Shown: positions 1 to 64,000 of the stretch, piece by piece
Position numbering within the stretch: the first letter of the stretch is position 1
How the letters are laid out: each line of letters opens with the position of its first letter
Assembly: GCF_002105155.1 (NCBI RefSeq)
Contig: NW_019028982.1
Coordinates: 456,501 to 520,500, forward strand
Source of the DNA: Lobosporangium transversale
Taxonomy: Eukaryota; Mortierellomycota; Mortierellomycetes; Mortierellales; Mortierellaceae
DNA: 64,000 nt
Direction of reading: 5' to 3'
Made by a program: the position numbers and the translations under genes
The notes under the pieces: generated by a model
What the model was told of the DNA's origin: nothing
The model's database searches: none
Seen by the model: the letters and a program-made list of their open reading frames with translations, nothing else

Positions 1-1772
1 TTCTGTCTGTTAAGTTCAGAATCGCAAGCACAAGGAAGGGGAGCGGGAGGGGGGGTATCGGTTACCCATCATCTGGGGGCCTTTGTTTTTCTTTTTCTTT
101 TTCTTATTTTGCAATATAAAAGGAATTGTGAATACAAATATATCAACGTGTTTAGAAAAAATCTATAACTGGATATTGACTCGAGGGACAATGTGTATGA
201 TCAAAGAGAGCATCTGCACATAACACACATTCATTCACAAAAAAAAAAAAAAAAAAAAGAACCTTTTTTTAACGTTCAGTTTTTCTGCATCCAGTCTATG
301 GCACATGTACACATACACTGTGCTGGTATGTTTATTTTTTTTTTGTGGGTCACAGGGCCTTTATTTTTTATTTTTTATTTTTTATTTTTTTTTAATGTTG
401 AGCTGGGTAAGTTTGGATGGAAGGAACGAGATCCAACCAGAAAGAGCTCTCGCATTGGGCACTCAACCTCACGAAAATAAACAGCAAGAGCAGCGAAAAA
501 AAAAAATAAAAAATAATAAGGGCCATAAACGAATAAGAGACTCTAAAAAAGCAAAGCAATGAAGAGCAGGGGAAGAGCAAAACATAAGCAAATGCATAAG
601 CATAGGATAAATAAAATAATATATAAAATATAGAATATAAAAGACTGCAAATATCAAAAAGGAATTGCGAATACAGATCTTGAAAGTAGAAAATATTGAG
701 CACGATTCATGTTTTTTTCAGCTCATTTGTTAAAAAAAGCAAAAGGAATGTTGAGCAACTACGGTTCTAATTTGCTGCGTGGGGCCTAACTATAGACACT
801 ATGAAAGAGCTACTGAAGAGCTACTGAAGAGCTAATACGCGCGATTTTTATTTATTTATTTATTTTTTGTTTGCTGTTCCTAAAATTATCTTGTAAATGT
901 CAAGAGCAACAGAGCATAGTAATAAAGATCGGCTATAGACATTAGAAACACGATAGATCGAGATAGATCGAGATACATCCAGAAAGGTGCATAAAAAAGA
1001 ACTAAATAAAGGCAGAGAGGCAGAGGCAGAGAGAGGAGGAATTGAGAGAAGGGGAAAATGGGGGATAAATGAGACGAAAACATGGTTTAATACTTCATGA
1101 GCATTCTTTCTCTCTTTTTTTTTTCTTTTTTTTTTTTTTTACACTCTATTTGTTTCTTTCATTTCATCTTTCTTCTCATATTTATTATCATCGCTAATAT
1201 CTTAATGATCATACCAACTATCTATCAATACCAACCCAAATCTTCAAGGGATAGGAGCTTTTTACTAGTTAGTAAAATTATTTATCATTCCTATAAAAAA
1301 CGGTAATAAAAAAAGTTTTTATAAATCAGATATCCTTCTGAATCTAATCGGGAGGTGGAAGAGTGAACACTTATAGTCACTGAGCCATTACAGATTATGA
1401 GCGCATTCACTAAAAAAAGGTGCAGACTAAGGAAACCTGGCACCTATGCAGTCTCCAGTGCAACGGGGCGTAGAACAAGTGCACGTGGCATCTATTTACA
1501 TCACGAAATTCATGCCCTATCAGTTGTCCATGTGATCCATTTTAGACATGCTTCACCGCTCCCCTGTATACACGAAATTTTACCTTTGGCCTCGCCAGAT
1601 TTCCATTGCAACATTTTGAACAAATATGAAGTTAATATGTTCCTCTCTTGAATGAGTAGAAAAAAATAAAATAATGATAACAGAAAAGACTTTCAAAAGC
1701 TTGCCGAATTGACATCGTAGATGTATGTCATCAGATGAGTTTCAAAGATGTTCCTTGACTTAAAGAATAGTC
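1..1772. other. AT-rich intergenic region, no gene recognised
   Basis: I see no coding region here. The sequence is AT-rich with homopolymer A and T runs (for example an A18 run near 241 and T-rich stretches near 330-395 and 1117-1140). There is also a short imperfect direct repeat of the type GATAGATCGA near 950-975. The small open frames are low-complexity (Phe/Lys-rich) and look like chance. Nothing resembling a tRNA or other structured RNA was recognised. Confidence 0.6.
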
Positions 1773-2662
1773 TCAAGCTTTAGGGACAACGTCTCTAGCA
1801 ATTGTGTCTCTTCTTGCAATGACTGGAAAAATGAAGTATAACCAAGAACTCGGATGTACCGAATCAGAATTGCAATACGGAAATACGAAAAGTCCTTTCA
1901 TCACCATATGACTTAATTCATATTTTTCCTGCAACTGACTATAAAGGGGATGGCGGAGGAGTTTATAGCCATCTGGCATAGTGGCTGTTGTAACAAAATC
2001 ACCACTCCAAACAATATAACAGCCAAAGCCCCGGATATCAGATATTATGGCCAGAGAAGGTCTCCTACACGCTATACAAGATCATGTGACAACATGTCTG
2101 CAAAAAATAACCAAGGTTCATGTCGAAATGTTCCATCAATGTAGTCCTTCCCGAAGCTTTGGATCCAATCACCCAGAAGGATACAACATAATGGGTCATA
2201 AGCATACCGACAAATGTTGGGTTGGCATGTGAGAAGGGGTTTCCACAAAGTATTCTGCTGGCTCGAATGGACATGGCCTACAATGCAATTTCATTGTACT
2301 TTTCCTTGCCAGATGTGTGCTTGTATGCTCAGAGGCTGCAGTACAGTAGTAGGTGCCGGTCGCAGATCGTTCGTCATTCTTCACATGCATACTATTTTGC
2401 TTTAGATTGGCGAAGAATCGGTTTGAATGTCATTTCCCGATTCTCCGGCAAGCTGTTGAGCACGGGTAATGCTCAGCTTCCTAAATACCGCCCAGAACCA
2501 AGACTCTCCCTTCATTTGCTGCTCGAACATAGGCCTGATTGACATAGTAGGTAGCATCTCAACGAGCCCACGACGCTGCTTCAAGTAGCTCTTTGCTACG
2601 TTTGAACAGTGGATCATACTCGCTCTCACGGTTCGTTTTATATAGACAGCTAGCATTAGCAT
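1773..2662 (-). pseudogene. unrecognised decayed coding relic
   Basis: On the minus strand three adjacent stretches read like real protein but lie in different frames. About 2662-2402 gives 86 residues containing GESWFWAVFRKL. About 2300-2065 contains LGDWIQSFGKDYIDG. About 2060-1773 contains VWSGDFVTTATMPDGY. Moving from one to the next needs frame changes and passes stop codons, so this looks like a broken gene or an old mobile-element remnant. I do not recognise the family. A weak P-loop-like string in another frame was not accepted. The call rests only on protein-like composition. Confidence 0.3.
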
Positions 2663-3043
2663 TCTATGAAAAATACGTATTTTTGCTTGGAATCGTTCTA
2701 TGCTTGCCCTGTCTACTTAAGGTTGAGGGCACATGTCGCTGCTTGTATTCTTTTTTATAATCGTAATTGGTTTTATTTGTTTTATTTGTTTGTATTCTTG
2801 AACTTTGTACTTGTGCACACACATTGAACGTTGTGTAGAATGTGCACACCGTCTCCCTTAACGTCAGTAATCCGTTTTTCTTCAGCCCAAGCACAGCAGT
2901 CGCATTTTGTGCCACCAAACTCAACTGCCAACCGCCTGTGTTTGAGCACATTGATACATTCACATTGTTCTATGAGAGACAAGCTTCATCCTCAGCGATC
3001 CTTTCTTAATCCTGCCATATAAAGCAGCTCACTTTTCCTTTAC
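2663..3043. other. intergenic, nothing recognised
   Basis: AT-rich spacer between the relic and the broken ML-domain gene. It probably holds the old promoter of the latter. No motif stands out. Confidence 0.4.
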
Positions 3044-3089
3044 TTGCCAATTCGCCTTCAAGCAATGCTAGGTAAAAAAGTTTTCAACA

Positions 3090-3522
3090 TGAAGTTCATT
3101 TTTGCTATCTCGGCTCGGACACCTTCGCCTCCATTCAGCAGCTGCTCTATTCACCCCACTGACATGGCTGTCACCAACTTTGTCCTCAGCCCTTACCCTC
3201 TCTCTAATGGTACAGAGGTCTGCGCTACCGCGACTGGAACTCTCTCATCCCAATCACCGCTAGTGCCAGGCTTAATATCGTTGGCAAGTTCCTCAACCAC
3301 ATCATTTACACTGATGCCTTCGACTTTTGCACTGTCTTGGCCAAGTTTGGAACTTCTTGCCCTGTTTCCACGAGCGCCGCACAGATCAAGTTCTGTTTCC
3401 TGATCAAGAAGACTGCTCCCCCTTTGCCAATTTTATTTCAAATTCCCTCCATCAACGGCAACGGCCACATTACCTTCTGCCTGCAGGCCACGGTCACTGT
3501 CGTGGAAGCTCCACCATCTTAG
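3090..3522 (+). pseudogene. frameshifted ML-domain (MD-2/NPC2-like) lipid-binding protein
   Basis: The frame starting MKFIFAISA near 3090 has what looks like the start of a signal peptide. It then goes straight into a short Cys-containing sequence (SSCSIHPTDM) and the pattern NGTEVCATATGTL. After about 3243 the family-like sequence continues only in the next frame: SARLNIVGKF, DFCTVLAKFG, CPVSTSAAQIKFCF, GNGHITFCLQATVTVVE. The Cys spacing and the closing hydrophobic strand fit secreted ML/NPC2-type sterol or phospholipid transfer proteins, which are about 150-170 residues long. The truncated signal peptide and the single-base frame break suggest a dead copy; an assembly indel is the alternative. 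No intron with GT..AG ends explains the shift. Confidence 0.55.
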
Positions 3523-3968
3523 CTTTATTTTTCCACACTCTCACTCCCAGCCCCGTATATATATATATCATTCATACGTTGTACTAAACTCTGTTCTATG
3601 ACTTTAAGAACTTAATGTTTGGTTTGAGGAGAAAAAGCAAATGGAAATAAAAAAAAATTTAGCTATGACTTAGAAGCAGTTCTTGTCTGGATTAAAAATA
3701 GAAATGGAAAAAACTGTGTTGACGAAAAATACACAATCCTTCCTTTGTGGTATTGGTGTCGCCTTCATCGGGGTTGACTACTGTATATTTTACACGGTGA
3801 GAGTGTACAATGGTATAGGATGCATAATTAGTAAGGTACTAAAAAAAAAAAGGTATAACAACCCCCAACACAGCCAGTATTAGGAAAGAGAGGAGTGGAG
3901 TATCATGCCAAAGGCTCTCACTGGATATGTGGAGCAGTTAACCACCACGATGGAAAAATGGTTTTTTG

Positions 3969-3999
<31 letters not shown>

Positions 4000-5194
4000 G
4001 CATTCTTTGAGAAGTTACTGACCTGATATTCAGATACTTAATTATGACACTGTGGGCTGCTTTTTCTGGTCCCTTTCCACAGGATGCATGGACTACATTC
4101 TGAGCCTCCTACTAGTATTTCAACTTCAAAGTGTAGTTGGAAATAAGGGAAACAAAGGAAATAAAGGTAAAATAACCTGTCTTAACTTCGTCATTTTCAG
4201 GCTACAAGCACCCTCGAGTCACCTAGGCTAGCTTCTTTCGAATGATCCCTTTATATGTCTTTCGGCGGTATTTTTCTTACTCCTTGTTGATTTTGCTTAT
4301 GTAGATGCTACGAAATATCCTTGCCTCATTCAAATCTAATTCAGATGACGGTTTGCTATCCCTGGTCATTTGTGTAGATTGTATTTTCGGCTGCCTGGAG
4401 GGCTACTACAGCAAGTCTTTTGCTATTGCTACCGAAGACGCTTGGGATATGGACAAGAACCGCGGTATTAACGCCGTTCTGAACGACAACTTGCTCAGCA
4501 ATGCCTTGGACATAAACATGCTCTCGTTATTTTTTCTCAGCAGACTCTATGGTTATATCTTTACTAAGGTTATTCAGTCCTGGTTTTTATGACAAAGACA
4601 ATGAGACGCTTACCATTATTTTATTGAGATTGTTTCGGGAGCAGTGATAATGGATATCTCTCCTGATCAATGAACCTGGCATCACCACCATGTTTGTAGC
4701 CCTTGTAGAAGATGCATAGGCGTTGTACAGGACCAAACCCGACAAATGAACAACACTATGCTGAAGTTACCCATAGCGTCCGTGGTGATCATGTTATTCA
4801 TGGGTTAGCATTCAAGAATACGTTTGGTTCAGCGGTTTTTGTATTCTTTTCTTCTTTTTTTTCTTGTATACGTAGCTTGACCTCAAAGATACCAATAAAA
4901 AATGGCATCAACAATCTGTCCGCAACTGGCAATAGAATGATCAAAGCCCCTGCAAGTGTTGGTTGTAATTCATATGATCCAATGGACTACTTACAATTCA
5001 GCATTACAAACAACTTTAATTGAGGACCGCAAACATTTCCTTTGGCCCTTCTGTTCTCCACAACATACTTCACACCCCACACTCCTCTTTTTTTTTTTTT
5101 TTTTTTTTTTTTGCATTCTTCGCGGCGCTTGTTTGTTTGTCTGGGTTCCACTGTCGTTTCAGCCTCTTTCCCATTTCCCCATTCATTCATTGTC
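3523..5194. other. intergenic with possible small coding relics
   Basis: A T-run of about 28 nt lies near 3974-4000 and another near 5089-5112; both are followed by GCATTCTT. An open stretch at 4305-4592 contains SFAIATEDAWDMDKNRG, which reads like protein but matches nothing I recognise. A further fragment near 4686-4740 has an in-frame stop. These may be remnants. The last few hundred bases should include the promoter of the lectin gene. Confidence 0.35.
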
Positions 5195-7513
5195 ATGAAA
5201 TCAGCAAGCATTCTATTGATACCAATCGTGTTTCTGTCAACAATAGTGTTGGCAGCAGGGGACAGTAATGAGACGCCGCACTCAAAAGCATTTGAAACAG
5301 TGCAGCCAGCGCAGAACCGCCGTTATGATTACAAGCAATCCATGAAGAAACCATTCATGTACAATGGAGCCATTCCATTCTGGGAACATCATGGCAGTAA
5401 GGTTTTTTTTATTTTTTTTATTTTTTTATTTAAGTATCCGTGAGAAACTTACTGACTTTTTATTGTTATCATTAACACTTTAACACTTGCACCTCTTAAA
5501 AAATAGATTCGTTTGTCGCTCTGGAGTTTGTTCGTTTGGCACCATCTGTGCCAGGATTACACGGTTCAGTGTGGAGATCTACGCCAAATGAACATAAGGA
5601 GTGGGAGGTTGAATTTTCGTTCAAAGCCCATGGACAGCATTCTCAAGGTGGTCGAGGATTAGCATTCTGGTACACACAGGACTATGCGACTGAAGGGTCC
5701 ATCTTTGGAAACAAGGACAAATGGAAGGGAATAGGCATTTTTTTGGATACGAACGATGTAGCCAATCAGGTACTTACGCAACATCAATTGAATTTACAAT
5801 GTTTTTTATAATCTCAATCCGTTATTCAAAAGTATTCAAGAGGAGGCAATAGGCATAAAAAGTCGGCTATAATGAAACTTTAAAGCCACTACCATTCATC
5901 AAAAGAGACAAACATCCAGGGATAGTTGTTAGGAAATCAGGATGCTTGGATGTCAAGGTATCAGGAGCAATCAATCACAAAAAGAGGGAGGCGGTGCGTT
6001 ATTATTTGGGCTTGTGCTCTGTGCTGTCAGCATTCGATTCGCTATTCAAGAATCCAAAACTTTAATTCTTGTGATGGATTGATGGATATGCCTTCTTAAT
6101 TCACTAGCCGATTTTGGGCACTCATTGAGCAAAAAAAAAAAATTACCAATTTATTATCATTTAGAGATTGACCCCAGTGGTCTATGGATTGTTGAACGAT
6201 GGTACTAAGGCTTTCCCAAGCAGACCCATTGCCAACAGTATCGGAGGATGTTTCCGTGATTACAAAAACTCACCGGGGCCAGTGGTCGTACGTGTCTCAT
6301 ACGTGGGCAAAAAACTTCGGGTAGCACTCGACTCATTTGGAAGAGGTACAAGGATGATTGATTGCTTTGAGGTGGAAGATGTCGACCTTCCAACCGGATA
6401 TCATTTCGGTTTCTCGGTAAAGAAGATACTTTATTTGAAGAAGTATTCTTTGAGCTTTGAGAGTATTTCCTATTTGTTGATTTTTATTTTTTATGTCATT
6501 TTAGGCCCAGTCATCAGAGTCTGGAGCATCGGATGATCACGATCTTTACTCATTTGAAGTATATGAAGTCAATCCTGCACCGAAGACCGAGGTAAAAAAA
6601 CAAAAGTCAAGAGCCAGTTTACATCTGAAGCTTATTTAGTTGATTAGTTCTTGACTGAAGATGCAAGACAAAAGGACTAAACATAATTGAAAATACGTTT
6701 CTTCGATAGAAATACTTGAGACCTCATGAAGCTGAGGTGATCAAGAAATCGGGTGAGATCAAGATTGACGAAGAGGATAAGAGAATTTTTGAAGATGTCC
6801 AAAAGATTGTTCAGAGCGAAGAACAGAAGATGAAGGAAGAACTCGGAACCATTCCGCTTTCAGCTGTAAGTTATCATCAAGTCAAAGGAAAACTTCAACT
6901 TCTTAATAATATGGGTTAACTTTTTTTTTTTTTTTTTTTTTTTTTGGGTAGGCTCAAGTTGCAGCAGCTGTGTCGGATACTCAATTCAGGATCATCGAAT
7001 CACTCAACAGTATCCACAACAAGCTCGAATCACTTGGCGCGCCAGTTCAGCCTCCTGAGTCGACGACCAAGAATCTAGCAGAAATCAATGCGAAGATTCA
7101 GGCCATGACCTCCTCTTTACATACGATGGAGGGTGTTGTTGAGGGCCTAGTCAAGCATGTCATGTCGCAAGGTGGAGTGTCAACTGTGCCTGATATTACG
7201 AAGGTTCTTAAAGATGAACTCAAAAACCTCAATGCTAAGATGGAGGACATTGACGTAAGTGTAGCTCTATCACTTATTCGCCCTTTTATATATATATATA
7301 AGACGGCACTCACATTGGCAATGCTTTGTATTCACGATGTGCATTTAATAGTATCGTCAATCATATAATCATCGCCTAACACAAAAGACGCTGGGCGAAT
7401 CCAACTCATGGGTATTTTATGTGGTTTTACTGATGGTGATGCAAGTTGCTGGCTTGTCTGTATACAACTGGTACAAGAAGCGTATTGAAAGAAATGAGAA
7501 AAAATTTGTTTGA
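5195..7513 (+). CDS. L-type lectin cargo receptor (ERGIC-53/VIP36/Emp46-47-like)
   Basis: Seven exons join in frame: 5195-5396, 5507-5769, 6165-6416, 6505-6591, 6710-6865, 6952-7254, 7388-7513, giving 462 residues. A signal peptide (MKSASILLIPIVFL...) is followed by a legume-lectin-like domain of about 230 residues with SFKAHGQHSQGGRGLAFWY, GIGIFLDTND and GGCFRDYKNSPGPV. Next come a charged coiled-coil stalk (residues about 290-415), one membrane segment (WVFYVVLLMVMQVAGLSVY) and a short cytosolic tail ending KKFV, a dilysine-type ER retrieval signal like the KKFF of ERGIC-53. Members of this family carry glycoproteins from the ER to the Golgi. All introns have GT..AG ends. Intron 2 is long (395 bp) and intron 5 contains a long T-tract. 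An AATAAA lies near 7614. Confidence 0.93.
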
Positions 7514-8239
7514 GAGATAAAGAAAAAAATTCGCATACTTCCGGAGGAATGTTTATGAGGATCACTTTCGTTTAGTCTAGAGAAGGACGGTTTGTCACGT
7601 GTATGTAAGAGAACAATAAAGATGATTTCATTAACGCTACGCCTTCCTTTCTTGTCACAATTAACATAATCATTCTACGTTTCACATATCACTCTCTGGC
7701 CGGTAGGTAATTATTAACCATCTCATGACCCCATGCACCATGTTCAAGCCTTCATTCCCTTCATTCCTTCCTTGATTTTTAATTTAATATTGTCTTTACC
7801 TATTCATAAATGAAACGTCGATTATTTGTTGTGCTATTGGTTCATAAAAATAAAAAAGTATAACAGAAAAAGAGCGATTACGCTAAAAGGAAAGTGGATC
7901 TCTTCTCCACAATTGAACTCTTTTTATTTTTTTTTATTTTTTTTTATTTCATTGCTTCTCAAATGAGAACAAAGTTAATTGCAATTCTCTTGACGCCATC
8001 AACTCTGATTACATTTGGTTATTCGGAATAAAGAAAGTTGCCAAAGAACATAAAGGACTTCAAGCAACGTGGAGCTGTTTGCTTAAAAAAGACGTCTCCC
8101 TGCATGCACACGCTACACACCAAACTCATTTCAACTATGTTGCGTCATTAGTTTTCATGAAGAGTGTTGGATATCAAGACGGATAACTTGCCTCTTGATG
8201 AAAACAAACAAACAAAAAAGGTTGAGAATGGGCAAGTAA

Positions 8240-8273
<34 letters not shown>

Positions 8274-9016
8274 ATGAGCGTTGATCAATACATTAGTGCT
8301 GTTTCTGCAAACGGATATCAAGTTCTCAATGCTCAATGTTTATACCACATTACAACGATAACTTTGCATTTGTTTCCATTATAATGTCATATACATGCAA
8401 ACCGTATCTTTGCTAATGTCCTCTATTGTTTATCACCGCCCTTCAACAAATATGAGGAAATTGAGGAAATCTTATTGTTTTACTGTTGGATCAGTTACAA
8501 AAAAGTGAGACATTTTTGGGTAGTAGACAGACAATACGACTCATGACAAAAGAGAGCTGCAGATGAATTGAAGTGAATTTCCTTTTGCTTTCCCTTTCGG
8601 ACCGAGAGGGAAAAAAGAAAGATTCTATTAGATTTATGCTTACATTGCGCCTCTTTGCCTCGAACTTGACGAAGAAATGAAAGAGACCAATTGGAAAGTC
8701 TGAAAGAGTCTCCTTTATTTCATTCATTCTTCCCGATTTACGACATAAAAAGAAAATTAAGACACTCAAGCTTTTCTTTTCTTTAAATAACACGCACATT
8801 TTACTTGACCTTCTCTTACTGACAAAAGAACATTTCATCACTTCCCTCTTTCCCCTCCCGCTTTGACCAACTTCTCCCAAAACGAATACGGACGACCAAT
8901 CTTTAACTTCCCAACCCAACTGAAAATCCCCATTTTTATCACCATTTGTCATCTTCATCCTATCGTACAAAGGAGGAAACAACAAACAAACCATAACAAA
9001 GTTCAAGACGTCCGAT
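7514..9016. other. intergenic; 3' end of lectin gene and promoter of MADS gene
   Basis: There is an AATAAA-type signal near 7614, an A28 run near 8243-8270 and AT-rich sequence. An 8491-9027 minus-strand open frame is Lys/Phe-rich and has no family features, so I treat it as chance. The roughly 180 bp before 9017 are C/A-rich leader sequence. Confidence 0.45.
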
Positions 9017-9838
9017 ATGAGCAACAAAAGAAATCAAACACAGGCGTTGGATAGCCCAACCTCAAGCACAAGCAACGGCGATGCTAGTCACTTAAACCAC
9101 AATGATCATTTTGACAAAAAATTCAAGCATGATCACGGTGACGGCGACGAGGATGAGGATGATGATGACGATGAGGATGCTCCCAAAGGCGGAAAGCGTG
9201 CTGGCCGAAGAAAAATCAAGATTGAATATATCGAAGACAAGAGTAGACGTCATATCACTTTTTCCAAACGCAAATCGGGCATCATGAAGAAGGTATGGTA
9301 TCCACAGCTATTCATAGTTAAAAAATCATTGAATTATTGTTATTATTATTTTTCCTACGGTTTCTACGAGTTCCCCCCTGAGCCACTAGGGCAACGTGCC
9401 GTCTTGGCCTTTTAGCTGCTCCTAATCGGAGAATGATAGTGGTTAGTTGTCTCAGTCCATGCCATGGTTACATCCGTAAATTTTTTCGGAAGCATCAGGC
9501 GATCCACTTTCCAATCCCGGAAATTCTCTTTTTGTGTGCAATTGGTTTCACATTTCTTAAACTTACTTTAGGTTGATCTCCTAGTTTAACAAAACCTCAT
9601 CTTTCGTGGTCTGCCTTCCTTTTTTGTATCTAGGCGTATGAGCTAAGCACACTCACTGGAACGCAGGTTCTGTTGCTGGTTGTCTCGGAAACAGGACTTG
9701 TCTACACCTTCACGACGCCAAAACTGCAACCTCTTGTCACAAAGGCCGAAGGCAAGAACTTAATCCAAGCATGCCTACATGCTCCTGATAAAGAAGCAAC
9801 GCCTGTAAGTTTTATATTTTTTCTGTCATGCTTGTCTC

Positions 9839-9873
<35 letters not shown>

Positions 9874-10366
9874 GTTGTCACACTCATGCTGCTGTTCTTT
9901 TTTTTTTTTTTTTTTTTTTTCTTCATTATTATAGGATGATACACCAGCAGAGCGTGAAAGCTCAGAGCCTAGACAAGGAGGCGAGTATGACGATCGTACT
10001 AGTCCTCAGGGGAATAACGCATCAGGATCATCCCAACAAAATCCATCATCACAAGCTTCGCCTCAACAACCTCAACAGTCATATCCTCCACAATCAGGGC
10101 AGCAACAACAGCCAGGGGGGTACGGTAGTTCATCAGCAATGAGTGTACCATCGTATCCACACCCTTATAGCCATATTCCATTCCCTGCACAATATAATTA
10201 TCCGTCCAATATGCATTATCAAAATGGTCCCCCACCTCCTAATGGAAATCAATACTGGTCAGGTCCTCCACCAGCAGCCTCCACAGGGGCGCAAGTATCA
10301 CCGCAGCAGTCATCACCAACAAGTGCACCACAAGCTGTAGTAGCAGGAGGGAAAAGGAGGTCATAA
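9017..10366 (+). CDS. MADS-box transcription factor, SRF/Mcm1 type
   Basis: Three exons (9017-9292, 9634-9804, 9935-10366) give 292 residues. An acidic Asp/Glu stretch (residues about 42-56) precedes the MADS box, residues about 63-120. It contains GRRKIKIEYIEDKSRRHITF and SKRKSGIMKK, and across the intron AYELSTLTGTQVLLLVVSE and GLVYTFTTPKLQPLV. This is the type I (SRF/Mcm1) consensus that binds CArG boxes as a dimer and recruits partner factors; Mcm1 orthologues control cell-cycle, mating and metabolic genes. The C-terminal half is Gln/Pro/Ser-rich low complexity, as expected for an activation region. Intron 2 has two long T-tracts; intron 1 is 341 bp. Its 3' end faces that of RRP5 across 373 bp. 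Confidence 0.93.
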
Positions 10367-10739
10367 AAGTGGAATGAACAATTCTCCTATGTGAAGGACT
10401 AGTTTTATTTCGTGCTTTATTTATTCTTATTCTTACTTTTATATTATTTTTTATTCTTTGTGTTTCTCAGCCTGTGTTTTTTGTAAAAAAAAAAAAAAAA
10501 AAAAAAAAAGAATAGTGAACCGTGAAAGAACATCTTGTTTGAAAGTTGGTCTCACAAATAAAAAAAAGCATTATCAGAAAAAAACATGTTTTACATGAAA
10601 TCCTTAATGGTTTTTTATTTTTTAATTTTAATAAATGAATTCTAAATAATGCTAATGAAAGTGGGAAAAAAAAAAAATAATTCAAAAAGGTGGAATAGGC
10701 AAATGAATGTTGAAGTGGATCTTGTTTTTACTTTACTGT
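10367..10739. terminator. convergent 3' region between MADS gene and RRP5
   Basis: This spacer of 373 bp lies between two converging genes and must hold both transcript ends. It contains an A-run near 10484-10509, another near 10663-10677, and AT-rich sequence with AATAAA-like strings on both strands (for example near 10628). No open frame of interest. Confidence 0.45.
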
Positions 10740-13700
10740 TTATGCCGATAATGATTCGACATAAGCAAGTGCTCTCCTTTTAACCTCTTCAATATGTTCT
10801 TCATCACCATGGTCCTTTTCATAAGCAAGCCACTTCTTGAAGAAGAACTTCATCTTCTTGGATGAAAGTTTCAATGATACCACTCGAGCAAACAACCGAC
10901 TAAAAAAAGAAATTTGACGACATTTAGTTTCCATTTTTCTTCCAATGTACTTGATGAATAGGAATTTTTACAATTGAAATATAAATACTTACCGGACAGC
11001 ATCTTGTTCGCCGTTACGGATTTCCATATCAATATAGATGGACCAAAGATCAATACGTTTAGGATAATTAGACATGACACCTTCAAAGATGGTTCGTCCG
11101 CGTTCTGGTTCACCATACTTGAACTCGAGCTGTGCAAATTTGGAGATTGTCTTGATATGCTTCCGTTTAGGTAAAGATTTCAAGCTACGCTGAAGTAATT
11201 CACGTCCAGCTTCCAAGTTGCCATGATGCAATTGAAAATGACCAAAGCCTGTCCATACTTTTGAACTCTGACCAAATTTCTTAGTCATAGTATTATAAAG
11301 TTCGGTTGCCAGCTACAAAATTATCAAGAAGGAATAATATTAATACACTGTGCTGTAAAGAAAATATATTAATAGTTTACATTGTGGTCATTAAAATTTA
11401 AAAAAGAAGACCGCGGACTTACATCAGTCTTATTAGATCGCTCGTAAATCTTGACCAGTTGAAGATAGACCTTCTTGGGCTCGCATGTCTGAACAGCATT
11501 CTTAAATACCTCCTCCAAGGTGTCAGAGCTGCCAAAAGTGTTTTCCAAGTTCATCAGAGCCACCCATACATTCATCTTCTCTTGTTCCTCCCTAAAGCTG
11601 ATGGTCTTGAGTGCACGCTGTCCAATTTCGCGCGCCTTGTTGATCTCTGACAGCTGAAGCTGGAATGCCATGTAGTTAATCCACAAGTATGAAGAGTTGG
11701 GTGACCCAAGCAACAGTCGCTCATAATCTGCTGCTACTTGGGGTGCCTGTGATTGCAAATCCTCAGTCTCATCGCTCACAATGACTGCTTGCTTCTTTGA
11801 CTTCTTTTTCTTACTTGATCGTGTATCATCGTCAGAGTCGTCAGTATCACTATTATCGCTTTCATTGTTTTCCTCCACATCATCCTTGCCGTCCCAGTTG
11901 AATCCAGATGTAACAGCCAATGGTGAAGCATCAATCATTTCGACATCACTATCATCACCCTTGAAGGCCTTGCTTTGTTCTTCCTGGTCTTCTTCTTCGT
12001 CCTCATCTGCAGAGTCGCTATCAACATGTCCTGCGAAAATATTATCCACTTCTTCGTTTTCATATTCGTCATCATCACTGTCAGAGTCTGAATTGTTCAT
12101 GTTAATATCAATGTCACTTGTGCCTTCCATCTCTACATCAGATCCAGCCTCTACCATTTCTTCATCCTCATCCTCATCCTCATCCTCATCTTCAGCATCA
12201 GCATCTTCAAAGTATGAAGATTTGAGACCAAAAGAAATACGCTTCTTCTCGAGGTCAATATCCAAGATCTTGGCCTTAACAGGATCACCGACCGCATACA
12301 ACTTGGAAACATCAGGAACGCGGTTCTCTGAGATTTCAGAAATATGGCAGAGACCACTAACATTGCTGTTATCAATCTTGATAAAGACACCAATGTCCTT
12401 AACGGCCTTAATCGTACCCTTGATCTTCTGACCCTTGGTAAAATCAGCAAGAGTTTGGGCGGCTTTGAAACTGGGATCAATTTGACTGGCCTTTAGTGTC
12501 AGCTCAATCTGGTTACGATCCTCGTTCAAGCTGACGACTTTAGCCTTAACAAGTTGACCCACTGTAAAATTGCTCTTCCAATCCTTTAGATAATCATCCG
12601 AGAGCTCCGCAATCTTGACACGTCCACTCAGCTTAGGACTCAAAGCAACGAACAATCCTTTATCAGCCACGTTGCTTACAAACCCCTGAAGAATGCCTCC
12701 AGCAGCCATATCAGCAAAGCCCTTGACTTCTGGATCGTGAACTGGAGAATGTTCTTCAGGCGATAGACGTGAATGACGGAGAGAGAGATCAATCTTCTTA
12801 TTGCTGCTGTCAACACTGAGGACAAAGCACTTGAGGATTTGTCCCTTTTTGAAGCCACCCAAAAGCTTATCAGAGTCTGCATAGACATCAGAAATATGAG
12901 TCAAATGGACACGACCAAAGACCTTACCACCCAAGTGGATATCTAGTCCAGCATGCTGAATACCTCCGACACGGCCGGAAACAATGGAGCCTTCCTTTAC
13001 ATCTTCAAACTTGTCAATTGGCGTAACTTTAGTTTTCTTCTTGTCCTTGTTGTTATCCTTATCTTTTGTGGCCGAGGTAGTTGGCTCGACAACGAGAATG
13101 ACACGCTCAGCTGTCTGCCCTTTACCCTGCGACTTGGGAACATATGCAACCACGGTCTTGACCTTCTCTCCAACTTTGTAGCTGATGAAGCGATCCTTTC
13201 TGTTGTTGAATGAGCGCGTGGCTGCAAATGCAATCATGTTATTGAACTGAGGGATCGAAAGTACAATATAGTCGTCCTTGACCAACTCGATAACTGCTTC
13301 GATAGTTTCCTGTGACTTGTTAAGAGCAGCTAGACTCATAAACTGCTTTGAAAGCTTGCTGTTCGAGACTTTACCGGCGTTAGCCTCCTTAGATTCTTCT
13401 TCCGAAATGAGTGAATCCTTAAGGGAAAAGTCAACGGTCTCCTTTTCAAAGTCGATATCAAGGACCTTGGCAACACATTTCAGCCCGACTTTACCCTTGA
13501 TACCCTTGGTATGATCAACTGCCACGAGACCAGTCTTGCTGTTGTCACCATAGGAAACGGTCCATTGATCTGCCGTTACATTCTTGATCTCGACCATTGT
13601 GCATGCTCCAATAGAGAGCGCCGCGTCGTCTTTCTTTGCTAAGCGCTCTAGTTGTCTAAAGTAAGATCCTAAGAACTCACCCTGGAACATGATCGACTCT

Positions 13701-14257
13701 ACAGAGCCATTGTTGACCTCTGAAGGCTTGAGAGTCACTTCAGTCTTGCCACTTTCAGGGTCAATCTTGGTCACCTTGATCAAGACTGACTGGTCCTTGA
13801 TAAACGCAGTGTCGGATATGTCTGAAAGTGAATGACGGAAGGCGAGGGCCTCAATCCTATTGGCAAATTCTACGAAGACACCAAATTTGGCGACTTGACG
13901 GACAAAGGCTGCATAGACATGGCCTTCTTTGAGGTCCTCGCGCTTCGTAACGAGACTATTGAGCTTCGCAGCCATCACCAATGAGGGCTTCTTACTGACT
14001 TGGACGTTTCCGCGTTTTTCATCTTGATTCAGCACAACCAAATCTGAAAGGATCATTCCTTCCTTCATACTATTATAAATACGCTCGGCTTGCTCGCCAA
14101 GATGGTCAGACAGATGGGCGACGCTGAGGACAGCTTTGGTTTCTGAAGGTTTGAGAGTCAGATGGATGATATTATTCTTGATAGCAACAACCTTTCCTTT
14201 ATGAATCGATCCAACGGGAGCAGAGCTTAAGTCGGTCTCCGATGATTTCTATTTAGT

Positions 14258-14293
<36 letters not shown>

Positions 14294-16629
14294 ATCAGAA
14301 GATAAGTTCCTGGCGAATGCCTTTTTTTTTTTTTTTTTTTTTTTTACCTTGAAAGACACCTTCATTCGTTGCTCTTCAGTATCAACTCCAAGAATACGAC
14401 ATGTCTTAACTTGACCCGGCTGGAAGATTTCGAGATTGTTGACATGTGACTCCTGAAGCTCAGAAATATGAGCAAAAGCTTTGATATTGTTATAGAAGGA
14501 GACGATACATCCGTAGGCATTGGTTTTCATAATGACTCCATCTGAAAAAGTACCGGGCTCCACACCTTCCAAAGAGGTAATGATAGGGAGTTTGCTGTTG
14601 ATTAATGAGTCCTTGCAAGTCAAAATGACTTTGTTATCCGTAGGGTCAGTGGAGAGAACTCTACATTTGACGGTTTTTCCTTCTTTAAATTTGTCATCGA
14701 TGTGTTTCTTGGTGCTACTGCTAATGACCGAGTCAACGCAGTGTATGAGAGGAACAAAGCCTTTGATATTCTTGGCCAAGTTGACGACAACACCCTTGTC
14801 ATTACTCTTGACAACCGTACCCTTGATAATAGATCCAACCTTAATGTCATCCACGCGAAGGAATGGTTGGTCAATGACGGAGCTTTGCAAGCTTAGTTGA
14901 AATATGCCATCTACGGGATCATACCCGACAACCATACCACGATGTACAGAGCCCAGCTTGAATTTGCCAACGGCGGAGATGTTGGTGAGACGTTCGTCTG
15001 ACACACGTGAGATGTGTACATATCCTGGAATATCGATTCCTTCAATCTCGCAAAGTAGGCCATGACGAGCATCAATACGTTTAACAGTAATGGTGTCGAA
15101 CGAGCGGCCAATAGGAATGGCTTTTTCGGGGTAAACTTTAGATCCAATCTCTGCCTCTGTGGTGTTAGGCTGAGTCAAGCCCATGACATGTTTAGCAGTG
15201 GAAAGTCCGATCTTTGTGGGATGGCTTGCCAAATCAATGTATAGAACTCTAGCCTTGATTTTGTCATTAATTTTGATAACTTCCTCCAGTTGTTTCTTTG
15301 ATTCAATTATTCCATGAGCTGTGTGGAAATAGTCGATTGTAGCGTCGAAATGGCCCATAAACTTGCATACAGCCCCAATATCCTGAATCTCTGTGACATG
15401 CGCTTCGACGACGTCACCGGGCATGATTGATCCGATCTCCGAGAAAGAAAAGTTGTCAGCAAGCTGGAGATTTGTAGCGAAAACAAGAGGTATGAATGAT
15501 AAAAGATAAAGAAAAGGGAGGATTAGGCTTGAAAAATAGATAGATTTATAAAAAAGACAAACAACAAAAGTTCATATGAAGGTTTTACGTACAGTGGCCC
15601 TAGAAACCTTCAAAGAGTCGACGGTAAGTTGAACAATCTTCTTGTTAGACTCAACTGACAGGACACTAAAAGTGAGAACTTGACCCACAGACAATGGCTT
15701 ATCATTGTTCTTGATGCGTTGATACATTTTTGCTTCAGAATTTTTTAGGAATCCATGCATGCCATTCATTCCAAACGTGACGATATAACCGTGATCCTCA
15801 ATGCTTTGAATAGCCCCAGAAATAAGCTATGTTCGCAGATTCATGTCACGAAAAAAAAAAAAAAAAAAAAAAGTTAAAGTAATCTAATGGCATGATATCC
15901 AATTGAATAACGGCATATCCATTTTAAAAAAAGAATACAGAGGATTAAAGCTTTGATGCATCGCATACCGTTCCTGATGAGATATCAACAGGCTTAATTC
16001 CCGCATTGACGATAAATGGCTTCATGCTCAAAAAGATCTTGCGCCTATGTTTATCACTACCGGACGCTGCGGCACCACCAGAAGCACCCTGTTGCAATCC
16101 AATAATGACGCATTGGATCCACTGTCCCACAAAAAAATAGTCATTCAGGTCTGGGAGGCTATCTCTTGATTCCTGAATCAATTCATCGGAGATTTCTGAA
16201 ATGTTCAAAAATCCAATGAGGTTGTTTGGAAGAGCAACGACCAACTCTGGCAAGTTATCCCGTCCGTGTGTGATCTTGGTAATGCATCCAAGTAGTTTTG
16301 TGCCTTCAATAAGACGCTAAAATCACAAAGATATCAGCCGAAAAGAAAAAATAAAATCATCTTTTCCCTCTACACATTATAGATCAACTAAAGGAGAAAA
16401 AAAAAAGCCTTCCTGCCAATTGTAGTGCAAATATACCTTAAAGGACAAGATCTCAACTCTATGCTTCTTGTTATCGAATGTATTTTCAAAATTAACGGGG
16501 GCAGATTTCTTCATAGATTTATGTTTTTTCTTGGGATGTCCTGTATCTGAGCTTTTTGAAGTTTGTGCTCCAGATTCCTGTGGAAATAAATACGAATTAA
16601 TAGTCAAGTTTTGAAGCAGCACAATTGAA

Positions 16630-16665
<36 letters not shown>

Positions 16666-16811
16666 CTTACAGAGAAAAGCGAGCTATCCACTTGATGAGC
16701 GATCTCTTTATATTCAAGTGGAGTAAGCCCCGTAGCACCACCACGAGGAAAATCCTCTTCCTCTTTCTGTTTACGCTTTGTCACTGGCGCCTTGTACTCT
16801 TTTGATGACAT
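10740..16811 (-). CDS. RRP5: RRP5 (PDCD11) pre-rRNA processing factor with S1 and HAT/TPR repeats
   Basis: Eight exons join in frame on the minus strand: 16811-16671, 16577-16437, 16316-15969, 15826-15593, 15463-14348, 14248-11423, 11312-10993, 10899-10740, giving about 1761 residues (yeast Rrp5 has about 1,730). A short Lys-rich N-terminus is followed by a long array of S1 RNA-binding repeats, for example VGSIIKGTVVKSNDKGVVV, EGSIVSGRVGGIQHAGLDI and KGQKIKGTIKAVKDIGVFI. Then come very acidic Asp/Glu/Ser linkers and a C-terminal HAT/TPR region (WVALMNLENTFG, VWTGFGHFQLHHGN, ARVVSLKLSSKKMKFFFKKW). RRP5 acts in the nucleolus in both 18S and 5.8S/25S rRNA maturation. Several introns carry long T-tracts on the coding strand. 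Confidence 0.96.
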
Positions 16812-17220
16812 GTCTGTTATAGGTATTTAAGTGAAGTATAATAAGAAATAAAAATAAAAAAAAAAAAGAATTTATACAAGAGAGAATAGGCTAAATGAAT
16901 AAATGAATATGAGAAATGAATGACAGCTCTGACGGTAGTGTCTTCAATAGAGGGAAATAGAAAGTGTCGTTTGTTACTACCCGCAGAGACTGACGAGAGG
17001 ACAAAGAAGAGTTAAAGCTTTTTTTTTTTTTTTTTTTTTTTTTTGAAAAATAAATATGTGACGACTTATCAAGATGGGTATCACAGTCGCATAGTGGCTT
17101 GTTTTTGACCCATTGCTCTCATTGCGGAATTGCTTGACACGACTTCGGCTAGAATCACTGCATTGAGGACAACGGAGCTTGATTGCTGGAAAAATAAAAT
17201 AAAAAAATAAAGGGAACAAA
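16812..17220. promoter_or_regulatory. divergent promoter between RRP5 and the Sel1/MYND gene
   Basis: The two start codons are 409 bp apart and point away from each other, so this spacer should contain both promoters. It has a T24 run near 17021-17044 and A-rich stretches near 16855-16867 and 17189-17208. I see no clear TATA box. Confidence 0.5.
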
Positions 17221-18642
17221 ATGGCCAGCCCGATGGATTTCTTTGAAATGTTATTGGAGAACAGTCTCAACAATGAAGGCGCACCGACTGTTCCTGGAGA
17301 TAACAATGGAGACCCAGGAGCGTTCATGAACCTTACTCAAGGGCAATATGAAACCCTCATGGCGCTTTATCGCGATGTGGATCCTGACCTTGCAACAAAA
17401 GTGCCTATCTTATACCCTGAACTGGCACGCAATTTTGCGAAGCACCATGAGGATTGCCAGTCAGAGCTATTCAAACTCAGATGGGGCCCAAAGAAATATG
17501 TAAAAGAGCTGGAGTATCTATGGGAGAGCCTCCACAAAGTCGGTCAAGAATTTGCCAACAATGAATGCGATACCGAAAAGACTCGCAAACGCCTCAAATT
17601 GAAGCCACCGGGTACTCCAATGGATCAGCTGAAGAACGTCGAAGAAGTCATGGACCTTGGCATGCTCTATGCATGTTTGTCTGCTAATTCAAATGTGTCT
17701 TTATTGACTCTGCCTCACTTCCGAGAGGGCAAGGCCTATTACGACTACGCAATCGAAAAATTTAAGCATTCATGGGCGGCATTGCAAGTAGGGTCCCTAT
17801 ACATGGCAGAGTTCAAAAAATTCAACAGGAAACATTGTTTGGAAAGCGAGGATCCAGAACGGATAGCTTTTGAATATAACCTTAAGGCGGCAGAGCTTGG
17901 TAACCCCACGGGTATGTACAGAGTAGCCAAGTATTACGAAGAGAAGCTAGGTAAGCTAGATAAAGCAATGGAATGGTACGTCGAAGCAGCTAGTCATGGC
18001 TACCCAGACTCGGCCTACAAGCTGGCAATGCTCTATCAAGAGGGTAGACCTGATGCCACCCCCAAGGTAGAGGTTGACCTTGATAAGGCGATTGGTTATC
18101 ATATCCGTGCCCTGGAATATGGATATGGTGCGTCCGGAACTGAGCTTGGACGTTTTTTCTTCCGACTATCAACTGATGATGAATTCCGTCAACAGTTCCC
18201 TACGACAAGTCAATATTATTCTTCGGACCCAAAGAAATACTTGGAGATGGCGATTACACATTTGAACGAGTCAAACCATCTGCTGGAGGTCGAATCGCTT
18301 CAATTACTAGGAAAAATCTACAGTACAAAGGAGTACGGACGATATGATATTGAGAACTCTCAGAACTTGTATGAGCTGGCGTTCATATCGGCAAACGGCA
18401 GTGAAAAATCTTATGAACTCCTTTGCAACATCCTTCGAGTCAAGAAAGCCGGCATGCAAGTAGAACCTCAGCAAGTAGACTCTCTGGGACTTCGGAAATG
18501 CGGGGCCCGGGGCTGTGAAAACAAAGAGATAAAAATAGACCAGTTCCAACGATGTGCTAAATGCAAAAAGGTGTTCTACTGCTCGCGCAACTGTCAAGTT
18601 GAGGATTGGAAGGCGCGCCACAAGCTGCACTGCAAGAAGTGA
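17221..18642 (+). CDS. Sel1-repeat protein with C-terminal MYND zinc finger
   Basis: This is one uninterrupted frame of 473 residues; unlike its neighbours it has no intron. The middle (residues about 140-400) shows alpha-helical Sel1/TPR-like repeats, such as NPTGMYRVAKYYEEKLG followed by LDKAMEWYVEAASHGYPDSA and YKLAMLYQEGR. The last 45 residues form a MYND zinc finger: CGARGC, then CAKCKKVFYCSRNCQ, then HKLHC, giving the expected C-x(4)-C, C-x2-C, C-x3-C, H-x3-C ligands. Both modules mediate protein-protein contacts, and I cannot assign a pathway. AATAAA strings lie near 18682 and 18694. Confidence 0.85.
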   Translation: MASPMDFFEMLLENSLNNEGAPTVPGDNNGDPGAFMNLTQGQYETLMALYRDVDPDLATKVPILYPELARNFAKHHEDCQSELFKLRWGPKKYVKELEYLWESLHKVGQEFANNECDTEKTRKRLKLKPPGTPMDQLKNVEEVMDLGMLYACLSANSNVSLLTLPHFREGKAYYDYAIEKFKHSWAALQVGSLYMAEFKKFNRKHCLESEDPERIAFEYNLKAAELGNPTGMYRVAKYYEEKLGKLDKAMEWYVEAASHGYPDSAYKLAMLYQEGRPDATPKVEVDLDKAIGYHIRALEYGYGASGTELGRFFFRLSTDDEFRQQFPTTSQYYSSDPKKYLEMAITHLNESNHLLEVESLQLLGKIYSTKEYGRYDIENSQNLYELAFISANGSEKSYELLCNILRVKKAGMQVEPQQVDSLGLRKCGARGCENKEIKIDQFQRCAKCKKVFYCSRNCQVEDWKARHKLHCKK

Positions 18643-21153
18643 AAAAAAATACAAAAGGCATTTTATACATGTCCCTTTATGAATAAAATGTATGAATAAA
18701 TCTTATAACCTTCTATTGTTTATCTGACGAAGTGTAAATGTTAATTGTCTTTTGTTTATTCGACGAATGGTTTTGAAAGCGCCACCAACTTTAAGTTTCT
18801 TTTAGTGTGAGGGTCGGTCAGCGCACAAACCGCTAAAAGTACTGTGGATTTGTCATTCATCAATGGATATTGACCCTCTCAGTGCGGACAATTTTTTATA
18901 AAAAAGGCAGTGCCACGACATGGCTGGTAATCTTTAGTTAAGGCAATCTTTAGAATTATGATATCGTCATTTCAGGAAAACTGTGGATTGCAACGCAACA
19001 GGTCGTTTTTCAGCTGCACAGACCTGCCTAAAATCCAGGCACACTCAGGGCAATATCTAGTCTTTGCACTGCCAAATGATGTCTTTATCCATTAGCAGGA
19101 CGTAAGAAAGTGTATTTAGGCATATCAGGAGCATAGATAATGGCGATCAAATATATTACATGTGAACGACGTCTCAGTAATGTTTGTTCACAATGACAGT
19201 GCTTTATACTCTTTGTACGAAAACTTTTCATGTCTCCAAGATTCGAGGAGTGACTATGGTGCCACAAGGTCCATGTGAACTTTACAAATGTCTTCCCTTT
19301 GCAGACAACTGTATCTAGGAACACCAAGTCCTAAAGAGCAAGAGAAGCAATGAGGCAAAAATCTGGTTCTATTTAAATATTTCCTACTCAATTATGAGAC
19401 CAAAGCAGATTGGACCAATAGGCGGACTTTGTTTAAAAAAGACTCCCTTTTTCTTTTCCACCCCCGTAGCAGAAGCCGGTGACGTGAAGCTGTTGGCTGA
19501 CTGATGACAGTTCTGCTTAAATAGATAGCTATTCTTGCACCGTGTGGAGGTGCCATCCGTATTCATTATACATGCGCCCACCAGGCTTAGGATTGAGCAG
19601 ACAAAGTTCGGTTCGAAAGGAATTGGTTAATCCTAGCAAAAAAAAAAAAAAAAAAAAAAAAACTAAGTTATCCCGCAATAATAAATAATCATTTGCCACG
19701 CCTCTCATTTCTATTTATTCATTTCCTTCGTCATTCACTTTTTATAAACATCTGTCATCTGAACTTTTCTTTTTTTATTCCTCTTCGTATTCAGAAACAT
19801 TCATCAACACACATCTTTTTCATACTCGAATCATCCTCATATCCACATTTACACACCATTACCACTTTTCCTTTGTATTTGTGTTCATCCACTTTTTCTT
19901 ATATCTTACTCTTTATTCCTTAGCGGTAGGTCTTATATTAATTGACTTTTATCATCACTCCAATCAATTCATGTAGCCTTTCACCTTCCTTGTCACAGTC
20001 ATTCCTGTGTCAAGGAGGGAAATAATAATGACAATGATTATTAAATCACACATGGATGATTAATTCTCTCAATGAAGGATACACATGCACTTTTTTTAAA
20101 CTTTTTTCCTTCCAATGTTCAGAGTGGATGATGGTGTTCAATTTGTGTCCATACTGGAGGCTTGGGTGTCATTCGTACCCTGAATACATTGGTCTTTTGC
20201 ATTTTTTTAAAAAAAAAAACAAATGGGTGACCAAGCTGTTGTTTTTGCATGGGCCGCATCAAATCATCAAATGTGGCATTATTATTATTATTATTTTCTT
20301 CATCATTGCGGTTTTGATCCAAAAAGGTATTTTTAAGCAATCGCAGATAAAGATCAGCTGATCCGATGTCCACCCCCTCGCCCATTCATTCTCGTCGCTC
20401 TCACACATACTCTCTCTCCTGTAATCCCATTCTGTCACATCGTCACCTCTTTTACCTCCTTTTGGTGTTCTGGATTTTTCTCTTCTTTTCAGCTTTATAC
20501 AAAAAAAAAATAACATTAAGCATGGATATTTTTTTAGCTTGAGCTTTTTTTTTGAGCAAAGATGACCTGCAGTCAGGCATTTCTTATTAAAAGAGGATTT
20601 GTCCATGGTTGAAACGTGATACTTCATAACACCAATGTTTCAAAACATATCTGAACAAAGTATGGAGCAGATCAATCCAAATGAAATACATTGCCAGATA
20701 CAGTCGTTAGTTCTCCAGAAGCGAAAGAGAGAATGGAACTTTAGATGAATGCTATCTGTGTGTATATCATTTCTAGTTTGTCTATGACGATGTATCCAGG
20801 TCTAAGTCGAATGTGGGCAATGGTTGAATTGAGTGAATTTTTATTTCTCTTGCGTGTCTCCTTTTTTGCTTCCGCTTTTTATTGTTTCTTTTTCCTTTCC
20901 TCCATCCAACTCTCTTTTGCCAGTCCTGATTCTTTTTTCAGTCTCAATTTATCCCTCTTTTTGTATTTTATCATCCTTTGATCATCTAATCACTCATCTG
21001 CACTTCCACATCTCTCATCTCCTGTAATACTAATAATTACTGCATCAATCGTCTGTCCCAACACTCCCGATATATCAAAGTATTAGCAGATAATAACGTA
21101 TTTGCTCCTAAGCGAGGTCAAAAACTTAATCGACAGTATCTCGACACCAATCA
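18643..21153. other. intergenic region; 5' leader of casein kinase gene
   Basis: I find no gene in about 2.5 kb. An A24 run lies near 19639-19662. A C/T-rich tract runs from about 19690 to 19920, and another C/T-rich stretch (about 20850-21020) directly precedes the kinase start and is probably its leader. A trinucleotide run (ATT) lies at 20278-20294. Nothing structured was recognised. Confidence 0.45.
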
Positions 21154-21696
21154 ATGACCATGGAATTGAGAGTGGGCAACAAGTACAGAATAGGCCGTAA
21201 AATCGGTTCTGGCTCCTTTGGCGACATCTATCTTGGTAAGCAAAAAAATAATAATTTTATAAAACTTGTATCGGCAATAAGTATAGTTTTTAGTGTGTAT
21301 TGTCCACACAGGAATCTCTTGGCAATGATGCCGCTCTTTTTTTTCCCCGTCCTTTAAGCTCAAACAATTGCACCGCCAAATCACTGTTGTTCTTGCATTT
21401 ATCACGCATAAATTACCACTTGAAATGAGATATGTACTTTGCTACTATCCTATGGCTCATCTTGGCTCAGAATTATCGCTCCAAAGCATGCGTTTTCAAC
21501 ATTATATGTTTGACGCATGCTTTCTAATTACTACTCCAGCCAATTTATCGAGAAACAAGGTGGTGTAGAGCCACTTCAAGCTAGTTTCTTACCCATGAGT
21601 GCGATATAAGTTTGCATTTTAAATGAAGTAATAGGAGAGCACAACAGGCCGAAAAAAGGATGTGGGTGGCCCATGTCTTGCTCTTCATTCGATCCT

Positions 21697-21731
<35 letters not shown>

Positions 21732-22565
21732 GTCGATTTAATTTCAGTCTTTTATCGTAGCGAGAAATATGAAGACGTCTCCTGAGACCATACTTCTTGC
21801 CTCCTGGTTCATTCTCATGTCGCTCTCTGTTTTTTCATTATCCTCGGGTTCAATTTTTTTAGGGGTCATTCTATCATTTATTTTCAACAAACACTGCAAT
21901 ATTTTTGTTAACACAACAATCGATCGTTTGAAACATTTTGTAAATTATTTAGGCACAAGTATTGTTAATGGCGAAGAAGTGGCCATTAAATTGGAGTCCA
22001 TCAAAGCAAAGCATCCACAGCTGGAATATGAGGCACGAGTATATAAGACATTGGCGGGCGGAATCGGCATCCCTTTCATCCGCTGGTTCGGAACGGAGTG
22101 CGATTATAATGCTATGGTGATGGATCTCCTCGGACCAAGTTTGGAGGATCTGTTCAACTTTTGTAGTAGAAAGTTTTCGCTAAAGACTGTTCTTTTGCTT
22201 GCCGACCAACTGGTATGTCCCCTCCTCTTTTTTTTTTATGCTTGTAATACTCCTTTCCGGCACAGCTCTAGCCTGCATGTTCATCAGCAACGGAATGGAG
22301 CTATTGGGAATACCAAATGTTCGATTATTTTGGACTCAGATATTTCAGATAATTTCTTTGTTGTCTAAAGAAAGCATAATCTGATTGGTTATCATTACTC
22401 ACTATTGAACGTACATAGATCTCACGAATTGAATATATTCACTCCAAGAACTTCATCCATCGTGACATTAAACCTGATAACTTCTTAATGGGTATCGGTA
22501 AGCGTGGAAATCAAGTTTATGTGATTGACTTTGGTCTGGCCAAGAAATACCGTGATCCGAAGAGC

Positions 22566-22597
<32 letters not shown>

Positions 22598-23186
22598 CCT
22601 GACAGGAACAGCTCGTTATGCAAGTATCAATACCCACTTGGGAGTCGGTATGTGTGTATTTTTTTTCTTTAGCTTTTTCGCTTTTGTGTTTTGTTGCGCT
22701 ATGATGAATGAAGCCTATTTCTCACTTCACTCTTGCTGATGGTCGCTTATATATATATATCTTCTGTTTATAAAAATCAACAGAACAATCACGCCGTGAT
22801 GATTTGGAGTCTTTGTCATATGTAATGATGTACTTCTGCAGAGGCTCATTGCCTTGGCAGGGATTAAAAGCTGCGACCAAGAAACAAAAGTACGATCGCA
22901 TCATGGAAAAGAAGATGACTACTTCAACCGACATACTATGCCGTGGTTTCCCTCAGGAATTTGCTATCTACCTGAATTATGTTCGTTCACTTCGCTTTGA
23001 TGACAAACCTGACTACTCTTATTTGCGCAAGCTGTTCCGCGATCTGTTTGTCCGTGAAGGCTTCCAGTACGACTATGTCTTTGATTGGACCATTTACAAA
23101 TATGTATGTATCAACTGTTCTGCCAATCATGGCGACGATTTTTGTTAGACGAGCGATCATAATATTTCGGTCCTAATTAATTTACA

Positions 23187-23220
<34 letters not shown>

Positions 23221-24032
23221 GGAAAAGGAGAGCACACGCAGTCAGCAGATGGCGATGCAGCAGCCTCAGGTCCAGCAGCAAGTACCTCCACAACAGGAGC
23301 CTGTAAGGAGATATATATTCACTACGTTTTTTTTCCCTTTTTTTCATTTTTTACAATATTGACTGATTTGTAATTGTGGATTTATAGAAGTACCAGACAT
23401 ATTACCAGCAACCTGTGAGAGCATTGAGGACCGATCAGCAAGATATGACTTCCCAGCCAGCCATACCCATCATGCATGAGCAGCCACGCCGTCGCCTTCA
23501 GGTTCCTCCTCCGCAATCTCAAGGGATGCCTCAGTCAGGACAGGATCAAGGCAACGATCCACGAGTAAACCCATCGGACCGAATGTAAGTTTAGAGTTTA
23601 GATAAATACATGTTTCTTCGTTAAGGAAAAGCTACGATGGATTTTTATATAGTGCTTCGTGCTCAAAAGCATGCATACCCTCTCCCCAGCAAAAGGCAAT
23701 GAAACACTGATTATTTCTGGAACAATGGCAAAGTAAAGACAACATTCAATAGCCCTGCAAATGTTGTCGGCTCCAAAGCTCTACTGGGCTAGGGTCGGGA
23801 AAACATTTTATATATATATATATATTTTAAGCTCCTCAACCGGTGCCATCAAGGCTGAGAATGAATAAGCTCATCTATACGACAATCAACAGCCAATGTG
23901 CTCTTTCAATCACCTTTTTTTTTTTGTGATTGGCGACATACACGGACGTGTTTAGGAATTCGATTACCAAATTAAGCACATAAACTCACATTACTATTCT
24001 TTGTTATTTACTTTGATAGGTATCAGCATTGA
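21154..24032 (+). CDS. casein kinase 1, delta/epsilon (Hrr25) group
   Basis: Seven exons (21154-21235, 21953-22212, 22419-22647, 22784-23103, 23222-23302, 23388-23584, 24020-24032) join in frame to 393 residues. The N-terminus [18 protein letters not shown] is the CK1 glycine loop. Further hallmarks are VAIKLE (lysine), [40 protein letters not shown], and the CK1-specific [20 protein letters not shown] in place of an APE motif. The catalytic domain ends near residue 297 and is followed by a Gln/Pro-rich tail. CK1 delta/epsilon kinases phosphorylate primed or acidic Ser/Thr sites in DNA repair, vesicle transport and division. The first intron is 717 bp with a T30 tract. A TAA-type trinucleotide run (23187-23220) forms the polypyrimidine-poor acceptor of intron 4. 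The last exon codes only a few residues. Confidence 0.95.
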
Positions 24033-26659
24033 GCTGATGTATAACGGGAGGAGGATGAGAAGAAGGGAGGAAGAAGGAAAAGTCTGTTCTTTGAGGAGAA
24101 AACATCATCCAAGCAAAATGCCTTGAACCTGCCACCACGGCATTTTTCTTTTATTTTCTTATATATATATATATATATTTTTTTTTTTTTCTGCTAAAGA
24201 TCCATTTCAGCAAGAAACCTCTTTGAAGGATTATGGAGGTGTATCACAAGCATATCTCATTACTGCTGCCATTATCATTTATACAAATGGGGTCGCGGAC
24301 ATCACATTCATATATATACACATGGACACACAAACAACTTTAAGAACAGCAATCATCATCGGCAGAACAAAACAGATGGCAGAAAGACACGGCCACGCGA
24401 CAAGGACGTTACATCTTTTTCATCCTCTTTTTCTTTTTCTGTACCTTCTACTCTTTGTCGCTCTTTCCTCTTATTTCTCTTTTACAATGTCTACTGCTAT
24501 TCTTCATTTTTCTTTCTTTCTTTCTTTTTTTTTTTTTTTTTTTTTTTTTTTTGATCTTTGTTTCTTGCTGCTTTCTTTTAACATTAACGACTCTAGAAAA
24601 TAAGAAAAATGCAAGTAGGAAGGAAAGACTTTGGAATGAAGAGGAAAATAATAAAGAAAAAATTAATAATAATAAATAAAATGCGGACCATTCTACCATC
24701 AATAAAAAGCATATCGTTTTAATATATTGAATGCGGTGAGTATCTTTACTAGTCGTCAAGGTGCTTTATTCGATTCAACGTGAATAGATAATAAGATAAA
24801 AAGAGATTGAAAAAGTTGACAGGGATGAAGAAGGAGGTGAGAATCTGATATATCACCGATATATGGTAATCACGGAATATGAAAAGCAACATCATCGTAG
24901 TTCGTTGGCACATGCACATGGACCCGACAACTTGGATTTTTACTTTGCTCCGCGGGCTGACAGTTGGTAAGATTTGATGCAGCGCGTCGTAAACAATCGT
25001 GGTCGAAAGAGAGACCCATGGACCTGCCATCTTCCCTTCATCCCCTACATGTGATGGATAAATTTGTTCTTCCTGTCTTCCTGCAATCTATATCCACACC
25101 CATACCACAAAGGAAAGAGAAAAGCATAGAAAGTTATTTTGCTTGAGTTGTGGGAAAAAATCAAGGTTGTTTGCTCCGGCACACTCATAATTAAGTTATA
25201 AACTTTGGTCCACTGGCGCACTTTATATAAGAAAAAGTAGTAAAGATTGATCAAGAATTAGATGGAATAAATACTCAATTGTAGGTAAATGAACATCCAT
25301 TCAAACATTAGCATGGTTTCATAACTGTTTCCCATATATATTCGCCATTCACTCGCAAGAACATGGATAGAGGATCAAATTCAATCATCCAATGATTTGA
25401 ATGATTTGGTCATTCATTTGTGCACACAATTACATTTACACGTATTTGTGTTTCTTGTCCTTGTGTTCAAATTACTGGAAAACTGGCTGGATGCGATGTG
25501 TACGTGCTTTTTATCTCGTCTATCTGGGATATGGGATTGGACATGCAGAAGGCAACTTTTCCGTACCAATTTTTTTTAATCAAGACGCATGGCTAAGCAC
25601 TTTCTTTCTGTCACGACAGCTCCATCAGACTCACACGCTCGTACAAAGACACATGTTCACATTTTCACACACATTTAAACAGAACGACTGCTTCTCTTCA
25701 CTGCTTCTTTCTTCTTCCTTATTCTTGTTGGTCTCTGTCTCTCTTTCTTTATTCCATCTTCTATTTCGAGGGCCTGTCTCAGCTCTGTTACACACTGCTC
25801 CTTTTTTTTTTCTTCACTCGTGTTTTCGTCTCCTCGTCCTTGACACGACTCGATTCAACCCTGCTTTTTTTTTTTTTTTTTTTTTTTTTTGTTTAATCAA
25901 CTCACTCTTCCTTTCTCCTTTTCTCTCTTTACTCTTCACTCTTTCCCAATCTTTCTTTCCTCCTTCTGTTCCATTCGTGTTCTATCTCGCTCTCGCTTCT
26001 TTTTATCTTTTTTTTTTTTTTTTTTTTTTTTCTATCAATCCCTCATTTCTCTTTTATCTTTCGCTCAGGGCACGTCCAAACTTCTCCTTGACTGATAGTT
26101 CTGATAGTTCTAATTCAAACAGACTATCTTGTTTTGCTTGCCTTGTGAACCTTATCCTCCCTCTCGAATAGCCACAAAAACATTTCTTCTTTGATTCTGC
26201 TTGCACTCACTCTTCACACTTTTCCCTTTTGTGTCTATCCTCTTCCTTTCTTTAGTACAAGGCAAGAAAAGAAAAGAAAAAGAAGAGACAAAATCTGTCC
26301 CCAACGCAAAGAACACATAAACAGATAGCCGTTGCTGCCAGTTGCCAAAGCAACAAAAGCAATTTAAGAGGATTTCATCAAGGCATTCAGGCATTATATT
26401 AGGGCAACCCTCTCATTGTTCTCACTCTCCCCTTTCTTTTTTTTTTTTTTTTTTTTTTTTTTTTCTCCTGCGCTTGCTGCACCTGCCCACATTTGTTCAT
26501 GTACCCTTCTCTCTGCCCTACCACAACAGCATTACGCCCCTAGTCCTTCGAAGTCCGGCCACCTTGGTGTTTATCCACAAACACAAATCATATTAATCTG
26601 TGTCACACACTTTCCCGACTCCCAGCTCCAAAGCCTTTTTTGTTCCCTTTCACTAAGCT
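24033..26659. other. 3' region of CK1 gene and long pyrimidine-rich leader of the YTH gene
   Basis: AATAAATAAAAT near 24671-24682 is a likely 3' end signal for the kinase gene. From about 25680 to 26640 the plus strand is very C/T-rich with T-tracts near 24526-24551, 25866-25890, 26010-26030 and 26438-26464, typical of a long transcribed leader. A short in-frame segment near 26525-26590 (HYAPSPSKSG) could be an upstream coding exon of the YTH gene, but I could not settle its splice sites. Confidence 0.4.
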
Positions 26660-28675
26660 ATGATCCCATATTTTCCTGCTGTATACATCGGACCCAATGG
26701 CGAGCAGTTCCCGGGATATGCCTCTCCGCAAATGGGTCTACCTTATGAACAACAACAACAACAATACCATCATTCACAGCAGCATCCTCACTCTCACTCA
26801 CGTCAACAGCACCCTAGGTCATCTATACCTTCACACCAGCATCCACACCATCCTCATCCTCCGCAGTATCCTAGCCATCAGCATCACCACCCCCGTCCAC
26901 AGCAACAGCATCCACACTCTCATCACACTCAAGGACAAGGCCAAGTCCCTATCCACGGACCTACTAGTACACCACTTTCATTTTCTGGGACAGCAGCACC
27001 CAAACCAACTCACTTATCTGAACAGTCCACATCTATGGTAATCGCCACCCCTGATATGCAGCAATTTGAGTCCTCGGTCCGGATGGAAAGTATCGGCTCC
27101 CCTAATCTATCTGGATCTTCCTCCGGTGACAAGAGTGACCAGGAAGGAGGTAAGCACAATCTCCGTAGAAATACGAGTACGGAAAAGATTAGTACCGAAA
27201 TTAATACTAGCATTGCTAGTGCTGGTTCTGGCAGCAAAAGATCTGGAGACAACGGTCATCATCGCGTTAATTCAAATCTTCAACTTCGTATAGTGCCAGA
27301 AAAAAATCATGGTCTGGCGCCACCGACGACCAAAAAATCGACAGCATCCTCAAATCGCACAGGACCTCATCAGACGTCACAACGCCCAAATCGATTGCCC
27401 AACAATAGCTTAAACTCAAGATCCCAGAGTACAGCTGTTTCTACCACAACAACAAGCCCAATCACAACCACATCAACAGTAAAAGGGATGTCGTCCACTG
27501 ACAGTTCTTCAATGGTCCCAGATACGGGTTCAGATGCTGATTCTCAATCCATAAATAATGTCAGCCATGCATCTGAGAGGAAACATAGAGAAGAAAGAAA
27601 CAGCAACGGTACTGAGCAAAAAGAACAGGAAAGAAAACAGATCAAAGATGACGGCCATAACAAGGATAACGCAGATGATGGACCCAACACAACAATATTG
27701 CCTGAACCACATTGGTCACCTTCCGTATCATCTTCCACGACCTCACAGCAACAGCAACAACAGCAACAACAACAGCCGTTTATGCCATATCATTCTCCTT
27801 ACCCTGGTCTACCTCAAAGTAGTTCACATTCAAATACTAGCCCCTTCGTATCTCCCTATCCTCATCGATCCAACCCAACGCCTCCATACTATCCTGCTCG
27901 ACAGATGCCAGGTCAATCCAAACCATACTCTGGACAACAAGGGCAGGGACCTGGTGGTGTGCATGGCCCCATGCCGCTAATACCAGGACCTGGACATCCT
28001 AGCGAGTATGGCATACATGGCCCTCCTTTCTATGGTCCCAGTCTCACCCCAATGGTTCCTTCAGCACCTGGGCCTCGTCGTCCCATGGTATATCCTAGCC
28101 AAGGCACACATCCTCCAGGGTCAAATCCAGTCTCAGTCTCTGGGGGAGCTAATGGGAGCAATGCCATTGGTACTTCAAGTACAGGAGCTGGACCTGTAGC
28201 AGGACCTGTAGCAGGACCTGGACAGTCGTACTCTGGCCCTGGGGGGTTTAATAAGCCACCTTACCCAGGCCATGGATTCCCTCCACCCGATTATTCACAG
28301 CACCCAGGCGGTGGAGGAGGCGGAGGGCCCGGAGCAGGGTACTATATGACAGCGGAAGGGTGGCGACCGATCTCTGCTAACAATGCTGGACCCGCATTAC
28401 AAAAGAAACCTAAAGAGCTAGATAAAGCCATGTGGGTAGGCAATGTACTAAACGACACCACAGTGGAAGAACTGGAAGCTATCTTTCAAGCTGAGCCCTC
28501 GGAAGCAGAAGGCGACATTCAGCATGATATCCCAGAAGTAAGTCCAAAAGAGAAACGACTCATAAAAATATCGCATGGACAGGCAATGCCTATAATGTTT
28601 TGATACAAGCAGACACAGCTTCGCATTATACAATGTCATATTGTCATATTGCTAACACGGTACCATCTCCACATA

Positions 28676-28708
<33 letters not shown>

Positions 28709-29748
28709 GAAATTAGAGTATATTCATCCTCCCCAAGTCCAACTGTGCATTTGTGAACTACTCGAGCCATGAAGCTGTTGATCGAGCGGTACGTCGGTTC
28801 CATGATCGAGAATTCAAAAACACGCGATTAGTCTGTAGGCCACGCAAGGATCCTGCTTCGTCTGAATCGGGATCGAATCGATTTCAGCAACACCAACAAC
28901 ATATTCATCAGTCAAGGCATTACCCACATCATCCACATCTACCACATACGCCCTATCTGCCGGATAATGGCATGGTGTACTATAGTCCTGATCCCCAAGT
29001 GATGTTTGCGCAACATATGGATAGCAAACCTCTTGATGATAGCAATGCACCTTCACTCTCCGTTCCTCGTCACTACAACCGCCAACAACATCCTCATCCT
29101 CACCAGCCTCATCGTAACGCGTTGGAGAACCAAGCAAGGATTGAACGAGCACATGTGGGTAGAAGCTCCATGTCTGACAGTAACTCCGGCGTTGGCATTG
29201 ATATTATAGACATGTCTATTACTGAGAGAGAATTATCACCAACTACCAACAAGCCTGGTAGTAATAGTAGCTCCAAAAAAGCACGCTCGCCATCAGCATC
29301 CAAGGATTATGCAGAAGCACGGTACTTTATCCTCAAGAGCCTCAATGAAGAAGATCTAAAGCTCAGTGTACAATATGGTCTCTGGGCGACACAGGAACAT
29401 CTCGTACCAATTTTGAATGAGGCATTTGCTGTAAGTGCAAAATAAGATTTAACGGATTGACCCCTTCCTTTTTTTTTCTTTGTTTGTTACGCAGAAAACT
29501 TTACCTCTTTTATTTTGCCAGTTACCACATCATTCGAAATGAGAGATTGGACAAAAGATGCATCGCATCCAATCAACGATTTATCGGTGGATATACTAAT
29601 CACTATCTATTTATCCTGGCCTCTGTTTGTGAAATGAGTAGAACACGAAAAACGTGTACCTTGTGTTCAGTGCGAACAGGAGCGGTGAATTTTTTGGCTA
29701 TGCTCGGTAATATAACAAAAGGTTTCCCATGGCATAGAACAGACACTG

Positions 29749-29786
<38 letters not shown>

Positions 29787-32537
29787 AACGCTTTTGTTAT
29801 ATATATTTATATATCTATAGGATGATGGACTCCATATCGATTGAAAAGGAAGCTTCTCTCTTGTCCTTGCCTGGAGAAATATGGAAGCCTGTCTTTGATC
29901 AACCCTTGTCACCTGAGATGAAAGCTGCAATGCTCGATGAGATTGAGCAAGCAGAGAAAGAAGGGCGCAAGATTACAAATGAGGAGGCGGAGGCCATTGC
30001 ACGGGCCTCTACAACTACTAAATCTTGGGGGATACGGTTTCCTATTCACTGGATCCAAGTGTAAGTTTTTTTTTTTTTTTTTTTTTTTTTTTATTTTTAT
30101 AAAAAAAAAAAGCCTACCTTATAAATAAATTACTATTAAATACTGCTCGTTTCCTGTTTCAGTCATAGAGTTCCTTTTACAAAAACAGCGCACATGCTCA
30201 ACCCTTTGTATGAAAACCGTGAGATCAAAGTATCCAAGGACGGAACGGAGGTGGCGGCATCAGTTGGTGAGCAACTCATTAAATTGTTTCAGAAGCCTAG
30301 CACTAGCAATGAAAGGAATAGTAACGACAACACGACTACAACCTCAACCGCAGCTACCACCGGTAATATCACCGCTTCTAGTATTAGTAACAGCACGAAT
30401 AGCGGTCGGCATCGTGGAAGGAGTGGAAGAAATGGCGCCGGTAGTAGACCAAATTCTGAAGCTGGAGGAAGTCGGCGGTCAAGTGTTGCTGGAGACTCAG
30501 CTTCCTCTACATTAGCGCCCCTACAGTCTCAACGAAGTGCATCATCAAGACGGTCAAGTATTATGAGCACAAGATCAGCTGGGTCGGGAGGCGGTGATAG
30601 AAGAGGATCCTTGGATCCGTCTCGAACACAAGGAAGCACTAGTGGAGGTAGCTGGTGCAATAAGAACATGGGGTCGCCACTGCATGCGTCGAACAGAACA
30701 CAATCCGGAGGCGATGGAAGCTACCCCTACTCAGCCGGCTATCGTTCATCATCACGCCATGGAGGTCATTACGGATCGCACAGTAGCCACAGCTCTAACA
30801 CGTCTCAGGGGCCCTATTCATCGGATCATTGTCCTGATCAGCAACGAACAGGTGGCTGGGGGCCTGGAAAACACAACTACCGCAGTGGAGGCCCTGGAGG
30901 ATATGGAGGGCATGGATCGATGCATCCAAGCACTTATTACCATCAGGAACGTAAAGGTGGTCATGGACCACAAAGTGGTGGTAAATATGGAGGGCGCTAT
31001 CATCCTACATCGCAAAATCATGGCAGTAGTGGAAATCCTAATGGAGGATATGATCAACATCAGCCACCATTTCATTCCTCTCACGCGCCACGGCGTAGTC
31101 ATCATCAACAACCACAGCAACAGCAGCACAGCTACTCAAACTCCTTTAGACCATCGTCGTCGTCGTCGTCTCTAACATCTCCTGGTGCAGAACAAGGATA
31201 TAGCAATAGGCATGGTTCAAATGGAGGAGGCAACAACACATCACCTGCAGGACCCGCGTCGCCAGGAAATAATATTAATTCTACCCAGCAGCAACAAGAG
31301 TACCCAGGCGGATCAAGGAGAGGAAAGAGCCCCCACTCCCAGGGAGTTCAGGCTCCAGGAGGGAATGTCCACATAATTCCTCAGCACAGCTCCAATATGT
31401 ACACAGGACAACCAGGTCTGCCGCCGCCTCCAGGCGCAGGATATCACGTACCATTCCCTCCTCACGGATATCCAGTGATGCCCCGATATATGGGATACCC
31501 ATATGTGCCTGGCCCCGGCCCATTTGTTCATGGCCCCATGGCCTGGCATCCGGGTCACCATCTAGGACATAGTGGAGCGCCTATGCCAGCAGCTGGGATG
31601 ATCCCTGGCCCACACCCCACAGCCATTTCTCCTGGCATACCCCCCGGTGAAGTACATGGAATAGGGATGGCACATGGGATGGAAGGAATGGTACCGTTGA
31701 TCGGATTTGATGGCCTGGCCTACGGGTATATCCAAGCAGAAGACATCTACCCTCAGGTAATGGGAGGATCATGAAGCAGAAGAGAAAGAATTTATTATAT
31801 TGATACATGGATTGCAGCGAATTCATTCGTATTATTTCTCTTTAACTTTTATATATAACTAGCCGATGTTTGGATACGGGTACGTCCCACATGATCCCCA
31901 TACACACGAAATAGTTGAAGTAGAAGACATGGCTGAAAGTGATGACGGCATTGTCCCAGATGAAGGACAGTCCAAACAAGAAGAGCAAGGAACAAAAGAT
32001 CCCGATGAGGACGGATCTAGTGAACGTGCAGTTGAATCATCCAAGTTGGAGGAGAGCCTTCAAGCTAACAGCTCTAATACGCCCACGCTGGCCTTAAGCG
32101 CGAATACGGATACAACGACGATGACTATTTTTACTGAAGCTGAGGTTGAGGTAGAGACAGAGATTGTAGGGGATGAGTCAATAGCCAGGCAAAACCATCG
32201 GTCACCCCGATCTGTTTCTTCATCCGCGCTCTCATCCACCTCTACATTGGCACCACCGCCAGGAAATTCTGGAAACCACAGACGACATGACAATGACAAT
32301 GACAATGACAATGACAATGACAATGAGGATAGCGATGATAAGGACAGCGAAAATGATAATGGTGGTGAAGGTGGTGAAAATGAGAATAAAGATAAGAAGG
32401 CTGAGAAGAATGGCATGAAGTCCAAGATAGTTGAGAAGGAAACATTTGTATTTGGACAGGTAACCGTAAGCGCAGTAGATGAGAAACGTTCAGGACATGG
32501 ACAGGAGATGCCGTTTGTGGGAGTCGCTAGTGAATAG
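26660..32537 (+). CDS. RRM-YTH domain RNA-binding protein
   Basis: Six exons (26660-28537, 28717-29430, 29642-29706, 29821-30060, 30163-31756, 31863-32537) join in frame to about 1721 residues. The N-terminal 580 residues are His/Gln/Pro/Ser-rich low complexity. An RRM follows (RNP2 MWVGNVL, RNP1 SNCAFVNY). A YTH domain begins ARYFILKSLNEEDL, continues SVQYGLWATQEH and, across introns, NTKNVYLVFSANRSGEFFGY, SWGIRFPIHWIQV and HRVPFTKTAHMLNP. YTH domains read N6-methyladenosine or, in Mmi1, a short RNA motif. The first cage tryptophan (LWATQ) and later Trp residues are present. About 68 residues (MMDSISIEK...) are inserted inside the YTH fold. The C-terminal 520 residues are Gly/Ser/Pro-rich, ending in acidic and (Asp-Asn)n repeats. 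Start codon is uncertain; an upstream exon is possible. Confidence 0.9.
27747..27777 (+). repeat. CAG/CAA run coding polyglutamine
   Basis: A trinucleotide CAR run inside the RRM-YTH gene encodes about ten consecutive glutamines. Confidence 0.8.
32286..32328 (+). repeat. GACAAT hexanucleotide repeat coding (Asp-Asn)n
   Basis: About seven copies of GACAAT lie in the last exon of the RRM-YTH gene and encode an Asp-Asn run. Confidence 0.85.
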
Positions 32538-32867
32538 GATAGCAAAGAATTCCTTGCACATTAATTAAAATATATATATACATGTATATTTTTATAAAGA
32601 AGCCCGACCATCCTTCTTTTTATCTCTGTCTTGTTGCTCTCTTTTTCTCTTGTCTACGTCTTTTCTGGTCATCTTGCACAAATCAGGATAATCTTATTCT
32701 TCTGGAAATAAAATAGCTGTAACATTATCGGTAGACTAACTAAGCTATCACTGATTCCTTTGCTTTCCCTCACTTAGAACGCTTCTCACTCTTTTCTTTG
32801 CACTTTTATTGATGGACTGCATTATCTATTATTCACAAGTGTACCACTGTTTCTATGAATTGGGGTG
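32538..32867. terminator. convergent 3' region between YTH gene and sulfatase gene
   Basis: This spacer of 330 bp lies between converging genes. It is T-rich; an AATAAA near 32706 on the plus strand could end the YTH transcript. No open frame of note. Confidence 0.45.
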
Positions 32868-34679
32868 TTAAAAAGCAGGGACGGTGATTTCGTTTGCAGG
32901 AAGGTAATACTGCATACAACTTTTGAATGTGAACTTTGGCAGGCTGGCATAGAAAGCGTCATATTTCTTGGCCAAAGCATCCTTCAAGGACCGGACGCGT
33001 TTATGGCTCTTTTTGTTGGAGAATGCCTTGTTATCAAGGTGCTCGCTATGAATCACCGACCAAGGATCTCTACAAGTAGGACCCTTGCAGGTCCTCAAGA
33101 CGTTCAACAGAGCATCCAGGCGATCTAACACATTAAAAGGAGTCTCCTCGTAAATGTTTTTCACCTGAAAGGGATCCTTTACCAAATCGTAATATTCCCT
33201 TTCACCGGTGCACCAAACTGTGTACAACAGGTTGTAGCCTTGACCAATCAACCTAACGGACTTGTAATCGTTGGTGTTGAATCGACCGATGGCATCCTCA
33301 AAGAAGGCATTGCTCCAGAATTCGACTGCGAAGGCCTCTGTAGGCTGATCCTTTCCATAGATGGCCTTGTTCTCCAAAACTGGGATCGAATGAGCATCCA
33401 ATTCATCTGGGATAGGTAGGTCCGCCAACTTCAAGACCGTAGCAGGGAAATGGGTATGTGTGGCGACAGCGCTGCTCTTCTTACCCTTGGCGATGCCAGG
33501 TCCACGGATAATGAAAGGAATGTTTGTATCCTCTTCATAAGGAGTTTGTTTCCCTGCATACATGCGATGGGTCCCTAAATGATAGCCATTGTCGGTAGTA
33601 TAGACGATGTAGGTATTATCGAGCTGCCCATTGTGTTCTAGACGCTTAATTACGCGCTCGACCAATTCATCTGTGGCTTGAAGAGATTGAAGGCGAGCAC
33701 GATATTTAGCGTCTATCCGATCAATCTCAGAGTCTGGCAATTTGGGGAGAGCACCGATCCAAGAAGGCTTGTCGTTGACATCAGGGTTGAAATTGGGTAC
33801 GCGTGGAACTTTAACGTTTTTGAATAAGCCCTCATGACGCTTTGCAGGGATAGGAGGTGTAAAGAGAACGCCAGAAGTACCATTGACCCAGACTTCATCA
33901 TGAGGAGCTGTAGGGGAGATAACGAACAAGAAAGGCTGAGATTTGTTTTGAGCCAATCCATCCAAGATAGCAATGGATTTATCAGAAATGATGTCTGTCT
34001 GATAAACACCGGAGTGAGCTTCAAGAGGTCCATCATTTGTTGAAAAGGTTGGAGAATAGAATGTATAGATATTAGGTTCAACGAGAGGTTCCCAATGGTC
34101 CTTATCGAACCCCTTGGGGGCATGCTTTAGGGTTGGAGAGACACCGTTAATAAATTTCCCAATGTAATTATTGGAATATCCCTGCTTTTGCAACCAAGCC
34201 GGAAGCCAGTTCTGATCCAGGTTCTGGGCCACGAATTTAGTGTAGGAACCTTTTAGAACCAATAAATAAAAAACAATATTAAAATAAGGCATTGATTCGT
34301 ATGCTACAATCCTATCTATCCTTTTTTTTTTTTTGCCTCTTGACATACCATGTGGAGGCGCTTCATCCGTGACGTTATGATTATGTGCAAATTGTCCGGA
34401 CCAGAGTGAGACACGGCTAGGACAACACATGGCAGTAGTGGTGTAATAGTTAGTGAACTCTGTGCCTTCATCCCGGATATATTTCTGGACCAGTGGTAAA
34501 TAGTCCAGGGAGTTCATGTGGAGGTCTTGGTCATCCGTCAAGAAGACCAAAAAGTTGGGTTTTTGATTATGGTGATCATGGCCACGTCCATTGCGATCAG
34601 AAGATTGGGATTGGACAGCAACGAGTTTCGAAAAGGAGAGGATGACTATAGGGGCCAGGAAGGCGATAGAGGTCTTCAT
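32868..34679 (-). CDS. secreted arylsulfatase / glucosamine-6-sulfatase-like
   Basis: Two exons, 34679-34349 and 34249-32868 on the minus strand, give 570 residues. The 99-bp intron has GT..AG ends and happens to be in frame without a stop, so the unspliced reading is 603 residues. A signal peptide (MKTSIAFLAPIVILSFSKLV) precedes the sulfatase fold. It shows a metal-binding FLTDDQD, the catalytic C-x-P-S-R signature (CCPSR, Cys about residue 85, normally converted to formylglycine), AHNHNVTDEAPPHG, YTTDNGYHLGTHRMYAGKQ and KQTPYEEDTNIPFIIRGPG. It resembles fungal arylsulfatases of the N-acetylglucosamine-6-sulfatase type. Substrate is not determinable from sequence alone; release of sulfate outside the cell is likely. 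Confidence 0.92.
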   Translation of the reverse strand: MKTSIAFLAPIVILSFSKLVAVQSQSSDRNGRGHDHHNQKPNFLVFLTDDQDLHMNSLDYLPLVQKYIRDEGTEFTNYYTTTAMCCPSRVSLWSGQFAHNHNVTDEAPPHGMSRGKKKKRIDRIVAYESMPYFNIVFYLLVLKGSYTKFVAQNLDQNWLPAWLQKQGYSNNYIGKFINGVSPTLKHAPKGFDKDHWEPLVEPNIYTFYSPTFSTNDGPLEAHSGVYQTDIISDKSIAILDGLAQNKSQPFLFVISPTAPHDEVWVNGTSGVLFTPPIPAKRHEGLFKNVKVPRVPNFNPDVNDKPSWIGALPKLPDSEIDRIDAKYRARLQSLQATDELVERVIKRLEHNGQLDNTYIVYTTDNGYHLGTHRMYAGKQTPYEEDTNIPFIIRGPGIAKGKKSSAVATHTHFPATVLKLADLPIPDELDAHSIPVLENKAIYGKDQPTEAFAVEFWSNAFFEDAIGRFNTNDYKSVRLIGQGYNLLYTVWCTGEREYYDLVKDPFQVKNIYEETPFNVLDRLDALLNVLRTCKGPTCRDPWSVIHSEHLDNKAFSNKKSHKRVRSLKDALAKKYDAFYASLPKFTFKSCMQYYLPANEITVPAF

Positions 34680-35792
34680 GACTTATGTTAAAAGATTAGT
34701 TAGGAAAAGGAAGAGTTTATTACTTGGCTTTGTTGCCAGGGATAACGAGGCTCGGATTCTAGTATTTATAAAAAAAAAAAAAAAAATGAAATGAATGAAA
34801 GAACATGGATTTCACTTCCATGAAACAATTATCAGATGGATTAGTCCTTGAATCCTAATCAATAAAAGCGCTTCATGACTGTATATTTTCCGAAGACTTC
34901 TTTAGGCACTGTACATGGCGTCAAGGAAGGGGGGCACGACGATGGAATACCCTTTGTAATTAATGAGCCGATCTGGTTTGTCCAGATCGCGCCATCTCGC
35001 CCAAAAATTTTTCAAATTATACTTGAACCCAGGAAAGGATAGGAACCGATAATGTAAAAAAGAGCGAGCCACAACGCAAATGATGCCTTTTATATGAAAA
35101 ATGGGTCTGCGAGCATGGCGCTATAGTCGCGAGAGCCAATTATAAAAAAGATAACTCTATTTCTCTACACGCAACATCTCTTGTCCATTAGAGCAGATCT
35201 GTTTTCAGAGACATTTTGACATTCCTTAATTTTATGGCATCATTTTCCTTCTTAATTTGCATATGTCCGCCGCATGGAGCAGTGTTGCGAAATTTAGTCT
35301 TTATTACTCTCCCACCCATATATCCAATCAGGCTAGATCCTGATGAGCTCCTTCAAGGAAAATGTCATCCGTATTGGAACCAATGTTATTTTTATTTTAT
35401 TTTAATTGATTTATTATGTCAGCGTGTGTGTAATAGAGGTTTACCACTAATCTTTTTTGCGTTCTTTCAATTTGGATAGGGAAATAGGGTCACGATGCAA
35501 GTTTTACCCTTGCTCTGGTCGAAGACAAGTGATTTTGAGTTATGAGGCTTTACTCTCTGAGACTTGAGTTTCCTTTTTTTTTCCCGTTAGTGACAGGGTC
35601 CATGCAAGGAGAAAGATTTCTCTTATTTCCGAAACTTGGTTTAATAAGAAATGTCTTTCAGATAGAGACTCATATCGATATCTCTTTTAGAGAGGTTTCT
35701 GTCAATTATAAGCCTACTACTTAATAAACCTTGTGTAATTGATGACGGAGTTACCAAAAATGGCATCGGTATGAGCCTCTACTTTCAGATAC
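34680..35792. other. intergenic, promoter of sulfatase gene and target region of the large element
   Basis: An A17 run lies near 34771-34787. No gene is recognised. The small frames at 35216-35479 and 35542-35724 lack family features. The stretch ends at the target site of the large mobile element. Confidence 0.45.
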
Positions 35793-35801
35793 AAGTTTCT
35801 C
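35793..35801 (+). repeat. target-site duplication, left copy (AAGTTTCTC)
   Basis: AAGTTTCTC directly precedes the left inverted repeat and is repeated directly after the right inverted repeat at 48284-48292. Confidence 0.9.
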
Positions 35802-36393
35802 TAGGCTCGTACCCATCCCTCTTCACTTTATAAAGGTGACAGGAAATTCCATTTCCTTTTTGAGTCACCTAAAGTGAAGGGGCTGGGAAAAAATCTTCGC
35901 TTATTAGCTGGTAGCTCAAAAAGGAAATAAATAATACACTTGAGGGAATATTCTTCCGTATATGCAAGGGACAGAACTAGTGGCTGTATTTTTTATAAGT
36001 ATTTATACTTATAAAAAATTCATGCACAATAATAATTTTTTTTTTTTTTTTTTTTTTTAATATCGCGTTCCACCTCCAATCCCCTTCACAGTCTGAGTCC
36101 TGAGCTCAAGGTGAATATTCTATTCACAATTGCTGCATGCCATAGTTTTCTAGCAAAAAAAATAAAAAATAAAAAAAGTCTTTGTTTATTTTTGTAACAT
36201 ATTGTGATATTGTTTCATAAACCTGAATGGGCTTGACTTCTTAACCTCACTTAATCGCTTCCCTTCCGCTTCTCTTTCGCGCTTCTCTTTCTCGCTTCCC
36301 TTCCGCTTCTCTTTCTCGCTTCTCGGCTTACCTCTCTCAAACACTTATCTCTTCACTTCCTACACTCCACCCCTCTACAAACAACTTACGATG
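35802..36393 (+). repeat. left terminal inverted repeat (592 bp)
   Basis: It starts TAGGCTCGTACCCATCC and ends at the ATG of CTTACGATG. It contains a terminal foldback (about 35815-35888), a T23 run (about 36036-36058) and a C/T-rich tract with sub-repeats of the type CGCTTCTCTTTC (about 36252-36326), which probably belongs to a promoter or leader. It is the exact inverted counterpart of 47692-48283. Confidence 0.93.
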
Positions 36394-36574
36394 AATCCTA
36401 GCAACACTCCTTCGCTGGTCGACCATAGGAGTTACATTGGCTTGTGCGTTTTCTATACTTACTACCCATATCAGTGTCAAATATCAAATTGTCTATAAAT
36501 CTCACAGTTACCTTCCATATACTTCTTCATCCTTAATCTCTAGTACACCAGAGCAGCTGAGGAATCTGTTCAAA

Positions 36575-38323
36575 ATGTCGAAAGTGCCGACTCAAGATGA
36601 CATTAAAGGATCGGCCGAGCTATTCGGCTGCAATAATGAAATAGCCATCGATAATAAGCCTTTTGATCGAAACAAAGCCATTGAAAAATGCAAGAAGATA
36701 TTCAAGGTCACCCCCAAGACTTTGCAGCTGGATGTTGTCGAATGTATTGGCAGTGGTCAAGACTGCATTCTTATTGCTGGATGTGGTTGGGGTAAAACCC
36801 TTGTCTACACTCTCCCACTTGTAATTTGGAGAGATCGGATCATTATCATCATCTCTCCTCTGAGGGTATTGATACAGGAGCAGCAGCAGAGCCTTCAAAA
36901 GCTGGGGATTAGTAGCGTCGCATTACTCAGTGGAGGGGCTACCACACGAGGAACGATCGGCGACGTGGCCGATGGGAAATATAGGGCTGTTTTCATGACG
37001 CCAGAGATTATCTTCGACAGCCCTATTCTGACGAAACTCTGGTCAAATCCAAAATGGCAAAAGCGGCTACAGGCAGTTGTCATGGATGAGGCTCACTGTG
37101 TTTGCAATTGGGGCGACAGTTTCAGGACTTCCTATGGCCGTATTGCGGAGCTACGCTCAAAGGTCTCCTGTGGTGTAGCTTTCATCGCTGTTTCAGCTAC
37201 CCTTCCACCAATGGTTCTAGAGAAGCTCAGAAGCTTGGTCCAATTCAAACCTGATGTCAAGATTATCAACGTCGGTAACGATCGCCCCAACATCAGGTTG
37301 GAAGTCCGGCATCTTAGCTCTAAGGATAAGTCCAAGCACCTTGATTTTCTCCTCCTTGATCTTAAAAAAACTATCATCTACTTTCAGACCAAGGACGAGA
37401 TTAGATATTGGTATAAGCATTTGAAACAGTTAGCAGAGGGCAAGTTCAAGATCGCTGAATATCACGCCGACTTTTCTGAAGGTTACAAGCAAGAAACTAT
37501 GGAACACTTCAAGCGTGGCGATATCCTCATTTTGCTGGCTACAGAAGCTGCCGGGATGGGGTGTGACATTAGTGATGTCCTTCGTGTTGTGCAGTACAAG
37601 TGCCCATCCGCAATCTCGGCTCTTGTACAGTGTCTTGGTCGTGCAGCTCGCAACCCGCAACTTCAAGGTCAGGGTGTATTATTAGTACCACCACCGTCCG
37701 TTGGTACCAAGTTTCCAGATGAGGACCTCGCCGATTACATTATGACTAAAGGGTGTCGGCGGAAAGTCCTCAATGACATCTTTGACAATAAGCCTCAACC
37801 TAATGAGAACTGTTGCGACATCTGCCGTCCAGTTTCTGAGCCGCTGCAACTTTCTTTCAATGAAATTCGTGTTGACACAGTACCAAAGGTTCGGCGTACG
37901 GCAGAACAGAAGGAAGCTGCCAAAGAGGCTATTAAGAAGTGGAGATTGATGGTTTACAAAAGGGATTACGAGCCAGCTTGCCCATGGTTAAGGCTTTCTT
38001 GCGTGCTAACGGATGCGTTGGTCGATAAATTAGGCGAAAAGTTTGGCAATGTTACGTCGCCCGAATCGGTAACATCAATTACCGGTTGGACCTTTATAAA
38101 CGACGACATTTTAACGGAACTCGCCAATCTCCTTATCAATTTAAATAAGGACATCGATAGTGCGTGCCAGCCTGAAATGCAACCGCAGCTCCAAAAGAAG
38201 GAGTCCCATATTGGCCGGAATGGCCGTGTTCAAAAACCACGGCCTACCGCAAAGCCAAAGATCGCGTTCCATAATATGACCTCTTTTGACTTCTCCAAAC
38301 GTGGAAACCCCAATGGCAGCTAA
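36575..38323 (+). CDS. RecQ-like superfamily 2 DNA helicase of the transposon
   Basis: A single long frame gives 582 residues from the ATG at 36575; the frame is open further upstream, so a longer N-terminus is possible. Helicase motifs in order: I GCGWGKTLVY, II DEAHCV, III SATLPP, IV YFQTKDEI, V ATEAAGMGCDI and VI QCLGRAARN. A RecQ-type zinc-binding element follows (GCRRKVLNDIFDN..., NCCDIC). There is no clear winged-helix or HRDC domain. The last 100 residues are basic. It probably unwinds DNA during transposition or repair of the donor site (inference). The upstream segment 36394-36574 may be a leader with an intron ending CTCTAG at about 36542. An AATAAA lies near 38371. The gene is intact. 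Confidence 0.9.
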   Translation: MSKVPTQDDIKGSAELFGCNNEIAIDNKPFDRNKAIEKCKKIFKVTPKTLQLDVVECIGSGQDCILIAGCGWGKTLVYTLPLVIWRDRIIIIISPLRVLIQEQQQSLQKLGISSVALLSGGATTRGTIGDVADGKYRAVFMTPEIIFDSPILTKLWSNPKWQKRLQAVVMDEAHCVCNWGDSFRTSYGRIAELRSKVSCGVAFIAVSATLPPMVLEKLRSLVQFKPDVKIINVGNDRPNIRLEVRHLSSKDKSKHLDFLLLDLKKTIIYFQTKDEIRYWYKHLKQLAEGKFKIAEYHADFSEGYKQETMEHFKRGDILILLATEAAGMGCDISDVLRVVQYKCPSAISALVQCLGRAARNPQLQGQGVLLVPPPSVGTKFPDEDLADYIMTKGCRRKVLNDIFDNKPQPNENCCDICRPVSEPLQLSFNEIRVDTVPKVRRTAEQKEAAKEAIKKWRLMVYKRDYEPACPWLRLSCVLTDALVDKLGEKFGNVTSPESVTSITGWTFINDDILTELANLLINLNKDIDSACQPEMQPQLQKKESHIGRNGRVQKPRPTAKPKIAFHNMTSFDFSKRGNPNGS

Positions 38324-39487
38324 CATAGTGTCATCTGTCCCAATTGATTGTTGAAACATTTTAGTTTGTAATAAAGCGTACTAAATCTCAGAAATCTATC
38401 AGGAAAAAGCTTAAAAAAAAAAAATTAAAAAATTAAAAAGTTAAAAAATTAAGCATAGCATTCGCGATCCTTCTTTGAGTCTAATCTCAAACCGTTTCTG
38501 TGCCTGGAATGCGTGCCTCATTCCTCAATAAAAGGGAAAGTTGTTGCATATTTCAATATGCAATAATAATGGTCCGACTAAAAAACTGATCGATAAAAAA
38601 TAAAAATAGCGGTAGAAACCAGTGGCAATAATGCGTCACACTAAGACGCGACAAATCGCTGACATGCGAAACCATGTTGTATTATTACAGATAGATATGT
38701 AGCTATCTGATACAAGTCTCTCTACCAGAAATGAATAAAATAATCCATGGGTGTGGTGTGTGGACCCACGTCTTATTCTCACTTACTTTTTGACAGTCTA
38801 CTATCTATCCTAAATATTTTTCAGCGACAACGCACTGGATTGTGGAGTAAATGATGACCTGTGGCCAATTTTCACTTCACTCTTTTTGTGCTTCAAGGGA
38901 AGAGTCCGTTTAACATCCACCCAGTTGCAAGAAAATTTGTCAATAGTCTGGCTAGTGACAGCCAAGAAACAACATTGTTTTTTGATCTTTTGATGTCGGA
39001 TCTTCCTACTAAAACTGAAGCAGAGTTCAGCAAGCGTCGGATTGTTCCCCCACAAATAGGGAAGATGAGTTGGGCTTAGACTGTCGTGATACAAATAGGT
39101 TTATTGCAAGAGGAAGTGAAGTAGTTTACAGCCAAAACAACTCATGCAGGACAAAAGAAAGTTGGCTCCGAACCGCTTGTTTGGCAAACTCCAAAACAAG
39201 CTCTGATATTAAGTAACCGTTATCTTTAATAAAACGCCTGTATCCCATGAAAGGGGCAAACATGAGAGAAGTCCATGTCCGCAAAACACAGATTTTTTTT
39301 ATTAATAAAAAAAAAAAGAAAACTAACGAGTTAGTCGAACTCTCCTAAAATCATCCATGCTTGGCCTCAGGTGCGGTCATTTTTTTTTAGTTCGCTTAAT
39401 ATGGCGCTTTGCATTCTCTTCATCTCAGCTGTGCAGATCACAAGTAGACATGGCAAAGCACATTAGGCAAAAATAACATTAAAAAAA
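38324..39487. other. transposon interior with a possible coding relic
   Basis: At about 38817-39079 on the plus strand two overlapping frames each read like protein. One contains DNALDCGVNDDLWPIF, the other SDSQETTLFFDLLMSDL, and a frame change near 38900 would join them. This may be a broken element gene or an unspliced exon. The rest is AT-rich, with an A11 run near 38413-38423. Confidence 0.3.
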
Positions 39488-40393
39488 TTAAAAAAATAAA
39501 AAATAAAAAGTACAGATATCAGAAAGCTTGTTCTCTGTTGTTCTCAACTGAATCGAATTGATATCAACTAACTTACAGATACCCTCTTCTAGTGCTCTTA
39601 GACGAGATGCAGTTTCACTACCACACTTGCTGGGGGTTTCAGAACGCCCTGGTGGAGCCACGCGGGGTGCCAAGTCCATTCCATCTAATATACGCTTCTG
39701 TTTTCGCGACAGGAGCTCATCCGAACAGGGGGTGACAGAGCGACTTGCCCAGGGTTGGGCTGTGAACTGTAGCTCTTCTGAGGTGAGATCTGGCGAGACA
39801 GCTTCCGTGATGTGATCTAACTGAGGAGAAAATGGGTCTGGAGGAGAAGAGGATGTCTTGCTAGGATCTGGGGGAGGAGAGGATATCTCACTGGGATCTG
39901 GTAGAACAGAGGATGCCTCGCTGGAATACGTTGGATTAAGGAGTTTTGTGGATATGACGATCGGGTTCGAGTCGAGATAATGGTGGTTCCGGCTCTGGTG
40001 GTCAGGCAGTAACGCAAACGAGGCGTTTTTTGGACCTTTTTTTTTCTTCGTCAACATTTCTTCAATCATCGTATGGCACGCATGGCATTTGTGGACATGC
40101 CGAGAAAACCCTGGTTGCCCAATTTCATCACATCCTTCCCCGGGCGGTTTGAACATGCCATTGTCTGTCAGTGTAGCAATGTAGACGATGCACAGCTTGT
40201 TGCCAAAAAGTGGTTTGATGTAAATGTTGGCGGTTGCAGAGGAAGAATGGCTTTCTTTACCATAGTAAGGAGGAGGGGCTGCTCCATGCGTGATAGCCGT
40301 GATAGCCGTGATAGCCTTGAGTTTTTTTTGTTTAGCTTTAGGCATCCCAAAACTTGATGTGGATGAGAAGGTGAGAGAGTGAATTTCTTTCAT
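39488..40393 (-). CDS. hypothetical transposon protein with zinc-knuckle-like motif
   Basis: This minus-strand frame of up to 301 residues has no recognised family. It has a basic start (MPKAKQKKLK). A candidate metal-binding motif, GCDEIGQPGFSRHVHKCHAC, has the H-x3-C spacing seen in the other small genes of this element. A Pro/Ser-rich section of three 10-residue repeats (PDPSEISSPP type, from a 30-bp DNA repeat) follows. The start could be the first Met or the one at PKAKQ. A consensus donor GTAAGTTAG within the frame near 39575 suggests that the C-terminus may be spliced differently. Inward neighbours are the helicase and a divergent small gene. Confidence 0.45.
   Translation of the reverse strand: MKEIHSLTFSSTSSFGMPKAKQKKLKAITAITAITHGAAPPPYYGKESHSSSATANIYIKPLFGNKLCIVYIATLTDNGMFKPPGEGCDEIGQPGFSRHVHKCHACHTMIEEMLTKKKKGPKNASFALLPDHQSRNHHYLDSNPIVISTKLLNPTYSSEASSVLPDPSEISSPPPDPSKTSSSPPDPFSPQLDHITEAVSPDLTSEELQFTAQPWASRSVTPCSDELLSRKQKRILDGMDLAPRVAPPGRSETPSKCGSETASRLRALEEGICKLVDINSIQLRTTENKLSDICTFYFLFF
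39836..39925 (-). repeat. 30-bp tandem repeat in coding sequence, about 3 copies
   Basis: Three imperfect 30-bp units (GAGGATGTCTTGCTAGGATC-type on the plus strand) encode the Pro/Asp/Ser repeats of the hypothetical protein. Confidence 0.7.
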
Positions 40394-40805
40394 GTTGGCC
40401 TTTTTTAAATTTTAAATTTTAATTTCTAGACTCTTTCAAATACAAATGGTTTACTTTACAAAATTCTTATAGTTGAAAGGATTAGCCCTCTGGTTAAAAA
40501 AAGTTGCGTGCGTATACCCAACTTTTTTACACCACATGTGTCCAGTAGTTTTGAGAAAAGCGGTACGTACCCCAACACTCTTACACCACTTTAGTCCGTC
40601 GGTTGATTTTTTTGCACGTCCACTAATATCTTTATGTGAACTTTTTTTTTATATTATTCTCTTGACCAGTTAACTTGGCCAGCAAAAATCGAAACTTTGT
40701 CATCGGCTCCAGAAGAGAAATATGGGGCCCAGGCTAGAAACAGAAAAAAAAATTTTTTTTCTTAGAAACCATTTCGCATGTTGTAACAGTATATAGCCTT
40801 AAGCC

Positions 40806-40813
40806 TATAAAAA
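40806..40813 (+). promoter_or_regulatory. TATA box of the 40.9-kb transposon gene
   Basis: TATAAAAA lies 56 bases before the ATG at 40869, a suitable distance for a core promoter with a short leader. Upstream, two imperfect copies of about 45 bp (near 40506-40545 and 40561-40606, both with ACCC(C)AACnnTnTTACACCAC) may be regulatory. Confidence 0.55.
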
Positions 40814-40868
40814 GGCTTGTTTTAATATTTATAATAAAATCACCTTTTGTCTTCACTACCTATTACAC

Positions 40869-41617
40869 ATGTCTTCCACTAACAACATCGTTTCTTCTTC
40901 CTCTGCAGTTAGCACTAGCAGGAAACGCACTCGTGACGAAGTAGAGAGCACTCCCAACGTTAACGAGGTGTCATCGAGTACTCAATCCGATCCAAACGAG
41001 TACCGTGGCAGGCTAGTGCCTTTCAAACCAGTGTCCACGGAAAACCTGTTAAGTGTATATAGTAAACTTTTCCTGGATCCGTACCAGTGTTCAATCCGCG
41101 GGCGGTCTGACCCTTTGCCAGCCGAGTATCAGGACGGGGATGAAGTCTATCCTCGAGAATGGTTGGTACTCGAGGGTCAAGAGGCAAGGACACCCAAGGG
41201 CCATGTGCTAAAGCGTGAAGGCTTCACGCTATTCCGTCTGCATGAGCCATCGTTGTTCAAGCAGTTGGAGAAGCTCAAGCTTCGGCTGGTCTCGGAGGAG
41301 GATTGGGAGACCGCCAAAAAAGCAAGGGCTACTCTGCAACAACAACATAGAGTGGCTGAGGCGCCTGTGGTTGCAAGCACCACAGAGTCAATGCAGCTAG
41401 GGGTCTGCGCAAGGTTTTCACTGAGCTGACCGCTGTTGGCGTGGAAGCGCCTCATAGTAAACGCTTGGAGGAAAGGGCAGCTCTATGGATAGAGCTATAT
41501 AAGACGGTTGTGCCAGCCAAGCATCCTGTCGATCAAGAGGAGACTGCTAGCGAGCCAAACAGTTCTCCTCGTCATAGTAAGAGAGCTCGAACATCCGTAG
41601 AGCCATCTACAAAATAG
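40869..41617 (+). pseudogene. hypothetical transposon gene, frameshifted near 41400
   Basis: The first frame (40869-41429) gives 186 residues: a Ser-rich basic start with SRKRTRDEV, then EYRGRLVPFKPVSTENLL, YPREWLVLEGQEARTPKGHV and the charged helical EKLKLRLVSEEDWETAKKA. At about 41400 it runs into a short out-of-frame tail. The previous frame continues with KVFTELTAVGVEA, LEERAALWIELYKTVV and a basic end SKRARTSVEPSTK, stopping at 41617. No plausible intron resolves the shift, so this is either a broken gene or an assembly indel. No family is recognised. It has its own TATA box and an AATAAA near 41638. Confidence 0.5.
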
Positions 41618-41769
41618 TATTTTTTTTCATCGACATTAATAAAAGTGCAATTTGACAGAGTTAGAGGTCACACTCAGGCACCAGAGTTTTGAAGCATAAA
41701 AAAATATATTTGTGGTATCGATCGACTGAAACAACTCACTACTTGAATTGAATCAGGTTTGGCACATGA

Positions 41770-42164
41770 ATTTTTCCACCTTACGCTCAGTGGAAGAAGA
41801 GGCTTTCAAAAGATCGGCCTTGCTTTCAGTGTCAATGGCTCAACTCTGAAGATAAAATAAAGCTAAGCTACAAGTATTTAAGTAAATGCAACCAGTGTAA
41901 AGTCTGTATGTATAAATGGTTAATGAGAGATGCCTGTCCCTTTAATATTACAGACAATGTTAATAGAGCACAAGGTATCCTTTCCATAACCTAAACCCCA
42001 CTACTCCTGTGGACAAGATAAAGGAGAGTCCAGCTGGCGTAAGCAATATAAGAGGTCCAACGAAAACCCAGCTACCCGAGTATGTCCGCAATATGGACCA
42101 TCCGGCGCAGTATACCGTGTATGGTATTGCTAAGCAACATGGCGACCTCGAAATCGAGTTATAA
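41770..42164 (+). pseudogene. cysteine-rich transposon coding relic
   Basis: Two overlapping frames without a good start codon read like protein. The first (41770-41994) has a C-x2-C pair (PCFQCQW) and CNQCKVC followed by a further Cys (DACPFN), a likely zinc-binding fold. The second (41967-42164) gives KTQLPEYVRNMDHPAQYTVY and ends LEIEL. A frame change in the overlap would join them. It may be the rest of a larger element gene, perhaps of the preceding one. Unrecognised family. Confidence 0.35.
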
Positions 42165-42570
42165 CCAATTTCCGCTGAGAAATAAAATCCTTAATTATTA
42201 TTTATTATTTTTTTATATACTATAAAATGTAATTATTTTATGACAATGGGGGACTCATGTAGTGCGTGTAAAGGTGCTGAAGGCTGAAGGTTTGAGCCTA
42301 GTGACGAATGCAAGCTTGGGAAAGGATCACTCACAAACTCGTCTATTGCTGTAAGCTTTAATGACTAGAAAAAAGAGAGGACTTCAGTAGAGTTGAATTA
42401 GGTCGTTGGACATGTAATCGGAAAATGAGGAAAAGAGGTGCATTGGGTGAGAACGTTAGGTGTCTGCTGGAAACATGACTGAAGGTATAAAGCGCATTAA
42501 CTGAAGCGTTAGCCGAGATGTTAAAAAAAGAGTGTACCATATCAAAAAAAAAAAAAAAAAAAAAAAAAAA

Positions 42571-42655
42571 GGTGCAAAAAAAGGTGTAAAAAAAGGTGTA
42601 AAAAAAGGCGTAAAAAAAGGCGTAGGTGTAAAAAAAGGTGTAAAAAAAAGGTGCA
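42571..42655 (+). repeat. 12-bp minisatellite GGTGTAAAAAAA
   Basis: About seven copies of a 12-bp unit (GGTGTAAAAAAA with GGCG and GGTGC variants) lie between an A27 run and a second A-run at 42701-42731. The Lys-Gly-Val open frames read through it are low-complexity artefacts. Confidence 0.85.
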
Positions 42656-42697
42656 ACAAAAAAAGGGAAGCTGAGGGTGTTAGAAGCACATCGTTTT

Positions 42698-42732
<35 letters not shown>

Positions 42733-42931
42733 AATAATGTGTAAACAACACGCATTCGCAAGATCATACACGCATTCAAACATGGATTGACGAGTGTCGT
42801 ATAAACTGGGGGCACCTTCATCTGACCTATTGGACCCATAGCTAAGTTTAACGCCAAGGTTTTTTGTTATCTTTGTATGAGTGGGCTTTCCTCGGCCCTG
42901 TCTCTTCGCAACCATCGGAGTGAGTCGCACG

Positions 42932-44316
42932 ATGGATCCCGCGGACGAATTCTACCCTCAAGTGTGAATGCTACGACCACTCTGTCCAGACCCACAGGTC
43001 ACTGAAGGACCATCTCCTTAAGTGTCCAATGGTCAGCAAACTCGTGTTCCCGCGGCCGTGTTCGTGGTGCAAGGAGCCGATGAAGATGACAGAGAAAGCG
43101 AAGAAACAAAACTCCTTGAAAGACGTTGCGGCTCTTGCGAGCCACTCCCTCAAATGCGAATCATGGCCGGTTAGCGTGTCTCAGGAGGACTGGCGTTTAT
43201 TTGAGATGGAGCTTATCGACAACGTGAAGCATGTTGCTAGTGCTGAATTTGCCAAGAATATGTTTATGTCAATATCGATAAAGTTAATGGACGGCGAGAA
43301 GCTGTTTGGTTTTGCGCTTGCTCCCCGAGCCTATATACTTAAGAAAGAAGGGAAGTCGCCTTGGTGAGCCCTTTGAACCATCAACAAGAAAGGACACTGG
43401 AGGACGCGGACTTGGAGATGGCTCTGAAGCCTCAGCCTTACGGTCGGCTGGTGAAGCTGGAGGAGTACGAGCTGGCGAAGGATAACGACTAGTTTTGGCA
43501 CATGCCGTTCTTAGGTAACAGCGAGCAGGTGGCAAGGAAGTTGCAGAGCTGTCTGATCCAGTCTGGTAACGACATTATCATGTGTCTTAAGGTGGAGGTG
43601 TACAGCCGTCTTCAGTCCGAGGACCCCCATGCCGATGCATTCGTGGCTTTTCCAGGTAGCAAGGTGGTCAAGGTCGCCAGTCAGTTGTTCAATCGTACCA
43701 GCCAGCTGATGATTGGAACAACCGCATGGAGTGCTCTAGTGACGATGGGCGTTGTGCTGACGAGTGGCAAAGTTATTGTGGGGCCACATAACATCGTTTT
43801 CAATCCTCACAGTGAGTCGCACATATGGCTCAAGAAGGTAGTGAGGAATACCTGTACAACAATGTGGAGCGTCAGACGCGGTCCAACTTTGACGAAGAGG
43901 CCACGTACGGCAAGCACGCTGCCGTACATCCTCAGTTTAAATCGCCCTTCACCAGTCCAGTGCTGTTGGCGACTTTGTGGCATTTCAAGCATCAGCAGAA
44001 GGGATGGTCAGGCCTCAAGCTTGCTGCCTATATTTTCTACGAACTCTACAGTGACAAGGGCGTTGTGCTGAAGAAGCAGGTGGAGGATTACTTGGCCCTG
44101 ATTCCGCATGCCAAGCAAGGTAATGGCGGGATTTACAAAAATCTGGAGCAATTGGTCAAAGTCATGAAGGCGGAAGAGACAAGGCCTGTCTCGGCGGAGG
44201 TTGATAAAAAGCTGAGCGGTCTTGCAGACAAAATACAAACAGAACTGACTCGTATCAACACCGGTACTATCACAGTCAACGTTGAGGCGCAGCTAAAGAG
44301 AATACTACAACCGTGA
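42932..44316 (+). pseudogene. decayed zinc-knuckle transposon gene
   Basis: The reading is spread over several frames. MDPADEFYPQ (42932) shifts at about 42963 to ECYDHSVQTHRSLKDHLLKC. That runs on through PCSWCKEPMK and ALASHSLKCESW to a stop at 43367. About 43370 onward a different frame gives QQERTLEDADLEMALKPQPY, an in-frame TAG at 43490, then GNSEQVARKLQSCLIQSGND. At about 43820 another shift leads to the last 160 residues (SPVLLATLWHFKHQQKGWSG and on), ending at 44316. Two C-x(1-2)-C...H-x3-C zinc-knuckle-like motifs are visible. At least three frame breaks and one nonsense codon indicate a dead gene, unless the assembly is at fault. Family unknown. Confidence 0.5.
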
Positions 44317-44898
44317 AAGACGTATGAGTAATTTTATCATCATCAACGCGGAGTCCTTTACATTTTTTTTCATATCAGATTATGTCTCCCTCCCGCCATG
44401 CTTCTATACTATCTTTCTGCGATTTTTATTAAATGACGACAAAGACGATATTTATACAATAAATAAGACTAAATGGGTGAAGATAAAAGAACCATTATGA
44501 AAAAGAAGGAACCTAGTCTACACTGAATTATATACAATAGAATGGTATTACAATAAATTACAATGTGATGAACATGATTAGGACAATAGATTGCAATATG
44601 ATACAGACAATAATAAATTACAAAATGATACAGTAGAAGTGGTACTTGAGATGATACAGGCTGGGACGACAAAAGTGCGAAGGTTCTCACAAGGCTTATG
44701 CTGATGAGGATGATATTGGAGCAAAGAATAAGAGCAGAGAAAGGACCAGAAATGAGAACATAATTGGAGCTGGAGACAGGGCAGGGGACGAGGTATAAAT
44801 GCGGGAGGATTGATCCTTGCTCCTGTACAGAGTAAGCTTCTATGTGAAGCTACTGTCTGGATTCAAAGAAAATGGACCTCCATGACGGGGACATTGCA
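44317..44898. other. transposon interior, 3' region of DUF6589 gene
   Basis: It contains loose AT-rich repeats of the type ACAATAAATTACAA and AATATGATACAG (44520-44640). It should hold the 3' ends of the converging 42.9-kb gene and DUF6589 gene. No open frame of interest. Confidence 0.4.
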
Positions 44899-47479
44899 CT
44901 ATTCCCTAAATGCCTCATCTAGGTCAGAGAAGTCGTATTCATCATCTGCTATCACATCTAAATCTGGGCTATCGTATCCATCTGTCTGCATGTTTTCAGG
45001 GAAACAGGAGGTAATATACGACTCCACCTGTTGATCTTCTATCGCAAGGCTTGCGAGAACAGTCGCCATGTCTTCGGTACTATTTCGTTCGGAAATGTGC
45101 TTAACAATGTTTTGGAAGCGTCCTGCTACCAGCTTTTCAAAGCCTTCGCAATACAAATCTGTGGTAATCGGAATATGGCTGCTGCCCAGACAGGAACCTC
45201 TGCCAAGAATATTATAGTCACGAAGATGAGCTACAATTCTTATGATATCTTCATCGACAGAAACTGGTGAGTGTCGAGTACTGTTGGGAATCATGTTGTA
45301 CTGTGACTCGAGCACCGACTTGAGCTTCGAAAACAGACGAATGTTGGTAGATATTGAATTGGCCAATGTCTCCCAGGACATATTGCTTCCCTTCGCTGCA
45401 TGAATGACTTTTGTCAGCAGGTTATTGTGCTCTTGGTACAAATCCGCAGGGATCCTCCCATTCTCCTTGCCCTTCGTATTTATCAGCAAGGAGGACAAAA
45501 TAGCCTTCCTCCGTTGTGCAGACCAGCCGTAGTGGATCCCATATGTCAAACGCAAGAGCTCGCCTGCATAGTTTTTCATTCCTCCAGCTTGAAACATGAC
45601 GGTTATCGTTCCCAGCACATCTTGGATGCGTCCGATGTCCCCAGCCTTTATGGCTGCACCCAATTCGATATAAACAAGAGCATCCCTGATAAACAAAGCC
45701 GCGTTTGCATTCGCACTGCCGCTTTCCTCGGCGATCTGATGTGCGTTGCGCAACCACTTTTGTATGACAGCGTCGACCCCTTCGCAAACTTTGCCTAAAA
45801 TATTGTCCGACTTGCCATAGTTCTCTAGCCTGCACTCATAAGCCTGCATGTCGCTGATATTTAGCCCAAACTCAACTTCCCATAGCCGTCTTACCATTGC
45901 ATCGAAAGTATGCCTTATCAGTTCGTCTGCGGCGTGAAAGTTGGATGTATCACGGCCAAGTCGCTTTCGCCCCAGCATGGATATAATAAAACCCAGAGAC
46001 CCTGGTGATGAAAAGGACCCATAATGAGTACGAAGGATTGTACCACAGAGAACCATTTGGAGGTGAAAGAGCTGTATCACAGGAATCGCCCATTGCATTC
46101 GATCGAAGCTTGTTCTATCTTCTCTGCGTAGCTCTTGCAAGGATGCTATTCTGGATATGGTAAGCTGATCCCCCGCAACTATAACTTTTGTATAGTCGGT
46201 GAACCACTCTTCAGGCAGCTGAAGCGTGTCTCTCATTATTGTCTCAAGGATCTCAATGTTGCCTGATATAGTTGATTGATCGATCTTCAACGCAGGCAAC
46301 GGGTATGTTTTTGTCTCCTTTACTTCAAGGGGCTCTATTGAAGGGGCATCCATCGAGCAGTCGTAGGTGGTGAAATGCCGCTGAAGAACGTCGATCAAAT
46401 GGAACCGAGTGACATCTCTACGGCATTATCAGAACGATTAGCTAAAAAAAAAAAAAAAAAAAAAAAGGTAGACTGATTATGCACTTCAGTCGTGTTTTTG
46501 TGTCTGTGCCTCACCTTGAGTGCAATTGCCTTGGAATAAGGGTGCAAATGGAGATGGGAAGTACATCTTGATCTTGATCTGGCCCAATATCCTCGCCGAG
46601 CACGATGGTCGCGGTGGTCCCATTATCGAAGGAGTCTAAGTTATTGCTGCGCTGGTCATATTTCCGATTGGCCATATTAATGTTATCATACAGCAAGTAC
46701 CATGGGCGCTTCCTAACTTGGGAACGAACCTCCTGAAGAGAATTCCTTGTTAACGATCTGAGGGCTGTGCAGATCGTCATATGTGACACCGATAGACCAC
46801 TCACAGCGAGCAAATTTATCACACGCTTTGGACATCCCGAGGCATGCAGATGAAGTCCCATCATCATTTGCAAGTAGTTCGACTTCTGGGAACAGAGTTT
46901 CACCAACATGCTAACGATAGTGACACGAATTGCTGGTGCTTTTTCAATGGAGTAAGGGTTGACCGATGTCAAATTGGAGATGATTTTGAAGAGCAGGGGT
47001 GCTGATTCCAACTTCTTATTAATTAAATTTAATGAAAATTCCTGGACCACCTTGGGGGACAAATTCTTGGCTGGAAGCCTCAGGTCATCGGTCTTGGTGA
47101 GCTCCTCGAGTTCACGTTTTGCGCCATCAACGACAATGTCTGCTGCAGCCCGACCGAGATCGTCGTATGCCTTATTATGAGCCTTTTCGGATTCCAATTG
47201 CGATTTCCACGTCTCGACTATGGAAGCAGGACCGCTATTAGCATAAAATCTCCTGACGCTTCCTTGGACGACCCTATGGCGCGATTCAAATACATCTGAT
47301 AGGAATTGACGTAACGATATTTTTTTTTCCTCTACCAGCACTTTAAAAATATCGACCAAGTAATCATCATTGGAAGGATAGATGGAGGGAGTTTCGCCGA
47401 TAATTTCCAGCTCCTCCTGCTGTTCCGATGTAGGCGTTGGGGTTTCTCCTTCTTCCAATGCTTTCCACATCTGGCGCAT
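44899..47479 (-). CDS. DUF6589 protein, candidate transposase of the element
   Basis: Two exons, 47479-46515 and 46417-44899 on the minus strand, join in frame (phase 2) to 827 residues. The intron has GT..AG ends and an internal T-tract. Matches to the DUF6589 family are the middle region GLSVSHMTICTALRSLTRNS and RPWYLLYDNINMANR with KYDQRSNN, then YPLPALKIDQSTISGNIEIL, VIVAGDQLTISRIASLQELR, DRTSFDRMQWAIPVIQLFHL and QMVLCGTILRTHYGS. The Asp of LLYDN (about residue 265) and of AGDQLT (about 405) look like the first two acids of an RNase H-like DDE site. Glu in NFHAADELI is a possible third. That is my inference. The tail is acidic. The frame is open upstream to 47548, where a short 5' intron is likely. 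It is intact. Confidence 0.75.
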
Positions 47480-47691
47480 TGTGCTAGAGATGAGGGGCAT
47501 GAAGAGATATGTGGAGGATAGACGTGAGATTTGAGGACACATTGACATTTGACACTAACATTGGTTCCGTTTTAGCAATAGTATACATACATGTTTCTCA
47601 GCGGCTCAGGAACCGATGGGGTAGCCTGGTTAGGTGTGCGATAGCTCTTAGGAAGCTTGATAGGTTTGAAATTACGAAATTTGATAGAATC

Positions 47692-48283
47692 CATCGTAAG
47701 TTGTTTGTAGAGGGGTGGAGTGTAGGAAGTGAAGAGATAAGTGTTTGAGAGAGGTAAGCCGAGAAGCGAGAAAGAGAAGCGGAAGGGAAGCGAGAAAGAG
47801 AAGCGCGAAAGAGAAGCGGAAGGGAAGCGATTAAGTGAGGTTAAGAAGTCAAGCCCATTCAGGTTTATGAAACAATATCACAATATGTTACAAAAATAAA
47901 CAAAGACTTTTTTTATTTTTTATTTTTTTTGCTAGAAAACTATGGCATGCAGCAATTGTGAATAGAATATTCACCTTGAGCTCAGGACTCAGACTGTGAA
48001 GGGGATTGGAGGTGGAACGCGATATTAAAAAAAAAAAAAAAAAAAAAAATTATTATTGTGCATGAATTTTTTATAAGTATAAATACTTATAAAAAATACA
48101 GCCACTAGTTCTGTCCCTTGCATATACGGAAGAATATTCCCTCAAGTGTATTATTTATTTCCTTTTTGAGCTACCAGCTAATAAGCGAAGATTTTTTCCC
48201 AGCCCCTTCACTTTAGGTGACTCAAAAAGGAAATGGAATTTCCTGTCACCTTTATAAAGTGAAGAGGGATGGGTACGAGCCTA
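47692..48283 (-). repeat. right terminal inverted repeat (592 bp)
   Basis: This is the inverted copy of 35802-36393, with the same length and no mismatch found by eye. Its inner end is the ATG at 47694-47692 (minus strand), the same position at which the left repeat ends. The outer end is GGGTACGAGCCTA. Confidence 0.93.
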
Positions 48284-48292
48284 AAGTTTCTC
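48284..48292 (+). repeat. target-site duplication, right copy (AAGTTTCTC)
   Basis: This is a direct copy of 35793-35801 immediately outside the right inverted repeat. Confidence 0.9.
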
Positions 48293-50050
48293 TACAATTT
48301 CCTGTGTCCTCAACGGTCCACCTTCATTCTAAGCCCAACGGCACAAATTGCCAATAGGGGACAGAGGAGAGGTTATAGATCGTCGATACCGAATCTATGA
48401 GGAGGTGTGCGCCGGATTGCCGAGAGAAATATTTCCAATCATTGTTGTATGTTAAGTGTATGCGCGCTAATCGTGGCTTATAACTGATTGAAGGCTTGTC
48501 TGTCATTTTCTTTGTGCGCTGTCATTCCCATTGATCTTTAATTCTCTTTCCTCCATCTCTCAGTTGTACCGTGATGGATTTACCCATCAGTGAATTTCCT
48601 GAGTATTCTAAAGCTCAAGGGAGGAACTTCTTGATGATTTAACATCCATCAACCAGGGCCTTTTTGTGAATGATCACACATCTATACCCGCTTTACTCAA
48701 AGATAACGCGATATGTAAAACTCTTTTTTTTTATTACGCGTTTTATTAGTCGTCCATAATACGCGTCTAAAAGGATAGAGTTGTTTTTATTTATTTTAGA
48801 CTGTATTAAGCGAAACAGCTGCAAAAATGGCCACCACAAGAAATAACGTGGTGGACCTTGTGAACGAAACAGCTGTAATGTTGAGGTAAATTGCAAAATA
48901 GAAAGTATGATACTGGTATTTAAAAAGGTTCGACCTATGGCTATAGCATGATGATAGGGTTATTAACAATACCGTCTTTTTCTTTCTTAGTTCTTTAAAG
49001 AGAAAAACACAATATTTCACCTTGATATCAATTGAGGTGATTCTAGAATCGTGAAGTGTTGCAACTAAATAGTCGCTTAATTGACCTACGAATTGAGAAT
49101 TAAAGAAAAACAATAACAAAAAAACAACGGAGGAGGATTCTTTACTTCGCATAAATTCATATATCTTCCCTATCTTCTGTCTTTACACGCGAAAGATTGC
49201 CCAATATCACACTGGCAAATCCTGATTGCAGTTCCGCAAAGCATTAAGCCATTGAACCCCAAAACTGAACGACGTTCTAGTTCACACGACCTATAGATTT
49301 CGATAGAGTCCAGCCAACTATTGCGCAACCTCAGAAACAATTAGAAAGCTTCAGTGGGTGGAGATTTGTGAGCTAACCTTCAGCCACAAGCCTGTACAAG
49401 TACATCTTTCATCCATACCCTTGGTATTTTTAATTGTTGGACCAAAGCCTGCTGCTTCTTTTTTTTTTTTTTTTTTTTTTTTTAATCCACATGTGTTTAT
49501 GTAATATCCACATGTGGGCGAATGTCATACTTTTGTCAATTTTTGCAGTTTGTTCACTTTTTTTTTTTTTTTTTTTTTTTGGCGCACCGCCCACCAGGCA
49601 GGATACACAAAATCAAAGTGGATACAAGGCATAGCCCCCACTGTTAACGACAATTAAAAGTCTTTGCTGTATCATTTCATTTGTAAAATACATAATGCCA
49701 ATATTTTTCATGCAGAACAAAAATAAGGAGAGACAAATTTATCCCGACTGTCGCTCGGTTAACAAGAGAAACAAAAGGGTAAAAAAAATGCAAGGGGCAG
49801 GGGAAAGAAAAGATGTCTCCTTTGTCTATGTACACAGGTGCAGAAATTGGTGCATGTAGCATTCATTATTTCCGGATATAATGTAAATTCACTTCACAAA
49901 CACCCATTGTTGCTTTCTTTTTTTTCTTTTTTTTTATACCTCCATCTCTACATCTTATTACTTGTAATCAATCAGTAACTTCATTCACAGTGACAACAGC
50001 GTTTCGACGTCGCCTTATCGCCTTGATCTCATCCGTTCAAAACATTAGTC
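48293..50050. other. intergenic; promoter and leader of the F-box gene
   Basis: No gene is recognised. T-tracts of about 24 and 22 nt lie near 49459-49483 and 49559-49580. The last 150 bp are C/T-rich leader sequence. Confidence 0.45.
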
Positions 50051-52126
50051 ATGACACTATCCCTACAGTCTCTGTCTTCATCTCCACTAAACCTCACAGA
50101 GATTCTTCAAACGATATTATCCCTGCTGGACCCTCCGAGCCTGGTTGCAGCAAGTCAAGTCTCGCGCCACTGGTACCAATGTTGCTCACCAATCCTGTGG
50201 AGTCGTATCGCCAGTTCAGATTGGTCTCTCGCTCGCTTCAGCCCCCGCCAGCTCTATATGCATGCGCATCTCGTCCGAGACTTGGAATGGCGTTCTTCCC
50301 AAAATGCATCTACTCCATACGTTATCACAACAAATGTATCACCACCTCATCAGTCTCTAGGAGACATCAATATGACTACCATTCAACCTGTTATGATTAT
50401 ACGTCAACAAGAACAACAACAGCAGGAGCAACAACACCAACAACAATATATAGATCCACTATTAGACCCGCAATCCGACTCCAAAATATGCAACAATTTC
50501 ATCTTTTTAGACCATCAGTCAGGGAGACATCGATTCCTATCAAAGAATGTAAAGTTGGTTGATGACAACGTTGTCGGTGACCATCAGCTCTCGCTCGCCT
50601 GTCTGAGTAAGATTGTGGCCAGGTGCATAAACATACAACGACTCTGCCTCCATGCAGAATGGAGTGGTATTTACTATGGGATCATGCATGCCATTCATGG
50701 ACTCAAGTTTCTACAATCACTTGAGTTGTATGCACACCGAGTTATCTTGAACTCTGAAAAAATATCTAAATCAACGGCCAATGTAGTTACAAAGTTATTG
50801 AACGTTCAAGAACTGATATCAAAATGCCCTCAACTTCAGAGGCTAGTCCTTCGTGGGGCTGCATTTTGTTTTCAATCAGCATCAACACTATCTCTTTGTG
50901 ATAACCAAGAAAACAAGAGCATCTCTGGATCATGCAAAGGATCTACTCTCAACCAATCAGAAAGTGTGATAAAATTGGCGGCGATTAGTGCGACCAACTT
51001 AAAATTGGAGCACCATCAATATCTGCCGTCACACGAGCTTCTTACCCCACATTCATCTCATCTTTGGCCCTCTTCGCCAATATCTTTGCACGACAACACA
51101 CAGACAAAGTTCTTAATCCAACGTCTTTCTTTAGATACTGCAATAACAGAGAGCGAACTCACTCTTCTACTCTCACAATGTCCATCCCTTCAGTCTCTAG
51201 ATCTTCCAGGAGGGCTCGCCTGGGAGATGTCTGACAGATTTCTCAAAAAGCTGACAAATCATTGCCCTCATCTTATAGAATTTACCATCAACGCATCTTG
51301 TAATGCACCAGTAACAGAGGAGCGGCTCACTGCACTAGTTTTAGCCTTGGCGGTCACACCTCGCCCTTCAGCATCCCTTACTTCCAGCTCTTTACGTCGA
51401 TTCGGTGCTCGGTCCTGCATGTTTGGTGATTCGACATTAGAAGCAATAGAGAAATATTGTCCTGATCTAGAAGAGTTGGATATTTCATTAACAAGAGGGA
51501 GTGATTTGTCAAAGCCGAGGCTGCAACGATATCTGAGACTTGCCACAAAACTAAAGAAGCTGGAGGCAGATGCAGTCTGGATTCCAATGCAAGGTTTACA
51601 GTCCTTACAGGAACATACCAATAATATCAATCAACATCACTTTCATGAAAGTAACTCAACAATCTCTTCAGCCGCCACTACATCATTTTCATTACCATCA
51701 TCGTCAAAGGATTTTTCATCATTGACGGCTTGGGGCAGTAGCAGGACACTCGAGCATCTGACTATTGGGTTCACTAGCCCTGACCGAAATACACACCAAT
51801 GTCGCGCTATGTATGCACTTCTTGCAACGCTGACAGAATTACAACACCTACAACTGTCATATACATGTTTAAAGCTTCTCACGCCAGGTTCAGGTTTCCA
51901 GCGACTTGAGAGCCTCAAAAAGCTGAGGACTTTCAGTATCGAGACATGTGGCTATGGTGTGATTACACGAGAAGATCTGGTTTGGATGGTCACTGCATGG
52001 CCAAAACTAGAGCGGATTGTGATGAACTCTCCAGGAGTCACCAAGGAGAGACAGTATCGGACATGGCTTCGGGAGATCAATAGGGAAGATGTCGCAATTG
52101 AAAGCCGACAGATGCTGTCGTATTAA
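50051..52126 (+). CDS. F-box / leucine-rich-repeat-like protein
   Basis: One intronless frame gives 691 residues. Near the N-terminus is an F-box: LNLTEILQTILSLLDPPSLV, then AASQVSRHWYQCCSPILWSR. The rest shows spaced leucine-rich stretches such as CPQLQRLVLRGAAF, LLLSQCPSLQSLDLPGGLAW, LEAIEKYCPDLEELDISLTR and LTELQHLQLSYTCLKLLTPG, interrupted by low-complexity Gln and Ser/Thr insertions. F-box proteins of this kind are substrate adaptors of SCF ubiquitin ligases, with the F-box binding Skp1 and the repeats binding the target; the target here is unknown. It is convergent with the PRP2 gene, with only 175 bp between stop codons. Confidence 0.85.
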   Translation: MTLSLQSLSSSPLNLTEILQTILSLLDPPSLVAASQVSRHWYQCCSPILWSRIASSDWSLARFSPRQLYMHAHLVRDLEWRSSQNASTPYVITTNVSPPHQSLGDINMTTIQPVMIIRQQEQQQQEQQHQQQYIDPLLDPQSDSKICNNFIFLDHQSGRHRFLSKNVKLVDDNVVGDHQLSLACLSKIVARCINIQRLCLHAEWSGIYYGIMHAIHGLKFLQSLELYAHRVILNSEKISKSTANVVTKLLNVQELISKCPQLQRLVLRGAAFCFQSASTLSLCDNQENKSISGSCKGSTLNQSESVIKLAAISATNLKLEHHQYLPSHELLTPHSSHLWPSSPISLHDNTQTKFLIQRLSLDTAITESELTLLLSQCPSLQSLDLPGGLAWEMSDRFLKKLTNHCPHLIEFTINASCNAPVTEERLTALVLALAVTPRPSASLTSSSLRRFGARSCMFGDSTLEAIEKYCPDLEELDISLTRGSDLSKPRLQRYLRLATKLKKLEADAVWIPMQGLQSLQEHTNNINQHHFHESNSTISSAATTSFSLPSSSKDFSSLTAWGSSRTLEHLTIGFTSPDRNTHQCRAMYALLATLTELQHLQLSYTCLKLLTPGSGFQRLESLKKLRTFSIETCGYGVITREDLVWMVTAWPKLERIVMNSPGVTKERQYRTWLREINREDVAIESRQMLSY

Positions 52127-52301
52127 CTTATCCTACAAGTCATATAAACAAATAAGCCTTTTATTTTTTTATTTTTATCTTTATTTTTTTGTTTCCAAAT
52201 ATTATGAAATCTGTATTTAATATCTTACAAGAGCGAGCTCAAAAGGATGAATAAAAAAGAAAGAAAGAAAGAAAAACAAACAAAAAAATCGCGATATATG
52301 G

Positions 52302-55300
52302 CTACGGTGGTGGTGCAATCTTGGCCATGCCCTGCCCTTTAGGTAATTTCTTCTTACTGTCATCATCCAAGTCCTTGTCTTTATAATAATGTGGCGCCAC
52401 TGAGACATGTGCAGCGGGTGTAACAAAGAAAAGGGGAAAAAAAGAGTAGGTAGATTAATATTATGATAGAGTTTAATATTCTATCAGTATATATCCCACA
52501 AATACCCCTTTTGTTACCTTCTTTGAGCCAGTCGCTTTCAATCTCCATGACGACACGCATGAATTCTTTGCTCGTAAGAACCAATTCGAAATAAACCACC
52601 CATTTAGGGTTTATTTGATATAAGGAGCTACTAGGATGGATCATCACCGTCTGGCTACTCTTGATGGTCTTATACGAGTCTCCGGAGCGGTTTAGTCTGG
52701 CAGCATTATAAAAGAATCCAGATGTGATCGCCTTCCTAATCGGTGCTGTGTCTGCTGGGTTCGGATTCGAGACCATCGCAACTTCGGTTCTTTCCATCAG
52801 CCCCACCATTTGATCTCGAATATCGCGGGCTCTTGACATGGATCGATGTTGCAAGAAATTTTCATAACACCACTGGATCGAGTAGTTTGCTTCAACCCAT
52901 TGATCCCAAATATTCAGTAGTGTCAAATGGTCCCCACCAGGTTTGGTCAAATTTTGGCGAGCCTTATCTGCATGCAATTTCTTGTCTTTAGGCCGATAAA
53001 AGACTGCATTTTGAACTGAGAGCATCGCCACGATCGACGCGATCTCCTCAGTACAATGATATTTTTCTGCCATAATCAATGTCTTGGCTAGCATGGGATC
53101 GCCCGGGAACTCCGCCATGCGTCGTCCAAGTTTTGTTAACTGGCCTTTGTCATTTAGCGCACCTAATGCATATAATTGCTCCAATGCTCTCATCAGTGTC
53201 TCTGCAGGCGGAGGATCCATGAAATCAAATCCTAAAATATCGTTGATCCCAAGAGACTTGAGTGTCAAGACCACAGAGTTTAGATTAATTCTTTGAATCT
53301 CAGGTATAGTGTTCTCCTCCAATTCATTATAATACGCCCACTGTGTATACAGTCGAAAGCATTTTCCAGGACCAACTCTTCCTGCTCGTCCTTTTCTTTG
53401 GTTGGCAGAGGCACGTGAGCAAGGCGTCACAACAAGAGATTCCATTCCAGTCTTGGGATTATAGCTGAGCATCTTAGAAAATCCTGGATCAATAACAAAC
53501 TTAACTCCATCAATGGTGATGGATGTTTCTGCAATGTTGGTTGCCAGTACAACTTTGCGCGAGCCTTCTGGGGTCGGCTCAAAGATCTTGCCTTGCATAT
53601 CAGACGGTAGTGACGAATAGATAGGACATACGATTAATTCTTGAATCCTATCACCTAATACTCGACAGGTCTGCTGAAGATTTTCAGCAGCATTGTCGAT
53701 TTCATCTTGCCCAGTCAAAAAGACCAAGATGTCGCCAGGCCCTTGAGAGATGTGGATTTGCATAATTGTAGTAATGGCTGCAGCAAGATAGTTGGCCTCT
53801 GGTGATGTGGTATAATGCACTTCAACAGGGAATGGTCGCCCAGGAATATTGAGAATGGGTGCATCGTCGAAATATTCAGCGAACTTTTCAGCATCCATTG
53901 TTGCACTGGAAATTAAGACCTTGAGATCTGATCGAAGCCGCGCAATATCCTTGACCAAGCCAAGCAAAATATCGGTATGCAATGTTCTCTCGTGAGCCTC
54001 ATCAATGATCAAACAGCTGTATCCAGCTAAGTCTGGCTCACTCATGAACTCTCGAAGCAGCATACCGTCTGTCATGTACTTCATTACCGTCTTCTCGCTT
54101 GTGCAGTCTTCAAACCGAATTGAATAGCCAACCTCGTAGCCCAACTTGACCCCCATCTCTTCTGCTACACGGGCTGCAACACTCATAGCAGCAACACGGC
54201 GTGGTTGTGTGCAACCAATCTTCATACCTCCTTTAGTATACCCTGCCTCATACAAGTACTGAGGCACTTGTGTTGTCTTTCCAGATCCTGTTTCACCAAC
54301 AATCACAATTACTTGAAATTTTTCGACAGCATCCAATAATATTTGTCGATATTGGTAAATAGGTAATGACTCGCGAACCTGCTTGATAGACATTTCCTTA
54401 CGCTCCAACTCAGTGATCCTCTCGAGCAGCTCCTCAGTCTCCCGTTCTTTAGTCTCTTCTTGTTTCTCCAGGATAAAATCTATATTTTGCTCATCAAAAA
54501 CATATTCGTAATCCATCTCCTCTCCCTCCTTAATATCTGACTTTCTAGTTGCATGCTGTCTTGAGGCCCTGACTTGCTGCTCCTCCCATTGATCCTGTTC
54601 TGACACAAATTTGTCCCCAGGCTCTTCCTGGTATCTCCTGTACAGCGCATCATGTTTCTTCTTTTTGTCTAGCTTTCCTTTTTCTGTAATATAATCTTCT
54701 GGCATCTGATACCCATCATATTTGTCATTGATATTCATACGCTCCTCAGCCAGCCTTAAGAGCTCCTTTTTGTATTCCAGATCCTCGCGTTCCTTCCTAG
54801 TCAACTCATTCAGATCAAACAGCTGCTCTTCATCTCGAATCTGCATTCGAAGTTTTTCAATTTGGAGTCCCTCACGTTTTGCAAGATACTCTTGACGGGC
54901 TCTTTCCCTCAATGTCGGGAGAGCCGCCTTTCTCGCTTCTGGATCATCTGCCAAGTTCCTACGTGAATCTGTTTTCGACGATCGATCCTCTACTAATTTC
55001 TTCGTCTTGCTCTCATCCTTGTTTCTCAAGCGATTAGCGAACTCATCTCTTTCTCTAATATCTTCTTCCCGCTCCCGTTCTTTCCTTTCTTCCTCAAGCT
55101 CCTCTATGTTATTGAAATGAAAGGCGAAGTAATAAGGAAAAATAAAAAAAGAAAAATAAATGTCGGGGCCTAGTTACCGACAATGATAAATCATAAGAAA
55201 ACATTGATAGTTGTCAAGGAAATCCAATATTCTTACCTTCAGTCTTTGGTGGTCGTAATTCGCGTTCACGTTCCTCCATTTTGCGACGCTTGTACTCTTT

Positions 55301-55997
55301 TTCTTCTTCGTCACTCTCCCATGCATTTTCGTCTTCCTTTCTCCGAATTTTCTTTTCGCGCTTCTTATCATCTGATGCTCTATCTTTCTCTTTATCCTTG
55401 GCTTTTGAAGATGAGCTCTTTTTTTTCTTTTTCTCGGGTTTCTCGTCACCTTCATCAATGATCAAGCCATATGAGTCATTCATCTCCAATAGCTTCAGCG
55501 CTGCAGCCTCCTCTTGTCTCTTTTTTTTGACTGCATCTGCCGCTGTACTGGCTCCAGATCCAGATGCAGATTTCTTAGACTGAGTCCGTGGAGTACGTTT
55601 AAATAAGTCCTGTGCAAACGCCTGTGTACTGGCATTCGATGTGATCCCCATGTCTTCTAATGCTTTTAGGAGACTTGCCGGGGATTTTGCAGATTGGGCT
55701 ACCGTTGACCACCCCAATAGAAAAAAAAAAAAAAGAAGACAGCAGTTAGAAGCGCTTTTAAGATAACCTCATTTAAATACTTATTCATTTCACCATCAAC
55801 ATACCACACGCAATCAAATAATCCCTTGTGCTATTGTCGGACATCCCAAGGACCTAGAATGTTAGTGATGTCCATGAGAACATTATGATTAGCTAGCCAA
55901 GCGAACATGTTGTTTCTCGCTCTTTTTTACTTTTTGTCTTGGACATTACTTTGATAGATGTATCTGAAACCCATCGCTTGAGCTCTTGTGAATCCAT
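52302..55997 (-). CDS. PRP2: PRP2/DHX16 spliceosomal DEAH-box RNA helicase
   Basis: Five exons on the minus strand (55997-55950, 55853-55805, 55698-55237, 55103-52518, 52399-52302) join in frame to 1080 residues; human DHX16 has about 1,040. The N-terminus (MDSQELKRWVSDTS, VLGMSDNSTRDYLIACAQSA) and the acidic-basic linker (ENAWESDEEEKEYKRRKMEE) match DHX16 rather than other DEAH helicases. The core has motif I GETGSGKTTQ, Ia TQPRRVAAMS, II DEAHERTLHTD, III SATMDAEKF, V ATNIAETSITIDG and VI QRKGRAGRVGPG. HA2 and OB-fold regions end with ESDWLKE joined to VAPHYYKDKDLDDD in the last exon. PRP2 remodels the activated spliceosome before the first splicing step. Confidence 0.95.
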
Positions 55998-56170
55998 GGT
56001 GAATGCGTATGCTTGTGATCTTATTTACTAAAACTAGAAGAGTTTATAGATCGTAGTGCTGAGAAAGTTGTCTTGAAAGAGTGGCGAAGCAGTTATGAGG
56101 ATTTAACACATTATACGTCATTTGTCGGTTTTAGTGTTTTTTCCTTTCTTTGTCTTTTTTTCACTAAGTA

Positions 56171-56179
56171 CCATCAGGT
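56171..56179 (+). repeat. target-site duplication of miniature element, left copy (CCATCAGGT)
   Basis: CCATCAGGT flanks the miniature element on the left; the second copy is at 56276-56284. Confidence 0.88.
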
Positions 56180-56275
56180 TAGGCTCGTACCCAACCCTCT
56201 TCACTTTATAAAGGTGACAGGAAATTCCATTTCCTTTTTGAGTCACCTAAAGTGAAGGGGCTGGGAACGAGCCTA
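56180..56275. mobile_element. 96-bp miniature inverted-repeat element related to the 12.5-kb transposon
   Basis: It begins TAGGCTCGTACCCAACCC and ends GGGAACGAGCCTA. The interior is nearly identical to the outermost ~88 bp of the large element's inverted repeat, including the foldback around TCACTTTATAAAGGTGAC / GTCACCTAAAGTGA. It has its own 9-bp target duplication, so it was inserted as a mobile unit. It codes for nothing and presumably depends on the larger element's proteins. Confidence 0.9.
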
Positions 56276-56284
56276 CCATCAGGT
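56276..56284 (+). repeat. target-site duplication of miniature element, right copy (CCATCAGGT)
   Basis: This is a direct copy of 56171-56179 just outside the right end of the miniature element. Confidence 0.88.
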
Positions 56285-57107
56285 ATCATGTTAGTCTAAG
56301 TCTAACACCATCGAGCACTAGGGCTCGATTACCTCGCGATCAGTGATCGGGCATGATACGAAAATATTTCTTTTCGCCATACCATCAAACACTGGGCTGG
56401 GAAAAAATGTACTCTCAAAGATACCGAAATAGTGCTGAACATCAGGTGTGCTTAAACTATTGATTCTGGTCGAAACGCTTGAGTGATATTGCAAGGTAGC
56501 TGAATAATGTTGAATGCACCTTTGGAAGAGGCTTTGGATTGGACGACGCCTGGCAAAACACCATCTATTACTCCACTATTTACTACAAATAGTCAAATTA
56601 ACAGGAAGAAAAACTCTATATTCCCAGGACTGGATAAAAAAAGGAACACGAACATTAATGCTGTTCAGTCAGTACCTAAGCCCTTCTCTACAGAGTTATT
56701 AATAATGACAGCAGTTTCTTAACTAGCTTTTCGGGCCATCAGTATAGAGATTCTTCTTACCTAATGTTTATCCTAATATCCTTACCACCTGATACGCCTA
56801 CCATTCCTATGGGATCCATTTTGCGTAGAGAAAACCGCCGTCGTTATTGCAAAACATGTTTATATATATACTGTGTTACCTGTTGCCCATTCACACTTTT
56901 TTTTTTTTGTTTTGCTGGGTGTAAGAGTCCTTGTCGGATAAAGTCACCTGTTTGTAAAAGATGAATGGAGCAAATGGAACAATAAGGTCTTTTTCTTTGT
57001 TGTTTGAACTGTAATGTATACATGTACAAGCACTGTACATGTTATACAAATATATTTATATCATGTGTTTACTGTTATGATTGTTCATACACAGCAATAA
57101 ACCGGTA
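56285..57107. other. intergenic, no gene recognised
   Basis: It contains dyads such as GTATCATG...CATGATAC (about 56283-56360). A 15-bp string GGGCTGGGAAAAAAT near 56393-56407 is also found inside the large element's inverted repeat. A Cys-rich frame at 56764-56964 (RRYCKTCLYIYCVTCC) is short and unproven. Confidence 0.4.
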
Positions 57108-57363
57108 CAGTGGAATCTCGATAATTGTACACTTTTGTACAAATTTCAAATTTGATATATTTCTAGGCCATTGGTTGGCTAAGAGCCTTACTCTTTTAAA
57201 AAAAAGTATTCTAAAAAACCCACACTCAACTGGAGTAGAGGAATCAGCAGAGGATTTTTAGAATAGTTTTTCATGAATTGTGGGCTTCTTAGCCAATCAA
57301 TAACCGAGAAATATAGCAAATTCGAAAATTGTACAAAAGTGTACAATTATCGAGATTCCACTG
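57108..57363. mobile_element. 256-bp TA-flanked miniature element, pogo/Tc1-mariner-like
   Basis: The ends are CAGTGGAATCTCGATAATTG and its inverted copy, and the element is flanked by TA dinucleotides (57106-57107 and 57364-57365). The inverted repeats extend about 90-100 bp with mismatches, to the GGCTAAGA...TCTTAGCC region. TA duplication and CAGTGG ends are typical of pogo/Fot1-type non-autonomous elements. It has no coding capacity. Confidence 0.85.
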
Positions 57364-57365
57364 TA

Positions 57366-58402
57366 TATAAATGTTATAGTTGAATTAAGGTTGGGGGCCA
57401 AAAGCTCACATCAAAAAAAGAGGTCAGTTCACCTCTTTCTTAATTCGAGTCCAAGTGGAATTGCAAAAACATTTTAGCACACCGGTTTTATCAAAGGCTC
57501 AGTTGGCGCAAGACTAGAGAATAAAGAAAATCCTTTCAAGAATGCGCGACCACATTGCACAAGAGGCAAAATTGTTTGTAGCACAAGTCGCCTGTTGGTC
57601 ACTTTGATTCTCTTTCCATTAAGCATGACAAACAATTCCACCATTCATTTATCTCCGCCAGAAAAGAAGCGTCGGAAATAGAGTTTATTCATTTATCTTT
57701 TCTCTTCTCTCTTTCTCCACAAGATCTTCCGCTCTTTGGGGTTTTCTTGAGGCCACAGCTCAAGTCCCATTAAAATATATCAACATAAATGCACTAAGTA
57801 AATACCCCAACTGCATAGCAACTAGCATAGCCGCACCGCCTAACGTACGGCTTCCTTATTTTGCTTTGTCCTAGATACATTACAAAGTAAACAAGGGATC
57901 TTTTATGATATGCCAGAGAAGTTAAAGATCGTCGTACAACCCAGTCATTCACATCGTTACGTTCACAAACATTGTTTATTTATAATCAAATATGTAGTGC
58001 TGTGTTCGAAGTAGAAGAATATGAAATATTTCACAGGCCAAGGTTCACAAGACCAATAAGAATGTATATATTATAGTGTTGGATATGAAGATGATGTAGC
58101 AGGAAAGTTCTTAGAAACCTGTGTGCGCCATCTCTTCACTCTGGATTGAGGAAGGTTTGCCCAATGTCCGCCCTGTGGAGAAATGCATATTTAAAGGCCC
58201 TTTTGTTGTGTCTAAAAGGAAATTATGGGCTGATACTTAAAATTGAGGCGTATTCGCTGGATGTTAAAGTAAATCATGGATCAAAATGCAGCGTATCATA
58301 CCTAAGTTCTAATATTTCTAATGGTATTTTTTAAGGCCTCGATGACAACAGTGACTTTGGATGCAAAACAAAAGTGTCGCATACAGCTGTCCTTATATAT
58401 TT
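57366..58402. other. intergenic, no gene recognised
   Basis: No coding region or structured RNA is recognised. It ends at the left edge of the DIRS-like element. Confidence 0.45.
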
Positions 58403-58420
58403 TCCATTATCCTTCATAGT

Positions 58421-58565
58421 CCAGCGACCCTTTCCTGTGTAATCTTTCTCTTTAATAAATCTCGAGCTACAGAACTACCCTTAAACTAAAAATAAACTTT
58501 TTTTTTTTTTTTTTTTTTTTTAAATTCTCTCTGCTGGCTGATCTGGTACTACATCTTTCTTTTTC
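58421..58565 (+). repeat. DIRS left inverted terminal repeat
   Basis: It runs from CCAGCGACCCTTTCCTG to TCTTTCTTTTTC and matches 62563-62705 in inverted orientation, including a T-run of about 22-24. The left extension 58403-58420 lies outside the shared part. Confidence 0.88.
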
Positions 58566-58600
58566 TCGAGCTTCCGGAACACGTCCATCTCCATAGAAAA

Positions 58601-59584
58601 ATGAACTTCAACGATAATAATGTCCACAACACATACACTGCTTCTAACTCTACGGACGGCAATCCCGGTCCTTCGATCCTGGAGGGCAACCCCGCTCCAC
58701 CATCCACCCTACCCAGTAACACTTCCCTTCCAGAAAACAGATATGCCCTCCCTCCGGAGATCCTGCAAGCTATCAGTGCTCTCACGCAGTTCTCCCAGAA
58801 CGGAGGCGCGTTCCACCAGCCAGACACACCAATCCAAGACCCATTTATGCGTCGCGCGGAGCCCCTGTGCTACCTGGCACCCTACGAGGATTTGGAACAG
58901 GTCATGCCTTCCCTCAAGAGACGAAAAGAATTCCACACAGTTAAGTTTAATGACGAGGAACAACGTTACTACGATATTAGCCAATTTCCAAAAGTGGAAG
59001 ATATGGAATACACACCTCCAGCAATCCCCAAAGAATGGGCTATTTCCGATAGTCTCAAGAATGCTGATCAGAAATTGGTCACACTGGCAACAAAAGCAGC
59101 ACACATTACGAGGCCACTCGCTGCAACAGCGCATGCACTTGTCTCTCAAAACGGTAAGGACGTTCCAGTACTACATATCCTCCGCACCCTGGATACAGTC
59201 CAAACTCAAATATCCATGCTCTGCGAGCAGATCAATAAAATCCGCACTGAAGCATTCTACAAGGAAAAGAAATTTATCACTCCTCCAGACACATCGACCA
59301 GACGCCAACTGGTCGAAACAGCCGATTTACTTGAACATGCCAAGCTTTCGCAAAATGTCAAGAAATACAGCAATCCTAACCGAGGTAGAGACTACCGAGG
59401 CAGGCAAGGTCGCTTTGGAAACAATTCAGCTACTCAAACACAGCAGTATCAACAAGCGACCCCTCAGACTCAAAGCCAACAAACAACGCAACCACAGCAA
59501 AATAATAATTACGGCTTGGGCGGCCAATTTTTTCGGAGCTCCCCTTCCACACGGGGAAGGGGACAAGGAAGGGGGCGCCAGTAG
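58601..59584 (+). CDS. DIRS gag-like protein
   Basis: This ORF of 327 residues starts just inside the left repeat. It has an N-terminal Asn/Pro/Ser-rich part and helical segments (LPPEILQAISALTQF, TLDTVQTQISMLCEQINKI). It ends in a Gln/Arg/Gly-rich tail (NRGRDYRGRQGRFG, TRGRGQGRGRQ) suited to nucleic-acid binding. No zinc knuckle is seen. Position and composition match the first ORF of DIRS elements. Its 3' end overlaps the RT frame by about 80 bases. Confidence 0.8.
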   Translation: MNFNDNNVHNTYTASNSTDGNPGPSILEGNPAPPSTLPSNTSLPENRYALPPEILQAISALTQFSQNGGAFHQPDTPIQDPFMRRAEPLCYLAPYEDLEQVMPSLKRRKEFHTVKFNDEEQRYYDISQFPKVEDMEYTPPAIPKEWAISDSLKNADQKLVTLATKAAHITRPLAATAHALVSQNGKDVPVLHILRTLDTVQTQISMLCEQINKIRTEAFYKEKKFITPPDTSTRRQLVETADLLEHAKLSQNVKKYSNPNRGRDYRGRQGRFGNNSATQTQQYQQATPQTQSQQTTQPQQNNNYGLGGQFFRSSPSTRGRGQGRGRQ

Positions 59585-61476
59585 GAGGTCGACTACACCT
59601 CTACCAAACAGCATGGAATCTATTAACAGACGAGAAATGGGTACGCAGAGTTATTCAGAATGGATACGAAATCCCGTTCGATTCGCTACCACCAATCAGC
59701 AATACAACAACACACAGCAGCGTCCGCTCCAAAGAAGAAATGAAGACGATAGAACAAGAAATTGTAGCATTATTAGCCAAGAAAGCCATAGAGGAAGCTT
59801 CAGAACATGGGTTCGTGAGCCGCATCTTTACTATTCCAAAGAAAACGGGGGATCTACGCCCCGTATTGAACCTAAAGCCACTGAACAAATTTATTTCACC
59901 CCCTCATTTCAAAATGGAATCAATGAAGACGGTTTGCAATATGATAAACAAAAAGGATTACATGACGAGTATAGACTTAGAGGATGCCTTCCTACATATT
60001 CTAATACACCCCGAATCACGCCGGTTCCTTCAATTTCAATGGAAGGAGAAAACTTACCAGTTTCGGGTGCTCCCCTTCGGGCTGTCGTTAGCCCCTTACG
60101 TATTCACCAAGATGCTGAAACCAGTGCTGAAATGGGCCAGAAGGAAAGGGATAAGGATAGCAGCGTATCTGGACGATATCCTGATAGTAGCCTCATCACA
60201 ACAGTTGTCGGAGATACATACCGAGATGGTTCTCCAGCGACTAGCATCCGTAGGATTCAAGGTGAAGGAGTCGAAATCACATCTAAAGCCGACACAGACA
60301 ATCCAACACCTAGGATTCACAATCGACAGCCGCAAGATGACACTGTCGGTACCCAAGAACAAGATCCGAGATGTCCGCAGAGAGGCATCCAAGATGATAA
60401 AGAAAGGAGAAATGACTCTGAGAGCATTAGCATCATTCATAGGCAAAGCTCTGTCCATGACAGCAGCAGTCCTTCCAGCACGACTAAGAACTCAGAACCT
60501 CACCCAGCTGAGAAACGAAGCTCTCCGACAAGGGAATTCATGGACGGCATCTATTTCGTTGACGACGAAAGCCAAGGAGGACCTCCAGTGGTGGATAACC
60601 AATTTGCGAGAATGGAACGGCCACACTTGGATAACCCAAACCCCTCAAGAGGAGATATTCACGGATGCGTCCGACACGGGCTGGGGAATAGTCCACAAGA
60701 ACTATCACTACTCAGGAGTATGGAACCAGTCGGACCACAGCCAACACATCAATTGGAAAGAACTGATGGTAGTATGGTATGCCACCAAGCTACCTCAATT
60801 ACAAGGCAAACGAATTCACTTGTACTGCGACAACACAACGACGATCGCGTATGTGAACAAATTTGGAGGAACGAAGTCACCACAGTTAATGGAACTTGCG
60901 GAAAAGATTTGGGAACATTGCCTACAGACAGGGACAATGATTTCGACGTCCTTCGTACCATCGGAGTTCAACCCGGCGGATCCACCCAGCCGGCAATTAA
61001 ACACCCAACTAGAATGGAGCCTCAAACCCGAATGCTTCCAAGCCATAGACAAACTATGGGGACCACACAAGATCGACCTATTTGCCTCTCACAAGAACAC
61101 TCAACTTCCGACATACATGTCGTGGAAGTACGACCCGTCCGCCCTAGCGCAGAATGCGCTACTGCAACCATGGAAGAACTTGGGCAGATTATACATATGT
61201 CCACCATGGAACCTGATTCCCCAAATTCTGGACCGTCTAAAGAGAGAGCGCCTCAAAGCCACGGTGATCACACCCAATTGGACAGGAGCGATATGGTACC
61301 CGACTATCCGAGCGATGACCACGACGACGCCACTCAATCTAACACGAGCAGCAGTGCACTCATCCTCGCCACGAGACCCGGGGATCCTGAACAAGAACCC
61401 GGCATGGTGCTTGCTAGCCTGGAATATCGACGGCGCCAAGGTCTCTTGGAGCAAGGCCTCAACGAGGACGCCTTAA
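59507..61476 (+). CDS. DIRS reverse transcriptase-RNase H
   Basis: The frame opens at about 59507, inside the end of the gag-like ORF and in its -1 frame, and its first Met is at 59740. Family-like sequence begins before that Met (GGRLHLYQTAWNLLTDEKWV), so translation probably starts upstream or by frameshifting. RT motifs: FTIPKKTGDLRPVLNLKPLN, MTSIDLEDAFLHI, FRVLPFGLSLAPYVFTKML and the catalytic YLDDILI. RNase H motifs: IFTDASDTGWG, NWKELMVVWYA, LYCDNTTTIAYVN. No integrase or protease is present, as expected for DIRS. The last 73 bases overlap the recombinase ORF. A T6 run lies at 59528-59533 in the gag overlap. Confidence 0.92.
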
Positions 61477-62414
61477 AGGTGTTACTTGACTCGGCCTCAG
61501 AGACTATAAAAAGTCAAAAATATAACCATATCCAGAAAGGATACATCAGTTGGTGCCAAAGGAACCATATTGACCCCGCTAGGGCCAACCCAACAGCACT
61601 CATCAACTACTTTGCTTGGGGTAAACGAGCTAAAGGTTGGTCACCTCAGACGATTTTAACGTATCGAGCACATCTCAAAGGCCTATACCCAGGTTCAAAA
61701 GTATTCGAAGACGACTATACGTTCAACAAATTCTTCAAAGTCCTTAAAGCCAATCAAGTCTGTCCTGCTAAAGATATAGATATCGACATTACGCCAGTTC
61801 TCGACTACTTTCGAGCTCTAGGTGACAACGATACCATTTCACCCATGGAATTGACCAAAAAATTGTGTTGGCTATTAGGCATGTGTTTATTTCTTCGACC
61901 TAGCGATATCGAACGTATCGACCTCTCACGTTGTAAAGAAACTAGACAAGGAATACACGTCTACGTAGTAAGACCGAAACAGACAAGGCAAGGAGTCCAC
62001 CAAGATACATCCTCTCTCCTTTCCATCCATACACTTGACCCACTATTATGTCTGGTTGCCACATGGAAGACTTATGTACGACGATTAGTTGGCCGCAATC
62101 TGAAATGGCCACATCCAACGCTCCCAGATCTATCATATAACCCTCTCATTCGCTACGTCAACGAACCAGACTCACCTACAGGAGCGGAACGAATAAGCAA
62201 CCACATCAAGAGTGTCATGTCCCTTGCTTCCATGCCATCACAAACTCGAATTCCTAAGGCACGCGCCGCTGGTTCCACACTAGCAGCCCTCAAAGGTTCC
62301 GACCTGGATGAGATCGTCATGCAGGGCCGATGGGCCTCGCAAGAGGTTTACAAGAACTTCTACCGGTTGTCAAGTAGAACCAGGTGCAATTTCACAACAA
62401 CCATTCTTAGCTGA
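61404..62414 (+). CDS. DIRS tyrosine recombinase
   Basis: Starting at the Met at 61404 this gives 336 residues; the frame is open far upstream. A core-binding region (YNHIQKGYISWCQRNHID, SPQTILTYRAHLKGLYPG) precedes the catalytic domain. That domain has an Arg in LFLRPSDIERIDLS, the conserved ARAAGSTLAALKGSDLDEIV, MQGRWASQEVYKNFY and a likely catalytic Tyr in NFYRL. The usual His three residues before the second Arg seems to be Pro (P-K-A-R). Such recombinases insert the circular DNA copy by strand exchange instead of an integrase. Confidence 0.88.
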   Translation: MVLASLEYRRRQGLLEQGLNEDALKVLLDSASETIKSQKYNHIQKGYISWCQRNHIDPARANPTALINYFAWGKRAKGWSPQTILTYRAHLKGLYPGSKVFEDDYTFNKFFKVLKANQVCPAKDIDIDITPVLDYFRALGDNDTISPMELTKKLCWLLGMCLFLRPSDIERIDLSRCKETRQGIHVYVVRPKQTRQGVHQDTSSLLSIHTLDPLLCLVATWKTYVRRLVGRNLKWPHPTLPDLSYNPLIRYVNEPDSPTGAERISNHIKSVMSLASMPSQTRIPKARAAGSTLAALKGSDLDEIVMQGRWASQEVYKNFYRLSSRTRCNFTTTILS

Positions 62415-62425
62415 TCTCTGGAGTC

Positions 62426-62520
62426 ACAGGAAAGGGTCGCTGGACTATGAAGGATAATGGATAGCGAAGACGACAAAGGAAGTCTTACGCTCATTATCCG
62501 TACCAGCGACCCTTTCCTGT
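62426..62520 (+). repeat. DIRS internal complementary region
   Basis: 62426-62461 is complementary to the left end of the element (58403-58438), and 62452-62520 is complementary to the right end (62688-62756). The two halves overlap in the shared CCATTATCC. This matches the expected template for end-joining in DIRS circle formation. Confidence 0.9.
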
Positions 62521-62562
62521 CCCGCCCACGGCCACCCAAGGAGCATACGATTCTTAGCGGTC

Positions 62563-62705
62563 GAAAAAGAAAGATGTAGTACCAGATCAGCCAGCAGAGA
62601 GAATTTAAAAAAAAAAAAAAAAAAAAAAGTTTATTTTTAGTTTAAGGGTAGTTCTGTAGCTCGAGATTTATTAAAGAGAAAGATTACACAGGAAAGGGTC
62701 GCTGG
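62563..62705 (-). repeat. DIRS right inverted terminal repeat
   Basis: This is the inverted counterpart of 58421-58565. It is followed by a right extension to 62756 (TACGGATAATGAGCG onward) that is unique to this end and to the internal complementary region. Confidence 0.88.
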
Positions 62706-62756
62706 TACGGATAATGAGCGTAAGACTTCCTTTGTCGTCTTCGCTATCCATTATCC

Positions 62757-63306
62757 ACTCAGGAAAATGAAAAAAAAGGCGTTGGAGTGCTGGATGCGGA
62801 AAAAAAAAAAAAAAAAAAAAAAGAAATCAGCAAAACAAACAAACAAACACAAGAAACAAAAAAGTATTTTTTTTCTCTCTGTTTACTCGTTGTACTGCTT
62901 ACGTCCTCTGAACGATGCGCACAATCGTGGGCACCATGTCTCCATGTGCTCCGCTCACATTCCTGTGCTCCGCTCACATTCCTGTGCTCCTTCCCAATGC
63001 CGTTCAAAAACAACCAATAAATCATTGATTTACAGCAAAAATACTCAACAAAAGACAATGAAGGCGAGAGTGAGAAACTTCGCCATCTCACAATATAAAT
63101 ACCACAGTTGCCTCTCTTCTCTTTTAACATTGCTTTGCTCCATCGACTGCTCCCTGGTGTCCACTAGCCTTTTCCCTTCTTTATCCTCTTTAATCTCTCT
63201 TCTTTCCGCTCCCCTTCCCAACCTACTGCAGCAGCCAAGTTATCTCTTGTGCACGCCATTCTAAACGCCCCCGCCTCAATACCCTAACTCTTCCTCCCTT
63301 CTCACA
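62757..63306. promoter_or_regulatory. promoter region of DUF3712-type gene
   Basis: This C/T-rich upstream region contains an A22 run near 62801-62822 and a short tandem repeat at 62945-62990. The roughly 150 bp before the start codon are strongly pyrimidine-rich. Confidence 0.45.
62945..62990 (+). repeat. 19-bp tandem repeat, 2.4 copies
   Basis: TGTGCTCCGCTCACATTCC is repeated exactly twice and then partly (TGTGCTCC). Confidence 0.9.
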
Positions 63307-64000
63307 ATGGCTTTCGACATTCGTGACGAGGATGAGCAGCACCACGACGAGTTCGATGAGTACGAGGATGTAAAACAGTCAGAGCGTCCAAAATTCTACC
63401 GTCGACGCAAATTCTGGATATGTTGTATTCCTACTACCATCGTTGTCGTCGTCGTTGCCGTCATCCTGGCGCTTTATGTGATTATGCCCAAAATCGCACA
63501 GGGTCTAATGAACAAGTCCACGATTAATTTTTCTGAAATTGTAAGCTATTTATTCAACATGTGTTCCATATTGCATGCCTGTCTGTACGTAATTTATGGT
63601 ATTACATACATAAACTAACGATCTACGCGTTATACATGATACTAGGACATTACCAATCCTACAGCTACAACTATGGATATTATTATGAAAGGTGACATGC
63701 AAAATACTGGCCCATTTCACGCTGAAATTTCTTTCCCTGGCGAGGTTACTGTCTCTTGGAATGGCACTGTTCTCGGCACCACCCAAATCCCAGGTTCTAG
63801 CGAAGCTGCGTAGGTTTTGCTTACTTTCTGTATCATCAGCCTTGCAACTGCAACTGCACTTCGAACTAATTTTCAATATCACTTTTTATTTTACTTACTC
63901 TTTCTACAGAGGAGGTTCCGGTACCTTGGACTTGAAGAGCAGCTTCACAGTCACCAACTCATCTGCCTTTGCCGAGTTCTCAGGTTTCATGCTCAATGCC
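63307..64000 (+). CDS. single-pass membrane protein with DUF3712/LEA2-like domain (partial)
   Basis: The gene is cut by the window edge. Exons are 63307-63540, 63646-63809 and 63910 onward, joined in frame. An acidic cytosolic N-terminus (DIRDEDEQHHDEFDEYEDV) is followed by basic residues and one membrane helix (IPTTIVVVVVAVILALYVIM). The outside domain has TMDIIMKGDMQNTGPFHAEI, SFPGEVTVSWNGTVLGTTQI and GGSGTLDLKSSFTVTNSSAF. This is the pattern of the fungal DUF3712 family, related to LEA2/NDR1 beta-sandwich domains, usually on the vacuolar or plasma membrane. The function is not established. Confidence 0.8.

Follow-up and report, generated by a model that had tools for sequence, protein, structure and literature searches.

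AcademH is reportedly that lineage of Academ DNA transposons which encodes a helicase, said to have been defined by Kojima in 2020. Excerpts of the published accounts list "RecQ Helicase in Academ" (a 2013 paper citing Kapitonov; PMC3627910), give target duplications of 9 or 10 bp for AcademH and of 3 or 4 bp for AcademX, the Academ lineage with a nuclease (2023; PMC10045372), and describe AcademH as low-copy elements in Basidiomycota, Ascomycota and Mucoromycota (2024; PMC10799480). Further excerpts cite AcademH (PMC12210899), report Academ from bivalves (PMC10294476) and describe putative non-autonomous Academ insertions in Marasmius oreades (PMC8290104).

The window (the whole 64,000-nucleotide stretch of Lobosporangium transversale DNA analysed here, part of contig C62 of the 42.7-Mb, 127-contig assembly that we searched) contains an element in which a RecQ-like helicase gene and a DUF6589 gene lie between long inverted repeats (Table 1). 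We consider it very likely that this is an uninterrupted, probably autonomous AcademH-type transposon with DUF6589 as its DDE transposase, operating by the mechanism proposed below; this reading is built on the termini, the duplications in many copies, the convergent gene pairing and the conserved D, D and E residues, together with a predicted DDE fold. The original prediction had described 592-bp inverted repeats without mismatch and a 9-bp flanking duplication, and both descriptions held: arm-to-arm comparison of the strict arms gave 0 substitutions and 0 indels, and AAGTTTCTC is present on either side (a looser inverted-repeat call returned 606-nt arms, 35799-36404 and 47681-48286, at 99% identity).

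Table 1. Features of the element and of a miniature relative in the window (positions are those of the window; splicing of both genes is predicted).
Feature	Position	Strand	Details
Left target site duplication	35793..35801	.	AAGTTTCTC
Left terminal inverted repeat, 592 bp	35802..36393	+	starts TAGGCTCG; last bases are the helicase ATG
RecQ-like helicase gene, 610 aa	36391..38323	+	exons 36391-36443, 36544-38323
Family-specific middle	38400..44898	.	short ORFs, none with a Pfam match above cut-off
Short ORFs of the middle	39488-40393; 40869-41429; 43029-43367; 43502-44071; 43825-44316	-; +; +; +; +	
Putative DUF6589 transposase gene, 863 aa	44899..47694	-	exons 47694-47591, 47483-46515, 46417-44899
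Candidate catalytic codons of DUF6589	D 46687-46685; D 46170-46168; E 45432-45430	-	
Right terminal inverted repeat, 592 bp	47692..48283	-	terminates CGAGCCTA; inner end is the DUF6589 ATG
Right target site duplication	48284..48292	.	AAGTTTCTC
Miniature element, 96 bp (56180-56275)	56171..56284	.	same termini; span includes its own 9-bp duplication CCATCAGGT

Both genes had been called intact, and removal of the predicted introns indeed leaves two unbroken frames (GT-AG and reading frame guided the choice of splice sites). On the helicase ORF (36437-38323) Pfam places DEAD (E 1.7e-23) and Helicase_C (E 7.4e-19), and the closest PDB relatives are bacterial RecQ (E 2.4e-31) and WRN, in agreement with the RecQ motifs originally noted; the RecQ_Zn_bind match (E 9e-4, 20.4 bits) lies under the Pfam cut-off of 25. 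Among the best 120 of 383 relatives of the helicase, Mortierellales and unnamed proteins come first, followed by Agaricomycetes and then by bacterial and unnamed proteins. The 827 residues first reported for the DUF6589 protein fit the 863-aa product read from an internal Met, and the ORF of its last exon matches PF20231 (DUF6589) at E 5.8e-95. The protein is a predicted DDE transposase, by predicted fold and by the conservation of acidic D, D and E residues; a sequence search of the PDB with the DUF6589 alignment gave 0 matches up to E 1. Distant (animal) DUF6589 proteins were sought with a profile; of the 33 proteins listed, every named one is fungal, and a Pfam scan of five longer or distant relatives revealed no DUF6589-helicase fusion. 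In viral contigs, 18 stretches fitted a pattern for relatives and 0 were confirmed.

Between the two genes, the middle of the element is 97-99% identical in a second large copy on C37 and is found piecewise in a copy at C84:857-869 kb. A dispersed repeat is embedded at window ~38591-38823; of the 70 matches listed, at least 25 are to this repeat elsewhere. Separately, the open frames at 43029-44316 could represent a third gene (frame change near 43825, without Pfam match) and occur, among the matches listed, only in the C37 and C84 copies of the same family.

Both terminal 8-mers, TAGGCTCG and CGAGCCTA, are present in 23 of the retrieved copies; 6 of 19 small loci (L044, L046, L053, L054, L057 and L058) and 9 of 17 larger regions had been left out before duplications were counted, having no full set of exact terminal 8-mers. 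An exact 9-bp duplication flanks 12 of the 23 (two in the window, one each in C37, C40b, C46 and C73, and six small copies), three have a duplication with one mismatch, one has an exact 7-bp duplication and seven have none. That further copies carry differing 9-bp duplications bears out the proposal of a DNA transposon, and the window element is a real jumping gene that probably moved recently. The second large copy (C37:684776-695672) is 99% identical over window 38052-48283 and lacks most of the helicase gene; C40:1683796-1689378, 5,583 bp in length, belongs to another subfamily and has the two long open frames and no others, and the C46 element is nested in a copy of the window element's repeat family, with the duplication GCCTAGGGG. 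About 15 small loci resemble the hairpin-like 96-bp miniature of the window, four of them with a damaged end.

For a miniature copy on C73, the joined flanks hit 44 places, eight of which cover 150 or more of the 174 bases, junction included, and are related empty sites. For the C37 copy, one of 41 matches (C73:363071, 93%) runs 20 bases past the junction and was not scored as an empty site. The check for an empty site that had been suggested for the window insertion yielded none in this genome (31 listed matches, 0 across the junction): the left flank is a dispersed repeat and the right flank hit itself only. The duplication GATTAATCC is common to two copies and one-sided in a third (C37:684776-695672, L042, L047), which may reflect either target preference or shared history; C37 and L042 both lie at the edge of copies of one dispersed repeat.

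The region at C84:60.4-71.3 kb, considered as an element with helicase-bearing arms of more than 3 kb, was rejected (MULE-type ends are present, and the right end is broken). At C103:15928-33367 (L028-L030), a 17.4-kb structure with TAGGCTCG...CGAGCCTA ends has 5,994-bp arms at 100% identity; both arms contain a helicase match, DUF6589 is present in pieces only, and there is no duplication. At C40:770569-783874 (L020/L021), an element of the C40 subfamily sits at the centre of a palindrome: outwards from its two edges, the flanking sequences are exact mirror images over 3,322 bases, which rules out an ordinary 9-bp duplication there. The palindrome may be an assembly artefact.

Genome-wide, 53 DUF6589 matches (many of them partial or broken) merge into 37 loci, and helicase matches of at least 100 bits merge into 22. 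A helicase of this strength lies within 9 kb of 14 of the 37 DUF6589 loci (12 convergent, 2 tandem; one helicase is common to two of the 14), against 0.34 such pairs expected by chance, although the 14 are not independent events, since some are copies of one family; the other 23 loci have no such neighbour. The suggestion that orphan DUF6589 and RecQ-like genes belong to elements of this kind thus fits a good part of them in this genome, where they are convergently paired. The 33 fungal names noted with DUF6589 and the 35 noted with the helicase overlap in 11, and P0005, which is a DUF6589 protein, and P0073, which is named RecQ, each derive from an 8,222-bp JGI contig, perhaps one and the same.

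In the window the identical arms stop at the ATG of the helicase on the left and at the ATG of DUF6589 on the right; in the C40/C46 subfamily they end inside the first DUF6589-frame ATG and 6 bases short of the first helicase-frame ATG. All that the window arm shares with the C40b arm is the initial 17 bases and some short stretches rich in A/T or C/T. As two subfamilies with different arms thus all end at, or within 6 bases of, start codons, we infer from position that each arm contains the promoter and 5' leader of one gene, an arrangement that may be likened to that of MuDR. Within single copies the arms show 0 differences (window, 592 bp; C40a, 550; C40b, 527; C46, 506) or, in C37, 0 substitutions and a single-base gap as far as the ATG (2 substitutions and 2 indels when compared past it), while copies of a subfamily differ from one another by 1 to 3 substitutions plus 2 to 5 indels. 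Because the changes in the two arms of a copy are the same, it seems that one arm receives them from the other; near-identity within copies that themselves differ suggests that conversion or template switching keeps the arms alike, presumably in the course of transposition or repair. A role for the helicase in this process is a guess.

In the proposed mechanism, the DUF6589 transposase would bring the two TAGGCTCG ends together, make the cuts and insert the element with a 9-bp stagger; the helicase may open or remodel the ends or aid repair of the donor gap. Each gene would be expressed from the promoter and leader supplied by its adjoining arm, and conversion or template switching would uphold the likeness of the arms.

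Set against the described systems, the element places a RecQ-like (SF2) helicase, identified by Pfam, PDB relatives and gene pairing, beside a DDE transposase predicted from fold and conserved acidic residues, and makes 9-bp duplications (exact in 12 of 23 copies), all as in AcademH. Its host is a fungus that we take to belong to Mucoromycota, a group within the AcademH range. The likeness is one to published descriptions. A RecQ helicase in Academ, the AcademH duplication length and fungal AcademH all appear in excerpts of earlier papers (PMC3627910, PMC10045372, PMC10799480), and the "undescribed class" of the original prediction must accordingly be given up: the class is already known, and what is added is the DUF6589 assignment and the design of the repeats. 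AcademX would belong to the same superfamily if Academ membership holds, but differs in its duplications (3 or 4 bp, against 9 bp here); none of the 12 ORFs of 100 aa or more that were scanned with Pfam matched a nuclease domain.

A separate superfamily running parallel to AcademH, in which a RecQ-like helicase was recruited independently, seems to us unlikely. It draws on the fact that the AcademH likeness is one of descriptions, and on a search of a limited body of literature for DUF6589, PF20231 and IPR046496 that, judged by titles, returned nothing apparently relevant and tied no paper to the family (a search for Lobosporangium together with Academ likewise found nothing); duplication length, helicase type and host range, as given in excerpts on AcademH, nevertheless all agree with the element. 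We give similarly little credence to the fuller version, in which elements that pair DUF6589 with a helicase are themselves a superfamily, their arms being duplicated promoters that end at start codons and are kept identical by helicase-enabled repair copying from arm to arm, and the same process having produced 6-kb arms with a helicase in each.

MuDR of maize carries two convergent genes with promoters inside its terminal repeats and makes 9-bp duplications; hAT elements make 8-bp duplications. The resemblance to Mutator-like elements originally proposed is thus real in architecture (with promoters presumably placed likewise here) and duplication length, and goes no further: the second gene is a helicase, Pfam finds no MULE transposase domain (PF10551) in the 12 ORFs, and a C/DxxH motif between the second D and last E, which an excerpt gives as a signature of MULE, Kolobok and hAT (PMC9587614), is present, whichever column is taken, in no more than 2 of 23 sequences. 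The DUF6589 family therefore departs from hAT (Hermes) in this motif as well as in its 9-bp duplications. It could still be imagined that a MULE elsewhere in the genome mobilises the repeat family, with helicase and DUF6589 as cargo; there are 21 MULE matches in the genome, and the best lies between two ends of the DUF6589-helicase repeat family on C73. This MULE, however, is nested, interrupting a miniature element of ~380 bp, with different ends of its own (one of them GGACTAAGG..., the second GAATAAAGG...) and with AAGATTTTT as a separate duplication, and the window element itself encodes a predicted DDE protein, such that we regard mobilisation by a MULE as extremely unlikely. The region concerned (C73:597435-608780, L015/L016), first taken as a large element of the DUF6589-helicase family, is hence a miniature with a nested MULE; the MULE has a FAR1 match just under cut-off, and a Ulp1-type peptidase ORF next to it lies inside the miniature as well. 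KolobokH, a Kolobok transposon with a RecQ helicase, likewise combines a DDE transposase and a RecQ helicase in fungi, and Kolobok-1_CCri of a red alga has its RecQ helicase gene on the opposite strand, as does the window element; the same paper, however, assigns to Kolobok 4-bp TTAA duplications and C/DxxH (PMC9587614), whereas the duplications here are of 9 bp and not TTAA and the motif is as scarce as stated, making KolobokH a highly improbable identity for the element.

The AcademH-type reading offers a likely function for Pfam DUF6589, listed there as of unknown function, namely that of DDE transposase of helicase-encoding transposons. It also advises caution over DUF6589 and "sgs1"-named RecQ-like genes in Mortierellales, and perhaps in mushrooms, which may belong to transposons. 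This genome, which holds closely similar copies alongside miniature derivatives and related empty sites, is a test ground for the role of a transposon-borne helicase, and is equally suited to asking how terminal repeats remain identical.
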